A DNA stretch of 64,000 bases from an uncultured Eubacterium sp. (GTDB lineage Bacteria > Bacillota > Clostridia > Oscillospirales > Acutalibacteraceae). The first letter of the stretch is position 1, and each line of letters begins with the position of its first letter. The notes beneath the pieces were generated by a model. The model was not told the origin of the DNA and made no database searches. It saw nothing but the letters and a program-made list of their open reading frames with translations. This document shows positions 1 to 64,000 of this stretch, in pieces. A program made the position numbers and the translations under genes. The stretch is taken from assembly GCA_905233545.1 (NCBI GenBank), contig CAJOEV010000008.1:61385-125384 (forward strand). Direction: 5' to 3'.

Positions 1-105
1 GATTGCATTAACAAACCAAAATCAATGGTCTGCGATTTCACAAAGGTTTTGCACACAATCCAGCTTGCATATGAGGGAAAAGAAGTTATTCAGAAAATCT
101 TTTAG
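1..105 (+). CDS. C-terminal end of an unidentified protein (runs off left edge)
   Basis: Frame 1 is open from base 1 to TAG at 103-105 (DCINKPKSMVCDFTKVLHTIQLAYEGKEVIQKIF*), followed directly by a terminator hairpin. Confidence 0.5.
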   Translation, partial: DCINKPKSMVCDFTKVLHTIQLAYEGKEVIQKIF

Positions 106-115
106 CATAAAAAAA

Positions 116-138
116 CAGGGACACATTCAGTGTCCCTG
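116..138. terminator. Bidirectional intrinsic terminator between convergent genes
   Basis: Perfect 9-bp stem CAGGGACAC-ATTCA-GTGTCCCTG, flanked by A-run and T-rich sequence. Confidence 0.8.
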
Positions 139-149
139 AAATACTTTTA

Positions 150-2357
150 TTATTCTTCTGTTGCTTCTTCAGCTGCAGGAGCTTCCTCAGCGGGAGCCTC
201 TTCAACTGCGGGTGCTTCCTCAGCGGGAGCTTCTTCAACAACAGGAGCAGCTTCTTCTGCAGGCTCTTCAGCAGGTGCCTCTTCAGCTGCAGGAGCTTCC
301 TCTTCAACAGCAAGCTCGGGAATAACTTCATTTTCCTCGGGCTTTTCGAGAAGCTCTTTGATTGAAAGAGAAACTCTCTTCTTCTCAAAGTCGATATCGA
401 TAATCTTTGCCTTAACAACTTCGCCAACTTTAAGAACATCCTGAGGAGTCTTAATTCTTTCCCAAGCAATCTGGCTTATATGGATAAGGCCGTCAACTGT
501 GGGAAGGATGTTTGCGAATGCGCCGAATGTTGCAAAGCTAACGATTTTAGCATCAACAACAGAGCCAATTGGATAATCTCTCTTGAGGATTTCCCACGGA
601 TTATCTTCAATCTTTCTGAAGCCGAGTGAAATCTTTCTTGTTTCCTCGTCGAGCTTTTTGATTGTTACTTCAACAACATCGCCAACATTAACAACCTCGC
701 TGGGGTGCTTGATTCTTGACCATGAAAGCTCGGAAATATGTATCATACCGTCAATTCCGCCAAGGTCAACAAATGCGCCGTATGAAGTTAAGGACTTAAC
801 TGTTCCTTCGAGCTTCATTCCCTCTTCGAGTTTAGCCCATGCAGCATCCTGCTCTTCTTTTCTCTTTGCATCTGCAACAACCTTGATTGAAGCGCGTGCT
901 CTTCTTCTTGACGGGTCTACGTCAATAATTTTGAACTGAACATCACAGCCCATTAATACATCGAGTTCCTGATTTCTCGGAAGACCTGTTAACGGTGCGG
1001 GAACAAAAACTCTTGTTCCTTTGGTTGTTACGAGAATACCGCCGCGAACAACCTGAGTTACGGTACCTTCGAGAATTTCGTCAGCTTCTTTTGCAGCAAC
1101 GATGTCTTCCCAACCTTTTGTTGCATCGAAAAGACGTTTTGAAAGCTTAAGAACTCCGTCCTGGTCGTCTGTTTTCATAATAACCAGGTCGATTTCATCA
1201 CCAATTGCAACAACATCTTCGCACTTAGCAACAGGCTCTGCACTTAAATCATCAATTGCAACCACACCTGTCTGCTTTCTTCCGGGAACATCAACATAAA
1301 CCTCTGTGGGAGTAATGCCAACAACGGTTCCCTTTACTACTTTTGAGTTGTCACTTTCCTTAAAAGACTCATTGAGTAATTCTTCAAAGGATGCCTCACC
1401 ATCAGCAGATGCTTCGACAGCAGGCTTGGTTTCAGCCGTTTCAGCGGTTTCTGCTGTCTCCACAACTTCTTCAGTTACGGCTGAAGTTGTTTCAACTTCC
1501 TTTTCTTTAATTTCTTCGGACATGGATTTGAGTACCTCCTTGATAATTACCGAGGGTGTCGAAGCCCCGGCAGTAACGCCAACTACATCATAATCCTCAA
1601 GATTAATGTCTTTCAACTCGTCCGCCGTTTCAATGAGAAACGACTTGCAATTTTCGGAACACACCTCGTGAAGCTTACATGTATTTGATGAATGACGCCC
1701 TCCGATGACAATCATAGCATCTGATTGTTTTGAGATTTCAGCTGCCTCATATTGTCTTTCGGACGTAGCATTGCATATTGTATCAAAAATTTGACAGTTT
1801 GTACATACCTTTTTAATAATTTTTTCGCATTTTTCCCATTCTTTTTTGGAAAAAGTTGTTTGACAGACACAAATGCACTCTGACTTTTCGACAAAATTAT
1901 TTTCTTGTATAATTTTTAGCAATTCTGTCTCATTTTTGAAAACAAAAAATTTACCATTGCAGTACGATGCAATACCCAAAACTTCGGGATGTTTTGCATC
2001 TCCTGCAATCAGAACAGTAACATTTTTGTCCTGCTTTTTTACTATGTTATGTATTTTGGTTACAAACGGACAGGTTGCATTAACAAAATCAATTTTGCTT
2101 TTTTCAAGCTCATCAATTATTTGCTTCTCAACTCCGTGAGTTCTTATAACAAGCTTATATCCCTCTTTGCAGTCGGACGGAGATTCGGCAATAATGACTC
2201 CCCTGCTCTTTAAATCGTCAACAAGCTGAGCATTATGAATAATCGGTCCGAGCGTGCAGACTTTCTCGTTATTATCAACCATATTGTAAACAAGCTCAAC
2301 CGCCCTGTTCACTCCAAAGCAAAAGCCTGCGGTTTTTGCGAGATTAATCTTTTTCAA
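150..2357 (-). CDS. ispH: Bifunctional 4-hydroxy-3-methylbut-2-enyl diphosphate reductase / S1 RNA-binding domain protein
   Basis: N-terminus has IspH motifs (AKTAGFCFGVNRAV, RTHGVEKQ, NATCPFV); C-terminal half has S1 repeats (GTVKSLTSYGAFVDLGGIDGMIHISELSW) and an Ala/Glu/Pro-rich tail. Confidence 0.93.
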   Translation of the reverse strand: MKKINLAKTAGFCFGVNRAVELVYNMVDNNEKVCTLGPIIHNAQLVDDLKSRGVIIAESPSDCKEGYKLVIRTHGVEKQIIDELEKSKIDFVNATCPFVTKIHNIVKKQDKNVTVLIAGDAKHPEVLGIASYCNGKFFVFKNETELLKIIQENNFVEKSECICVCQTTFSKKEWEKCEKIIKKVCTNCQIFDTICNATSERQYEAAEISKQSDAMIVIGGRHSSNTCKLHEVCSENCKSFLIETADELKDINLEDYDVVGVTAGASTPSVIIKEVLKSMSEEIKEKEVETTSAVTEEVVETAETAETAETKPAVEASADGEASFEELLNESFKESDNSKVVKGTVVGITPTEVYVDVPGRKQTGVVAIDDLSAEPVAKCEDVVAIGDEIDLVIMKTDDQDGVLKLSKRLFDATKGWEDIVAAKEADEILEGTVTQVVRGGILVTTKGTRVFVPAPLTGLPRNQELDVLMGCDVQFKIIDVDPSRRRARASIKVVADAKRKEEQDAAWAKLEEGMKLEGTVKSLTSYGAFVDLGGIDGMIHISELSWSRIKHPSEVVNVGDVVEVTIKKLDEETRKISLGFRKIEDNPWEILKRDYPIGSVVDAKIVSFATFGAFANILPTVDGLIHISQIAWERIKTPQDVLKVGEVVKAKIIDIDFEKKRVSLSIKELLEKPEENEVIPELAVEEEAPAAEEAPAEEPAEEAAPVVEEAPAEEAPAVEEAPAEEAPAAEEATEE

Positions 2358-3006
2358 GGTTGTTTTCCGCCTCCCAGAGCTCGGTTATTCTTTCCATAAC
2401 AAGATTTGCAGCTCTCTTAATATCATGGGGACCGAAATCCTCTTTATCAAATCCCATCTCATCGGGAGTTATAAGCTTACCGTATGAAACGGTTATTTTC
2501 GAGCCGACCTTAATTGGTCCGTTGCTGTAAATTGCAACAGGAAGAACACTTGCGTTAGTTGCTTTTGCAATAACTGCAACACCCGATTTTGCCTTCTGGG
2601 GAACGCCGTTTTTGTCCTTTATTCTTCTTCCTTCAGGGCATATTGCCATAACATGACCCTCCTCAATAATCTTCTCGCCGTAGTCAATGGCGGAAGTGTC
2701 GCCCTGACCTCTTTTAACAGGAAATCCGTACATATGGGTAATAAACCATGCTGCAAATGGATTTTTGAAAAGCTCAGCCTTAGCCATAAAGTGAAGAACG
2801 GGCATTTCCTTGGGATAGCCAACAAAAACAGGGTCAATCGCACAGGTATGATTGATTGCAACTATGTATCTTGTTGTGTCCTGGGGAATGTTTTCAATTC
2901 CTTTGAAGCTAAGCTTATAAAACGGCTTAAAAAACGGCTTTGCGGCAACTTTAAGAAAGCTGTAGAGTTTATAATCTTTAATTTGTGAATAATCAAATTC
3001 TTTCAT
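2344..3006 (-). CDS. plsC: 1-acyl-sn-glycerol-3-phosphate acyltransferase
   Basis: PlsC motifs NHTCAIDP and CPEGRRIK; sits between cmk and ispH-S1. Confidence 0.88.
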   Translation of the reverse strand: MKEFDYSQIKDYKLYSFLKVAAKPFFKPFYKLSFKGIENIPQDTTRYIVAINHTCAIDPVFVGYPKEMPVLHFMAKAELFKNPFAAWFITHMYGFPVKRGQGDTSAIDYGEKIIEEGHVMAICPEGRRIKDKNGVPQKAKSGVAVIAKATNASVLPVAIYSNGPIKVGSKITVSYGKLITPDEMGFDKEDFGPHDIKRAANLVMERITELWEAENNLEKD

Positions 3007-3665
3007 CAGATGTTCTCCTTAACGATATTAATAACTGCCTGAATAGATTCTTCAAGATTCAGCTCGGAGGTATCAAGAAGAACTGATTCCTCGCTCGGTT
3101 TAAGCGGAGCAATTTCTCTGTGAGAATCCTGATAATCGCGCTGATTAACATCTGCAAGAACATCCTCATACATAACGCTCTCGCCCTTTTCAATCAACTC
3201 ATCATATCTTCTTTTAGCTCTGCATTCGGGAGAAGCAAAAAGGAATATTTTAACATCGGCATTCGGAAGAACAACGGTTGCAATATCTCTTCCGTCCATA
3301 ATTACATTGTTCTTTTTTGCAATATCTCTCTGAAGGTCAAGAAGAAATTCGCGAACCTTCGGAATTGCGGAAACAGCGCTTGCGCCCATAGAAATTTCAG
3401 GTGTTCTTATTAATGATGAAACATCCTCACCGTCGAGAAAAACAGCCTGAACACCATTAATATACTTAAGTTCAACTTCAATATCGCTGAGCATATTAAT
3501 AATCTTATCAGTGTCGCCTAAAATGCCCTTCCTCTGTGCTGAAAGCGCAACAGTTCTGTAGAGCGCACCCGTGTCAACATAGATGTAGCCGAGCTCCTTT
3601 GCAGCAGCTTTTGCAACTGTGCTTTTTCCTGCGCCTGCAGGTCCGTCGATAGCAATGTTTATCAT
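3006..3665 (-). CDS. cmk: (d)CMP kinase
   Basis: IAIDGPAGAGKSTVAKAAAKELGYIYVDTGALYR and MDGRDIATVVLPNADVKIFL are typical of cytidylate kinase. Confidence 0.95.
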   Translation of the reverse strand: MINIAIDGPAGAGKSTVAKAAAKELGYIYVDTGALYRTVALSAQRKGILGDTDKIINMLSDIEVELKYINGVQAVFLDGEDVSSLIRTPEISMGASAVSAIPKVREFLLDLQRDIAKKNNVIMDGRDIATVVLPNADVKIFLFASPECRAKRRYDELIEKGESVMYEDVLADVNQRDYQDSHREIAPLKPSEESVLLDTSELNLEESIQAVINIVKENI

Positions 3666-3698
3666 AGTAAATCTCCTTTTATGAGCATTAATTTAATT

Positions 3699-3754
3699 GA
3701 CCGAGCAAAGCGAGAAACCGAAAACTCGGAACTCGGGGCTCGGGGCTCGCAACT
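3699..3754. repeat. Modular repeat: core GACCGAGCAAAGCGAGAAACCG plus 7-bp array (AACTCGG AACTCGG GGCTCGG GGCTCGC)
   Basis: Read directly; the array abuts the stop codon of the 3755..4951 gene. Confidence 0.8.
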
Positions 3755-4951
3755 TTAAATATTTTCACCACATACATATCCTGTTGAAAAGGCAATCTGC
3801 AGATTAAATCCGCCGGTATAGGCATCAACATCAATAACCTCGCCTGCAAAGGACAGATTATCAATAATTTTTGATTTCATTGTTTTCGGGTCAATTTCTT
3901 TGACATTAACTCCACCCGAGGTTATAACCGCTTCTTCAATCGGTCTGAAATCAGTTATATCAACGGTGAAATTCTTTAACAGATTTACAAGCTTTCTTCT
4001 TTCTTCCCTTGTTATCTGATTGCATTTTGTTGATGGCTCAATTCCGCTGAGTTTAACAACAGTCGGAATGATTTTATTCGGAAGCAGTTTTGAGAGAGAA
4101 TTTATGAAATCTCTGTTTTTATTCTCCTCAAAATCCAGTGCAGGTTTCAAATCAATAACAAGCCTATAGTTTCGCTCTTTAGGGTTTTTCATATGTGCCG
4201 AAGCAGAAAGAATAACGGGTCCGCTGACACCGAAATGAGTGAAAAGCATTTCGCCGAAATCACTGTAAACAGTCTTTTCACCATCAAGAAATGTAATACT
4301 GATGTTTTTCAGCGATAAGCCCTGTAATGAAGGGATGAAATTGTTTGAACAAACAAGGGGAACAAGCGAAGGTTTCAGATTGGTTACAGTATGCCCCGCC
4401 TGCTTTGCAAATGTATATCCGTCGCCTGTTGAGCCTGTCTGCGGATAGCTTTTTCCGCCCGTGCAAATTGCAACTGCGTCACAATCAATTCTATCCCCGT
4501 TTTCAAGCAAAACAGCTTTGACTCTGCTGTCTTCTATCTCAAGACTTTTTGCAGGACTGCTTATGATTCCGGCACCGCTGTTTTTTGCATATTTAACAAG
4601 CGCGTCAACTATGTCGACAGCCTTATCCGAAACGGGAAAAACTCTGTTTCCCCTTTCAATTTTTGTTTCAACGCCGAGCTCTTCAAAAAGAGCAATTGTG
4701 TCATAAGGCATAAAAGCCGAAAACGCTGAAAACAAAAATCTCGGATTGGTTGGAACATTTGATATTAATTCATTAATGTCGAAGCAGGCATTTGTTACAT
4801 TACACCTGCCCTTTCCCGTTATCATAACCTTGCGAGCAGGCCGTTCGTTCTTCTCAACAACGGTAACATCAAGACCTCTTAAAGCTGCCCTTGCAGCTGC
4901 AATTAATCCCGACGCTCCTGCACCGATTATTACCACTTTTCTGTTATTCAT
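3755..4951 (-). CDS. NAD(P)/FAD-dependent oxidoreductase, HI0933/YhiN family
   Basis: VVIIGAGASGLIAAARAALRG Rossmann motif, GKGRCNVTNAC, GGKSYPQTGSTGDGY, C-terminal AGEVIDVDAYTGGFNLQ. Confidence 0.9.
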   Translation of the reverse strand: MNNRKVVIIGAGASGLIAAARAALRGLDVTVVEKNERPARKVMITGKGRCNVTNACFDINELISNVPTNPRFLFSAFSAFMPYDTIALFEELGVETKIERGNRVFPVSDKAVDIVDALVKYAKNSGAGIISSPAKSLEIEDSRVKAVLLENGDRIDCDAVAICTGGKSYPQTGSTGDGYTFAKQAGHTVTNLKPSLVPLVCSNNFIPSLQGLSLKNISITFLDGEKTVYSDFGEMLFTHFGVSGPVILSASAHMKNPKERNYRLVIDLKPALDFEENKNRDFINSLSKLLPNKIIPTVVKLSGIEPSTKCNQITREERRKLVNLLKNFTVDITDFRPIEEAVITSGGVNVKEIDPKTMKSKIIDNLSFAGEVIDVDAYTGGFNLQIAFSTGYVCGENI

Positions 4952-4967
4952 AACTATATATTATAAT

Positions 4968-6872
4968 TTATATGTCGAGTTCTGTCAATTGTTCACTGAG
5001 ATTTTCCCACTCTTCATACAGCTTTTCTTTGAGCTTTGTTTTTTCGTCAAGAGCCTTTGTCAGCTCCATTAATTCCTCGTAATCAGCGTTTTGCATTTTT
5101 TCTTCAATAAGCGCTGTTTCGTTTTCTGCCTCTTCAATTTCCGTTTCACATTTTGAAAGCCTTGTTTTAGCCTTTCTTAAAGCGGACTGACGCTCTTTTT
5201 TAAGCTGATATTCGTTTGGCTTCTTTTCTTTAGGAGCGTTATCGGATGAGCTGTTATCGGGAGAAAGGTTATTCTTCTTTTCAAGGTATTCATCATAGTT
5301 TCCATAATACTGAGTTACTCCATCTTTTGAAAGCTCGAGAATTCTTGTTGAAAGCTTGTTGATAAAGTATCTGTCGTGGGAAACAATGAGCATTGTTCCG
5401 CTGTAGTCAAGAAGTGTGTTTTCAAGCTCCTCCCTTGAAAAAGCATCAAGATGATTTGTCGGCTCGTCGAGAAGCAAAAAGTTAAACTTTCCGAGCATAA
5501 GTTTCAAAAGCGCAACTCTTGCTCTTTCACCGCCCGAGCATTCGGAAAGGTTTTTGAAAACATCCTCCCCTTTAAAAAGGAATGCCGCAAGCGCCGAGCG
5601 CACCGAGGTTTCGCTCATTGCAGGAAAGGATGACCAGATTTCATCAATAACTGTTTTGCTCAAATCAAGCTTTGCCTGAACCTGGTCAAAATATCCCGTG
5701 AAAACATTTGCACCGAATTTGAAATATCCGCCGTCAGCACTGTAGTCTTTCATAAGAATTTTGAGAAGGGTTGTTTTTCCGCAGCCGTTTTCACCGAGAA
5801 GGAATACCCGCTCATTTCTTCTGACACTGAAAGACGCATTTTCAAATATCTTTTTGCCCGAAAAGCTTTTTGAAAGGTTGCTGACATTCAGTACCTCTTC
5901 ACCGCTGATGAATTTAGGCGTGAAATCAAAGCGAATTCGCTCAACCTTTGAATCGGGAACAACAATCTGAGCCTTAAGCTTTTCAAGTCTTTTTTCTTCG
6001 CTTTCGGCTTTTTTAATACTCTTTTCCCTGTTCCACTGACGCTGCTGAGTTATGATGCCTTCAATACGCTCGATTTCCTTCATATCGTTTTTGTATTTTT
6101 CTTCAATGGCTTTTTGCTCAGCCTCTTTCTTTTTGAGGAACACGGAATAATTGCCCAGATAGGAACGGCATTTTCCGTTTTCTATCTCGATAGTTTTATT
6201 GGTTATTCTGTCGAGAAAATATCTGTCGTGAGAAACGATTAAAAGCGCACCCGAAAAGTCCTTCAAAAAGCCCTCAAGCCATTCGAGAGCCTTTAAATCA
6301 AGATGGTTTGTCGGCTCGTCAAGAAGAAGAAAATCAGCCTTTGAAAGCAGAAGCTTTGCAAGAATGAGCTTTGATTTCTGACCGCCCGAAAGCGCGGAGG
6401 TCGGCAAATCAAAATCCTTTTCGTCAAATCCGAGTCCGATAAGAGCAGAACGGGTTAAACTCTTATATGTGAGTCCGCCGTCGCGAGTGAAAACATTGGT
6501 TAAATAGTCCTGGCGCTCGATATTCTTTTCCTGATTTCCAACGCCGTTTGTAAGATTATGCGCTATCTCTTCAAGCTCTTTTTCAACTTCAATTAAATCA
6601 TCAAAAACGGAAATCAGCTCGTTATAAACGGTTTTATTCTCGGAGCAGGTGTGCTGTTCCATATATCCGATTTTTGTATTTTTTGAAATAAAACAGTTTC
6701 CTTCTGTCGGCTCATAATCACCGGTAATGATTTTAAACAGAGAGGTTTTACCCGCTCCGTTACATCCGATTAAGCCAACTTTTTCCTTCTCTTTGATATC
6801 AAAAGAAACGCCTTCAAAAAGCGTTTTTTCTCCAAAAGAGAGCATTAAATTCTGAACATCAAGAACTGCCAT
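4968..6872 (-). CDS. ABC-F family ATPase
   Basis: Two ABC domains (GCNGAGKTS, LSGGQKSKL; GENGCGKTT, CSGGERARV), a linker and a C-terminal coiled coil; no TM segments. Confidence 0.93.
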   Translation of the reverse strand: MAVLDVQNLMLSFGEKTLFEGVSFDIKEKEKVGLIGCNGAGKTSLFKIITGDYEPTEGNCFISKNTKIGYMEQHTCSENKTVYNELISVFDDLIEVEKELEEIAHNLTNGVGNQEKNIERQDYLTNVFTRDGGLTYKSLTRSALIGLGFDEKDFDLPTSALSGGQKSKLILAKLLLSKADFLLLDEPTNHLDLKALEWLEGFLKDFSGALLIVSHDRYFLDRITNKTIEIENGKCRSYLGNYSVFLKKKEAEQKAIEEKYKNDMKEIERIEGIITQQRQWNREKSIKKAESEEKRLEKLKAQIVVPDSKVERIRFDFTPKFISGEEVLNVSNLSKSFSGKKIFENASFSVRRNERVFLLGENGCGKTTLLKILMKDYSADGGYFKFGANVFTGYFDQVQAKLDLSKTVIDEIWSSFPAMSETSVRSALAAFLFKGEDVFKNLSECSGGERARVALLKLMLGKFNFLLLDEPTNHLDAFSREELENTLLDYSGTMLIVSHDRYFINKLSTRILELSKDGVTQYYGNYDEYLEKKNNLSPDNSSSDNAPKEKKPNEYQLKKERQSALRKAKTRLSKCETEIEEAENETALIEEKMQNADYEELMELTKALDEKTKLKEKLYEEWENLSEQLTELDI

Positions 6873-6988
6873 ATTTTTTTACAAATCTTTCTTAAGTATC
6901 AATCTTTTCTATTTTACATCAAATCGTCTTGAATTAAAAGAGTTTTTTTGATATTATTATAATAATATGATAAGTGAGAGGATTAATT

Positions 6989-7942
6989 ATGGAAATACTA
7001 AAACTGAACCCTGTTTTTAAAGACTATATCTGGGGCGGAAACAGACTTAAAAGCGATTACGGTTTTGATACGGGATTTGACAAAACAGCTGAAGGCTGGA
7101 TGCTCGCATGCCATAAGGACGGAATGAACACCGTGGCTTCAGGTAAATATGAGGGCAAAACACTTCAGGAGCTTTTTGACGAAATCGGACTTGAAAAAAT
7201 TGCAGGCAAAAACTGCCTGAAATTCCCCTATTTCCCTGTTCTGATAAAGCTTATTGACGCATTCGACAATCTTTCTGTTCAGGTTCATCCCGATGATGAA
7301 TACGCAAGAAGAGTTGAAAATGAATTCGGCAAAACCGAAATCTGGTATGTTCTTGACGCTGTTGACGATGCTGAACTTATTTACGGTTTTAATGAGAAAA
7401 TCACTTCCGAGGAATTCAAAGAAGCGATTGAAAACAATACTTTACTTGACAAGCTCAACAGAGTTAAGGTCAACAAGGGCGATTTATTCTTTATTGAAGC
7501 AGGAACAGTTCACGCAATCGGCAAAGGCGCTTTGATAGCTGAAATTCAGCAGAATTCAAACTGCACATACAGAGTTTATGACTACGGAAGAGTCGGCAAA
7601 GACGGCAAACCCAGAGAGCTCCATATTCAAAAAGCAATTGATGTTTCGAAAACCGAGCCACCGAAATATGACATAAAACCTCAGGGCGAAGAAATTGAAA
7701 CAAATTCAAATATATCCCAGCTCTTAACAAAATGCGATTTGTTCACCGTTAACAGATACGCCGTTAAAAACGAAATAACTCTTAAAACAGATGATAAAAG
7801 CTTTAATCATATTCTTGTTATTGACGGCAGCGGAAAGGTTGAAAACGAAGAAGCAAAGAAGGGCGATTCCTTCTTTGTTCCGGCAAACTTCGGCGAATAC
7901 AAAATCAGCGGAGATATTGAAATTCTGGTAACTGAAATTTAA
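6989..7942 (+). CDS. manA: Mannose-6-phosphate isomerase, class I
   Basis: YIWGGNRLKSDYG, LSVQVHPDDEYA, GTVHAIGKG. ATG at 6989 has SD-like GTGAGAGGA upstream. Confidence 0.9.
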   Translation: MEILKLNPVFKDYIWGGNRLKSDYGFDTGFDKTAEGWMLACHKDGMNTVASGKYEGKTLQELFDEIGLEKIAGKNCLKFPYFPVLIKLIDAFDNLSVQVHPDDEYARRVENEFGKTEIWYVLDAVDDAELIYGFNEKITSEEFKEAIENNTLLDKLNRVKVNKGDLFFIEAGTVHAIGKGALIAEIQQNSNCTYRVYDYGRVGKDGKPRELHIQKAIDVSKTEPPKYDIKPQGEEIETNSNISQLLTKCDLFTVNRYAVKNEITLKTDDKSFNHILVIDGSGKVENEEAKKGDSFFVPANFGEYKISGDIEILVTEI

Positions 7943-7953
7943 TAGTATAAAAA

Positions 7954-7988
7954 CACCCCTTAAAGCCAAAACTAAGCTATAAGGGGTG
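7954..7988 (+). promoter_or_regulatory. Terminator-like hairpin whose 3' arm contains the SD of the next gene
   Basis: CACCCCTTA (7954-7962) pairs perfectly with TAAGGGGTG (7980-7988), then ATTTTTT and ATG at 7996. Confidence 0.75.
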
Positions 7989-7995
7989 ATTTTTT

Positions 7996-8202
7996 ATGAA
8001 GATTTTTGATAGAATTGCGCTTATTTTAACAATCATAGGCGGAATTAACTGGGGACTCATAGGAATATTTCAATTCGATTTAGTTGCCTGGATTGGCGGC
8101 GGTCAGGACGGAGTCTTCGCAAGAATTATTTACACACTTGTTGCTCTTTCAGCAATCTGGTGCATCAGTCTTTTATTCAGAAACAGAGCGCTTGAAGACT
8201 GA
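7996..8202 (+). CDS. DUF378 domain-containing small membrane protein
   Basis: KIFDRIALILTIIGGINWGLIGIFQFDLVAWIGGG is the DUF378 signature. Confidence 0.88.
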   Translation: MKIFDRIALILTIIGGINWGLIGIFQFDLVAWIGGGQDGVFARIIYTLVALSAIWCISLLFRNRALED

Positions 8203-8205
8203 ACG

Positions 8206-8333
8206 AATTGAAAATTGATAATGGAGAATGGAGAATGGAGAATTGCGGTTACTCGCTGCGCTCAAACAATAATTATAATTGACCGAACGAAGTGAGATAC
8301 CAAAATTCTCAATTCTCAACTCTCAATTCTCAA
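8206..8333. repeat. Intergenic inverted-repeat element with heptamer arms (AATGGAG/AATTGAG type)
   Basis: Left arm AATTGAA AATTGAT (AATGGAG)x3 AATTGCG, internal degenerate palindrome GGTTACTCGCTGCGCTC...GACCGAACGAAGTGAGATACC, right arm AATTCTC AATTCTC AACTCTC AATTCTC. Confidence 0.85.
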
Positions 8334-9056
8334 TTATTTAATCGCCATATGACTCTGCATTTCGTCCTTGATTTTTGCAAGAATACGCTTTTCAAGACGG
8401 GAAATATATGACTGAGAAATGCCCATATTATCGGCAAGCTCCTTTTGCGTGAGCATTTTTGCTCCGCCCAGTCCGAAGCGCTGCTGCATAATATGCTTTT
8501 CTTTTTGTGAGAGATTTGAAACAATATACCTAAGCAGCCTTTTTTCGTCCTCGTACTCAATTCCCTGACTAATTTCATCGGGCTCGGAGCCGAGAACATC
8601 GCGCAGCGTCAGCTCGTTGCCGTCCCAGTCAACGGACAGAGGCTCGTCAAAGGACATCTCACTTTTTGAGTTTGACGCTTTTCTTAAATACATAAGTATT
8701 TCGTTTTCAATACACCTTGATGCATATGTTGCAAGCTTGATATTTTTATCGGGATTATAGGTTTTCACCGCCTTCATAAGACCAATTGTTCCTATTGAAA
8801 CCAAATCCTCGGCGCTTGCGGTTTTTGCCTCATACTTCTTTGCTATGTAAACAACAAGGCGAAGATTATGCGTTACAAGCAAATCCCGATTATCGTTATT
8901 GCCGTTTCTTATCTGATTAATAATTAATTCTTCATCCTCCTTACTTAGCGGAGGAGGCAGTGTTTCGGGTCCGTTTATGTAGCAGCAGTATTCTTCGTAT
9001 GCAATTACTTTAACGATAAAATTGAATATTTTGTTTAAGATACTCATATAAATCAC
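8334..9056 (-). CDS. sigE: RNA polymerase sporulation sigma factor SigE
   Basis: GNNDNRDLLVTHNLRLVVYIAKKYE, EDLVSIGTIGLMKAV, sigma-4 HTH; follows spoIIGA. Confidence 0.93.
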   Translation of the reverse strand: MIYMSILNKIFNFIVKVIAYEEYCCYINGPETLPPPLSKEDEELIINQIRNGNNDNRDLLVTHNLRLVVYIAKKYEAKTASAEDLVSIGTIGLMKAVKTYNPDKNIKLATYASRCIENEILMYLRKASNSKSEMSFDEPLSVDWDGNELTLRDVLGSEPDEISQGIEYEDEKRLLRYIVSNLSQKEKHIMQQRFGLGGAKMLTQKELADNMGISQSYISRLEKRILAKIKDEMQSHMAIK

Positions 9057-9860
9057 CTATACTGATAATATTTCGGGGTTGATTATTGCCGAAAAGCTCT
9101 CGGAGTTTATTTCATCGCTCAGCGCGATATATACATTACTTATTTCTTCATACCCCCTTGATGTTTTTATCTTAACACTCTGCGGTTTGTACGCATAGAG
9201 AAAAGAGGTGGAATTCACTGTTGAAGCAGGAATCAGCCTGGCGCCATTCTCGTCAAAAAGCTCTTTAATGCTTTCTTTTTTAACTATAATAACGGGATAG
9301 TCTGAGAACGGCTCGCGAAGCTTATTGCCCGTATCGCTCAGAGCAAAAACCTTTTTGCTTTTTGAATTGTTTTCAATTATCAGCGTGTATATTTCCCCTG
9401 CACCGAGCTTTTTATTATAAAATCTGATAATAATGCAGGATATTATATATGCAAACACTGCACTCAAAAGCAGTTCCCTTGCGTTGATATCAAAATATAT
9501 TTCGCCGTTATGAGTGCAGATTTTGCTGTTGCCGAATAGCATCTGTAATCCCGAAATAATACCGAGGAAAACGAAGTTTGAAAACAGAAAAATCAGCAGT
9601 ATCCTAAAAAAGGTTTTCACTCTCACAAATCCGAAGGAGATAAGAATCATTATCACCGCACAGAGCACCTTTGATGAAACGGATATGTATATTGGTATTT
9701 CATCAAGAAGGATTATCAGCGAATACAGCCCTCCGATAACGGAGGCAAAAACAATTCGGAAAATCTTTGCGCCCCTTTTGGCAATTTTTGCGGATATTTC
9801 AAGCAGCAAAAAGGTTATGAAGAAATTCACGATGAAAAGAATATCTGCATAAATAACAAT
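9057..9860 (-). CDS. spoIIGA: Sigma-E processing peptidase SpoIIGA (start codon uncertain; ORF frame extends to 9896)
   Basis: Polytopic membrane N-terminus VIYADILFIVNFFITFLLLE, LSDTGNKLREPFSDYPVIIV protease-like motif, directly upstream of sigE. Probable non-ATG start at 9860. Confidence 0.85.
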   Translation of the reverse strand: MVIYADILFIVNFFITFLLLEISAKIAKRGAKIFRIVFASVIGGLYSLIILLDEIPIYISVSSKVLCAVIMILISFGFVRVKTFFRILLIFLFSNFVFLGIISGLQMLFGNSKICTHNGEIYFDINARELLLSAVFAYIISCIIIRFYNKKLGAGEIYTLIIENNSKSKKVFALSDTGNKLREPFSDYPVIIVKKESIKELFDENGARLIPASTVNSTSFLYAYKPQSVKIKTSRGYEEISNVYIALSDEINSESFSAIINPEILSV

Positions 9861-9866
9861 AAAAAT

Positions 9867-9903
9867 CCCCCCTTGCAGATTCATTATAATCTGCAACGAG
9901 GGG
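9867..9903 (-). promoter_or_regulatory. Hairpin preceding spoIIGA with SD in its 3' arm
   Basis: TTGCAGATT (9873-9881) / AATCTGCAA (9888-9896) plus CCCC/GGGG; minus strand then reads AAGGGGGG-ATTTTT-ATTGTTATTTAT. Confidence 0.65.
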
Positions 9904-9970
9904 ATATTTTGTCAAAGGATGATAGTAAAATTGATAATTATAGCAAAGCATAATTATCAATTTTAGTTTC

Positions 9971-10148
9971 GAGTTGCGAGTGCCGAGTTCCGAGTTGTCG
10001 GTTTCTTCCGGTCAATAAGTTCAAAGCATTTAAAAATGAAACTAACTCTTCTGAAATATAATCGGGAGGCTCGGGAGAGCCTCCCCTACTCATTATAGAT
10101 ATTTTATCGTAACCGAGAACTCGGAACTCGGAGCTCGCAACTCGCAAC
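9971..10148. repeat. Intergenic inverted-repeat element with GAGTTGC/AACTCGG heptamer arms and an internal GC-rich hairpin
   Basis: Left GAGTTGC GAGTGCC GAGTTCC GAGTTGT; internal hairpin GGGAGGCT/AGCCTCCC (10064-10085); right AACTCGG AACTCGG AGCTCGC AACTCGC ending at the stop codon at 10149. Confidence 0.85.
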
Positions 10149-11264
10149 TTATTTAAAATACATATAATACTGGCACTTGATTGTTCCGTTATAGAGCTTA
10201 CGGCGTTTGTCTGCCTTTCTGCCGAAGGCTTTTTCAAATTCCTCGTCGGGGGAAATAATTCCGTAGCTCCAGCCGTATTTTGAAACGAACTTTTCGCCCA
10301 TAATGTGATAGATTCTTTTTGCTTCCTTGTAATCAAGCATTCTTTCTCCATAGGGCGGATTGGTTACAAGGGTTCCCTTTTCAGTTGAAGGTGCAAAGTC
10401 TTTTATGTCTTTAACATCAAGATTTAAGAATTTATCAACCTTTGCGTTTTTGGCATTGATTTTTGTCAGTTCGATTGAGTTTTCGTCAATATCACTGCCG
10501 AAAGCGATAAAATCTGTGTCTGTTTTTATTAAGTCACGGCATCTTTCGCGCTCGCTCATCCATACGCTTTCGGGAATGAGTCCCCAGCGGTCAACATCAA
10601 AATTGCGGTTAATTCCGGGAGCAATATTGTTTGCAAGCATTGCGCCCTCAACAAGAATTGTTCCGCTTCCGCAGCATGGGTCATAGAGTGTGTGATAATG
10701 CCTTAGCTTTGACAGAGAGCACATTGCAGCGGCAAGAGTTTCTCTTATAGGTGCTTCGTTGCCTTTTGGACGGTATCCCCTTTTATGAAGGCTTGCACCG
10801 CTTGTATCAAGCATAATGCATACTTCATCTTTTATAATAGAAAACTGAATCTGATGAACGGGTCCCGTTTCTTCAAACCAAGAGATTTTATAATCCTCTT
10901 TGAGAGATTCAACAATTGCCTTTTTGATTATTTTCTGGCAATCGGGAATTGAATGCAGGGTTGAATTAATCGAAAAGCCTTTTACGGGAAAAGTGTCATT
11001 ACTTCCGATAAATTCCGACCACGGAAGATTCTTTACGCCCTGAAAAAGCTCTTCAAAGGTTACAGCATTGAATCTGTCGAGAACAATAAGAATTCTTTCT
11101 GAGAAGCGCGACCAGATATTTGCCCTTGCAAGAATTGTTTCATCACCTTCAAAAAACACTCTTGCATTTTCGGAGCAGACATTTTCAGCGCCAATCTGTT
11201 TAAGTTCGTCGCTTACCAAGCCTTCAACACCGAGAAGGCACGGAGCGGTCATAAGTAAGTTCAT
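10149..11264 (-). CDS. THUMP domain class I SAM-dependent RNA methyltransferase (RlmL/YpsC type)
   Basis: LYDPCCGSGTILVEGAMLA, VTNPPYGERM, N-terminal THUMP-like region. Confidence 0.9.
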   Translation of the reverse strand: MNLLMTAPCLLGVEGLVSDELKQIGAENVCSENARVFFEGDETILARANIWSRFSERILIVLDRFNAVTFEELFQGVKNLPWSEFIGSNDTFPVKGFSINSTLHSIPDCQKIIKKAIVESLKEDYKISWFEETGPVHQIQFSIIKDEVCIMLDTSGASLHKRGYRPKGNEAPIRETLAAAMCSLSKLRHYHTLYDPCCGSGTILVEGAMLANNIAPGINRNFDVDRWGLIPESVWMSERERCRDLIKTDTDFIAFGSDIDENSIELTKINAKNAKVDKFLNLDVKDIKDFAPSTEKGTLVTNPPYGERMLDYKEAKRIYHIMGEKFVSKYGWSYGIISPDEEFEKAFGRKADKRRKLYNGTIKCQYYMYFK

Positions 11265-11283
11265 AGTTTTATCCTTTAAAAAA

Positions 11284-11312
11284 TTACGGGCGGATGATAT
11301 CCGCCCCTACAA
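11284..11312. repeat. Short GC-rich intergenic hairpin repeat (GGGCGGAT GAT ATCCGCCCCTAC)
   Basis: Perfect palindrome GGGCGGAT (11288-11295) / ATCCGCCC (11299-11306), next to the divIC stop. Confidence 0.6.
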
Positions 11313-11320
11313 ATAGTATT

Positions 11321-11656
11321 TTATGAAATGTCGTAAAAAACTGTTTCGCCGTCTTTTACATAGCCCTTTTCTCTTGCCTTTTGCTCAATATAATCATTTT
11401 TGTTATCGGAATTAAGAATTGCCTTAATCTTTTCGTTTTCCTTTACCTGAGCTTCATACTGAGCGTCAAGCTCAACAGCCTGAGCTTTAAGCCTGCTGAT
11501 ATCGGAATAATTTGATATCAAAGTATATGAGCAATAAGAAACAAGCCCGATAAAGAAAATTGCAATAACGAGTTTGATAAATGATTTGCTTTTGATGAAA
11601 TTCGAAACTTTTTTATTCAATCCTATCGCCTCATACACACTTTTATATGAAAACAC
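11321..11656 (-). CDS. divIC: Septum formation initiator family protein (DivIC/FtsB-like)
   Basis: Single TM then coiled coil, EQKAREKGYVKDGETVFYDIS; located downstream of yabQ. Confidence 0.8.
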   Translation of the reverse strand: MFSYKSVYEAIGLNKKVSNFIKSKSFIKLVIAIFFIGLVSYCSYTLISNYSDISRLKAQAVELDAQYEAQVKENEKIKAILNSDNKNDYIEQKAREKGYVKDGETVFYDIS

Positions 11657-11716
11657 TTCATATACGCTTAGTATATTTACTATAACACATTATATAGGTG
11701 AAATGCAATAGTTTTT

Positions 11717-12063
11717 TTAAACTTTTTCACTATTTTTTTGCAGTTTTTTTGATTTTTTCTTTTTTAATCTTTTCTTTTTAACTTTTGTTAAACAACTTGT
11801 TGAAAACTCAGCGATTCTGTGGAATAAAGCCAGATATATGAGAAATGAAACAAATGTATCCACAACAAAAAATGTTCTCATTTCTCCGCTGTTGAAGGCG
11901 ATTAAAAAGCAAAAGAATGAAAAAGCACAAACCACCATAAATAGTATATCGATAAAAAATTCAAAAATCCGATTATTTATCAGTTTTCGAAGAATATAAA
12001 ACACATCGTATATAATTCCAAGTCCAATTCCCAGAACAAAGAAAGCAATCAGGCTTTTTTCTA
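11717..12063 (-). CDS. yabQ: Spore cortex biosynthesis protein YabQ (conserved N-terminus extends upstream of the ORF-track start at 12004)
   Basis: IEKSLIAFFVLGIGLGIIYDVFYILRK...DILF...NSGEMR matches YabQ layout; frame is open to 12063 with no ATG/GTG/TTG in the extension. Confidence 0.75.
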
Positions 12064-12333
12064 TGAAAACAACTTCCCGAAAAAGCTTTTTGCATTTGTT
12101 TTCTCGCTGTATACAACTGCGGTTATTCTTCCGCTGACTTTGAGTATGCCGTTATCAAGGTCGAGCGCTTCAACAAGCAGATGACTCCCTTTGATTAACA
12201 CATTGCCCAAGTCACAGGCTGCATTAACCTCTTCCTCGTTGAAAGAAGCAACATCATTTATCCCTGTTATTTCAACCGATTCCCTGTTCTGAATCATTAA
12301 ACTGTGTTTTTTCTTTTCAAAACTTTCCTGCAT
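12061..12333 (-). CDS. yabP: Sporulation protein YabP
   Basis: HSLMIQNRESVEITGINDVASFNEEEV...LLVEALDLDNGILKVSGRI is characteristic of YabP. Confidence 0.9.
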   Translation of the reverse strand: MQESFEKKKHSLMIQNRESVEITGINDVASFNEEEVNAACDLGNVLIKGSHLLVEALDLDNGILKVSGRITAVVYSEKTNAKSFFGKLFS

Positions 12334-12339
12334 AATTTA

Positions 12340-12375
12340 AAACCTCCGATAAAGCATATGCCGTATCGGAGGTTT
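12340..12375 (-). promoter_or_regulatory. Hairpin preceding yabP with SD in its 3' arm
   Basis: 12-bp perfect stem AAACCTCCGATA (12340-12351) / TATCGGAGGTTT (12364-12375); minus-strand CGGAGGTTTTAAATTATG. Confidence 0.75.
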
Positions 12376-12381
12376 GTATAA

Positions 12382-12621
12382 CTACTCTTTTCCTACATTT
12401 TTGAGATTGCTTACCAAATTTTCGATATCGCCTTTAAGGCTTTGAAGTATCTCGATGTTTTCGCCGAGTTCTCGGTTTGATTCAGCAAGCTGTCTTTCAA
12501 GATTTGCATTGATAATCTCAAGACGCTGATTCTCAAACTCAGCTTCATTCAGAGCCGCTTTAAGCCTTGCGTTTTCTTTTCTCAGTTGTTCATTCTCTTT
12601 ATTCTTAGGATAAATAGCCAT
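12382..12621 (-). CDS. Small coiled-coil protein, function unknown
   Basis: 79 aa, heptad-rich, between the foldase gene and yabP. Confidence 0.7.
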   Translation of the reverse strand: MAIYPKNKENEQLRKENARLKAALNEAEFENQRLEIINANLERQLAESNRELGENIEILQSLKGDIENLVSNLKNVGKE

Positions 12622-12630
12622 AATTATTAA

Positions 12631-14550
12631 TTATGAATCGATATCTGTGTCGGTCTCGAAGAAGCGTGAGCCGAGCCAGGTTTGTTTGATTGTGTAAGAC
12701 TTTTCAAGCTTTTCAATTGTCTTGGTTGTATCATCGCTTGCAAGTGACTGCTGAGCAGTGTACTCCCAAACAGTTAAGTCATTTGTCTTTTCGAAGTAAA
12801 TGATATGATAACCGTACTCGGTCTTAACAATGTCTACATCGCCTGTCTTGCGGTCTGAATTGAAGCACCACGCATTGAATGTGGGAACCATCTGGTTGGG
12901 AGTTATGTTCTCATAGATTCCGCCGTCGCTTGCATTGCTGTCCTTTGAATACTTTTCAGCAAGCTTGCCGAATGACTCAGCAGTTTTTTCGCCTTTTTTG
13001 TATTCAGCAAGAACCTTGTCGGCTCTCTTCTTAGCGTTTGTCCACTCTTTTTCAGAAGCTTCGCTCGGTGTTTCAGCATCTGTTTCGGTTGTTTTTCCGT
13101 CGTCGCCCTTTTCATTCTTGAAAGGCTTGATAAGAATGTGGCGGACTGTTACGGTTTTAACATCAGAAAGTCTTGCAGGAGTGATGATATAAACAACAGA
13201 TGTTGACTGCTGCTTAACATCTCCGGCTTTTCTCTTTGAAGAGAATACCCAATCAAGTCCGGGATACTTATCATCCTCGGCAGTTGCAATAGCACCGTTC
13301 ATGCCCTGAAGGGTTCCTTTTGTGATGTTCTTATATGTTGTTTCAACTTCGTTCTTGTTTGCTTCTTTATCGAAGTCAGATGATGAATACTCGGAAGCAA
13401 GCTCTGCAAAGTTTGAACCGTCCGCATTAAGAGCTGCTTTGAATGCCTTTGCGTCATCCTCGCTGTCGCACTCAAAATACTTGATGTCAACGCTTACAAG
13501 ATCTGCTTTATTCTCATCGCGGTACTTTTCATATTTAGACTCATCATACTGCTTTGAATTAAGCTCTTTCTGGTAATCGCTCTGATAGTTTTCGGAAATA
13601 TACGAAATAGTAGCTTCCTTGCGGAAAACCTCTTCTGTTACGCCCTTACCCATTGCAGCGGTGAGATATCCGCTTACAGTAAAGTCGTAGCCGTTTGCTG
13701 TTTCCTTATAGTTATCAATTGCTTCTTTAAGCTCTTTTTTCTGGTCGTCTTTAATCTTGGGCTCTTTGCCGTTATTTGCCTTAACAGCTTCATAATAATA
13801 TGTGTAGGTTGATTTGATATTATCAAGAACCTGGTCGTGCATATACTGTGCCCAGGTGATTTCCTTGTCCTCATCATCGGGATCAGTTGTCTTCTGAGCT
13901 GAGAGCTTTTTATCAAAGTCAATCTTCTGGTCTTCAGGAACTTCCATTCCGTACTGCTCATACTGCTGTTGGGTCTGCTGAAGCTGATTATAGAGCATTG
14001 CATAATAGTAGTTATAGGTGCTTACCTTAACAGCGTGTTTCTTGCCGTCACCATCTTTAATAACCATACCTGTTAAAGTGCTCTGCGGAATGCTGAGCGT
14101 TCCGAGTAAGCCATGGCGTACCATACCGCTCTGGACATATGCAAAGAGAAGTGCACAAACAATAACAATTGCAATACAAGCTTTAATTCTCTTCTGAACA
14201 ATCGGAGCAAGCGGAATTGTCATTCCGTCCTTACTCTTGATGATTGCATCGCGCTGAGCAATTAAATCATCACGCTGACGGCGAAGCTTTGCTTTTTTCT
14301 TCTCATCGGTCTCTTCGGCAATCTGAGCTTTAAGATCACGCACCTGAGCAACGATTTCAGTTTTTCTTGCTTCAGCCTTTTCTTTCTTTTTATTAAGCTT
14401 TTCTTCGGCTTTCTTGGCTTTTTCTTCAGCCTTTTGCTCTTTAGCAGCAGCTTTTTCGGCTTTTTTTGCAGCCTTGTCAGCTTTATCTTCTGCCTTATTC
14501 TCCTTTTCTTCAAGGAGTTCTTCAGTTTCTTTTTCGATATCTTTTCCCAT
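12631..14550 (-). CDS. Membrane-anchored PPIC-type peptidylprolyl isomerase (PrsA/SurA-like), Lys/Glu/Ala-rich N-terminus
   Basis: TVRHILIKPF...AEKYSKDSNASDGGIYENITPNQMVPTFNAWCF...VKTEYGYHIIYF parvulin motifs after one TM segment. Confidence 0.88.
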   Translation of the reverse strand: MGKDIEKETEELLEEKENKAEDKADKAAKKAEKAAAKEQKAEEKAKKAEEKLNKKKEKAEARKTEIVAQVRDLKAQIAEETDEKKKAKLRRQRDDLIAQRDAIIKSKDGMTIPLAPIVQKRIKACIAIVIVCALLFAYVQSGMVRHGLLGTLSIPQSTLTGMVIKDGDGKKHAVKVSTYNYYYAMLYNQLQQTQQQYEQYGMEVPEDQKIDFDKKLSAQKTTDPDDEDKEITWAQYMHDQVLDNIKSTYTYYYEAVKANNGKEPKIKDDQKKELKEAIDNYKETANGYDFTVSGYLTAAMGKGVTEEVFRKEATISYISENYQSDYQKELNSKQYDESKYEKYRDENKADLVSVDIKYFECDSEDDAKAFKAALNADGSNFAELASEYSSSDFDKEANKNEVETTYKNITKGTLQGMNGAIATAEDDKYPGLDWVFSSKRKAGDVKQQSTSVVYIITPARLSDVKTVTVRHILIKPFKNEKGDDGKTTETDAETPSEASEKEWTNAKKRADKVLAEYKKGEKTAESFGKLAEKYSKDSNASDGGIYENITPNQMVPTFNAWCFNSDRKTGDVDIVKTEYGYHIIYFEKTNDLTVWEYTAQQSLASDDTTKTIEKLEKSYTIKQTWLGSRFFETDTDIDS

Positions 14551-14630
14551 AGTATTTCCCTTAGCCTTTCAACGCTAATTTTTTATCCACAATATTTTAC
14601 TATAAAATATTTGATATTACAAGTATTTTT

Positions 14631-16413
14631 TTATTCAGCAGTTGTCAAGTCGTCTGTTTCAGCTGCCTGCGGTTTTGCAACCGTTGTTTTCTTCATTGCA
14701 CCTTTGTGCTTTTTAACCTCAAATGATTTGATATATTTCAATTCATTTTCGGTTTTAACAGCGGATTTGCATTTAAACTTTGTTGAAGTTGTATCTTCAA
14801 CGAAGTACATAATATGATAGCCGTATTCCGACTTAACAATTCCTGTGTCACCGTATTTTCTCTTCTTATCGGTTGACCACTTTTCAAAACTCTTTACCAT
14901 ACGGCCGAGCTGTGTTCCTTCATAAAGACCGCCGTAAAGTCCGCTTGAACCGCTGGAGGTTGACTCGGTATCTTCTGAATACTTTTCAGCAAGAAGAGCA
15001 AATGAATATTCGGTTTTGTCGCCTTTTTTGTATTCCTCGTAAATCTTGTTTGCTTTCTTTTCTGCTGCAGCCCACTGAGCCTTTGTTGCCTTTTTGGTTT
15101 TTCCGTTTTCGTCTGCTTCACCTGTATCGGGCATAATCAGAATATGTCTTACCGAATATACTTCATCATCAGCAATCTTTGCTTCGCTTAATTTGAGAAG
15201 AATGAAGAACATTGAATTGGTTTCATCATAGAAATAGCTGCAGTCATTAACTTTTGTTTTATCATCAAAGAGCCATTTAACTCCTGCTTCTGTAAATGAT
15301 GTATCACTGCTGCTTATTGAAACTTCAACACTCTTTGCAAGTTCCTCTGCACAGTCATCCGCACTTTCAAACTGACCTGCAGAAACATAGTTATCAATTA
15401 TCTCTTTACAAGCAAAGGGAATCTGCTTTTTCAAATCTTTAACATTCTTGATTTTCGAAACATATTCCTTAACTTCTTTTTCTGCCTTTGTCTTAGCTTT
15501 CTCATCGGTTGATGAAACAATATAGGGAAGATATGCAAATTCAACAACTGAATACTCATCCTTATGCTTGTTGAAATATGCCTCAACTTCCTTCTCGTCA
15601 ACTTCGTTGTTAACCTGGTACTTATTATAATAGTTATTAGCAAGGAATGACTGATTCACAATCTTTTTGATTGTTGCAAGTCCGCAGTATTCTCCGTATG
15701 TTTCGGAAATGTAAGCATCAACCGACTGGTTTGAATCCTTTGCGGACTGCTTAATGCTCTGAATATTTGATTTGATTGATTCCTTCTGGGTTTCGCTTAA
15801 GGTTATGCCGTTTTCAACTGCTTCCTGATAATAAGCTGTTATATACTGAATACGCTCAATTGTTTCGTTTTCAAACATCTGAGCCCAAGTTACCTCGTTA
15901 CCGTCAGCATCCTTGGTCTTTTGTTTTGAAAAATCCTTTGTCGGGTCAAGGTCAACCCCACCCTGCTGAGCATAGCTGATGTAGTTATTTGAAACAGCAT
16001 TGTAATAATAGTTATACATTCCTATTGAAACATCGGTTTCGTCGACAGTAAGCGCAACGTTACCGGGATTCATTTTTTCATTTGTGTTAGGAACCGTATA
16101 GTATCTTACGCCGAAGAAAATAAGAACAGCTGCGATAATTGCACATAATGCGGCAGCAGAAGCAAATTTTACAGCATTAATAGCATTTTTTGAAGGTTTA
16201 TTGCTTGTAATAATTGGCTGAGTAGGCGGTGCTGCAGGCGCGGACGCAGGCTTAAACGGTGCTGCAGGCGCACTCTCTTCCTCTTTTTCTTCAGGAATTG
16301 GCATCGAAATCCCAATTGTCATTTTCTTCATATTTAACTTCATTCGGGTTAAACGATTCTTCCTTTGAATTCTCGTCTTTTCCGAGCTCGTTTTCTTTAA
16401 TTTTATCGCTCAT
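14631..16413 (-). CDS. PPIC-type peptidylprolyl isomerase, paralogous neighbour; body 14631..16343, apparent frame change near 16293
   Basis: YSVRHILIMPDTG...LAEKYSEDTESTSSGSSGLYGG...VKSEYGYHIMYF. SD-supported ATG at 16413 (AGGAGTAGGATTATGAGC) lies in a different frame that stops at 16291-16293. Confidence 0.8.
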
Positions 16414-16587
16414 AATCCTACTCCTATAAAATTAATGTATTAATTATACTATATTATAATTAATAATGCAAGACCTAATATTTTTTTAGAGTATCTACAT
16501 ATTATTACAAATATCTTGCATAATACAACCTCTTGTGGTATTATCAATATTGTATTAATAATTATATATTGGCAAGGATGTGAGATT

Positions 16588-17922
16588 ATGCTCTCCGGGG
16601 GCAGCCCACAAACAGACAAAAAACTCTTTACGTTTCTTCTTGTTACGCTTGGCGGTTCTTTTGTTTTTCCTGAATATATTGCACCGCTTTTTGTTTTCTT
16701 TTTATATATCTACTTTATTATCCACTTTAAAAGCACCAACAGAAACGCAAAACTCGGCGATATCGGAAAAGTATTCTTTGCATATATGTGCTATATGGTT
16801 ATTTCCGGCATATGGAGCAATACCCATGTTTTATCCGTTTTAATCGGTCTGTTATGGATGGGATGTTTCCTCGGATATATTATGGTTGCAAACATAGTCA
16901 ACACCGAAGAAAAGCTGAAAAATGCAATAACCGCAATAAATATTTCCGCGGGAATTACGGGCGGAATCGGCATTGCGGAATTTGTTACATACAACCTGAC
17001 AAAACACACCAAGTGGTTTAATTTCATTGTTGCAAATCCGCTGTATTACAATATTAATGACAAGGTTTTCGATTTGTTCCCGATTAGTATTGTTAATAAC
17101 GTTTATCCGTCAAGAGCAACATCAACATTTGACAATCCTTTGATATTGGCGGCGTTTTTAGTTATGGCTGCTCCGTTCGGTGCTTTCGGAATGCTTTATT
17201 TCAAAGAAAAAAAGCACAGAGCAATCAGCACATTTTGTCTGCTTTTAACGCTCGGCGGACTTCTTTGCACCGAGTCGAGAGGCGCTTATATTGCAGTTGC
17301 GCTTTCATTTTTCACACTTCTTTTAAGCAGTAAAAAAGTATTCAAAAAGATGCTTCCGTTTATAATCATTCTTGCAATCGGTCTTCCTGCAATTCTGATT
17401 ATCAGATATAAAAACTCTCCTCCGGGTGATTTACTTGTATCCAATCAATCAAGAATGAACATATGGAAAGAAAGCTTCAGAATTTTTACCGAGCACCCGA
17501 TTTTAGGTCTTGGTGCAGGAACGGAAAACATTCACCAGCTTCTTATAAACCGTCTTCATGTGGACAGAGCGCACACACATAACCTCTTTTTGCAAATAGC
17601 TGCAGAAGGCGGAATAATCGGAATTATCTTTGCATTTGCAATAATCGTTACAGTGGTTAAAAACCTTGTAGCACTGTATAGAACAAAAGAGTACAGAATG
17701 TTGGCATTTACATATATTGCTGCATTTATCGGATTCATAACAATGTCTGTTTTTGAACACACATTGCAGAGTCCAAAGGAAATGATGATGTTTTTGTTCC
17801 TTCTCGGATTTGTTGAGGCAACCTTCAGACTTTCAAATAACACTGTTCAACTTGCCGAAGATGAAAAAGAGGAAGAAGAGCACTTTGAAAGTGAAGCTGA
17901 AAAAGAAACAGTTAATGTATAA
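16588..17922 (+). CDS. O-antigen ligase family membrane protein
   Basis: Polytopic, periplasmic-loop motif WKESFRIFTEHPILGLGAGTEN...HTHNLFLQIAAEGGIIG. ATG at 16588 preceded by AAGGATGTGA. Confidence 0.87.
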   Translation: MLSGGSPQTDKKLFTFLLVTLGGSFVFPEYIAPLFVFFLYIYFIIHFKSTNRNAKLGDIGKVFFAYMCYMVISGIWSNTHVLSVLIGLLWMGCFLGYIMVANIVNTEEKLKNAITAINISAGITGGIGIAEFVTYNLTKHTKWFNFIVANPLYYNINDKVFDLFPISIVNNVYPSRATSTFDNPLILAAFLVMAAPFGAFGMLYFKEKKHRAISTFCLLLTLGGLLCTESRGAYIAVALSFFTLLLSSKKVFKKMLPFIIILAIGLPAILIIRYKNSPPGDLLVSNQSRMNIWKESFRIFTEHPILGLGAGTENIHQLLINRLHVDRAHTHNLFLQIAAEGGIIGIIFAFAIIVTVVKNLVALYRTKEYRMLAFTYIAAFIGFITMSVFEHTLQSPKEMMMFLFLLGFVEATFRLSNNTVQLAEDEKEEEEHFESEAEKETVNV

Positions 17923-17946
17923 CAGGGTTAATAATTACTCATAAAA

Positions 17947-17980
17947 AATATGAGGCAGTCCGAAACGACCGCCTCATATT
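17947..17980. terminator. Bidirectional terminator between convergent genes
   Basis: AATATGAGGC (17947-17956) / GCCTCATATT (17971-17980), A- and T-rich flanks. Confidence 0.8.
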
Positions 17981-18213
17981 ATTTTATACATTTTTGCCGC
18001 ATCCTCTTTAAGAGCATGCTCGTTGATTTCAAGAACCTCATAATTTCTGCTGTTATTTGAAAGATTAACGGTTATTTTGTCGCCCACCTTAACGTTGTAT
18101 GACGCTCTGGCAACCTTGCCGTTAACCTCAATTCTGCCCGCATCGCAGGCTTCATTTGCAATTGTTCGTCTTTTGATTATTCTTGAAACCTTAAGATATT
18201 TATCAAGTCTCAT
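17974..18213 (-). CDS. S4-domain RNA-binding protein (RqcP/YabO type)
   Basis: MRLDKYLKVSRIIKRRTIANEACDAGRIEVNGKVA S4 domain; yabO-yabP neighbourhood. Confidence 0.9.
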   Translation of the reverse strand: MRLDKYLKVSRIIKRRTIANEACDAGRIEVNGKVARASYNVKVGDKITVNLSNNSRNYEVLEINEHALKEDAAKMYKII

Positions 18214-18234
18214 ATTTTTCCTTCACTAAAAATT

Positions 18235-18257
18235 ACGGGGCTGCAAAGCAACCCCGT
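18235..18257 (-). terminator. Terminator downstream of HU gene
   Basis: ACGGGG/CCCCGT stem with inner TGC/GCA; T-run on minus strand. Confidence 0.75.
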
Positions 18258-18274
18258 CGAAAAGTTTAATTCAA

Positions 18275-18547
18275 TTATTTTACAGCGTCCTTGAGAGCCT
18301 TGCCTGCCTTGAAAGCGGGAGCCTTTGATGCAGGAATTGAAAGCTTTTCGCCTGTGCGGGGGTTGAGACCTGTGCGAGCTGCGCGAGTCTTAACTTCGAA
18401 TGTACCGAAACCAACAAGAGAAACCTTGTCGCCATCAGCAAGAGCGTCGGTGATAGAAGCGATTACTGCAGATACAGCTGCTTCAGCGTCTTTCTTAGAA
18501 ATTTCTGCTTTTGCAGCAACAGCTGCTACGAGATCAGTTTTGTTCAT
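18275..18547 (-). CDS. hup: HU family DNA-binding protein
   Basis: [25 protein letters not shown]...[25 protein letters not shown]. Confidence 0.96.
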
Positions 18548-19400
18548 AATAATTTCCTCCGTTGCGATTTAATCGCATTTTTTTTATTTTCTTAGCCATG
18601 TCCCACAGTTTATCAAGCTCTTCAATTGATGATTCCTTCATGTTAATGCCGTTTTCTTCAGCCAATCTTTCAACCTCAATGAATCTTTCCAAAAACTTAT
18701 CGGTTGCAGAGGTTAAAGCCTCTTCACTGTCGGTTTTAAGAAAGCGTGAAATATTGACGCAGGAAAACAAAACATCACCGAATTCATCGTCAATTTCAGA
18801 TTTGATACCGCGTTCAATAGCTATTTTTAACTCATTAATCTCTTCATTCAGCTTATCAAAGGCACCGTCGATATTATCCCAATCGAATCCGACCTTTGCC
18901 GCTTTGTGCTGAATTTTCTGAGCTCTCATAAGTGCGGGAAGCTCTCTGGGAACACTGAGCATACTTTCGCTTTGAGATTTCATCCCCTTGGATTTTGCTT
19001 TTGCATTATCCCAGGATGACAAAGCTTCTTCCTCCGTTTGAGCCGACACATCACTGAAAACATGCGGATGACGGATTATAAGCTTTGTTACAACATCATT
19101 TGCAATATCATCAAAATCGAAATTGCCCGTCTCACGTTCCATTTCGGCATGAAGAGCAACCTGCAATAAAACATCCCCAAGCTCTTCCTTGAGCATTTCG
19201 GGGCTTTTTTTGTTGATTGCTTCAATGACCTCATAGGTTTCTTCTATAAAGTTCTTTTTTATAGATTCGTGAGTCTGTTCTCTGTCCCAGGGACAACCGC
19301 CCGGAGCCCGAAGAACTTTGACTATTGAAATCAAATCAGAAACATCATATTTATCTTTAAATTCAAAATCAACAGACATTTCATTCTTCTCTTTCAACAA
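18534..19400 (-). CDS. mazG: Nucleoside triphosphate pyrophosphohydrolase MazG (likely start 19379)
   Basis: [49 protein letters not shown]. Confidence 0.93.
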
Positions 19401-19443
19401 GATTAATTCTCTGAAAATAATATACTATATTTTGCCCGAAAAA

Positions 19444-21132
19444 TCAAGTATTTAAGCCATTTTTTTGCTTTTTTATAACCAAAAAAATCTCGTCAAAACT
19501 AAGCACTTTTAACAAAAAGCACAACATACAGAAAAAGAAACAAAAAAGAGCTGATTTAATCAATAAATTGATTGGATTTGAAGTAAAAATGTTTATATAT
19601 TTATATAGAAAATATGCGACAAAATACGATAAAACGGCTATTAAAAAAGGTATTGTCAAATTCTTGGTTTTACACGCTTTTATTTGACAGGATTTTTTCA
19701 AAATTCTGCAATTCCAGACAAACATAATATAGTATCCGACAGCACCCGAAATAACACATCCGAAAAGTACAAAACTTTCGTTGCTTACAAGAAGTATGTT
19801 CAGTATCACCCTTATTATTCCCGAAACTATATACGGCATAATTGATTTTTTTGCATTACCCGTTGCCTGAACACAGAAAACTGCCGTTCCTGCAAGGGAG
19901 TAAACGGGAACTGTTAAAGCAAAGTACTTTATCAGCTTTTCGCAAGAAATAACTATATCGGGAGCTGAGCCTTCATAAAACAATGTGAGTATTTCCTTTG
20001 AATTCAGCGCGATAATAAATCCGCCCGCAGACGATATAAGAAATGTGTATTTAATTACGGAATTAATAAGTGAAGTCAGATGTTCTTTATCTGCTGTTTC
20101 ATATACCGCGCTGACTGCTGGTACAGCGCAAACCCCGAGTGCCATAGTAATACCCGGAACAAGATTCTTAAAATCCGATGCGCTTGAAAGAACTCCGAAA
20201 ACATATGCCTTGATATCCTCAACCGATGTGTTTGCAGCAGAAAGACTTTGGAAATAAATATTCTTCAAATCATTCGTATTAATCAGAGACAGCGCCCACT
20301 GAACGCTTGCAGTATCAAGAAACTGAAAAACACTCTGAACTGCACAGCTTACCATTATCGGAAACGAAAAAGAGAGAAGTTCATTTTGATAGTATTTAGT
20401 TTTTTGTCGGTTTTTAATACAGACATCGGGTTTGACTATCTGATGATAAATAATAACATAGATATAGCTTAAAAGACATCCGAAGGTTACTCCGAGTATT
20501 GCGGCAGCCGAGGTTATGGGATAGATAAATGCAAACGCTTCTTCTTCGGACAAAAGTTTTCTTCCTAAAACAATTCCTTTTGTAAGATAGGAATTATACA
20601 TATATGCCATTGAAAGCTTTGCAAATATCAGACCGAAAACCATTTTAAAAAGCGCTTCAATGAGCTGGGAAAACGAAGTCGGTTTCATATTCATAAAACC
20701 CTCATAATATCCCCTGTATGACGAAGCAAGCGCGGAAAAGAGAATTGAAGGAGCAAGAACAACAACCGAAAGAAAGCTTTTCGGCGATGAAACAATCAGA
20801 TTACAGTATGGCTTTGAAATAATAAGTATTACCGCCATACCGATTAAGCCGACCTTGAAAAACAGTTTATTTGCAGCGGATTTGATAAGTATAAGAGCTT
20901 CCTTGTCACTTTTTGCGTTATACTTCCCCGTTAATTTTGAAAGCGCAATTGGAAAAGCACCCATAATCAGTGCATGAAACGGAAGATAGAGATTATATGC
21001 CGTTGCATAGTATCCCCTGCCGACAGCTCCGATATATGAAGTTAATGGAATTTTATATACCGCTCCGATAATTTTTACTATTACCGAGGTCACCAGCAAA
21101 AGAAAAGCGGATGAAAGATATTTTGATTTCAC
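19444..21132 (-). CDS. spoVB: Polysaccharide flippase / stage V sporulation protein B-like
   Basis: MATE-fold membrane protein, position upstream of mazG-hup-yabO. Confidence 0.8.
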   Translation of the reverse strand: MKSKYLSSAFLLLVTSVIVKIIGAVYKIPLTSYIGAVGRGYYATAYNLYLPFHALIMGAFPIALSKLTGKYNAKSDKEALILIKSAANKLFFKVGLIGMAVILIISKPYCNLIVSSPKSFLSVVVLAPSILFSALASSYRGYYEGFMNMKPTSFSQLIEALFKMVFGLIFAKLSMAYMYNSYLTKGIVLGRKLLSEEEAFAFIYPITSAAAILGVTFGCLLSYIYVIIYHQIVKPDVCIKNRQKTKYYQNELLSFSFPIMVSCAVQSVFQFLDTASVQWALSLINTNDLKNIYFQSLSAANTSVEDIKAYVFGVLSSASDFKNLVPGITMALGVCAVPAVSAVYETADKEHLTSLINSVIKYTFLISSAGGFIIALNSKEILTLFYEGSAPDIVISCEKLIKYFALTVPVYSLAGTAVFCVQATGNAKKSIMPYIVSGIIRVILNILLVSNESFVLFGCVISGAVGYYIMFVWNCRILKKSCQIKACKTKNLTIPFLIAVLSYFVAYFLYKYINIFTSNPINLLIKSALFCFFFCMLCFLLKVLSFDEIFLVIKKQKNGLNT

Positions 21133-21194
21133 ATTATCACCAAATAAAAAAAGAAGCCTAAAAACTTAGACTTCCTTTTAGTATTAATATTTGA

Positions 21195-21626
21195 TTATTC
21201 CGAGTCAACAACCTCAACATCGATATCAACATCAACATCTTCGGCTGTTTTTCTCTCGTGGCGCAAGGATTCAACAAATGCGTCGTGGAGGTCTTTAACT
21301 TCAACCTCAAGAATGTCAACTCTTGATTTAAGAAGCTGAATTTCCTGAACACCCTTCTGAATTGCTTCTTCATCAACATTCTCACCAGTGTACGCATCAT
21401 ACTGAAGCTTTCCGAAAGCCTCATATGCTTTATTAAGCTTTGTTTTTGAATCAAGAAGCTCAATTTTCTTTTTGGATATTTCAAGCCTTTCAGCGCTCTT
21501 CTTTGTTGCCTGCTCGGCATAGCTTTTTGTTCTTGTTAAAACCTCTTCGAAATTTCCGTGTTTTGCAGTGTGTAAAACGTGGTCAACACCTGAAAAGATA
21601 TCATTAAGACTTTTCATCAGAATCAC
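21195..21626 (-). CDS. Coiled-coil protein of unknown function
   Basis: 143 aa coiled-coil ORF with acidic C-terminus; hairpin and T-run follow its stop. Confidence 0.65.
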   Translation of the reverse strand: MILMKSLNDIFSGVDHVLHTAKHGNFEEVLTRTKSYAEQATKKSAERLEISKKKIELLDSKTKLNKAYEAFGKLQYDAYTGENVDEEAIQKGVQEIQLLKSRVDILEVEVKDLHDAFVESLRHERKTAEDVDVDIDVEVVDSE

Positions 21627-21692
21627 CTCTCTGATATCATTATATTACAATCCGTTGAACAATGCAATACTGTTTGCAATAATTAATAATAC

Positions 21693-23111
21693 TTATGCAT
21701 TGTAAAATAATGATATTCCGGATTTTTTGTTTATAACCTCATTAAAATTGTTTATATACTCATAAGGGTATTTATAATTATATATTCTTTCGATATGATT
21801 ATAGCTCCCTTTTCTGAGCTTTGTTACAGCTCCTGCTCCTGCTGCAAAAACGCTGTGGGTTTCATCCATCATAAAGATGTTATAAAGGCATTCAAACCCT
21901 TCTTTTGCATAGCCGACATTTTCAAGATTGCCGAGTGATTTGCTCTGGCGGTACATATAATAGGGATTGTAGCCGCATTTTTTTAACTTCTGATATGCAA
22001 AGTCAATCATATAAGCGGTTTCAAGTTTACGCGCAATATCGAAGTATTCATTTTCAGTTACAAGATACGCTCCGCTTTTAAGCGAAAGATTATGAACGGT
22101 TACGCTCTGCGCTCCGAGAGAAATCGCCGTATCAACACTGCTTTCAAAAGACTGGGGTGTATCTGAATTCAGTCCTGCTATTAAATCTGTATTTATATTC
22201 TTAAAGCCGAGCTTTTTTGCAAGCTCGAAGGCATCCAAAGTCTGCTGAACACTGTGTTTTCTTCCGACTGCTTTAAGCACATCGTCATTAAAACTCTGGG
22301 CGTTGATGCTTATTCTGCTGACATTGTGTTCAAGAAGCGTGTTTAGTTTTTCTTGGGTAATTGTATCAGGTCTGCCCGCTTCAACAGTAAGCTCCCTTAG
22401 ATTTGATAAATCAAAATTCTTCTCAACTGCACTTAAAACATCATTGAGTTGAGCAGCGGAGAGCGTTGTTGGCGTTCCGCCTCCAAAATAGATTGTTTCA
22501 AGATTCAAGCCGAGATTATCGGCAATTCTTCCTATTTCTTCAAGTTCCCTGCACAAAAGCCTTACATACGGCTCAATCAGTTCACCTGCATTTTGGATAC
22601 TGTGTGAAACAAAGGAGCAGTATGAACAGCGAGTCGGACAAAACGGAATTGAAACATAAAGTGAAAAAGAATTATCCTTTGAAAGAGAGATTATTCTGTT
22701 TTCCCTCTGCATAACCTCGAAGGCAAGAGATATTTTCTTTTCGTCGGTTAAATCCTCTCTGAAAAGCTCCCTCGCTTTTTCTTCACCGAATTTTTCAACT
22801 CTCGAATGCATTAGCCTTGCAGGGCGAACACCGTAGAGTATTCCCCATGGCGGTTTAAAGCCTGTTAACTCGGATAACGCCTCATAAAGCAAAACGGATA
22901 TGCAGTGCTGCGTATCCTCATTTTGCTTGATTATTCGTTTTTTAGAAACTGTTTTTGAAAAGCACTTCACATCAGCTGAAATAACGCCGTTTTCAAGTTT
23001 TGTTATAACAACAACATCCTCGCCCTCATTCAGCTTTTCAAGCGGAAAGAAGGTTAAGGCGATTTTCTCGGTCTGATATGAAAAATCGTGGTTTATGTTT
23101 TTAATTATCAT
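21693..23111 (-). CDS. hemZ: Coproporphyrinogen dehydrogenase HemZ (radical SAM)
   Basis: SIPFCPTRCSYCSF, YFGGGTPTTLSAAQL; HemZ-type N-terminal extension. Confidence 0.9.
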   Translation of the reverse strand: MIIKNINHDFSYQTEKIALTFFPLEKLNEGEDVVVITKLENGVISADVKCFSKTVSKKRIIKQNEDTQHCISVLLYEALSELTGFKPPWGILYGVRPARLMHSRVEKFGEEKARELFREDLTDEKKISLAFEVMQRENRIISLSKDNSFSLYVSIPFCPTRCSYCSFVSHSIQNAGELIEPYVRLLCRELEEIGRIADNLGLNLETIYFGGGTPTTLSAAQLNDVLSAVEKNFDLSNLRELTVEAGRPDTITQEKLNTLLEHNVSRISINAQSFNDDVLKAVGRKHSVQQTLDAFELAKKLGFKNINTDLIAGLNSDTPQSFESSVDTAISLGAQSVTVHNLSLKSGAYLVTENEYFDIARKLETAYMIDFAYQKLKKCGYNPYYMYRQSKSLGNLENVGYAKEGFECLYNIFMMDETHSVFAAGAGAVTKLRKGSYNHIERIYNYKYPYEYINNFNEVINKKSGISLFYNA

Positions 23112-23113
23112 TT

Positions 23114-23725
23114 TTATTTCATATAGGGATTGTATCTGCGTTCGAATTCAAGGGTTGTTTGCTCTTCATGCCCCGGCATAACATTGTAGTCCCCGTCGAG
23201 CTTGCTCAGCTTTCTTAGTGAAGCAAGCATTTCGGGAACTGAGCCTCCGGGAAAATCTGTTCTTCCGCAAGAACAATAAAACAGTGTGTCGCCAGAAAAC
23301 AGATAATCTTCTGCTATAAAACAAACGCTGCCCTTTGTGTGACCCGGGGTTGAAACAACCCTGATTTCTGTTTCACCGAGAGTTATGCTGTCACCGTCTT
23401 TGAGTATTAAATCGGCTTCAACATCATTTTGCGGAGCATTACAGAAAACTGCAAGCGAAAGCCTTCCCGATGTAAGCATTCCCGCGTCCTCTGCAGAAAT
23501 AGCAACCTTGCATCCAAACTTTTCCTTAACTTCTTTTGTTCCGATAATATGGTCAAAATGACCGTGGGTTAAAAGAATGTATTCAAGTTCTGTGTTCCCT
23601 ATTAAACCGAGCATTTCTTCAGAATACTCGGTACAGTCGACAAGAGCTGATTTATTTGTTTTTTCATCAATTATTAGATAACAGTTGTTACCCATGTCGC
23701 CGAAGGAGAAAGATTTTACTTTCAT
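23114..23725 (-). CDS. MBL-fold metallo-hydrolase
   Basis: LTHGHFDHIIG, STPGHTKGSVCF, FSGDTLF, MPGHEEQT. Confidence 0.9.
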   Translation of the reverse strand: MKVKSFSFGDMGNNCYLIIDEKTNKSALVDCTEYSEEMLGLIGNTELEYILLTHGHFDHIIGTKEVKEKFGCKVAISAEDAGMLTSGRLSLAVFCNAPQNDVEADLILKDGDSITLGETEIRVVSTPGHTKGSVCFIAEDYLFSGDTLFYCSCGRTDFPGGSVPEMLASLRKLSKLDGDYNVMPGHEEQTTLEFERRYNPYMK

Positions 23726-23742
23726 TTTTTCACATCCTTTTT

Positions 23743-23767
23743 TGATGGGAGGACGATAGTGCCGTCC
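23743..23767. repeat. Short hairpin repeat AGGACGATAGTGCCGTCCT
   Basis: Inverted repeat directly against the dtd stop codon. Confidence 0.5.
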
Positions 23768-24217
23768 TTATAGTTCTTTACTGTCAAGAATTATTGTAAC
23801 AGGACCGTCGTTTATAAGGGAAACCTGCATATCGGCTCCGAACTCGCCCGTTTCAACTTTTCTTATTCCTGCGTCCTTTAAGCCCTGAATAAAATATTCG
23901 TAAAGAGGAATTGCTTCGCTCGGTGCAGCTGCGCCGATGAATGACGGGCGTCTGCCGTGAGAGCAGTCAGCTGCGAGAGTGAACTGTGAAATAACAAGCA
24001 TTTCACCGTCAACATCAAGACAGGAAAGATTCATTTTATCATTTTCGTCCTCAAAAATTCTTAAAAACGGAACCTTTTTGAGAAGCTTATCAGCATCCGA
24101 TTTTGTGTCGCCCTCAACGACTCCGAGCAGAATCATAAAACCTTTACTTATCTCACCGACTGTTTTTTCGTCAATATCAACATTTGATTTACTTACTCTT
24201 TGAATTACTGCTTTCAT
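23768..24217 (-). CDS. dtd: D-aminoacyl-tRNA deacylase
   Basis: [58 protein letters not shown]. Confidence 0.96.
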
Positions 24218-24253
24218 ATATTCACCTGAATTAATAATCTATTGTGTACCGAC

Positions 24254-24288
24254 ACCTAAAACCTAAAACCTAAAACCTAAAACCTGAA
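24254..24288. repeat. Heptamer array (ACCTAAA)x4 + ACCTGAA
   Basis: Five consecutive 7-mers ending exactly at the relA stop (24289). Confidence 0.92.
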
Positions 24289-26505
24289 TTATAATTGAAG
24301 TTCCGAGCGTTCAATAAGATATACGCCGTTAACTTTATTAAGAAGCTTGATAACTGCCTCAAGATGCTCTTTTCCGTTTACGGCAATAGTCAGATTCGTT
24401 ACACAGTTTCCGTCGTTAATAGGCCTTCCGTTAATTGCCATAATCTTAACATGAGCGCCTGCAAGTGCAGTTGTTACATCCATCAGAACGCCTTCTCTGT
24501 TTATAGCATAAATATTGATTGTTGCTCTTGCTTCAATCTGAATGCTTTCATTCCATCTTGCACGAACCCAGCGTTCAGGCTCGGGAGAAGCGGAAATATC
24601 AACAGGAACATTTTTACATTCTCTTCTGTGAATAGTTATGCCGTGTCCCCTTGTTATGAAACCGATAATATCTTCACCGGGAAGCGGATTACAGCATTTG
24701 CCCATATTAACGGGACTGTTATCAAAACCTTCAACAATTATTCCGCCGACATCCTTTGATGAAGGTTTGTTTAACTTCTCAATTGTTTCGTTTATGTCCT
24801 GAGGCTGCTCTTCTTCCTTTGGCTTCCAGTTACGGTTGTATTCATCCTTAATACCCGGCATCAAGCGCGAAAGCTGAATTCCGCCATAGCCAATTGCAGC
24901 ATAAAAATCATCAGCATCATTGAAGTGAGAGCGCTCAGCAAGCTTGAGGATAAATTCCTCATGCTCTTCTTCACTCAGACGGATATAATTGCGCTTGAAT
25001 TCTCTTTCAATCTCAATCTTACCCTGAGCAATGTTTTCATCCCTCTTCTCGTGCTTGAACCACGCACGGATTTTTGAGCGTGCTCCGCCTGTTTTAACAA
25101 AGTTAAGCCAGTCTCTTGACGGTCCCTTGTCGGGTGATTTTGAAGTTATTATCTCAACAACCTGCCCTGTTCTGACAACCGTGTCAAGCGGAACCATTTT
25201 TCCGTCAATTTTTGCGCCGACGGTTTTGTTTCCGACTGCCGAGTGAATTGCATAAGCAAAATCAACAACGGTTGAGCCCCTCGGCAGACTTTTAACATCG
25301 CCCCTCGGAGTCAAAACATATATCTCATCCATTGAAAGGTCGCCCTTTATGGTTGAAATAAGCTCGGCTGCGTTATCTGCATTATCGCTTTCAATAACAT
25401 TGTTAATCCATTGAAGCTGTCTGTCGAGGCTGTCTCTTCCGCTCTTTCCGAGTTTATACTTCCAGTGTGCCGCGATACCGTATTCAGCAGTTCTGTGCAT
25501 TTCCCATGTTCTTATCTGAACTTCAAAAGGTATTCCCTTTTTGGATAATACAGTCGTGTGAAGTGACTGATATAAATTCGGCTTGGGCATTGAAATATAG
25601 TCTTTGAATCTTCCCGGAAGCGGAGTAAACATATCGTGAATTATTCCGAGCGCATTATAGCAGTCCCTTGTGTCATCAACAAGTATTCTTACTGCATAAA
25701 TATCATATATTTCATCAAAGCTTCTTCCTTTGATATATACTTTTCTGAAGATGCCGTGAACAGATTTAACCCTCGATGTTATCTTAACATTTCCAATTAT
25801 CGGGGTTAATTTGTCGCTTATCTGTTTTTCAATATCAGCTAAGAACTCTTCGCCTTCTTCGGTTTTCATTGAAAGAGAGTTTTCAATTTCCTCGTAAGCA
25901 ATCGGGTCAAGATAGCGAATTGCTAAGTCCTCAAGCTCTTCTTTGAACTGACGGATACCGAGACGGTGCGCTATCGGAGCATATATTTCAAGCGTTTCAA
26001 GAGATTTTTCCCTTTGCTTATACTTGGGCATATGCTGAAGCGTTCTCATATTATGAAGCCTGTCGGCAAGCTTGATGATAATAACTCTGACATCCTGGTT
26101 CATTGCAATAAACATCTTTCTGATGTTTTCTGCCTGAACTTCCTCCTTTGTTGAAAGCGGAATCTGTCCGAGTTTTGTTACACCGTCAACAAGCAAAGCA
26201 ACATCGCTTCCGAAGGTTTTTCCGATATAGTCAAGATTGTATTCGGTATCTTCAACAACATCGTGCAAAAGCGCCGCGATAATACACTCATTATCCATTC
26301 CCATTTCAAAAAGAATTTTTGCAACGGCAACAGGGTGCATTATATAAGGCTCGCCGCTTCTTCTGCGCTGGTCCTTGTGCGCTTTTCTGGCAAGCAAATA
26401 TGCTTTTTCAATTTTTTCGCTGTCGTATGAGGGATTGCTCTTTACCTTTTCGAAGAACTCATCAAAATGGTCGTTATATTCCTCATTTTTTATTTCATTA
26501 CTCAA
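24289..26505 (-). CDS. relA: Bifunctional (p)ppGpp synthetase/hydrolase
   Basis: HD (LLHDVVEDTEYN), synthetase (GRFKDYISMPKPNLYQSLHTTV), TGS and ACT domains. Confidence 0.95.
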   Translation of the reverse strand: MSNEIKNEEYNDHFDEFFEKVKSNPSYDSEKIEKAYLLARKAHKDQRRRSGEPYIMHPVAVAKILFEMGMDNECIIAALLHDVVEDTEYNLDYIGKTFGSDVALLVDGVTKLGQIPLSTKEEVQAENIRKMFIAMNQDVRVIIIKLADRLHNMRTLQHMPKYKQREKSLETLEIYAPIAHRLGIRQFKEELEDLAIRYLDPIAYEEIENSLSMKTEEGEEFLADIEKQISDKLTPIIGNVKITSRVKSVHGIFRKVYIKGRSFDEIYDIYAVRILVDDTRDCYNALGIIHDMFTPLPGRFKDYISMPKPNLYQSLHTTVLSKKGIPFEVQIRTWEMHRTAEYGIAAHWKYKLGKSGRDSLDRQLQWINNVIESDNADNAAELISTIKGDLSMDEIYVLTPRGDVKSLPRGSTVVDFAYAIHSAVGNKTVGAKIDGKMVPLDTVVRTGQVVEIITSKSPDKGPSRDWLNFVKTGGARSKIRAWFKHEKRDENIAQGKIEIEREFKRNYIRLSEEEHEEFILKLAERSHFNDADDFYAAIGYGGIQLSRLMPGIKDEYNRNWKPKEEEQPQDINETIEKLNKPSSKDVGGIIVEGFDNSPVNMGKCCNPLPGEDIIGFITRGHGITIHRRECKNVPVDISASPEPERWVRARWNESIQIEARATINIYAINREGVLMDVTTALAGAHVKIMAINGRPINDGNCVTNLTIAVNGKEHLEAVIKLLNKVNGVYLIERSELQL

Positions 26506-28525
26506 AACCCATTCTCTCCTTCAATGACTTAAGAACATCGGTTTCTTCAAGATTAACCTTGCGTTTTACTTCGTTTATAACTATTCTGTCTCCTCTGATG
26601 CTTATCAGCCCTGTTTGCCTAAATGCTTCAAGGGAAAACATAAGCTGGGCATAAGTCAGTTTATCCTGCAAACGAAAATACAGGTTTTCAGCTCCGTATT
26701 TATAACCTTTGCTCTGAGATAAACAGCGGTAAACCTCCGCACAGATGTTTCTGTTTGGATAGAGACTTTTATCAAATTTATCAGTCTGGATATACAGCTC
26801 GTATTTGTTCTTTTCGTCAAAGAACTTATCGTCGTTCGATGAACTGAGGCGGATATCAAGCGCCTGAACAGAAAGATAGCGTTTTCCGTTAAAGTAATTA
26901 TCCGAAACCCTTACGGCTAAATCAAGATAATCACCAGAAGAATAAGGAAATTCGTCATAGGGTGAAGAAAACTTCACTACTCTGATAATTCTTCCGCGTT
27001 TTTCAACTTCAAGTCTTATATGCTTTCCCTCACTCATCGGCGTTACGCTGATGAGTTTCATTCTTTTCAGCCCGAAAACAGCCTGGGGATTTGAAGCTCC
27101 GTACGGCTCAAGAACACTCAGATTGCTGACTAAATCAAGGCTGAGATAAAACGGAGAAAGCATACTGTCGATAACAATTTTCTGCGGAGGCATTATTTCA
27201 TACTCTCTGAGTGCATACTCATTTATATGCTTTGTGAACAAATCAATATTATTTTCGTCAAGCGTTACACCTGCTGCAAGCGGATGACCGCCGAACTGAA
27301 TAATATCATCACGGCAGGCGTTGATTGCTTCAAAAATATTGAATCCTTCAATTGATCTTGCAGAGCCCCTTGCAACGCCGTTTTCATCAATTCCGATTAT
27401 TATCGAAGGCTTTGAATACTTTTCAACAATATGGCTTGCAACAATTCCTACAACCCCATGATGATAGCCCTGACCTGCAATAACAATAACTCTGTTCGTT
27501 ACAAGCGACGGATTCTTCTCTATCTTTTTTGCAATATCGTCAAGAATACTTTTTTCCTCTTCCTGACGGTTAATATTTTCACCGCAAAGCTCTTTAAACT
27601 TCTGCGCGCAATCGCGATAATCACTGCTCATTAAAAACTCAAGCGCTGAATCGGCATGCGACATTCTTCCGACTGCATTAATCTTAGGACATAGCTGGAA
27701 CGCAATATCATTTGCGGAATATTTCTTATCACTGTTAATATCCTTAAACGCCTTAATCGGAGCTTTCGGATTATTATTTATCTGTTTTAATCCCTCACGG
27801 ACAAAAACTCTGTTTTCGTTTACAAGCGGAACAACATCGCCGATTGTACCTATTGCTGCCAAGTCAATGTATTCATCAATCAGCTTGTCGGTCACATCAC
27901 CGCTGAGCGCACAAATCAATTTGAATGCAACGCCAGCTCCGCAGTATTCATGGAATTCAAGATTATTATCCTTTCTGTGCGGATTAACAACCGCTTCTGC
28001 TTTTGGAAGCGTTTCGGAGGGTTGGTGATGGTCAGTTACAACAAGTTTCATTCCGAGAGAATATATATGCTCAGCCTCTTCGATTGCATTGATTCCGTTA
28101 TCAACCGTTATTATCAAAGAGGTATTTTTCTTCTTAATATCATCAATTGCATTGATATTCAGACCGTAGCCCTCGCCCTCACGGCTGGGAATATAATGAA
28201 AAACATCCGCGCCCTGCTTTTTCAGGTATTTGAGCATAATTGCGGTTGAGGTAACTCCGTCGCAGTCATAGTCTCCGAAAATGCAGATTCTTTCATTATT
28301 TTCAATGGAGGCTTTAATTGTTTTCACAGCCCTGTCCATATCAATAAAGTCAAAAGGCGAAACGAGCTTAACACTTTCGGAAACAAAATCCGAAAATGCA
28401 AGCTCTGAGTCAATACCCCTTGCAACAACCAAATAGGCAATAAATGGGTCGATATTAAATTTTTCGCTTAAATCGTTTGCCAAAGCCTTATCTGCCTCGC
28501 GCAAAACCCATTTTTTGTGAGCCAT
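26498..28525 (-). CDS. recJ: Single-stranded-DNA-specific exonuclease RecJ
   Basis: FGDYDCDGVTSTAIM, VTDHHQP, GRMSHADSALE, SGGHPLAAGV-like FGGHPLAAGVTL. Confidence 0.94.
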   Translation of the reverse strand: MAHKKWVLREADKALANDLSEKFNIDPFIAYLVVARGIDSELAFSDFVSESVKLVSPFDFIDMDRAVKTIKASIENNERICIFGDYDCDGVTSTAIMLKYLKKQGADVFHYIPSREGEGYGLNINAIDDIKKKNTSLIITVDNGINAIEEAEHIYSLGMKLVVTDHHQPSETLPKAEAVVNPHRKDNNLEFHEYCGAGVAFKLICALSGDVTDKLIDEYIDLAAIGTIGDVVPLVNENRVFVREGLKQINNNPKAPIKAFKDINSDKKYSANDIAFQLCPKINAVGRMSHADSALEFLMSSDYRDCAQKFKELCGENINRQEEEKSILDDIAKKIEKNPSLVTNRVIVIAGQGYHHGVVGIVASHIVEKYSKPSIIIGIDENGVARGSARSIEGFNIFEAINACRDDIIQFGGHPLAAGVTLDENNIDLFTKHINEYALREYEIMPPQKIVIDSMLSPFYLSLDLVSNLSVLEPYGASNPQAVFGLKRMKLISVTPMSEGKHIRLEVEKRGRIIRVVKFSSPYDEFPYSSGDYLDLAVRVSDNYFNGKRYLSVQALDIRLSSSNDDKFFDEKNKYELYIQTDKFDKSLYPNRNICAEVYRCLSQSKGYKYGAENLYFRLQDKLTYAQLMFSLEAFRQTGLISIRGDRIVINEVKRKVNLEETDVLKSLKERMGFE

Positions 28526-28848
28526 TATGAATTCTTGTCCACCTTGTGAAATTGCTTGAGATTTCCGGCTTTCTGCGCTCTTTTATCAAGCTCTTTTTCA
28601 ACATCCTCAACAGTGATATTCTGATAAGCCATTAAAACAAGAGTGTGATAGAGTAAATCACAGATTTCGCCGATTGTTTCTTCGTTTTTTGCATTTTTAG
28701 CGGCGATAATCACTTCCGAGGATTCCTCGCCAATTTTCTTTAGTATTTTATCTATTCCCTGCTCAAAGAGATAGCTCGTGTATGAACCTTCGGTTTTTGC
28801 CTCTCTTCTTTCAAGAATAGTTTCATAGTCATTTCTGATGTAGTCCAT
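28525..28848 (-). CDS. hisE: Phosphoribosyl-ATP diphosphatase
   Basis: SYTSYLFEQGIDKILKKIGEESSEVIIAAKN. Confidence 0.93.
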   Translation of the reverse strand: MDYIRNDYETILERREAKTEGSYTSYLFEQGIDKILKKIGEESSEVIIAAKNAKNEETIGEICDLLYHTLVLMAYQNITVEDVEKELDKRAQKAGNLKQFHKVDKNS

Positions 28849-28852
28849 AATC

Positions 28853-29188
28853 TTATACCCTGTTAAATTCTATATCATTAAAAAAGCACGAATGATTTCC
28901 CGTATGGCAGGCAGCTCCAGTCTGAACAACTTCAATAAGAAGTGTATCGTCGTCGCAGTCACCTTTGATTGAAACAATCTTCTGAAAATGTCCCGAGGTG
29001 GCACCCTTATTCCAAAGCTCCTGACGGGAACGGGAATAAAACCAGGTGTATCCCGTTTCGAGAGTTTTTTTCAGTGATTCCTCGTTCATATATGCAAGCA
29101 TAAGAACTTCGTTTGTTCCTGTTTCCTGGATTATTGCAGGAATTAATTCGCTCTTTTTAAAATACTTTTTTACATCAATCATTTGCAC
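28853..29188 (-). CDS. hisI: Phosphoribosyl-AMP cyclohydrolase (probable start 29182)
   Basis: [51 protein letters not shown]. Confidence 0.95.
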
Positions 29189-29891
29189 ACCTCAGAGCTT
29201 CTTTTAAATCAAGAGTTTTCTTATAGATTGATTTTCCGCATATTGCACCGTAGAGATTGTTCTCCTTAAGCGCTTTGATATCATCTATTGTTGCAACTCC
29301 GCCCGAAGCTGTTATATCGCACGAAACAGCCTCGTTGAGCTCGGTTAACTGTTTTATATTCGGTCCTGCAAGAGTTCCGTCCTTGGAAATATCGGTGTAG
29401 ATAATTGTTTTAACTCCGATTTGTTCCATTTTCTTTGCAAGGTCAATATAATAAATCTCGCTTTTTTCAGTCCAGCCCTCAGTTGCAGCATAGCCGTCCT
29501 TTGCGTCTATTCCTACTGCAATCAAATCCCCGAAGTTCTTAACCGCATCCTCAACTAATTTCGGATTTTTGAGCGCTACAGAGCCGAGAATTATTCTGCT
29601 GATTCCGTTTTGTGCATAGAATTCAATATCGTCAAGCGTTCTAATTCCGCCACCGAGTTCAACCTTAAGGTCTGTGTTATTTGCAACATCAATGAAAACC
29701 TCGTGATTAACTCGCTTTTTTTGAAGCGAGCCGTCAAGGTCAACCATATGAACCCATTTTGCACCTGCTTCTTCAAAGCTTTTTGCAGTTTCAAGAGCGT
29801 TTTCGGCAACCTGCTCGGTTGTTGAAAAATCGCCCTTATAAAGTCTTACCGGTTTTCCGTCTATAATATCAATTGCAGGAAAAATTATCAT
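29175..29891 (-). CDS. hisA: ProFAR isomerase HisA
   Basis: [43 protein letters not shown]. Confidence 0.95.
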
Positions 29892-29908
29892 TATTAATCA
29901 CCATAAAA

Positions 29909-29965
29909 TCGGGTGCGGGTGTCCCGCCATCAATTCTTCATTCTCAATTCTTCATTCTTAATTTT
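29909..29965. repeat. Hairpin module TCGGGTGCGGGTGTCCCGCC plus heptamer array (AATTCTT CATTCTC AATTCTT CATTCTT)
   Basis: Read directly; abuts the hisB stop at 29966. Confidence 0.8.
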
Positions 29966-30544
29966 CTACAAAACACCTTTTGTAGAAAGCGTGCTTCCGT
30001 CTTTATTCGGCGTTACGGCAATTTTCAGCGCGTGAGCAACCGCCTTGAATATTGCTTCAATCTGGTGATGAGCATTGTTTCCGTATGGAACATTAATATG
30101 AAGCGTTATACCTGCATTCATAGCAAAAGCTCTCCAGAATTCTTCGCAAACCGCTGTTTCAAAGTCTCCGCAGATTTCCTGTGCCATTGTTGCGTTGAAA
30201 ACAAGGAACGGTCTGTTTGACAAATCAAGTGAAACATTTGCAAGGCTCTCATCCATCGGAATTGAAAAAAAGCCGTAGCGTTCAATACCCGAAAAATCAC
30301 CCATTGCTTCTTTAAATGCTGTTCCGAGAACAATTCCCGTATCTTCAGCAGTGTGGTGATTGTCAACCTCGAGGTCGCCCTTTACATCAAGCTTAAGTCC
30401 AAAGCCTGCATGATGAGCAAAGGCAATCAGCATATGATCGAAAAAGCCGATTCCTGTTTTTATTTCAATATCTCCGCCGTCAATACAGAGATTGCATTTT
30501 ATCTGAGTTTCTTTTGTGTTGCGTTCAACTGATGATTGTCTCAT
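29966..30544 (-). CDS. hisB: Imidazoleglycerol-phosphate dehydratase
   Basis: GIGFFDHMLIAFAHHAGF, DNHHTAEDTGIVLG, GNNAHHQIEAIFKA. Confidence 0.96.
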   Translation of the reverse strand: MRQSSVERNTKETQIKCNLCIDGGDIEIKTGIGFFDHMLIAFAHHAGFGLKLDVKGDLEVDNHHTAEDTGIVLGTAFKEAMGDFSGIERYGFFSIPMDESLANVSLDLSNRPFLVFNATMAQEICGDFETAVCEEFWRAFAMNAGITLHINVPYGNNAHHQIEAIFKAVAHALKIAVTPNKDGSTLSTKGVL

Positions 30545-30556
30545 AGTTAAAACTCC

Positions 30557-31846
30557 TTATTTAAATCGAACTTTTATTGAATTTGCGTGAGCTGAAAGTC
30601 CTTCGGTTTCGGCAAGCTTGATAATATCATCCTTTGCGTTTCCAAGCTCATTGCTTGTGTAGTAAATAAATGATGATTTCTTTATGAAGCTGTCAACCGA
30701 AAGGGGCGAGAAGAACCTTGCAGTTCCTGAAGTCGGAAGAACATGGTTAGGACCTGCATAGTAATCTCCAAGCGGTTCAGGAGACCAGTTTCCGAGGAAC
30801 ACAGAACCTGCGTTATCAATTCTTCCGATATACTTCATCGGCTCTGAAACGCAAAGTTCAAGATGCTCGGGAGCAAGCTCGTTTGCAAATTTAATTGCCT
30901 GGTCTATACTCTCGCAAACAATGATTTCGCCGTAGTTATCAAGCGATTCCCTGATTATCTCTTTTCTTTCAAGATACTTAATCTGTCTGTCTATTTCATG
31001 GAGAGTTGATTTTGCAATATCTCCTGAGGTTGTTAAAAGAATTGCCGAAGCAAGTCTATCATGCTCTGCCTGACTCATCAAATCCGCTGCAAGGAATGAT
31101 GGGTCAGCAGTTTTGTCTGCAACAATAAGTATTTCACTCGGACCTGCAACCATATCAATATCGACAACGCCGTAGAGCTGTCTTTTTGCAGTTGCGACGA
31201 AAATATTACCGGGACCGACAATCTTATCAACCTTCGGGATTTTCTCGGTTCCGTATGCAAGCGCCGCAACAGCCTGGGCACCGCCGACAAGAAATACCTT
31301 ATCAACACCGGCAATTGCCGCAGCAGCCATTATGCTCGGGTTCGGATATCCGTCTTTTCCCGGAGGAGTTACCATAATTATCTCTTTAACTCCTGCAATT
31401 TTCGCAGGAATTGCATTCATAAGAACGGATGAGGGATATGCAGCAGTTCCGCCGGGAACATAGATTCCGACTTTTTCAAGTCCTCTTACACGCTGTCCCA
31501 TAATAACGCCGTTTTCCTTTGTTGTCATCCAGGACTGCTGTATCTGGCGTGAATGGAAGTCATAAATATTTGTTTTTGCTCTTTCAAGTGCATTTCTGAA
31601 ATCTTCATCAGCTTCATTCAGATATGCTTTAAGCTCTTCCTTTTCAACAACAAATTTCTTTGGAAGTGCGCCATCAAAACGAACTGTGTATTCTCTGACA
31701 GCCTCATCACCGTCTTCTTTGACGCTGTTTATAATGTTTGAAACTCTTTTAACAATTTTTCTGTCTGTTTCCTGAGAACGCAGTTTTAAATTTTCTATAA
31801 GAGTATATTCAACTTTTCCGTTTGCTTTTGTTATTTTCATATCCAA
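30557..31846 (-). CDS. hisD: Histidinol dehydrogenase (likely start 31840)
   Basis: GLEKVGIYVPGGTAAYPSSVLMNAIPA; VDMVAGPSEILI; LPTSGTARF. Confidence 0.95.
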   Translation of the reverse strand: MDMKITKANGKVEYTLIENLKLRSQETDRKIVKRVSNIINSVKEDGDEAVREYTVRFDGALPKKFVVEKEELKAYLNEADEDFRNALERAKTNIYDFHSRQIQQSWMTTKENGVIMGQRVRGLEKVGIYVPGGTAAYPSSVLMNAIPAKIAGVKEIIMVTPPGKDGYPNPSIMAAAAIAGVDKVFLVGGAQAVAALAYGTEKIPKVDKIVGPGNIFVATAKRQLYGVVDIDMVAGPSEILIVADKTADPSFLAADLMSQAEHDRLASAILLTTSGDIAKSTLHEIDRQIKYLERKEIIRESLDNYGEIIVCESIDQAIKFANELAPEHLELCVSEPMKYIGRIDNAGSVFLGNWSPEPLGDYYAGPNHVLPTSGTARFFSPLSVDSFIKKSSFIYYTSNELGNAKDDIIKLAETEGLSAHANSIKVRFK

Positions 31847-31851
31847 ATCTC

Positions 31852-33465
31852 CTATACCTTGCTGGCAAGTTCCAAGTCGTTAAGAAAGCTTTCAATTTCA
31901 GCTTTTCTGAGCTTCATTGATGCCATATTAACAATAACTCTCGCCGAAATAGGCATTATTTCTTCAACAACAACAAGTCCGTTTTCTTTTAATGTTGAAC
32001 CTGTTTCAACAATATCAACTATACCGTCCGCAAGTCCGAGAAGCGGTGCAAGCTCAACGCTTCCCTCAATTTTGATAACGGCAACATCCATTCCCTTGCT
32101 TTCAAAGAATTCTTTTGCAACCTTGGGATATTTTGAAGCGACAACCTTTCTCTTGTAGCCCGAGTAGAAGTCCACTCCTTTTGGGCATGCAAGAGCGAAA
32201 CGGCATTTTCCGATATTCAAATCAATAACTTCATAGAATGAGGAGCCGTGCTCAACAATTGTATCTTTTCCGACAATACCGATATCGCATACGCCGTGTT
32301 CAACATATGTTATAACATCGGGCGCCTTTGAAAGAACTGCTTCATATTCGTCAACGGGAAGAATAAGCCTTCTTCCTTTATTCTCAAGCTCATGGGTGTT
32401 AAGTCCCATTGTTTTAAACAGCCTTATTGAGCTTTTTTCGAGTCTGCCCTTCGTTAAAGCAATTCTGAGAGGACGCTGAGTGTTTATTGTTTCCCTCATT
32501 GCCTGGCATAAATCGGTAACCTCAACTGCAAATCCGATAGCAGGAGCAGGCAAACCAAATTCACCGAGAAGATTATCATATCTTCCGCCCGAAAGAACAG
32601 TTAAGCCCGAGCCCTCGGCATAGCCTCTGAAGATAACGCCTGTATAATAGTTGTTTCTACCGAGAAGGGCAAGGTCAATCATAATATAATCGCCGAGTCC
32701 CTTTTCGCAAAGCGCTTCATAAATGGACTTCAGATTCTTTAAAGCATCTTTTGCCTCTTTTTCACTAAAGAGCTTTTTGGCTTCGTCAAGAACCTCTGCT
32801 CCGCCGAAAAGACGCGGAAGCTTTTTAATCAGCTTTGCTTCCCTGCTTTCTTCCATCTCATCGAGCAAATCACCGAGCGCCGAAAAATTCTTATCTTCAA
32901 TCAGCTTAACAATATCGGATTTAATTGACGGCAGCGCGTCCATATTCTTCAAAACTGCATTTAAAAATGCAGCATTTCCTATTTCAATCTTAAATGAGTT
33001 GAAATTGCATCTCTTAAGACTCTCAACAGCCATCGAGATAACTTCAACATCCGCATCCATACTTCCGTCGCCGATAAGCTCAATTCCGCTTTGTGCGATT
33101 TCATTGGGTCTTCCGTTTAAATCATTATTTCTTGTGAAAACGTTCTGGTTGTAGTAAAGACGAACGGGAAAATCCTCTTTTGAAAGCCTTGTTGCAACCA
33201 TTCGTGCAATCGGCATTGTGTTATCCGCTCTTAAAACAGTTGTTCTGCCCTTTGAATCCGTCATCTTAAACATTTCGTCGGATTCAACAAGTGAGCTTTC
33301 GTTTCTAAAAACGTCAAAGAACTCTATTGAAGGGGTTATAACCTTCTTATAGCTTTTTGCTTTGAATAAATCAGCAAGAATTTTTTCAATATTGCGTCTG
33401 TCGTCGCATTCCTCAAAGAGATAATCACGGCTTCCTTCGGGAGTTAATCTTGATAATCTTTTCAT
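31852..33465 (-). CDS. hisZG: Fused HisZ-HisG: ATP phosphoribosyltransferase regulatory plus catalytic subunits
   Basis: N-terminal HisRS-like HisZ (TPEGSRDYLFEE, VLRADNTMPIARM, VLSGGRYDNLLGEFG) in frame with short-form HisG (LRIALTKGRLEKSSIRLF, DIGIVGKDTI, VDIVETGSTLKENGL). Confidence 0.92.
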   Translation of the reverse strand: MKRLSRLTPEGSRDYLFEECDDRRNIEKILADLFKAKSYKKVITPSIEFFDVFRNESSLVESDEMFKMTDSKGRTTVLRADNTMPIARMVATRLSKEDFPVRLYYNQNVFTRNNDLNGRPNEIAQSGIELIGDGSMDADVEVISMAVESLKRCNFNSFKIEIGNAAFLNAVLKNMDALPSIKSDIVKLIEDKNFSALGDLLDEMEESREAKLIKKLPRLFGGAEVLDEAKKLFSEKEAKDALKNLKSIYEALCEKGLGDYIMIDLALLGRNNYYTGVIFRGYAEGSGLTVLSGGRYDNLLGEFGLPAPAIGFAVEVTDLCQAMRETINTQRPLRIALTKGRLEKSSIRLFKTMGLNTHELENKGRRLILPVDEYEAVLSKAPDVITYVEHGVCDIGIVGKDTIVEHGSSFYEVIDLNIGKCRFALACPKGVDFYSGYKRKVVASKYPKVAKEFFESKGMDVAVIKIEGSVELAPLLGLADGIVDIVETGSTLKENGLVVVEEIMPISARVIVNMASMKLRKAEIESFLNDLELASKV

Positions 33466-33517
33466 TTTTATATATTCCTTTCGGATATATGCTGTAATTT
33501 CGCTTTAGCGTGCTAAT

Positions 33518-33546
33518 ATGCTAACACATTAAAGTACGCCTGTCAA
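33518..33546 (-). promoter_or_regulatory. Candidate sigma-A promoter for the his operon with TTAGCA repeats at -10
   Basis: Minus strand TTGACA - 17 nt - TAGCAT, overlapping TTAGCATATTAGCACGCTAA. Confidence 0.45.
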
Positions 33547-33562
33547 TATATAAAATATATAA

Positions 33563-36500
33563 TTAAAATAATGAAATCTGTCTTGATTCGGGTAAATCGC
33601 CGAGAGCGCCTGCATTTCTGAGCGCATCAACAACTGATTTTCCGACTCCCTGCTCATTTGCAAGGTCATCCGAAGCAATAAAACCTTCGGGATTTCTTTC
33701 AACTGCGTCCGCTATTGAACGCGCAGCGGTTTCGCCTATTCCGTCGATTGCAGCAAACGGAAGTCTGATTTTTCCGTCCTCGATTTTATATATTCTCCAA
33801 TCGGATTTATATAAATCAACGGGAAGAAATTCAAATCCCCTTGCAAGCATTTCAATAACAATCTGAAGAACAACATACTGCGCTTCTTCCTTTGCGGTTG
33901 CATCATTGCCCTTGAGCTTGATTTCCTGCATTTTCTTCTTAACTGCAGCTTTTCCCTGAACAGCTGCAACAGCGTCAATAGCATCACCGCGAACGGTGAA
34001 ATATGCAGAGTAGAACTGCAAGGGATAGTATATCTTATACCACGCAATTCTGAGCGCCGCAATAACATATGCAGCAGCGTGCGCCTTCGGGAACATATAC
34101 TTGATTTTATAGCAGGAGTCTATGTACCACTGCTCAACGCCGACCTTCTTCATATTGTCCTCATAAGGCGGCAGCATTTTCATTGCCTTACCCTTACGGG
34201 TGAACTCCATAATATTGAAGCAGTCTTTATTTGAAAGCGGAGATTGCTCACCCGTTCTTGCTTCATAGTCCTGGCACTTATGAATAAGGTAGGTCATAAT
34301 ATCGTCACGGCATCCGATAACCTCGGAAATCGTGCAGGTTCCGCCCTGAATCAGCTCCTGTGCGTTGCCAAGCCAAACATCGGTACCGTGCGACAGTCCT
34401 GAAATCTGAAGCAAATCGGCAAAGGTTTTCGGCTGTGCTTCCGTAAGCATTCCGACAACGAAGGGAGTTCCCATTTCGGGAATTGCAAGCGTTCCTGTCT
34501 GGCAGTCAATATCCTCGGGGCTGACTCCTATCGGCTCGGTTGAGGTTATCAGTTTATACAGATTCTTATCCGATAAATCAACATCCATAACGGGAATTCC
34601 CGTTAAGTCCTCAAGATATTTGTAAAGTGTCGGGTTATCGTGACCGAGCTCGTCCAGCTTCAAAAGAGTATCGTGAAGTGAATTTTTGAAGTCAAAATGG
34701 GTTGTGTATGTTCCCTTCTTCTCATCGTTTGAAGGATACTGAATGGGAGTGAAATCTTCAACAGTATACTGGGAAGGAACAACAACCATTCCGCCGGGGT
34801 GCTGACCCGTTGTTCTCTTTATTCCCGTACAGCCCTTTGTAAGTCTGTCTATCTCCGCTCTCGGAGTGATACCGAGGAGCTCTCTTTCCTCAAGGTATTT
34901 GCAGACATAACCATAGGCTGTTTTATCGGCAACCGTTGCCATTGTTCCCGCCTTAAAGACATATTCCTTACCGAAAAGCTCTTCGGTGAATTTGTGTGAA
35001 CGGGATTGATATTCACCCGAGAAGTTAAGGTCTATATCGGGAGCCTTATCACCCTCGAATCCGAGGAAGGTTTCAAACGGAATCTCATGACCGTCGCGCT
35101 TCATAGGTTCTCCGCAGACGGGACAGTTTTTAGCTGGCAAATCAAAGCCCGAGCCGTATTCACCGTTCAGGAAGAACTCGCTATGCTTACACTTTTTGCA
35201 GTAGTAGTGGGGTGCAAGCGGATTAACCTCGGATATTCCTCCGAAGTGAGCGGCAAGTGATGAGCCTACCGAGCCTCTTGAACCGACAAGATAGCCGTTT
35301 CTTTCGCTCTCTTCAACTAGGCGTTTTGCAATAACATATAATACGCCGTAACCGTTTGAAATAATTGAATTTAGCTCTCTTTCAAGTCTTTTAGCAATGT
35401 ATTCGGGAACGGGGTCGCCGTATAAATCCTTAGCCATGCTCCAGCATTTTTCGGTGAGCTCGTCATCCGCACCCTCAATGCTTGGCTGGAATGTTCCGGG
35501 AGGAATCGGAGGAATATTATCCTGAATCATATCGGCAATCTTATTCGGATTATCGATAACAAATTCCTCGGCTCTGTCCCCTGCCCATGCAAAATCGCTT
35601 AGCATTTCATCAGTTGTTTTGAAATAAAGCGGAGCCTGCATATCAGCATCATCAAAACCTTTCGACGCCATAATTATTGCACGGAACAAAGCGTCCTTTT
35701 CATCAAGAAAATGAACGTCGCCCGTTGCAACAACGGGTTTGCCCTGCTTGTCCGCAATTTCAATAATCTTTTTATTGATATTGATAAGGTCATCCTCACT
35801 GTTTATGTGAGCATACATTTCCTTATCACTTCTTATCATAAACGCATTATTTCCGTTTGGCTGAATTTCAAGATAATCATAGAAGGAAGCAATTCTTTCT
35901 ATTTCCTCCTGACTTTCGCCTCTGACAATTGCCTGGTAAACTTCACCCTGCTCGCAGGCTGAGCCGATAATTATTCCGTCCCTCTTCTGAGCAAGCAGAG
36001 ACTTTGGAATAATCGGGCGCGCATTTGTAAAGGTTTTAACATTGGAGTGAGAAATAAGCTCATAGAGATTCTTTCTTCCGTATTTTCGCTCTTCCTTAGG
36101 AATGCTTTCATCCATTGAGGTATCCTCTTTCACAAGAAGAATAACATGGTGGCGGCTGTATGCCGAACGCTTGAGTTCCATGAAATTGGGATACTTCTCG
36201 TCATCAACAAGATAACCCTCCATACCCAAAATGAGCTTTATTCCGTTTGCTTTGGCTGCGCCGTATGCTTCGGGAAGCGCCTGAACAACGCCGTGGTCTG
36301 TTACGGCAATTGCCTTGTGTCCCCATTTTGCAGCACGCGCAACAAGCTCCTTGGGCGCATTGATAGCATCCATTTCGGATAGAGATGTATGCAAATGAAG
36401 CTCAACTCTTTTTCTCTGAGCTTCATCTTTCTTTTCACTTTTCTCAACCTTTTCAATGCTCTTTGGAATCAGAACATATTCATTGTTAAATTTATCGTAT

Positions 36501-37366
36501 TGATATGCACCCGTAACTATGAGAGTTTTTGCGCTTTCGAGCGCTTTATGAGTATAGTCTACATCACTGCTCTTTTCGAAAATCTTAACAGACATCGAGG
36601 AGGTATAATCAGAAATATCAAAGGTGAGTATTTTTGAGTATCCCCTCTTTGTTTCCCTGCATTCAAGATTAAGAACATCACCCCAGATTGTTATAATGTC
36701 ATCCTCTGTTGTAATGTCTTTAATCGGAGTTGGAAGAGAACGGATTGAATTTCCATAAATAACCTTTCTTGTATCTGCATAAAGAGGGGTATTGCCGAGA
36801 AGCGTGTGAACAACATTCTTCTTTTCTTCCTCTTTTTGTTTTTTCTCTTCCTCTGCCTTAGCCTGAACAGCTTCACGCACAGCTTTTTCCATATCGAAGC
36901 TTTCAACTTCCATAAATGAAACATCAATATCAACATCAAACTGGTTATAGAGCAGTTTTGATATTTCGATATCAACCTTCTGCGCTTCAAGAAGCTCTTT
37001 TCCGCCTTTTTTCAAGCAAAGAGTTAAGGTGTTATCTTCAATCTCCGCGTCAACGCCCTCGAAAAATCCGTTTACAACGGGCATTGTCTGTCTTATCGGA
37101 GAAATGATTTTCTGAATATTATCTATTTCAAAAAGGCTTTTGGGATATTTCATCAATATCAAAACCTTTTTTAAGTTCATTTTATCACAAAGCGATTTCT
37201 GAGCCCTTTCAAGCAATGAATAATCAAGCACGGAGTCGTTAGTTAAATCAATCTCCATACTTCTTTCATCCTTGAATACTCTTATGCCCATAATCTGAGC
37301 ATAGGCAAGAGAAGGTAAATCGCTCTCGTTTATGTAGTTTGAAAAATAGTTGTAAAATCTATTCAT
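33563..37366 (-). CDS. polC: PolC-type DNA polymerase III alpha subunit, apparently without the exonuclease domain
   Basis: N-terminal and OB regions, PHP (VELHLHTSLSEMDAINAPKELV), PolC Zn finger (CKKC...CPVC), GSRGSVGSSLAAHFGGISEVNPL, PDIDLNFSGEYQ; 1267 aa. Confidence 0.93.
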   Translation of the reverse strand: MNRFYNYFSNYINESDLPSLAYAQIMGIRVFKDERSMEIDLTNDSVLDYSLLERAQKSLCDKMNLKKVLILMKYPKSLFEIDNIQKIISPIRQTMPVVNGFFEGVDAEIEDNTLTLCLKKGGKELLEAQKVDIEISKLLYNQFDVDIDVSFMEVESFDMEKAVREAVQAKAEEEKKQKEEEKKNVVHTLLGNTPLYADTRKVIYGNSIRSLPTPIKDITTEDDIITIWGDVLNLECRETKRGYSKILTFDISDYTSSMSVKIFEKSSDVDYTHKALESAKTLIVTGAYQYDKFNNEYVLIPKSIEKVEKSEKKDEAQRKRVELHLHTSLSEMDAINAPKELVARAAKWGHKAIAVTDHGVVQALPEAYGAAKANGIKLILGMEGYLVDDEKYPNFMELKRSAYSRHHVILLVKEDTSMDESIPKEERKYGRKNLYELISHSNVKTFTNARPIIPKSLLAQKRDGIIIGSACEQGEVYQAIVRGESQEEIERIASFYDYLEIQPNGNNAFMIRSDKEMYAHINSEDDLININKKIIEIADKQGKPVVATGDVHFLDEKDALFRAIIMASKGFDDADMQAPLYFKTTDEMLSDFAWAGDRAEEFVIDNPNKIADMIQDNIPPIPPGTFQPSIEGADDELTEKCWSMAKDLYGDPVPEYIAKRLERELNSIISNGYGVLYVIAKRLVEESERNGYLVGSRGSVGSSLAAHFGGISEVNPLAPHYYCKKCKHSEFFLNGEYGSGFDLPAKNCPVCGEPMKRDGHEIPFETFLGFEGDKAPDIDLNFSGEYQSRSHKFTEELFGKEYVFKAGTMATVADKTAYGYVCKYLEERELLGITPRAEIDRLTKGCTGIKRTTGQHPGGMVVVPSQYTVEDFTPIQYPSNDEKKGTYTTHFDFKNSLHDTLLKLDELGHDNPTLYKYLEDLTGIPVMDVDLSDKNLYKLITSTEPIGVSPEDIDCQTGTLAIPEMGTPFVVGMLTEAQPKTFADLLQISGLSHGTDVWLGNAQELIQGGTCTISEVIGCRDDIMTYLIHKCQDYEARTGEQSPLSNKDCFNIMEFTRKGKAMKMLPPYEDNMKKVGVEQWYIDSCYKIKYMFPKAHAAAYVIAALRIAWYKIYYPLQFYSAYFTVRGDAIDAVAAVQGKAAVKKKMQEIKLKGNDATAKEEAQYVVLQIVIEMLARGFEFLPVDLYKSDWRIYKIEDGKIRLPFAAIDGIGETAARSIADAVERNPEGFIASDDLANEQGVGKSVVDALRNAGALGDLPESRQISLF

Positions 37367-37387
37367 TAAAAAATGTTTTCGCTTTCG

Positions 37388-38434
37388 TTATAGTTTTTCT
37401 ATTTCCTTCATTAATTCGTCAAGGAGGTCTTTTTCATCAACTTTTCTGAGTATTTCTCCTTTTTTGAAAATCAGTCCGCAGCCGTCGCCGCCCGCAATTC
37501 CGATATCGGCTTCTTTTGCTTCACCGGGACCGTTAACAATGCATCCCATAACTGCAACCTTAATCGGCTTTTTGCAGTCTTTAAGTCTTTCCTCAACCTG
37601 ATTTGCAAGAGAAACCAAATCAATCTTTGTTCTTCCGCATGTCGGACATGAAATAAGATATGGACAATCGGTTTTAAGACCGAGCGCTTTTAATATATCG
37701 AACGCTGCATAAACCTCTTTAACAGGATTGTCGGTCAGGCTGACTCTGATTGTGTCGCCAATTCCGTGAGCAAGCAGAGAGCCTATGCCGATTGAGGATT
37801 TGATTATTCCCATTCTTTCGGTTCCCGCTTCGGTTACACCGAGGTGAAGAGGATAGTTGCATTTTTCTGCCGCAAGCTCATATGCTTTAATCATAGTCTG
37901 AACATTTGATGATTTGATTGAAATAACAATATCATCAAAATCGAATTTTTCAAGAAGTGAAGCGTGGAACATTGCACTTTCAACCATTGCCTCAGGAGTC
38001 GGCGAGCCGTATTTTGCAAGGATTTCTTTTTCAAGAGAGCCTGAATTAACGCCGATTCGAATCGGTATTCCCTTTTGGTTGCAGATATCCGCAACAGCCT
38101 TAACCCTGCTTTCATCGCCGATATTACCGGGATTGATTCTTATTTTATCAATTCCCCTTTCGGCTGCACCGAGTGCAAGACGGTAGTCAAAATGAATATC
38201 GGCAACAAGCGGAACGGACACCGCATTTTTAATCGGCTCAACCAAATCGAGAGCCTTTTCGTGAGGAATTGCAAAGCGGATAACATCACAGCCCGCTTTT
38301 TCAAGCTCAACAGCCTGCTCAACACTTCCTTTGATATTCTCTGCAGGAACATTGAGCATACTCTGAACAAGTATTCTTGAATCACCGCCAAGGGTTGTAT
38401 TTCCGATTTTGATTTTTTTACTTTGTCTGTTCAT
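37388..38434 (-). CDS. ispG: 4-hydroxy-3-methylbut-2-enyl diphosphate synthase
   Basis: IRINPGNIGDESRVK; LISCPTCGRTKIDL; GCIVNGPGEAKEADIGIAGG. Confidence 0.95.
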   Translation of the reverse strand: MNRQSKKIKIGNTTLGGDSRILVQSMLNVPAENIKGSVEQAVELEKAGCDVIRFAIPHEKALDLVEPIKNAVSVPLVADIHFDYRLALGAAERGIDKIRINPGNIGDESRVKAVADICNQKGIPIRIGVNSGSLEKEILAKYGSPTPEAMVESAMFHASLLEKFDFDDIVISIKSSNVQTMIKAYELAAEKCNYPLHLGVTEAGTERMGIIKSSIGIGSLLAHGIGDTIRVSLTDNPVKEVYAAFDILKALGLKTDCPYLISCPTCGRTKIDLVSLANQVEERLKDCKKPIKVAVMGCIVNGPGEAKEADIGIAGGDGCGLIFKKGEILRKVDEKDLLDELMKEIEKL

Positions 38435-38483
38435 TTTTATCTCCCTTGAAAAGTTACGAATTCTCAGGTGCTGCGTATTGCCA

Positions 38484-39518
38484 TTATAATAGTTTTGAGA
38501 TATCCGAGAAAGTTATTACCGCCATTAGAAGAAGCAGAAGCGCCAGCCCCACTGCGTTGATAGTCCATTCCCATTTTGACGGAAGTTTTTTTCTGAAAAT
38601 TCCTTCAAATATCAAAAGGAACAGCCTCCAACCGTCAAGCGCGGGTATCGGGAACAGATTAAAGAGTCCCACATTGATTGTCAGCAGTGCCATTATTCTC
38701 AGCATTGAAGTACTGCTTGTTTTAACAGCGGTTGAAACAACGCTGACCGCTCCGACAGGACCGCTTAAATCCGAAACGCCGTAGCGCCCCGTTATCAAAT
38801 CATGCACCGAAAGGAAAACCATTCGTGCATATGAAATAAACTGCATAGCGCTTTCTTTGATAACGCTTGAAAAAGTCTTTTTAACTCCGAGAATCCAGAA
38901 ATCCATTTTGATATACTGTTTGCCCTCGTATTCTTCCATCTCAAATTCGGGAGAAACAGTCATTTCTTTTCCGTCTCTGATAATAACCATATCAAGTTTA
39001 TTATCTGCGCTTCTTGTCAGTCCTGTTGTTACATCGGTTGAAGTGAAAACTCTCATACCGTCGATTGACTTTATTGTGTCGCCCGCCATAAGCATCCGGG
39101 CACTTTTTGCATTTTCATCAAATCTTGCAATAGTTGTTGTGCCGACAAGGTTTTGAGAGCAGACAATTATTCCGACAATAATGAATCCGAGAATAAGATT
39201 CATCAAAGCGCCTGCAACAACAACGAATATTCTTTGAATAACCTTTTTATTTGAAAAGGCGTGTTCATCGTCGCTGTCTTCGTCCTCGCCCTCCATGGCG
39301 CAGTAACCGCCAAAGAGAATCCACCTGAGTGAATATGTCGTTTCGCCTTTTTTAAATTGAAAAACCTTCGGTCCCATTCCGATTGAAAACTCATTAACTC
39401 TGATTTTCATCAGTCGGGCTGCAACAAAATGTCCGCCTTCGTGAACTATTATTATCAGTTCAAAAAAGAGTATTGCAATTATAATCGGATATGCCGTATT
39501 CCAAATATTACTTAACAA
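38484..39518 (-). CDS. rseP: Site-2 protease RseP
   Basis: IIVHEGGHFVAARL (HExxH-like HEGGH), PDZ region, NLFPIPALDGWRL. Confidence 0.92.
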   Translation of the reverse strand: MLSNIWNTAYPIIIAILFFELIIIVHEGGHFVAARLMKIRVNEFSIGMGPKVFQFKKGETTYSLRWILFGGYCAMEGEDEDSDDEHAFSNKKVIQRIFVVVAGALMNLILGFIIVGIIVCSQNLVGTTTIARFDENAKSARMLMAGDTIKSIDGMRVFTSTDVTTGLTRSADNKLDMVIIRDGKEMTVSPEFEMEEYEGKQYIKMDFWILGVKKTFSSVIKESAMQFISYARMVFLSVHDLITGRYGVSDLSGPVGAVSVVSTAVKTSSTSMLRIMALLTINVGLFNLFPIPALDGWRLFLLIFEGIFRKKLPSKWEWTINAVGLALLLLLMAVITFSDISKLL

Positions 39519-40675
39519 CCAACCGTCTCCAAAACATAATTTCTTGCAGCCTTGTCTGCTTCAAGGACATCTTCAAGAGTAAAATTCTTTACATCCTTTG
39601 CATTCTTCATGGCTTCATTATTAAGATATGCAACATCGCTGAATTTAATTTTACCTTCAAGGAACAAACGGTTGCTAACCTCATTTGCTCCGTTTGCAGC
39701 GGCGGGATGAAGTCCGCCGAGCTCAATTGCATCTTTACATACATTTATACATTTAAAGGTTTCGTAATCGGGCTCAAAGAAAGTCAGCTTTCCATAGTCC
39801 GAAAGCTTGAGCTCCTTAACAGGACTCGGCTCTCTTTCGGGATATGTCAGCGCATACTGAATTGGTATTCTCATATCGGGAACACCGAGCTGAGCAATCA
39901 TTGAATTATCCTGATAAACAATTGCACTGTGAAGCACCGATTCTCTGTGAATAACAATTTCAATATCCTCGTTTTTCATATCGAAGAGCCATTTTGCTTC
40001 AATGAATTCAAGACCTTTGTTCATCATTGTAGCGCTGTCTATGGTTATTTTTGCACCCATATCCCAGTTGGGATGCTTAAGCGCGTCGGCAGCGGTTACG
40101 TTTTCAAGCTCGCTGAGCGTTTTGCCGAAAAACGGTCCGCCCGAAGCAGTTAAAATTATCTTCTTAACCGCCTTATCATTCGGACATCCCTGAAGCGCCT
40201 GAAAGATTGCTGAATGTTCGCTGTCAACGGGAAGAATTGCAACGCCCATCTCTTTTGCGAGATTTGTTACAAGATGTCCGCCCGCAACAAGAGTTTCCTT
40301 GTTTGCAAGGGCAATTGTTTTCTTCGCCTTAATTGCTTCAAGTGTCGGTCTGAGCCCAACCATTCCGACAACGGAATTTAAAACGGTATCTGCACCCTCA
40401 TAGGTTGCACATTCAATAAGACCGTCCATACCGCAGACAACCTTTGTATTCGTATCTGCAATTCTTGTTTTAAGCTCCTTTGCAGAGCTTTCATTCATAA
40501 GGCAAACAAGCTCGGGAGCAAACTCTCTTATCTGGTTTTCTATAATGTCAACTTTTGAATTTGCAGTTAAGCATTTTACGTTGTAGCCGTGCATTCTGCA
40601 AACATCAAGCGACTGAGTTCCGATTGAGCCCGTTGAGCCCAATAGTGAAATATTCTTTGACATAGCTCTCCTCAA
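39512..40675 (-). CDS. dxr: 1-deoxy-D-xylulose-5-phosphate reductoisomerase
   Basis: LLGSTGSIGTQSLDV; ALANKETLVAGG; PVDSEHSAIFQ; TIDSATMMNKGLE. Confidence 0.96.
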   Translation of the reverse strand: MRRAMSKNISLLGSTGSIGTQSLDVCRMHGYNVKCLTANSKVDIIENQIREFAPELVCLMNESSAKELKTRIADTNTKVVCGMDGLIECATYEGADTVLNSVVGMVGLRPTLEAIKAKKTIALANKETLVAGGHLVTNLAKEMGVAILPVDSEHSAIFQALQGCPNDKAVKKIILTASGGPFFGKTLSELENVTAADALKHPNWDMGAKITIDSATMMNKGLEFIEAKWLFDMKNEDIEIVIHRESVLHSAIVYQDNSMIAQLGVPDMRIPIQYALTYPEREPSPVKELKLSDYGKLTFFEPDYETFKCINVCKDAIELGGLHPAAANGANEVSNRLFLEGKIKFSDVAYLNNEAMKNAKDVKNFTLEDVLEADKAARNYVLETVGC

Positions 40676-41538
40676 ACAACAAATAATGCAACACAGTATG
40701 CAAGCGGAAGGGTGAACATTGATGAATCAAATCTGTCCATAACGCCGCCGTGACCCGGGAAGATTTTTCCGAAATCCTTAACATCAAAGTTTCTTTTGAG
40801 AACTGACGCGGTTAAATCGCCCATCATTCCCATAAACGAAATAAACGGTGCGGCAATAAGAACAGCACTTGCCTGAACCTGGGTCAATGCGAAGGTTGCA
40901 AATTTATTATAGATAATTATTGCAACAGCATTGAGAATGATTGAGAAAATAATTCCGCAAACTGCACCTTCGATTGTTTTTTTCGGTGAAATATTCGGGC
41001 TCATCTTTGTTTTTCCGAATGCCATACCACCGAGCTGAGCGCCCGTATCGGTTGCAAGCGCACAGATAAGCGCATAGAAAATGAAATATATTCCAAGCTG
41101 ATTTCCGAAACCTGAGATATCTCTTAATATTCCGAAGATTGAAAATACAGCGGGAACAATTAAGCTTGCAACAATGGCGATTGCAACATCCTCAAACTTA
41201 GTGTTTGCATAATCCTTAAGCATTGCAAGGAAGTAAATGATAATAATTATTGTTACCCAAACGAATTTCGGAACAAATCCGCTGATTTTGAACCACATTT
41301 CAGTACTGACAATCGGCTCAAGAATTGACGCACTTGAAAAATAAGGAATAACAAATGCAACAATTGTTCCGAAAACAACAATGAATTTGTTTTTGATTTT
41401 TGCACATTTCAATATCTCGTTTGCCGCAATTGCAGAAAGAATTGAAAATACTATAACAAAAATCGGTGTGTATATACGCCATACAACAACGGCAAGAAGT
41501 GCAAGGAGCACCGCTCCGGTTATAACTCTTTGTTTCAT
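40672..41538 (-). CDS. cdsA: Phosphatidate cytidylyltransferase
   Basis: Polytopic, TDTGAQLGGMAFGKTKMSPNISPKKTIEG; HGGVMDRFDS. Confidence 0.94.
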   Translation of the reverse strand: MKQRVITGAVLLALLAVVVWRIYTPIFVIVFSILSAIAANEILKCAKIKNKFIVVFGTIVAFVIPYFSSASILEPIVSTEMWFKISGFVPKFVWVTIIIIIYFLAMLKDYANTKFEDVAIAIVASLIVPAVFSIFGILRDISGFGNQLGIYFIFYALICALATDTGAQLGGMAFGKTKMSPNISPKKTIEGAVCGIIFSIILNAVAIIIYNKFATFALTQVQASAVLIAAPFISFMGMMGDLTASVLKRNFDVKDFGKIFPGHGGVMDRFDSSMFTLPLAYCVALFVV

Positions 41539-41562
41539 TTTAGTACCTCCATAAACCTACGG

Positions 41563-41592
41563 GACGCCGAGGTCGCCGTCCTCTACCGACCA
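41563..41592. repeat. Short GC-rich intergenic hairpin repeat (GGGACGCCGAGGTCGCCGTCC)
   Basis: Imperfect inverted repeat immediately before the uppS stop at 41596. Confidence 0.5.
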
Positions 41593-41595
41593 CTA

Positions 41596-42315
41596 CTATG
41601 CGCCAAAGCGTCTGTTTCTGTTTTCAAAATCCTTGAGCGCTCTGTATAAATCTCTTTTTGTGAAATCAGGCCAAAGCACATCACTGTACCAGAATTCACT
41701 GTATGCCGCCTGCCAGAGCAGGAAGTTTGAAATCCTCTGTTCACCCGAAGGTCTGATTATCAAATCGCATTCGGGATATGTATAAAGATTATTCGAAATA
41801 TCCTCTTCGTTAATCTCGGTTTTCCCCTCTTTGATAAGAGAGTTAACAGCGCTTACTATTTCCTGGCGTGAGCCGTAGTTAACTGCAAGGTAAACCGTTG
41901 TTCCGGTGTGAGCAGCGGTTTCTTCCTCCGCTTCATCCATGAGTTTTAGAAGCTCACTGTTTATTCCCTCGCGTTCACCGATAAACTTGATTTTGTTGTT
42001 GCCGGCTTTAACCATATCAGCTTTTGCTTCAAGCAGATAGTCCTTGAAAAGCGCCATTAATGCGTCAACCTCTTCCTTCGGTCTTTTCCAGTTTTCTGTT
42101 GAAAACGCATAGAAGGTTACATACTTTATTCCAAGGTTTGCACATTCATCGGATATAGTTCTGAAAACATTAGCGCCCGCCTTATGACCTGCTGAACGGG
42201 GAAGTCCCCTTTTCTTTGCCCATCTGCCGTTTCCGTCCATAATTATTCCGAGATGAGTCGGCAAGGATTCAAATTCGGGAGCTGCTTTAATATCTTTTTT
42301 CGTAAAAAAAGCCAT
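41596..42315 (-). CDS. uppS: Isoprenyl transferase (UPP synthase)
   Basis: HLGIIMDGNGRWAKKRGLPRSAGHKAG; NFLLWQAAYSEFWY. Confidence 0.96.
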   Translation of the reverse strand: MAFFTKKDIKAAPEFESLPTHLGIIMDGNGRWAKKRGLPRSAGHKAGANVFRTISDECANLGIKYVTFYAFSTENWKRPKEEVDALMALFKDYLLEAKADMVKAGNNKIKFIGEREGINSELLKLMDEAEEETAAHTGTTVYLAVNYGSRQEIVSAVNSLIKEGKTEINEEDISNNLYTYPECDLIIRPSGEQRISNFLLWQAAYSEFWYSDVLWPDFTKRDLYRALKDFENRNRRFGA

Positions 42316-42396
42316 TTTAATTCATCCTTAAAAAATAGTTTTAGGGCGGTGCTTCGCCCGTTAAACAAGTTCAGCCACGCCCAATAATGATTATAG

Positions 42397-42951
42397 TTAG
42401 ATTGAAAGAATTTCGTTTTCTTTCTTATCGCTCATTTCATCAATCTGCTTGATATAGTTGTCGGTTATTTTCTGCAATTCCTTCTCGGCATCCTTCTGGT
42501 CATCTTCGGTTATTGCATTGTCTTTCTTAAGCTTCTTGATGTCGTCCATAGAATCTCTTCTGATGTTTCTGATAGCAACCTTTGCTTCCTCTGCCTTTTT
42601 GGAAACATCCTTAACAAGTGCCTTTCTGTGCTCCTCTGTAAGCTGGGGAAATGACAGACGGATAACCTTGCCGTCGTTCTGAGGATTGATTCCGATTTCA
42701 GAAGTGTTGATTGCTTTTTCAATCTCTTTGAGCATAGAAGCGTCCCAGGGCTGAATTGTTAAAAGTCTCGGCTCGGGAACTGAAATAGCTGCCATCTGAT
42801 TAAGCGGAGTCGGAGTTCCGTAGTAATCAACAACGATGTTATTTAATACTTTCGGATTTGCTCTTCCTGCTCTGATTGCTGAATACTCTCTGTCAAGAGC
42901 ATCAAGTGTTTTTTCCATTCTGCTTTTAGTTTTTTCAAATACCTGTTCCAT
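42397..42951 (-). CDS. frr: Ribosome recycling factor
   Basis: IRAGRANPKVLNNIVVDYYGTPTPLNQMAAISVPEPRLLTIQPWD. Confidence 0.97.
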   Translation of the reverse strand: MEQVFEKTKSRMEKTLDALDREYSAIRAGRANPKVLNNIVVDYYGTPTPLNQMAAISVPEPRLLTIQPWDASMLKEIEKAINTSEIGINPQNDGKVIRLSFPQLTEEHRKALVKDVSKKAEEAKVAIRNIRRDSMDDIKKLKKDNAITEDDQKDAEKELQKITDNYIKQIDEMSDKKENEILSI

Positions 42952-42968
42952 AAATTACTCCTTTATAA

Positions 42969-43013
42969 ATCGGGTGCGGATGTCCCGCCCGAAATTCTCA
43001 ATTATCAATTCTT
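42969..43013. repeat. Hairpin module TCGGGTGCGGATGTCCCGCC plus heptamers AATTCTC AATTATC AATTCTT
   Basis: Read directly; array runs into the 3' end of pyrH and contains its TGA stop. Confidence 0.78.
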
Positions 43014-43712
43014 AACAGTTGTTCCGATTTCTTCGCCGTCAACAACCTTAACCATATTGTCGGGGTCGTTGAGATTGAAAACGATAATCGGCATATTATT
43101 ATCCTTGCAAAGCGAGAATGCGGTTGAATCCATAACCTTGAGGTCTTTTGTAAGAACTTCCATAAAGCTTACAGTATCGAACTTAACTGCATCATCAAAC
43201 TTATTGGGGTCTTTATCATAAACGCCGTCAACATTTGTTGCTTTAAGCAGAGCATCTGCATTGATTTCAACACTTCTTAAAGCCGCTGCTGTATCGGTTG
43301 AGAAGAAAGGTGAACCTGTTCCGCATCCGAAAATAACAATTCTTCCCTTTTCAAAATGGCGAATTGCTCTGTTTCTGATGTAGGGCTCGGCAATCTGGCG
43401 CATTTCAATCGCAGTCTGAACGCGGACAGTTGCTCCGAGCTGTTCAAGTGCATCGCAAAGAGCAAGTGAATTCATCGCGGTTGCAAGCATTCCTATATGG
43501 TCAGCACGCGTTCTGTCCATATGCTCGCTTGTTCTTCCTCTCCAGAAGTTTCCGCCGCCGACAACAATTCCGACTTCAACGCCCTTATCGGCTACCTCTT
43601 TAATGGACTTGCAGATTTTTAATACAGTTTCGTTATCGATTCCCTTTTCATAGGGACCTGCAAGAACCTCTCCGCTGATTTTCAGCAGAATTCTTTTATA
43701 CTTAACACTCAT
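43005..43712 (-). CDS. pyrH: UMP kinase
   Basis: [45 protein letters not shown] at 43712 with GGAGG SD. Confidence 0.96.
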
Positions 43713-43817
43713 AAACATGACCTCCAAGTTATATTTTTGCTCTTTAATATAATAATATAAATAATAGTTAAAGTAAAGTATATCTAATTAAAAATAAGTT
43801 ACAAAATGGTAAAAAAA

Positions 43818-43843
43818 CAGACGGAAGAATATTCTTCCGCCTG
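43818..43843 (-). terminator. Terminator downstream of LRR surface protein
   Basis: CAGACGGAAGAATATTCTTCCGCCTG. Confidence 0.75.
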
Positions 43844-43852
43844 AATTAAAGC

Positions 43853-46800
43853 TTATGTATTGATTTCAACAGGAGCAACAATAAGTACACGGTATGTTCC
43901 CGTTTCGTTCTCATTCATGAGTCCTGTTTTAAGATGATAGGTTTTGCCCGCTTCACATTCGTATTCGATTGAGAAAGCGTTCAATGTTCCTCCTTCGCTG
44001 TACTCAGCCCAGGTTTCTGCACCTTCGGGCTCGAAGTATGCAAATGTTTCCTTAGTACTTACAGAATAGAAACGGTATTTGCCTGTCTTTGAAGCAGTGA
44101 AAGTGAAATCATAGCAGTTTTCATCATTAATTCTTACTTCTTTTCCGAGGTAATTGCTTTCTGAAATCTCGCCGCCGTCAACAAAGTTTCTGGTGTAGTT
44201 TTCACCGTCGGCACCCTCTCTTACGACATAAAGCTTATATGTTCCGGTTGCAGAGGTATCGCTCAGTCCGGTTCTAATGCGGTAGGTTACGCCTTGTACA
44301 CATTCATATGAGAATCTGAAATGTCTGAGGGTTCCGCCGTTATCGTCGTATGCTAACCAATCATCTGCACCGTCAACACTCAGATATGCAATAGTGTCAA
44401 TAAGTGCTGCCTCGGCATCAATATCGCCAAGTTCCGAGGTATCAATTGCCGAAGGATCTATGCTTGAAGTGTCGAGACCCTCCAACGCCGAAAGGTCAAA
44501 ATCGCTTATAGACGAAATGTCAACAGTGCCCAGTGAATAGAAGGTATATGTTCCGCTCTTAGTCGGAGTAAAAGTATATTCATAACCCGGAGTAATTGTT
44601 CCGTCGTTATCTTTAATATCCACTGTTGTTCCTGTTTTGCCTGCAGTGATTGCACCGCCGCTTGCATATTCTCTGTTGTAGTCATCAATGATTTTCTGCT
44701 CGTGCTCTTCTATAAGTTTCGGAGCTTTTTTACATGCATTGACGATTCTTGCATAGTCCTTTGCATTGAGAATGCGGTTTCCGTCCATATCAAGATATCC
44801 CGAATTATCGGTTTCCGTTCTGTTCGGAGCCGAATTGACGGGAGAAACCTCGTTCCAATAATCAAGCAGTGTCTGCGGGTTAACAAGAATTCTTGTTGCA
44901 CAGTGTCTGCAAATAAGTGTTATTCCCTCATATGTCTGGTTTACAAATATAAACTCGTGACCTACACCGGGATTTTCAACACTTCTTCTTTCGTTACATA
45001 TAGTACAGGTGTCAACTGTATAAGTTGATTCACATGTTTCAACGCTTGTGCCCGAGGTTGTGTAGTAACCTTCTATCCAATCTTTATGAACAACCTTTCC
45101 CGTTTCAGTTACACCGCAGCGCTTACATGTAGGAACTGAAAGGACATGACCCGGTTTGCCTTCAGATGTTAAATCGGTTTCAGCATTCTCAAAATCGTGT
45201 CCGAGAGCTTCGAGCGTTTGTTCATAAGCAGTTGAGCAAACGGCGCAGGTTGCAACTGCCAGACCTGTTTTTGTGCAGGTGGGTTGAGTTACAACGCTGT
45301 ATGTTCCGGAAGCCGGAGTATGTCCTGTTGCAGGAACGGTATCTGTTTTTGTTGCAGAACACACAGAACAAAGATATACATTCTTACCGCTCTCAGTACA
45401 AGTCGGCGTTTTGCTTGCCTCTTCATCAAGAATATATTCGTGTCCCTTTGCAGGAACATATTCATTTTTGGTCTGCTCGCAGTTTTTACACGTATATGTT
45501 ATTGTTCCCCTGGTGGTACAAGTGGGCTCTTTGCGGTCGGTTTCCTTATAATCGTGTTCACCAGTTGCAGGAATGGTATGCGTTCTTGTTTCTCCGCAAA
45601 TTCTGCAGGTATCTCTTGCAAGTCCGGGAACTGTGCAGGTTGCTTTTGTTACCTCTTTTCTGACGTAGCATCCGCTTACCCACTTTATGTGTTCTTTTTC
45701 TTCAACCAACTGACCGCAGGTTTTACATTTGAAATAGTAATATTTATGACCGTTTTCTTCGTTATCTTCCGTATCAATCAATTCGCCGTCTTCATAGGTG
45801 TGACCTGTTGCAGGAATTGTTTCGGTTACCGTTTCACCGCATTCAGAGCAGATTCCGACTCTGCTTCCCGCCTTTGTGCAGGTTGCAGCAGTTGTCACTC
45901 TCCAGTTATCGTCATCGACCTTGTGTCCCGATTCAACTGTCATTCTGTCGCTTGTCGGTCTGCCAAGCGCATTAACACAGCCGTCAACGGTGCAGGTATA
46001 AGTAACAATACCCGCCGTGGTACAAGTCGGCTCAACAATGTATGACTCTTCATAATATCCGTCTTTCCAGACATGGTATATTGAGTTTTTCTGCATTGAG
46101 TGCTCAACGGTTTCGTTTTCATGACCGCATCTTTTGCACTTATAGGACTTGTAAATATGTCCATCAAGGTCCGTTGAGTCATTTTCAGCCATAAGCTGAT
46201 AATCGTGACCGAGCGCAGGGATTTCGCTTTCATTAACAAGGAATTCACAGTCATTACAGATAATATGCTGAAGACCCGCTTCGGTGCAGGTTGCCTCTTC
46301 AATAATCTCAGTTCTTGTATTTGTGTGGTCACAGTCATCAATTGAAACAAATCTGTATTCATAGTCCGAAGCAAATTTCTGAGCAGTTGAAGCGCTGTGG
46401 CCGATGATTGTTACAGTCTGATTGGAGCCCGAGAAATTGTTTGAGGTTTTGGTGTTTGTTCCCTTAAACTCCATACTTGCATTGTTAATCTTAACATTCA
46501 TAAGCGGAGTGTTGTTTGCAAATGCACGGCTGCCAATAGACTTAACCTGTTCCGGGAATTCAACATCCTTGATATTGCAGGAATAAAACGACTGATTTGA
46601 AACATCTGTTATCGAGCCCCAGTTAATGCGCTTAACTCCGCAGGAATTGAATGTGTTTTCACCTGTTTCAGTGAGCTGTCCCGTCGGGAATGTTACTGTT
46701 TCAAGCGATTCGCAGAGAAGGAATGCACATTTACCGAGAGTTTTAAGTGAATTCGGTAAAGATATACTTTTAAGCGATTTACAGTTTTTAAATGCATACG

Positions 46801-47284
46801 GCTCAATTGTTTCAAGTCCGGGAGGAAGCGCAATCTCGGTTAATGATTCACAGTTCTGAAATGCGCCATAACTTGCAGAAGCTAAATCCGTTCCTGCACC
46901 CATACCGTCGATTGATTTAAGAGTTGAAGGAAGCTGAACCGATTTCAAAGAAACACAGTTGAAGAAATTATACTCGCCGATTTCGGTTATTCCCTCGCCG
47001 ACAACAAGGTGCTCCATAACGCTTTTTATCGTATTGTCGCCGATTTTTTCGCTCTCCCACGGAGATTTTCTGTTACTTCCGATATTTGTTGCACGGTAGT
47101 CGGGCATAGCGCCAGTTCCCGTTAAGGTCAGAGTTTTTGTTGATGTATCATACGACCATGTAATTGTCGAAGTACAGTCTCCGCTTGTTGCAGCAGAAGC
47201 AACATTAACCCCGATTGAGAACGCCGAAAGTATCAGCGTCAGGCTCATCAGGGTTGCCAGAGTCTTTTTTATTATGTTTTTCAT
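43853..47284 (-). CDS. Secreted BspA-type leucine-rich repeat protein with Cys-rich tandem modules and dockerin/EF-hand-like segment
   Basis: Signal peptide (LATLMSLTLILSAFSIGVNVASA); LRR_5 repeats; repeated xTCTxxGxxxxxCxxC modules; GYLDMDGNRILNAKDYARIVNA. Confidence 0.85.
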   Translation of the reverse strand: MKNIIKKTLATLMSLTLILSAFSIGVNVASAATSGDCTSTITWSYDTSTKTLTLTGTGAMPDYRATNIGSNRKSPWESEKIGDNTIKSVMEHLVVGEGITEIGEYNFFNCVSLKSVQLPSTLKSIDGMGAGTDLASASYGAFQNCESLTEIALPPGLETIEPYAFKNCKSLKSISLPNSLKTLGKCAFLLCESLETVTFPTGQLTETGENTFNSCGVKRINWGSITDVSNQSFYSCNIKDVEFPEQVKSIGSRAFANNTPLMNVKINNASMEFKGTNTKTSNNFSGSNQTVTIIGHSASTAQKFASDYEYRFVSIDDCDHTNTRTEIIEEATCTEAGLQHIICNDCEFLVNESEIPALGHDYQLMAENDSTDLDGHIYKSYKCKRCGHENETVEHSMQKNSIYHVWKDGYYEESYIVEPTCTTAGIVTYTCTVDGCVNALGRPTSDRMTVESGHKVDDDNWRVTTAATCTKAGSRVGICSECGETVTETIPATGHTYEDGELIDTEDNEENGHKYYYFKCKTCGQLVEEKEHIKWVSGCYVRKEVTKATCTVPGLARDTCRICGETRTHTIPATGEHDYKETDRKEPTCTTRGTITYTCKNCEQTKNEYVPAKGHEYILDEEASKTPTCTESGKNVYLCSVCSATKTDTVPATGHTPASGTYSVVTQPTCTKTGLAVATCAVCSTAYEQTLEALGHDFENAETDLTSEGKPGHVLSVPTCKRCGVTETGKVVHKDWIEGYYTTSGTSVETCESTYTVDTCTICNERRSVENPGVGHEFIFVNQTYEGITLICRHCATRILVNPQTLLDYWNEVSPVNSAPNRTETDNSGYLDMDGNRILNAKDYARIVNACKKAPKLIEEHEQKIIDDYNREYASGGAITAGKTGTTVDIKDNDGTITPGYEYTFTPTKSGTYTFYSLGTVDISSISDFDLSALEGLDTSSIDPSAIDTSELGDIDAEAALIDTIAYLSVDGADDWLAYDDNGGTLRHFRFSYECVQGVTYRIRTGLSDTSATGTYKLYVVREGADGENYTRNFVDGGEISESNYLGKEVRINDENCYDFTFTASKTGKYRFYSVSTKETFAYFEPEGAETWAEYSEGGTLNAFSIEYECEAGKTYHLKTGLMNENETGTYRVLIVAPVEINT

Positions 47285-47369
47285 AATATCACCTGCTTGG
47301 TTAAACTACTTCATTTTTAATATAACATATATTTGATATTTTTTCAACTATTAAATAAACCGAACTATC

Positions 47370-47397
47370 CACTAATCACTAACCACTTGTCACTCAA
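47370..47397. repeat. Heptamer array CACTAAT CACTAAC CACTTGT CACTCAA
   Basis: Four consecutive related 7-mers, preceded by ACCGAACTATC resembling the core module. Confidence 0.65.
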
Positions 47398-47403
47398 AAG
47401 AAA

Positions 47404-47664
47404 AACGCCTCACCAAAGGGTGGGCAACTAAGGGATTTAACAGATTTTGAAATGTTATTTTCCGCTATAACTGCTTCAAAATAAGGGTTAAGGCGTCAGC
47501 CTTAACCCTTATTTGTTCGTTGTTCTAACGAAAAATTCCTATCTCAAAATTGCTTCGCACCTCAAAAATTCAGATTTTTGTGTAAGACAAGGCAAAAAGC
47601 ACAGGAATAATTTGTTTAAGGCTGTCAAATCCCTTAGCTGCCCACCCTAAAAGGTGAAACGTTT
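47404..47664. mobile_element. MITE-like element with about 40-bp terminal inverted repeats and three internal hairpins
   Basis: Left AACGCCTCACCAAAGGGTGGGCAACTAAGGGATTTAACAG matches rc of right CTGTCAAATCCCTTAGCTGCCCACCCTAAAAGGTGAAACGTT. Internal stems 47479-47514, 47516-47532, 47563-47580. Confidence 0.75.
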
Positions 47665-47676
47665 TGAAGTATTCAA

Positions 47677-47842
47677 TTAGCCGTTAATCTGAAAGGCAAA
47701 GTTTGGCTGTAAACCCGCATAAAATGGGGATTTTTCAAACAGCCTGCCCAAAATTTGTCCAAAAAATTGACCAAAGCTTTCTTCGGATAAGTTTGCTTTC
47801 CAGATTTCTTCTGTGAAGTTTGGCTGTAATCCTAAATAATTA
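47677..47842 (-). pseudogene. Start-less ORF remnant ending in GLQPNFAFQING*
   Basis: Open frame NYLGLQPNFTEEIWKANLSEESFGQFFGQILGRLFEKSPFYAGLQPNFAFQING* with no in-frame start. Confidence 0.35.
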
Positions 47843-47889
47843 ACAACTTACTGTATCATGATATGTATTACCATTTTTGTTATAAACCA

Positions 47890-48099
47890 TCATCTTTTAA
47901 GTATCTCAACAGAAGCAATTTCATAAGGATAAAACTCAATTGGATATAGTTTGTTTTCAATATCCAATATAATGCTTTCCATGTTATTTTCATTATCTAT
48001 CGGATCAATGTAATCACTTACAAAACCTTCATAAATTTCATTATCAGTAGCAATTAGCCTAATGTATTTATTTTCATATTGTGTAAGACTATTATTCAT
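47890..48099 (-). CDS. Small protein, Sm-like in appearance, overlapping the GTPase gene
   Basis: 69 aa KYIRLIATDNEIYEGFVSDYI...EFYPYEIASVEIL; start overlaps GTPase stop by 8 bp. Confidence 0.65.
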   Translation of the reverse strand: MNNSLTQYENKYIRLIATDNEIYEGFVSDYIDPIDNENNMESIILDIENKLYPIEFYPYEIASVEILKR

Positions 48100-49285
48100 T
48101 ACTTAACTCTTTCTCCGATACCGCGCTCTCAATTGAGCCTTTGATTGCTGTATATATTTCCTTTGCTTTCTTTCCTTGAAGTTTCTCTGCATTTTCTTCT
48201 AAAAATGTAACTGTCGATCCCACATATTTACTTTCTTTAACTTTATTGCCAATAAAATCAACAACCATATCAATCTTATCTGGATCAAGTTGTCCTTTAT
48301 AAATAGCTTCCGCAGCTGCAATTATTGCTTGTCCTAAAGCTTCAACTATAACAGCTGCAACTGTTCCATTTAATACTGCTCCAGCAACTGGAATTTTATC
48401 AGTTGCAATTTTAATAATGCTTTTTGCAATATTTGTAATCATAGCTGAACCAACGATTCCAGTAACAAGCTGACCTGAAAAATCAACCCCGTAAATTTTA
48501 AATATGCCCTTTGTTAAAGATGTTTCAAGTGGAACTAGAATAATCGCATCTGCAAATTCAAAAGGAACTGCACCAATAACAGCAGCTGTTGTTGCTGCAC
48601 CAGCCGTTACGGCATTAGCCGTGTATCTTCTTTGTTCAAGCACCATTCTGTCAAGGTTTTCTTTAGCAATTTCTTTTGCCTCATCCATACAGTTTAATGT
48701 TTTGATGCAAAGCTCATCAATATTCTTGGGTTCAACACTAACTTCTTCATTAATATGGTACTCTTCTGCAACAACAGGTACAATACCTTTCAAATTAACG
48801 CTTTTAGTTTTTGCAAAAGCATTATTAATAGCTTCAATATTTTCAGGAATATCTGTTTCTGAATATGACTTGGTAATAACAGCAAAAACCGGAATATTTT
48901 TCCACCCTTTTATAGATTTATTCATGAGTTCGATATTGTTTGTAAACATACGTCTCGCTGTTCCTTCAACACAATACCAAACAGCATCAATTCCAAGATC
49001 TTCGCCTTGTTCATTAGTAACTTGTCCTTTAGTATACTTTTTAACCTGACGAATAGTCTTCATTTGCTCAATTATGTTGTACTCAAACCCTTTAGTATCA
49101 ATAAACCTAATTGGCCAAGTTTTGGATTCATAAACAGAAATCTTTTGAGTGTTTCCCTCTCCTACTCCGGTAATAATCTCTGTTCCAGAGATTGCTTTGA
49201 TTAATGTACTCTTTCCAGCGCCTGACGCCCCTAAAACAAGAACATTCATTTTACGATTGTTATCCATCTTATCATCTCCTATCAA
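48092..49285 (-). CDS. GTPase with hydrophobic C-terminal domain (likely start 49267)
   Basis: G1 LGASGAGKSTLIKAI, G3 DTKG, VITKS (G4-like); DUF697-like Ala/Gly-rich hydrophobic region. Confidence 0.8.
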   Translation of the reverse strand: MIGDDKMDNNRKMNVLVLGASGAGKSTLIKAISGTEIITGVGEGNTQKISVYESKTWPIRFIDTKGFEYNIIEQMKTIRQVKKYTKGQVTNEQGEDLGIDAVWYCVEGTARRMFTNNIELMNKSIKGWKNIPVFAVITKSYSETDIPENIEAINNAFAKTKSVNLKGIVPVVAEEYHINEEVSVEPKNIDELCIKTLNCMDEAKEIAKENLDRMVLEQRRYTANAVTAGAATTAAVIGAVPFEFADAIILVPLETSLTKGIFKIYGVDFSGQLVTGIVGSAMITNIAKSIIKIATDKIPVAGAVLNGTVAAVIVEALGQAIIAAAEAIYKGQLDPDKIDMVVDFIGNKVKESKYVGSTVTFLEENAEKLQGKKAKEIYTAIKGSIESAVSEKELSNE

Positions 49286-49501
49286 TCATTATAGCAAAAT
49301 AAAAAAATGAAATCAATAACATTAAGAATAGTTTTATCAATGTGCATAACAGATTCCATTATTAGTACATTTGAAACAAAAAAATATTAAATGTTTACAA
49401 TGCCATTTTATGATATGTTTGTTTCGGACGGTAACTACGCAAATTTTACAAGTTGTTTAATGAAGCATTATTTGCTATCTAATTTCAAAGGAGGGATTAC
49501 A

Positions 49502-49702
49502 ATGATTACACTTAGATTAAAAAGTTCTTCTGCACTCGAAAGATACTTAAAAATGGCTCATTGGGAACATATTGAGTATTCAGTTGATGTAGAAGACACA
49601 GAAACAAAAATTTACTTTCTTGTTCGACTGAACACAAGTGAAGAAACTTTTGAAGAACTGGCACGCAAGTATCATTACACAAATTATGAAATTGCAAAAT
49701 AA
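49502..49702 (+). CDS. Small protein of unknown function
   Basis: SD AAAGGAGGG 7 nt before ATG at 49502; 66 aa; hairpin follows at 49712. Confidence 0.65.
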   Translation: MITLRLKSSSALERYLKMAHWEHIEYSVDVEDTETKIYFLVRLNTSEETFEELARKYHYTNYEIAK

Positions 49703-49711
49703 TATGATTAT

Positions 49712-49730
49712 GGCAGTCCATTGGACTGCC
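49712..49730 (+). terminator. Terminator after the small ORF
   Basis: GGCAGTCCA-T-TGGACTGCC then T-rich. Confidence 0.65.
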
Positions 49731-49842
49731 TCTTCATTTTTCAAGAATTTTAAGTCAAAAATTCTGACCAATATCGCGACCACTAATCGACTCAACACAT
49801 TAAATGTCGAATGATTATGATTGTTTATAATAAACAAAAAGA

Positions 49843-49881
49843 AAAGGCTTAAACGCGCCAAAGCGGCGTATTTAAGCCTTT
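49843..49881. terminator. Bidirectional terminator-like hairpin near left end of mobile element
   Basis: AAAGGCTTAAA (49843-49853) / TTTAAGCCTTT (49871-49881). Confidence 0.65.
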
Positions 49882-50058
49882 ATTTTATACCTAATGTCTT
49901 TAATTGTTAACCGTTAATCTGCTTTGCTAACTATTGTATATAAACCTACTCATAGCAACGCTTTCGGCGTTTAGGCAATCTATCTCTACGCAAGTTTTTT
50001 GCGTAGACTTTTAACTCATTTATAACTCTTTTATCAATATTTAGTTGAGTACAACATT

Positions 50059-51267
50059 TTACGCAACTTCTATGAACGAACCTGCCTTCTGAATTTCCTC
50101 TTGACTAAAGTCGTCGAGCAGGTGTGTATAAGATACCGTTGTCGCATATTTTGAATGACCCATTATTTTCATAATGAATACTGGAGATAGTTTCTTTTCA
50201 AAGCATCTCGTAGCAAATGTATGTCTAAATGCGTGCGGATGAACCTTCTTAAATGGTGTGTATGGTCTCCCCTCTTGTTCTGCTTTATATCGTTCTATCT
50301 CATTGATGTTTTCGATGATTTGTTGTAGGTCACGCTGAAGCACATACCTGGTCGCTGGTGACCCCATAGTTGTGGTGAAAACTAAGTTGCCTAACTCTTC
50401 AGGTTGCCTCCATCTTTCACCTAATTCTTTTCTTCTTTTATCCTGTTTCTTCTTCCAAATTCTGAGTAATTCCTCAGTGCCGTCAAAGAATGGTATTTTT
50501 CTGTATGAGTTTATTGTCTTTGGTGTGGTAAACTCTAATATCTTTTTCCCGTTAATATATGCGGAAGTCAAAGACCTCTTAATTTCAATATACTTATCTT
50601 GGAAATTTATATCTTCCCATTGCAACCCAGCAAACTCTCCTGCACGCATACCAGTCTGAAGTAATATTTGATATGCCTCATAATAATAACTCCCTTGAGC
50701 GAACTCTAAAAACATTTTTTGTTCGTCTTGCGTTAACACGACTCGCTCCTCTTTTGGTGTGTTGAGAGACTGAACCGTAACATCAATACACGGGTTAAAA
50801 TATATCATTTGGTTAGCAATAGCAGAATTAAAACATTCTCTCAAAGACGATACTGCCTCACGAACTAATCGGATGGAATACCCATGCTCATTTACTAATT
50901 CATTAGCAGCACTCTGTATATCCATTTGGGTGATATCATATAACCGCTTCTCTCCAATAATAGCACAGAATGTGTTTTTAATTTTTCTTCGATAACTTAC
51001 CCTATTAACCTCACCCTTCAACACTGGTGATTTTGCGATTTCAAACCACTCATTAAACCATTCGTTAAGAGTAATATTAGGGTTTTTACCATACTCGTAT
51101 CTTGCTATGCGTTCCTTTTCTTCTAAAAATTCTTTCTTAAGTTGTGTGAGTTTGCTGTTATAAAGATTAATTGTTCTTCCGTTAATAACAGCTCGTGCGT
51201 TGTATCTACCATCCCTCCTCTGACTAATACCTTTACCAAGTTCTTTGCCGTTTAAATCTTTTCCCAT
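50059..51267 (-). CDS. int: Tyrosine site-specific integrase (Tn916 Int-like)
   Basis: RTGMRAGEFAGLQWEDI-like catalytic region, HPHAFRHTFATRCFEK, MGHSKYATTVSYTH. Confidence 0.94.
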   Translation of the reverse strand: MGKDLNGKELGKGISQRRDGRYNARAVINGRTINLYNSKLTQLKKEFLEEKERIARYEYGKNPNITLNEWFNEWFEIAKSPVLKGEVNRVSYRRKIKNTFCAIIGEKRLYDITQMDIQSAANELVNEHGYSIRLVREAVSSLRECFNSAIANQMIYFNPCIDVTVQSLNTPKEERVVLTQDEQKMFLEFAQGSYYYEAYQILLQTGMRAGEFAGLQWEDINFQDKYIEIKRSLTSAYINGKKILEFTTPKTINSYRKIPFFDGTEELLRIWKKKQDKRRKELGERWRQPEELGNLVFTTTMGSPATRYVLQRDLQQIIENINEIERYKAEQEGRPYTPFKKVHPHAFRHTFATRCFEKKLSPVFIMKIMGHSKYATTVSYTHLLDDFSQEEIQKAGSFIEVA

Positions 51268-51370
51268 AATGTAAACTCCTTATCAAAGTCTATATTACGG
51301 TATCAATTACATTATACATCATTTTTATGAAATTGCAATATATATTGATAAAATATTTATAAGTTATATA

Positions 51371-51568
51371 TTATATACAGATTTGATGTTTTGCACATCT
51401 ATCAAGAAAGTTCTCAAATGCCTTACGGTTTACATAGAGTTTGTTCCCTACCCTAACAGTAAATGTACTGTCTTTTCTCTTTAAGATTTCTCTTGCCTTG
51501 GTTTCTCCCCAGCCTGTAAGTTCTATGACCTCAGCCAGACTCCAAAGTAATTTCTCTTGTGTATTCAT
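51371..51568 (-). CDS. Excisionase-like helix-turn-helix protein
   Basis: LWSLAEVIELTGWGETKAREILKRKDSTFTVRVGNKLYVNRKAFENFLD resembles Tn916 Xis; adjacent to int. Confidence 0.82.
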   Translation of the reverse strand: MNTQEKLLWSLAEVIELTGWGETKAREILKRKDSTFTVRVGNKLYVNRKAFENFLDRCAKHQICI

Positions 51569-51632
51569 CTTATCATCTCCTATAGATTATTACCCACAAA
51601 TAACGAGTATCTGTGGGTAATTCTATTATACA

Positions 51633-52070
51633 TTATTTTACGCCTGTGCTACCAAAGCCGCCAGCACCTCTTTGTGTTCTATCCATCTCAAAAACTTCGC
51701 AAAGAGAGCAATCGAGATATGGCGTGATAACAATTTGTGCCATACGGTCACCCTGTTGAATAATCTTATATTCGTCAGACTCATTACGCATTGCTACCAT
51801 AATCTCACCGCGATAGTCAGAGTCGATAACGCCAACACAGTTTGCAGGTCTTAACCCCTGTTTTACGGCAAGACCACTACGAGCATATATAGCTCCGAAA
51901 TATCCATTAGGTATCTCCATAACTATACCCGTTGGGATTATTCTGGTCTCACCAGCTTCGATTACTATATCCTCGCTTGAATATAAATCGTATCCAGCCG
52001 CATACTCTGAACCCCTTGTAGGTATCTTTGCGTGCGCTGATATTCTCATAATGTTAACTTCTGGTTTCAT
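51633..52070 (-). CDS. dut: dUTP diphosphatase
   Basis: RGSEYAAGYDLYSSED; GAIYARSGLAVKQGL; GVIDSDYRGEI; RGAGGFGSTG. ATG at 52070 with GGGAGATGAT upstream. Confidence 0.95.
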   Translation of the reverse strand: MKPEVNIMRISAHAKIPTRGSEYAAGYDLYSSEDIVIEAGETRIIPTGIVMEIPNGYFGAIYARSGLAVKQGLRPANCVGVIDSDYRGEIMVAMRNESDEYKIIQQGDRMAQIVITPYLDCSLCEVFEMDRTQRGAGGFGSTGVK

Positions 52071-52086
52071 ATATTTATCATCTCCC

Positions 52087-52386
52087 TTATTTTGAATAGA
52101 CTCGTTTCTTGTACGCTTCGATTTGTTTTGCAATATACATGTCTGAGAGGTCGGGGTATTTTGCTTTAATCCTATCAAAGTGCCCCTTGTCTCTACACAT
52201 ATACCATTGATACGGTGTCATTTCTAAACACCAATGGCAAGAGCCACACATACCATCCATTTTCCCGAAGTCAGAACAGTTGATAAATTTTCTTACAGGC
52301 GGAAGATACTCCTGATTACACTGTTCAATCGTCTCTACGGTGGCTATATCTGATTTTAACTTAATCATATCTTTCTCCGTTATCAA
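52087..52386 (-). CDS. Phage hypothetical protein with clustered cysteines
   Basis: CGSCHWCLEMTPYQWYMCRDKG; in a co-directional tight gene array. Confidence 0.65.
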   Translation of the reverse strand: MITEKDMIKLKSDIATVETIEQCNQEYLPPVRKFINCSDFGKMDGMCGSCHWCLEMTPYQWYMCRDKGHFDRIKAKYPDLSDMYIAKQIEAYKKRVYSK

Positions 52387-52404
52387 ATCGTCGTTTTATT
52401 ATCA

Positions 52405-52524
52405 TTAATGTCGCGGTCTCATATTATTTATATCATAATATGTATAGTATATTAGGGAAAATATGAAGACCGCACAGAAGACACACACAGTGGCACAACT
52501 AATACAAATCATATCATCGGTCAT
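52405..52524 (-). CDS. Possible 39-aa membrane mini-protein (not in ORF track)
   Basis: MTDDMICISCATVCVFCAVFIFSLIYYTYYDINNMRPRH*, overlapping end of 52514..52879. Confidence 0.35.
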   Translation of the reverse strand: MTDDMICISCATVCVFCAVFIFSLIYYTYYDINNMRPRH

Positions 52525-52879
52525 TTTTATCACCCTCAGACAGACCTATTGTATTAATTGTAAACTCTGTCATTGTCTTTGTATCTTCATACCATAAACC
52601 ATCTTCTTTTGTTCCTCCCCAGTCAATCACCCCTGAGACGGTTAGGAGAAATCTATTGTTTTCAGGTTCTTCCTCTATGATAGGTTTATCTCCGTTTGTA
52701 TAACCGATACAGATTTCATCATAGGTGACATTATCACCTCGATAGACAATTGGTAATGATTGTTTGATATTATTCAATGCATTGATAATTGCCTCTTTTG
52801 TATAAGTAACCCCATTTCCATCTGGCGTATTATAGTAAAACGGTATAGTAAGTTTTATTTCGATGTCATTAGTTCTCAT
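52514..52879 (-). CDS. Phage hypothetical protein
   Basis: 121-aa ORF in operon context. Confidence 0.6.
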   Translation of the reverse strand: MRTNDIEIKLTIPFYYNTPDGNGVTYTKEAIINALNNIKQSLPIVYRGDNVTYDEICIGYTNGDKPIIEEEPENNRFLLTVSGVIDWGGTKEDGLWYEDTKTMTEFTINTIGLSEGDKNDR

Positions 52880-53222
52880 TTCGTTTTCTCATCTCCTTAT
52901 TACAGAGTTCTAAAAAGCTGAGCCAATCTTCCTTATCTATATCCATACCCCACGAGCCAATGCCTTTATCAACATCAATACCATATCTTGTTATGTCCTG
53001 TATAAAACAATCGAGCGTCTTGTCGTCGATGTATGGTAAAAGGGGCGTAATATATCTGATAACAGAACTTGGCATATATGTCATTCTACCCAGCGCATAT
53101 CGTACAGCGCAGTTAAGAATTAAACCGAACTCAGAGTTAATCTCTACTGGTGGTTTATTTACTGATTCAATGTTTGACATACTACACCTCTTTCGCCTCT
53201 TTCTTTGATGATACAATCTCAA
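52869..53222 (-). CDS. Phage hypothetical protein (likely start 53180)
   Basis: MSNIESVNKPPVEINSEFGLILNCAVRYALGRMTYMPSSVIRYITPLLPYIDDKTLDCFIQDI. Confidence 0.65.
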   Translation of the reverse strand: MRLYHQRKRRKRCSMSNIESVNKPPVEINSEFGLILNCAVRYALGRMTYMPSSVIRYITPLLPYIDDKTLDCFIQDITRYGIDVDKGIGSWGMDIDKEDWLSFLELCNKEMRKRNEN

Positions 53223-53757
53223 TTATTTCGTTTACGATTTCGTTGTATCCATCAATAAATCCGTCTTTACAAGAATACTCTACTCCAAAATTGTCGAGCA
53301 TATCTCTGATTTCACAACCTATTTCTCCAGCCTCTTCTTCGGTCTGGAATCTACCATTAGAATTATAAGGCTTAACTCTCGTAAGAAAATAGTTTTTGTT
53401 TGTGAATGATTCAAAAACATCAAATACATAGTTAGCAAAAGTATCGTGTTTGACAGTGTCCTCGCTATTCCCGTCATATATTACTGACAACAATATTGGC
53501 GAGTCGGTTACTATAACATCAACCTTGCCTTTGCAGCGAGATAATCTAAACGATTGCTTACCAAAGATGTAACTCTGGTTTTCAAAAACAGCTTTACTCT
53601 CTTCCCATAATTTGTCTTTTGCAAATTCCGTGGCAAGTTCTGCGTCAATACCATTCATCTTTAACATTGCAAAAACATATGCCGCGCCTGTACTTTTACC
53701 AGCGCCGGGTTCACCAAACAAGTTAACAATAACTGTATCTCTAACCGCATCTCTCAT
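53182..53757 (-). CDS. AAA/P-loop NTPase (phage kinase-like)
   Basis: VIVNLFGEPGAGKSTGAAYVFAML Walker A; VIVTDSPILLSVIY. Confidence 0.78.
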   Translation of the reverse strand: MRDAVRDTVIVNLFGEPGAGKSTGAAYVFAMLKMNGIDAELATEFAKDKLWEESKAVFENQSYIFGKQSFRLSRCKGKVDVIVTDSPILLSVIYDGNSEDTVKHDTFANYVFDVFESFTNKNYFLTRVKPYNSNGRFQTEEEAGEIGCEIRDMLDNFGVEYSCKDGFIDGYNEIVNEIIEIVSSKKEAKEV

Positions 53758-53769
53758 TTAATTTACCTC

Positions 53770-54273
53770 TCAACAAATATTATCATATTCATTACATAAC
53801 CAATCTTTATGACTCAACCCAAATGATTTCTTTGGTAGGTTAACCCATACCGATTTTGGGACATATCGAGTATTAAACAATGTATGTGGAACACGAAAAC
53901 CGCTATGTAATTTGTCATTGTAAAATTTTTCAAACTGTTCTGAGAATTGATTATATAATTCTTCGCGTAATTCATCTTCATTTTCTGCTCTTTGAGATGT
54001 TTGCTTAAATAATTCAAAATCCTCTCTGTCACAATAGAACCATCTTTTATGATATGTGTCATAAATAACACTTTTTACATTGTAATATCTTAGTTTATTG
54101 TATATGAGCCAGTTTACTAAACTGTAGAAAGCAGTTTGAGGGAAGACCAATACCCAAGTTATTGGATAATCTGTTGAACAATCAACGCCACCCCAATCAA
54201 ATCTTTCGCTCAACACGATTAGCTCACTTGTGATAAGATACATTACCAACATTCCCAATAAGAAGCTCTTCAT
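53770..54273 (-). CDS. Phage hypothetical, N-terminal TM segment
   Basis: 167-aa ORF, hydrophobic N-terminus. Confidence 0.6.
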   Translation of the reverse strand: MKSFLLGMLVMYLITSELIVLSERFDWGGVDCSTDYPITWVLVFPQTAFYSLVNWLIYNKLRYYNVKSVIYDTYHKRWFYCDREDFELFKQTSQRAENEDELREELYNQFSEQFEKFYNDKLHSGFRVPHTLFNTRYVPKSVWVNLPKKSFGLSHKDWLCNEYDNIC

Positions 54274-54284
54274 ATAATCACCTT

Positions 54285-54446
54285 CTAATCTATATCTCTT
54301 TCTATGGTTAACTTGAAATGTGCCTTCGGTTTATAATATGTCTTATTCACTCTCATCTCTCGCCATTGCATAATCCCAACGACGAGGATTAAGAATGAAA
54401 AATTACCGAGCAACATTTCAGTCGTAATAGTATTTAAAAAATGCAT
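54285..54446 (-). CDS. 53-aa single-TM small protein (not in ORF track)
   Basis: MHFLNTITTEMLLGNFSFLILVVGIMQWREMRVNKTYYKPKAHFKLTIERDID*; TAATG overlap with upstream gene. Confidence 0.55.
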   Translation of the reverse strand: MHFLNTITTEMLLGNFSFLILVVGIMQWREMRVNKTYYKPKAHFKLTIERDID

Positions 54447-55096
54447 TAGCTCTGTATCACAATCAACCTATACTGGATACCGCTATCTCCCCAGTTTAAG
54501 TTATTAATATCTTCAAAGTCTGTTATCCGCTGGTTAACACATCTAAGGAGAGTTTTGAAGTGGTCATTCCAGCCCATAGGCTCATCCCACTCGTGATACT
54601 CATAACACTGTTTTTCCTCTGGTGTTAACTCTGCAAACTCTTCGTGCTCAACTCCGTAAATGTCTTCTATCTCACCAGTTTCAAACAAAACCCATTGGTC
54701 TTTATGTACAAGATGGTGGTAGTCATATCGGTTGTAGTCGACGCACTTCTTAAAATCATTATAGTCGACATAGATTGGCGTTGGATAATAAAATCTATCG
54801 TCGCGCTCCTCCTGTTCTGCTTCTAAAGAGCTTGACCATTCCTTTTTGACTTCGTCAGAGAGGTCTGCGAATTTTATCTCCCAACCAAGTTGACGAAGCT
54901 TATTGTATGATTCACCAAAATATGACCGTGAACCATTCCAATATGTTAACTGCGGCTTATACTCAACCGTTCCGTCATACTGATGTGGTTCTTGCCAACT
55001 ACTACGCTTATCAACCAACTTCGGAACTCGCGGGTCTATGCTAACCCACTTATCTCCGATTTTGGCTTCAGTATAAACAAAATAATCTGCACCCAT
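54446..55096 (-). CDS. Phage hypothetical protein
   Basis: 216-aa ORF in operon context. Confidence 0.65.
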   Translation of the reverse strand: MGADYFVYTEAKIGDKWVSIDPRVPKLVDKRSSWQEPHQYDGTVEYKPQLTYWNGSRSYFGESYNKLRQLGWEIKFADLSDEVKKEWSSSLEAEQEERDDRFYYPTPIYVDYNDFKKCVDYNRYDYHHLVHKDQWVLFETGEIEDIYGVEHEEFAELTPEEKQCYEYHEWDEPMGWNDHFKTLLRCVNQRITDFEDINNLNWGDSGIQYRLIVIQS

Positions 55097-55290
55097 TAGT
55101 TCACTTCCTTTTCCTTAAGCCAGTCAACAATCCTTTTCTTATTACCGTTCTTTTCGAACAGCTTAACTATTGACCTCATTGTATCTTCATCGGTTATATC
55201 ACATAGGATACAATGGGATAGGATAAGAAAGTTAGCAAATTCCTCTTCGTTAAGCCTCTTTACTCTATCGAACTTTGTCATATTATCCAT
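55096..55290 (-). CDS. Phage hypothetical protein
   Basis: 64-aa ORF abutting neighbours. Confidence 0.55.
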   Translation of the reverse strand: MDNMTKFDRVKRLNEEEFANFLILSHCILCDITDEDTMRSIVKLFEKNGNKKRIVDWLKEKEVN

Positions 55291-55305
55291 CCTCCTGATG
55301 TATAA

Positions 55306-55497
55306 TTAGTCATCTGCTACCTTGTGATATAATCCACAGTGGCAGTACCCTGCTTCCTGTTGTTCTCTGAAATCCTTACACATACACTTTGTGTCTGGTG
55401 TTTTTTTGAGTCTGCAAGGGCAGTAATTGTTATTTGCTTTTAATTCCTTTTTGAACTCATTTACGAATTCTTTGTCTGGATTTAACTCTATCCTCAT
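55306..55497 (-). CDS. Ferredoxin-thioredoxin reductase catalytic-domain-like protein
   Basis: YCPC...KCMCKDFREQQEAGYCHCGLYHK: CxC/CxC/CHC arrangement. Confidence 0.7.
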   Translation of the reverse strand: MRIELNPDKEFVNEFKKELKANNNYCPCRLKKTPDTKCMCKDFREQQEAGYCHCGLYHKVADD

Positions 55498-55975
55498 TTA
55501 GATTATATCCTTTCGCATACTGGTTATCGCTTGCTAATTTAACACCGAGAAGTGTGTCAAGATGAGGCGTTTGCCCCGGAACATATCTTCCATACTTTAC
55601 AATGATGTTGCCATACATATTGAACACCTTTTCAAATGCGGCAGCTTCTTGCTCGGTGTACCCTGTATATATAACTATCTCGTCTTTACAGCTCTTAATC
55701 CTGAGCTTATTGATTAATAGCAGTAAGTCTTCAAGACTATCAAGCGGTTCAAGCCCAGCACATACTATTGCTCGAGTGATACTGTTCTTTAAATATCGTT
55801 CAACTATACTATCTATAGAAACCTCGATATCTGGTGCGGTTGCAAGTGCGCTATTTTGACACACTTGCTGACCGCATTCTTTTTCGCATTTAAACGAACA
55901 GTTTGGAAATTGCAGAACCATACTCGGCTTTTTATAGTTGACGAAATCTTCGTCTATAATTCCTTTGATTTTCAT
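55457..55975 (-). CDS. nrdG: Anaerobic RNR activating protein-like radical SAM/4Fe-4S protein
   Basis: LQFPNCSFKCEKECGQQVCQ; CAGLEPLDSLEDLLLLI; ATGA overlap with the end of nrdD exon 2. Confidence 0.82.
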   Translation of the reverse strand: MKIKGIIDEDFVNYKKPSMVLQFPNCSFKCEKECGQQVCQNSALATAPDIEVSIDSIVERYLKNSITRAIVCAGLEPLDSLEDLLLLINKLRIKSCKDEIVIYTGYTEQEAAAFEKVFNMYGNIIVKYGRYVPGQTPHLDTLLGVKLASDNQYAKGYNLNEDRVKSRQRIRK

Positions 55976-56069
55976 CGCATTATCCCCTCGTCCTGTAAAA
56001 CATTCATCCAGCGTCTCTTATCGAACTCTTTCTTTCGGATATTCTGGTAGGAACTTGTCGGTGTGTAAA
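55972..56069 (-). CDS. nrdD: nrdD exon 2 (C-terminus of anaerobic RNR)
   Basis: Encodes ...YTPTSSYQNIRKKEFDKRRWMNVLQDEGIMR*; continues NrdD after RVVG. Exon1+exon2 = 1926 nt = 642 codons including stop. Confidence 0.85.
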
Positions 56070-57150
56070 CTTTATTACCGCTCGTTTCCGAGTATTTTAT
56101 TAAGAACATATTGCTTGATTTCCTCTTTTCGCACACTATCAAGTGTATAATATTGCTCCGCAAGCGGATTTGATTTTATGGCATTTAATCCAAAGTAATC
56201 CTCGAAACAATACCTACACCAGACAGCCTCTTCAATTGTTTTCCATTCCTTGGTGTAGTACCTTTTATCGTGGTGATAAAAATCGACTTTATAAGTTCTA
56301 CCAGCCTTATTATAAACTACACCTCTAATTCCGATTTGGTTATCTATCCTCGTTGCTCTTTGGTTATCAATGTTTTCCTGCCTTGTTACAAGACGGAGAT
56401 TATTTCTTCTGTTGTTTAGACTATTTCCATCAATGTGGTCGACCTCAAGACCAACTTTACTGTCGTTTATTATTAAGTCGTGTAGGTATATTGCAGCTCC
56501 TTTCTTAAACGAACCTGTAATTACATAATACTTCTGTCGTTTCTTTACTACACGCCATACAAACTTTTTCACTACATCGTAATCTTCTGAATCAATGTAA
56601 AAACTGATTACTTGATTATTGCTGTTAATATTGCATACCGCATATTCACTATATGATACCCAAGAATTTGTTTCTGTGGCTATATTTGAATGATTACCGA
56701 TATTAGAACATATTACACACCTCTTTGGTGGTTGTGTTCTTAAATTCCGAAGTTCGGACGGTAGAATCGCGCCACAATTCAAGCATTTAGTTAACACATA
56801 TTTATCAGGTCGTGATGGAATTTTTAGTCCAATTTTTGTCCAATCGTTATCACAACAGTAATTTCTTATTACCTCTCTATTACCAAATCTTTGTCCTATA
56901 TAATTCATAGCAATTCTGTCCTCTCATATTTTCATATTACGGAATAGACTATACAATTATCTACATCGTAGATATCCCTTGGTAGTCGTTGGGGCTAACT
57001 TTCGTCGCCTGCGGATTACCCAATCCTTCATACTATTACCGGTTTCCCAAAGGTGATGAAGGCTCTAAGGGCTTCCCCGCATATTCGGGATTTCTTATTT
57101 TAGGTCGCGTTACCTTATCACTAAGGCATTGGGCAATTCACACCAAGTTT
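56070..57150 (-). other. Group I self-splicing intron in nrdD
   Basis: 5' splice after U (GGGU|AAAC), 3' splice after G (AAAG|UUUAC). P7-like pairing R CCAACGACTA / S TATAGTCTATT; Q-like AATCCGCAG. Contains HNH ORF. Confidence 0.85.
56075..56908 (-). CDS. Intron-encoded HNH endonuclease with AP2-like domain
   Basis: VDHIDGNSLNNRRNNLRLVTRQENIDNQR HNH motif; Zn-binding CLNCG...CVIC; GIRGVVYNKAGRTYKVDF AP2-like. Confidence 0.92.
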   Translation of the reverse strand: MNYIGQRFGNREVIRNYCCDNDWTKIGLKIPSRPDKYVLTKCLNCGAILPSELRNLRTQPPKRCVICSNIGNHSNIATETNSWVSYSEYAVCNINSNNQVISFYIDSEDYDVVKKFVWRVVKKRQKYYVITGSFKKGAAIYLHDLIINDSKVGLEVDHIDGNSLNNRRNNLRLVTRQENIDNQRATRIDNQIGIRGVVYNKAGRTYKVDFYHHDKRYYTKEWKTIEEAVWCRYCFEDYFGLNAIKSNPLAEQYYTLDSVRKEEIKQYVLNKILGNER

Positions 57151-58978
57151 ACCCTACGACTCTCGCATATGTATCTGCTATTGGCTCGCCACACACAGGA
57201 CACTTAGGTTCACTTATAAATGCGTGCTTATGTTTACATACGCTAATCTTTGTTGTAAAAGCAAAGTAGATAACACCTTGCGATGCTACATAATTGAGCA
57301 TATCCCAAGCAGTATCTTCATTCGGGAACCTATTTTCGATGTTGATGTGGGCAATACAACCACCGCCACACTTCTTATCAAACAGAGAACCAAGTCTACA
57401 CTTCTCTTGGATAGTACATTTCTCCATAAGCGGTATCCACTGGTTAGAGTAGATGAAGAATTTATTCTGCTCAAACAAGAGATTATCAGCCTGACAAATT
57501 ACACCAGCGCAGTTTTCAGCGGGTATCATTTCAAGGTTAAATGTAAAGTCGCACTCGAAGTTATCCTTTACATCATTGATTGTGTCAAGGATTTGAGTTG
57601 CAAAATTGATAGCTTCGTCAGAATAGCTCTTGCAACCAAGTTCGTCTGTATCAATAAGACCAAATAAGTCCATTACCTCATACATTCCGATACCACCAAT
57701 TGTGCAGAACTGTTTGTCAAGTTCAACAGCACCGTCCTGATAATTAGGTAATAACCCCTTTTCGATATTGCGCTTAATGATATGTCTCATAGCAGTTAAT
57801 GCTTTACAGTCAAGCAGGACTCTGTCTCTTAAAATCTTAAGATACTTAGCCTTACTTAACCCACTTTCGTAAGCAATTCGAACAAGGTTGATTGTGCTTA
57901 CTCTGCAAGAACCTACCGATAGTGCTGTACCACCAATTGAGTTAATGAATGCATCAAGTTTTTTAGTATCAGAGAGCAGTCTGCAGCAGTTTGAAAGGAC
58001 TCCTACATTGTCGCTTACAAAGAAATTACTGTCAGACCAACGAACATTATGGTCAGAGCACCAGCGAGCGAACTCTTCGTCTGCAAATTTACCATTCTGG
58101 TAGAGTAAGCTATAAGTAAGAACAGGATATGTGAACATATTTTGTTCTCTAATCTCACTGACTACTTCCATAAATACCTTTTGGAGTTTGAGAAGGTCTT
58201 CTATATGGTCAATGGCAAGGGTTCCGTCGGGAAATTCAACTCCGCCGAATAAAGACTCTAAATATGGTCTGTCAAAGATTGAAACATTTGTAAAACTACT
58301 CTGGTCTATGCGGAGAAATGGCTGATTAAGACGATATATGAGCTTCTGAAACTGCTGACGAAGGTAATAATCCTCATCTTTCATATAATATCCATTCTCG
58401 CAGTCTAATTTCCAAAAATACCAAGCCCATATCAGCACATTGGGCATACCCACGGCTCCTGATTGACGGTTAGATAAGAAGGAGACAAACTCGATAACAT
58501 CATCAAAATATGTAGTCAAGTGCTTAGGAGGCTTATTATTGTAGTTGTTTAAGAAGAACAAGCCCTCGGTGGCAAGTCTCGTAAAATCATTAGCCCAACA
58601 ATATGGGAAGAAGCTTGATGTATGGCTATCATTGAGGTAAAAACCCCTGCTAAACTCCTGCTCAAGCCATTGGTTTGCTGTTCTTAAGCCGAACATCTTC
58701 TTGATTTCTCTATGTATTTTGTTGAGAGCAAACAGTTTGTCCTCACTCTTACCTTTTTCAGTCATAAAACTCCGAATATCCTTATGGTTTACATTAGCAT
58801 TTGGGTCAATACTGGTGTCGGCAATAGTGTCTTTAACGACAAAGTTCTCAATAAACTCCGAAAAATCTAACTGTGACGGGTGTAATCCATTGATGTATTC
58901 GAAATCTTCCCCGTATTTTTCTTTTAACGCATCGAGCTTACGCTCGAAGTCTTTAGATAACTTTAACTGTATCTCCAT
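57151..58978 (-). CDS. nrdD: Anaerobic ribonucleoside-triphosphate reductase, exon 1
   Basis: YFAFTTKISVCKHKHAFISEPKCPVCGEPIADTYARVVG: NrdD C-terminal zinc site and glycyl-radical motif, then immediate TAA in the intron. Confidence 0.93.
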
Positions 58979-58988
58979 TTATGTCTCC

Positions 58989-59192
58989 TTACTGATTATT
59001 TGTCCAATCTACCGCTTCTTTGAACTCCATACGAGTGTTGTTATGAAATAAAACGGGTACAGTATCAATTCCAAGCCTCAACATCTCTTCAACATCGTTA
59101 ACTTCGGTATATTTAATGCCTTTCGAGTCGAGTTTTGTCTTTAATACTTTGCATTTTGGGCATCCGGTTGAATATAAAATCGTATCACCCAT
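58989..59192 (-). CDS. Glutaredoxin-like protein
   Basis: ILYSTGCPKCKVLKTKLDSKGIKYTEVND; VPVLF. Confidence 0.85.
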   Translation of the reverse strand: MGDTILYSTGCPKCKVLKTKLDSKGIKYTEVNDVEEMLRLGIDTVPVLFHNNTRMEFKEAVDWTNNQ

Positions 59193-59197
59193 AACCG

Positions 59198-59758
59198 TTA
59201 CTCCTTTCTTGCGATATCGCATACAGCTTCATAGATTTCTACCCAGTTTTTAACTCTAATGAAACCATATTTTGACTCGTCATAAGATTTATTGTGACTT
59301 GAATCAACAAGTATACCCATATATTCACCACCCTCTAAATTATGAGGTGCATCATCAATCAAAACATCACCTTTTACCATTTGTTTCTTAGACGCTATAA
59401 TAATTTCCTTAAAAGATATAAAAGGAAAGTATTTTTGAACGAATTTTATCTTAAGTGGTATCGTATCTGGGTGTGCAGATGTCAAAAGGTATACTTTATG
59501 ACCGTCATCCTTGAGTTGTTTGAGGTATTTTTGGGAGTCTTTTAACGGTTCGAGCGACTCCCAAAGCTCCCTTGTATGTAATGGTGAAAACACCTGAGTT
59601 CTTGACAACCCGTCGAAGAAATCTTCAATATTCCAATGGGTTATATCCTCTGGTTTTACATTGGTTCCATACTTTTTATTTACCGCAGCAACCCAAGGTG
59701 TGTGTAAGTCTTCTAAAACATTATCTACATCAACAAGTATCGTTAGAGACCTACTCAT
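59198..59758 (-). CDS. 5'(3')-deoxyribonucleotidase-like HAD phosphatase
   Basis: LTILVDVDNVLEDL; LLTSAHPDT; GDVLIDDAPHNLE. Confidence 0.85.
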   Translation of the reverse strand: MSRSLTILVDVDNVLEDLHTPWVAAVNKKYGTNVKPEDITHWNIEDFFDGLSRTQVFSPLHTRELWESLEPLKDSQKYLKQLKDDGHKVYLLTSAHPDTIPLKIKFVQKYFPFISFKEIIIASKKQMVKGDVLIDDAPHNLEGGEYMGILVDSSHNKSYDESKYGFIRVKNWVEIYEAVCDIARKE

Positions 59759-60284
59759 AGAGGCTTTCCTCTACAAAATCATCAACTTTTTGCCTGAGTT
59801 CAAGCAATGTTGAGTCATTTTTGATGTATATATCAGCACCAAAATCATCGAGTGCCGTTTCGGACGGGTGTCTTAGCTGCTCCTCGGTCAGCGCACTCTC
59901 AAAATTAGGTCTTTCCACCCTTAAATGAATAGCGTCAAACCCCGCCTCGATTATTTTCGTTATCTCATTTGGGAATCTGCAATCAGGAATGATGACATAC
60001 TCCCAATTATCATTAAAATACTTGAGTAGCATTGCTACAAAATCAACCCAGAGTGACGGATTTTGCTTTCGGATTACATCTGTTCCTACATATTGGAGCA
60101 AATGTCTTCCTTTCTCGTCCTTTTTGCCATCCCAACCAAAATAATTTGTACAAATCCATTTCAGCAGGTCAGCATAGTGCGTTACAAGCACACTATGCTT
60201 ATCGGCAATAAGTTTCTCTCGTATCATAGAAGCCACAGTATCTTTGCCGTTTTGGGCTTTTCCTGATATTAGTATTACTTTCAT
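59751..60284 (-). CDS. Deoxynucleoside monophosphate kinase-like P-loop protein
   Basis: ILISGKAQNGKDTVASMI; YVIIPDCRFPNEI. Confidence 0.82.
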   Translation of the reverse strand: MKVILISGKAQNGKDTVASMIREKLIADKHSVLVTHYADLLKWICTNYFGWDGKKDEKGRHLLQYVGTDVIRKQNPSLWVDFVAMLLKYFNDNWEYVIIPDCRFPNEITKIIEAGFDAIHLRVERPNFESALTEEQLRHPSETALDDFGADIYIKNDSTLLELRQKVDDFVEESLYE

Positions 60285-60297
60285 ATTGTTCTCCCAA

Positions 60298-60909
60298 TTA
60301 CCAATTTACATCTACATCTATGGTGTCAGAAGCACATCCGCTATCATATATTTTTCCTTTCTTTCCCAACGGTGTGTCAATTACAGTTCCCTTACTTAAT
60401 GATGATGATGCTAAGCATATATAATCGTTCTCATCACAAACATATCCGCTACTATCAACATGTCTTCCAGGTATTCTTAACCCGCCACCAGGTAAAACTC
60501 TCTGACTATACCAAGTCCATTTCCAACCACCCCAACGAAGAACTCCCATTCTTCTAAAATACGAAGCAGAATATTTCTCGGGGCTTCCACTATCTTTCTT
60601 TTCACTCTTTTTAGTGGTAGTCTTTGCTTTCTTCTTTTTCTTACTTTTCTTTTTAGTTGTGGACTGTGTGGTTTTTTGCGTAGTCGACTTTGTAGTACTC
60701 ACCACCTGTGTTGTAGTGGTAGTAGTTGTTGTGGTAGTAGTCGGCTGCGTAGTTACAACTGTTGTGGACTCTGTAGTAGTAACAGTTGGTTTTTCCTCAT
60801 CTCTTGTGTATTGACCGTTAATATTCACCAGAATCAATACAAGTGCAGCGCATATCACTACGATACTAATTGTACTTAATATATTTTCAGCCGTTCGGTT
60901 GATAAGCAT
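60298..60909 (-). CDS. Membrane-anchored protein with Thr-rich linker and C-terminal 3D domain
   Basis: N-terminal TM, poly-Thr linker, Lys-rich segment, then PGRHVDSSGYVCDENDYICLASS...GKKGKIYDSGCASDTIDVDVNW. Confidence 0.75.
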   Translation of the reverse strand: MLINRTAENILSTISIVVICAALVLILVNINGQYTRDEEKPTVTTTESTTVVTTQPTTTTTTTTTTTQVVSTTKSTTQKTTQSTTKKKSKKKKKAKTTTKKSEKKDSGSPEKYSASYFRRMGVLRWGGWKWTWYSQRVLPGGGLRIPGRHVDSSGYVCDENDYICLASSSLSKGTVIDTPLGKKGKIYDSGCASDTIDVDVNW

Positions 60910-60916
60910 CGCCTCC

Positions 60917-61102
60917 TTAATCTATTACAGGAGACACCTTACACTCTTCTATGATTTCTTCCATGCAATTACAACACAAATGTAAATTCAATTTGTCTCC
61001 ATCGTACTTCGTGCCATACCCAAGCGTTTTTACAAACGAAAAGTCTTCTTGGATATCCCACACATCAAATTCTTTTCCGCATTTGTTACAAACAATTGTC
61101 AT
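60917..61102 (-). CDS. Small zinc-ribbon-like protein
   Basis: IVCNKCGKEFDVWD...LHLCCNCMEEII. Confidence 0.6.
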   Translation of the reverse strand: MTIVCNKCGKEFDVWDIQEDFSFVKTLGYGTKYDGDKLNLHLCCNCMEEIIEECKVSPVID

Positions 61103-61168
61103 ACTATGACTCCTTTATGTATTTATTTTTTGTGTATCAAACTAACCTTTTATTCACCATAGAACCGG

Positions 61169-64000
61169 TTAATACACCTTTCCATACCCTGTTAGTTCGA
61201 ACCATTCCCCAGTTCGGGTATATGATTGACAATAAATAATATCGTCCTTTTTAATTGGGTTCTGGTTGTACAAGCGGTTCCAAACAGTGAATCTGCTCTC
61301 TTTACCGCTTCCTATCGACTTTGTAAATACGGAATAGCCGATTTGTTTGTTGTCTTTTCTTCTATGTATAGGTTTAATATCTGTTACATACAGTTTTCTT
61401 CTATCCTCTGCCCTACCTGAGACATATCCCATATATCCCATTATGTCTACGAAGTTACGAACCTTAATTACATCGCTTAAATCCTGAAAATTAGATGTTT
61501 TTACAAGGTCTTCGACTTCTTCAAGGATAGAATAGACATCGAGAAGTGTATAACTTTTTGCTACGCCACCAGACTTTGTTACCCCGACAGCATATTTTTG
61601 AATTATCGGTTCAAGTGGCGTACCGTCTATCTTCTCTTTGTTAATTTTCTTAGCCTGACCCTTTTTGAACATATCGTAGAACATCTCAGTTATTCTAAGC
61701 AGTTCTCTCTGGTTTCCAAAATCAGAGAAGAAGTCAAGCTTTATCAAATTATCAAGCTGTCTTGTGTCAACACTTGTCTTTTGGTCAAGGTCTATAAGTA
61801 AATCTATAAACCTTTCATAATGATATTGCTTCGCAAGATTGTACAGCTCTTCTGCAACCTTAACGCCCATATATTTGATGGATGATAAGCCTTTTGCTAT
61901 CAGGTTCCTATCTTTATCAAAAGAATAATCACTCTTTGATATTCCCCACTTGGGCATAGTCACCTGAATTCCAACACGATTTGCATATGCCGTTCCGCTA
62001 ATAACATCTCCGTCGTTAGCGGCGTTGTTTAAGAAGGATGTAATAAACTCAATCGGATAATAATACCGATAATAAGCACATAAGTATCCGAGTAAACAAT
62101 ATGCAATTGAGTGATTGTATCCAAATTGATAAGATGCACTGTCCTCAATTATTTGCAGGAACTCTTTTGCTTCATTTTCCGCTTCGTCTCTCGACTTAGA
62201 AGACTTGCTGCAGTATCCCTCGAGAATAGATGGCAAAGCTTTATCAAGCCTATCCTTTTGTTTTCGTCCTATCGCACGCCTTATATTATCAGACTCACTA
62301 CCAGACAATCCACAAATCTGTTGCAAGAACTTGATTGTATCCTCTTGGTAAATCAGATATCCAAGGTTATCTTTAAGCAACTCATCAATAATTTCTGACG
62401 GATTAGAATGCGGTTTTCTCGCTAATAGATTATCTCTGTAAGAAGCACCAGACGGTCTAATACACGCTGTCACAATAGACATATCAAAGATACTTCGCGG
62501 TTTGAATCGCTTAAGGCTATTAAAAGCAAAGTCACCTTCAAATTGGAACACAGCCGTAGGATTTTTTATGATATCGTTCCAAACATTCTCGTCATCCCAA
62601 TCAATTTCGTGCGACTTCGGATACGGGACACCTATATAATTACAGGTATCTCTAATAACCTTAACCGTCTTTAAGTTTAAGAAGTCATACTTAGCGAGAC
62701 CTGTATAGTCGTGGATATTCTCCATATCTAAGAACAGGCAATTATCACCGTCCTTATCAAACATGCCGATATTATCGACTAATGTGATAGGACTGATAAC
62801 CATACCAGCAGCGTGAACTGACTGAGATACCTTTGTACCGTATAAACCGTCGAAGTAGTAGAATAACTCTGGATATTTTTCAGATACAAATTTGTAGTCG
62901 TCTGACTCCATAATCATTTCTTTAACGACTTGCACTGGTTTATTAGAACCTTCAGCCTCGTCCGCGACAGAACTAATCTGTTTCTTAATGTTCTCGATAT
63001 TTTTCAATGACCACGGGTTGTCTTTTAATGTCGGATGCTCTTTTGCCCATTCCTGAGCAAGATGTCTTCCTACATCAGCAATAAGCCCCTTGGTTTTCAT
63101 CGTACCAAAAGCAGCTACTCGACCAGTTTTGTCTTCCCCAAACCTGTTAGTGATATATTCAAATATCATTGGTCTGTCAGACTCAACTACATCGACATCT
63201 ATATCACCGATTTCTTCTCTGTCTTCATTGCAAAATCGTGAGAAAACCGTGTGCCAAGTTTCTGGATTTAAGTCAATGATATCGGTAACATATGCTACTC
63301 TCGAGCCACCTACTGAACCTCTCGCTGTGCCTATTGCCATCCCCTGCGATTTACACCAACAAATGAGCTCGCTCATTGACAACATAAATCCGTCCATATG
63401 CAATTTCTGAAAGACCCTCATCTCTTCATCAATAGCCTCTCTGAACGCCTGCTCTTGCTCGCGAGGAATAACACCAGACTCCAACTTCTGCGAAAACTTT
63501 TCTTCGACCGTCTCGATGAACTTTTGTGAGTCTGCTTCTCTCGACCCATATAAGATGGGATACTTAATTGATGTATCGAGCTCAATCTCTTCGGTCATAT
63601 CATAAAGAAGATTTGTGTTCTCTATCGCTTTTAAGTATTCATCTTCTGGTAGAGCAGCCTGTTCTTTGAACATCTCTACGAGTTCATCATAGGTCTTATA
63701 TGACAAGTCGAAAGCATCTTCGTTTCCGTATGATTTGTGCTTTGAAGATAAAAGCACATCCCTACATTCTGCCTTGTATTTACTCGAACTATGTGTATCA
63801 GTCCCCGCGATTAGAGGTGTCCCTATTTTCTTGTACAATGCCAACAATCGTCTGTTAAACTCAACTTGTTCGGGATAAATGTGTGGCTGAACCTCAAGGA
63901 AATCATACTTTTTAGCGAGTTCCATATATCTTGGATGGGTCTCTGGTAACTTCCATAAAGGCGAAGCCAAACATGCACTTGTAGTAATGATGTTATCTGA
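61169..64000 (-). CDS. dnaE: DnaE-type DNA polymerase III alpha subunit (N-terminus beyond right edge)
   Basis: PHP segment (EVQPHIYPEQVEFNRRLLALYKKIGTPLIAGTDTHSS), GTARGSVGGSRVAYV, IGDIDVDVVESDRP, SVHAAGMVISP. Frame open to base 64000. Confidence 0.93.
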   Translation of the reverse strand, partial: SDNIITTSACLASPLWKLPETHPRYMELAKKYDFLEVQPHIYPEQVEFNRRLLALYKKIGTPLIAGTDTHSSSKYKAECRDVLLSSKHKSYGNEDAFDLSYKTYDELVEMFKEQAALPEDEYLKAIENTNLLYDMTEEIELDTSIKYPILYGSREADSQKFIETVEEKFSQKLESGVIPREQEQAFREAIDEEMRVFQKLHMDGFMLSMSELICWCKSQGMAIGTARGSVGGSRVAYVTDIIDLNPETWHTVFSRFCNEDREEIGDIDVDVVESDRPMIFEYITNRFGEDKTGRVAAFGTMKTKGLIADVGRHLAQEWAKEHPTLKDNPWSLKNIENIKKQISSVADEAEGSNKPVQVVKEMIMESDDYKFVSEKYPELFYYFDGLYGTKVSQSVHAAGMVISPITLVDNIGMFDKDGDNCLFLDMENIHDYTGLAKYDFLNLKTVKVIRDTCNYIGVPYPKSHEIDWDDENVWNDIIKNPTAVFQFEGDFAFNSLKRFKPRSIFDMSIVTACIRPSGASYRDNLLARKPHSNPSEIIDELLKDNLGYLIYQEDTIKFLQQICGLSGSESDNIRRAIGRKQKDRLDKALPSILEGYCSKSSKSRDEAENEAKEFLQIIEDSASYQFGYNHSIAYCLLGYLCAYYRYYYPIEFITSFLNNAANDGDVISGTAYANRVGIQVTMPKWGISKSDYSFDKDRNLIAKGLSSIKYMGVKVAEELYNLAKQYHYERFIDLLIDLDQKTSVDTRQLDNLIKLDFFSDFGNQRELLRITEMFYDMFKKGQAKKINKEKIDGTPLEPIIQKYAVGVTKSGGVAKSYTLLDVYSILEEVEDLVKTSNFQDLSDVIKVRNFVDIMGYMGYVSGRAEDRRKLYVTDIKPIHRRKDNKQIGYSVFTKSIGSGKESRFTVWNRLYNQNPIKKDDIIYCQSYTRTGEWFELTGYGKVY

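Follow-up and report, generated by a model that had tools for sequence, protein, structure and literature searches.

Group I introns are well established in the ribonucleotide reductase (RNR) genes of phages, nrdD included (PMC2988022, PMC3653736), and more than 100 group I introns have been curated in the RNR entries of RNRdb (PMC2795772). Group I introns of phage RNR genes prefer functionally critical sites (PMC2988022), as a preliminary description of the present locus had likewise held for conserved catalytic sites of phage nrd and polymerase genes, and an intron located where only its exact removal restores the enzyme is thought to be protected from deletion (PMC2988022). The nrdD (sunY) gene of T4 carries, like the gene described here, a group I intron with a homing endonuclease (I-TevII), and of 104 genomes of Jug gut phages, 95 have a fragmented nrdD, splicing being evident from metatranscriptomic data (PMC12363816). 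The Jug phages resemble our locus in having group I introns in nrdD, but differ in being huge Bacteroides phages (PMC12363816). The T4 intron lies after about residue 180 (record AF158101), whereas the intron described here follows the codon of Gly609 plus one base; the T4 endonuclease is of the GIY-YIG type instead of HNH, and the T4 intron holds a long insert between the P7 and P3 strands that our intron lacks. The latter is a real but ordinary addition to the known class of mobile group I introns. Among the open-licence literature we found no paper naming an intron beside the glycyl-radical codon, and we claim no priority for this position.

The stretch of DNA analyzed (64,000 nt, hereafter the window) forms the terminal part of contig C8 in a bacterial genome of 2.2 Mb. 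The portion beyond about 50 kb is prophage-like: besides an integrase as prophage marker (51267-50059, minus strand), it contains genes for nucleotide kinases and for a DNA polymerase III alpha-like subunit as well as nrdG and nrdD. The prophage region (50059-64000) runs into the contig end and is thus incomplete in the assembly; a tRNA search of the window returned none.

Exon 1 of nrdD lies at 57151..58978 on the minus strand, as do all window features given below, and comprises 1,828 nt, that is 609 codons plus one base (Pfam NRDD, 9e-77). Its 3' end reads ...GTC GTA GGG|T, the last full codon being that of the radical glycine, Gly609, which aligns with Gly621 of Thermotoga maritima NrdD (4coi), the residue named as the glycyl radical site of that enzyme (PMC4493059). 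A UAA stop spans the junction of exon 1 and the insert (GGG U|AA) and closes the nrdD frame at once. The C-terminus and stop are found in exon 2 (55972..56069, 98 nt), which from the junction on translates as F-YTPTSSYQNIRKKEFDKRRWMNVLQDEGIMR* and whose stop overlaps the start of nrdG (55457..55975; PHROG anaerobic RNR small subunit, 2e-8), the gene of the radical-generating activase partner. Together the exons amount to 1,926 nt, encoding 641 aa plus the stop, and residues 1-631 of the spliced NrdD aligned with 4coi continuously through the junction (E=1e-165). The gene thus shows features of a class III ribonucleotide reductase, the enzyme that makes DNA building blocks without oxygen, namely a radical glycine in a C-terminal loop and an adjoining nrdG. 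All 79 viral nrdD relatives spanning the site are uninterrupted there, and after the glycine the intronless viral relatives read FYTP, FYVP, FLxP or YLxP. Based on these 79 relatives and the alignment to 4coi, the insertion is real and splits the codon next to that of the radical glycine between its first and second bases. The coordinates, frame, junction and exon sum given in the preliminary description were therefore accurate, as was its statement that exon 1 ends right after the glycyl-radical codon; it had also held that intronless homologues failing to continue from RVVG into YTPTSSYQ would speak against an intron, and the homologues clearly do continue across the site. From the in-frame UAA and the loss of the C-terminus in unspliced RNA, it follows that NrdD activity would depend on removal of the intron.

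The insert is assigned as a group I intron (56070..57150; 1,081 nt) that starts with AAA and has its omega-G at 56070, on the grounds of a covariance model match, the empty sites and the relatives with an insert at the same site. The ribozyme core, P3-P8, occupies 56940..57100 and is supported by covariation and by the model match. In P3, UCCC (57087..57090) pairs with GGGA (56978-56975), and three of the four pairs covary; alignment of the core places P4 (UGCGG/CCGCA), P5 (GCCC/GGGU) and P5a (CCUUCAU/AUGAAGG) within 57010..57081, the P6 hairpin (GGC/GCC) at 56993..57009 and the P8 hairpin (AUCUAC/GUAGAU) at 56959..56973. P7 is formed by GACUA (R, 56983..56987) and UAGUC (S, 56951-56947), which is the GACTA/TAGTC pairing proposed in the preliminary description, and is invariant in eight introns; since P7 never varies, it lies outside the covariation test and is neutral for covariation. 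Only CCAA separates GACUA (P7 5') from GGGA (P3 3'), and P7.1/P7.2, the mark of subgroup IA, which includes the T4 nrdD intron, is absent.

The covariance model (R1) was built from seven related introns, some of them close same-site relatives, with the window left out, and it found the core at 57100-56940 with 148.7 bits (E=9e-26, 64 kb searched). The next-best match in the window had an E-value of 0.83, the core was the sole match across the whole 2.2-Mb bacterial genome, and in 300 genomes of the same family the model found no further intron; nor does R1 detect the T4 nrdD intron. In an alignment of eight introns, 97.8% of the cells of the P3-P8 structure were paired, 17 pairs had changed on both sides, and none of 500 shuffles reached the covariation score. 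Shifts of the pairing partners by 1-3 columns reduced pairing to 25-43%, a control that is biased in favor of the structure as this was named from the same eight sequences; the R1 match is free of this bias because the window was excluded from the model. The model match and the 17 covarying pairs bear out the earlier assignment to group I. When 251 nt were simply folded, z was -1.74 and the global fold was uninformative, and BLASTN searches of phage records with the core returned weak partial matches that are leads only.

The preliminary description had suggested checking the assignment by cmscan with Rfam RF00028, and had named the lack of a group I covariance match as grounds for refuting it; the search indeed gave none, either in the window at the gathering threshold or in the region at E<=5. 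The missing match is uninformative, since relatives with the same core were also missed or remained below threshold; nor does agreement with this library model define a group I intron. In L221, an uncultured phage contig from IMG/VR, RF00028 reached 43 bits (E=3e-8) against a threshold of 50, and the model (Rfam release 15) was silent even at E<=1 on L088, L087, L106, L097 and L094 despite their intact cores. The related introns of phiCDIF1296T (L088), of a staphylococcal phage and of an SPbeta-like nrdE2 region went unreported, whereas the T4 nrdD intron, used as positive control, scored 105 bits.

A search with the R/S pattern yielded 31 viral loci, and a search with the 5' splice-site pattern led to L221, while a pattern scan of genome contigs proved too loose, and the loci retained from it included no same-site intron. 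One match to the core pattern, L086, was dropped as its surroundings show no intron. No fewer than four further uncultured phages (L221, L106, L097 and L114; all IMG/VR contigs) carry an intron at the same nrdD base, and these introns share core and splice signals with that of the window. The closest of them, L221, resembles the window in carrying a homologous HNH gene in its intron, unlike L106, L097 and L114, whose introns measure 227-243 nt and have no ORF. The nrdD genes of L097 and L114 are distantly related to that of the window. Additional interruptions were also seen in these genes: the nrdD of L221 (617-4306), a phage contig of rumen type, is apparently split by three group I introns, the last at the site of the window intron, with RF00028 matches at 1429-1653, 1821-2041 and 3220-3456, and on the minus strand of L106 a second frame break lies upstream of the shared site, upstream of GMYEVMDLF, as if caused by another insert.

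The splice signals are shared by all five same-site introns. In the window, the internal guide (57127..57144) offers GCCC (57134-57131) for P1 with GGGU of exon 1 and GGUGUG (57144-57139) for P10 with exon 2. The GGGU/GCCC pairing with a U-G pair at the cut was present in five of five, each intron starts with AAA and ends with AAAG, and a P10 of 6-8 bp between the guide region and the 3' exon is possible in every case. P10 also shows a compensating change, exon 2 and guide reading UACACU and AGUGUA in L097 as compared to UACACC and GGUGUA in L114. The 3' junction of the window reads AAAG|UUUACAC, closing the intron on omega-G, and in each of the five precursors a stop codon straddles the splice site. 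With P1, P10, the U-G pair and omega-G in place, both splice sites had been correctly located in the preliminary description.

Most of the 1,081-nt insert is filled by an ORF for a putative HNH homing endonuclease (56075..56908; 277 aa; Pfam HNH_3, 3e-10; phrog_99, 4e-24); the preliminary description had rightly recognized a group I intron but overlooked this ORF inside it as well as the prophage setting. Comparison of ORF-bearing and ORF-less introns places the gene in the P9 region, and the P9 hairpin CUCG-GAAA-CGAG plus CGG (56078..56092) doubles as the last codons of the ORF. The protein is 52% identical over 271 aa to that encoded in the L221 intron, a homolog that was reached via the splice-site pattern; a single-sequence search of phage records and viral contigs returned no relative, the 300 same-family genomes gave weak relatives only, and a weak match to the HNH homing endonuclease of PDB 1u3e (E=2e-4) covers residues 132-186, outside of which the protein shows no sequence similarity to it. 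The exact core site GTAGGG/TTTTACAC occurs in three intronless relatives (L003, L005 and L034), so that there are plausible targets for homing. Toward the junction, the exons of the window did not become clearly more identical to those of L221 or L106, and co-conversion is thus not visible in these comparisons.

The observed insertion, the homologous empty sites, the covarying core, the splice-site pairings and the same-site relatives with and without an endonuclease are most readily brought together if a mobile group I intron, bearing the gene of an HNH homing endonuclease in its P9 region, is spliced out to restore NrdD, and we consider this explanation very probable. The nrdD precursor RNA would fold into the group I core, guanosine would cut after GGGU in the two-step guanosine pathway, and GGGU would be joined to UUUACAC, restoring the frame and the full-length protein. 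Translation of unspliced RNA would end with Gly609, owing to the UAA that lies across the splice site. The homing enzyme is expected to cut or nick intronless nrdD alleles, with repair copying the intron in. From the sequences we infer that splicing in vivo, endonuclease activity and homing probably all take place. The intron could instead be a dead relic in a prophage pseudogene, with a core that looks right but no longer splices and a host relying on its own NrdD; the host genome does encode an intact nrdD on contig C7, but the core and the pairings at the splice sites are intact, as are both ORFs, and where P9 of the window differs from that of L221 (CUCG-GAAA-CGAG versus UUAG-GAAA-CUAA), the changes compensate so that pairing is preserved, making a relic very improbable. 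It is also quite doubtful that intron removal beside the radical-glycine codon serves as a switch, with the prophage making NrdD cut short at Gly609 for as long as growth or induction conditions do not favor splicing; if true, the oxygen-sensitive enzyme would be made only when useful. That NrdD is instead produced in two assembling pieces, as in Aeh1 nrdA, has precedent in known genes-in-pieces RNRs (PMC3653736), yet exon 2 encodes just 31-32 residues and has no start of its own, and the insert, like those of the ORF-less relatives, has a complete group I core and guide sequences that match, such that a split gene without splicing appears highly unlikely. An intein, of which one was reported in the nrdD of phage c-st (PMC3653736), a group II intron and an assembly error are contradicted by the sequence and next to impossible, as a UAA closes the frame immediately, the group II search gave no match beyond chance (E=3.4) and four independent contigs carry the same insert at the same base.

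A mobile group I intron at this position would be a clear example of an intron whose exact removal alone restores the enzyme. Moreover, the single group I model of Rfam overlooks some introns of a family encountered repeatedly in phages of the rumen and gut, and fragmented phage genes of this kind are therefore likely to be under-annotated. Phages whose nrdD genes are distantly related share this insertion site, some having the endonuclease and others lacking it, and the site could serve as a natural series for homing tests. Related cores are found in the introns of the SPbeta-like nrdE2 (L089) and of phiCDIF1296T (L088), with R1 scores of 55.8 and 116 bits, respectively, but these differ from the window intron in lying in other genes with no same-site homology. 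In L007 (69-3867), and also in L008 and L037, where nrdD is intronless, a DNA polymerase III alpha-like gene is apparently interrupted by a related intron, which scores 110 bits with R1, and within the L007 intron lies a GIY-YIG-like ORF (971-1687).
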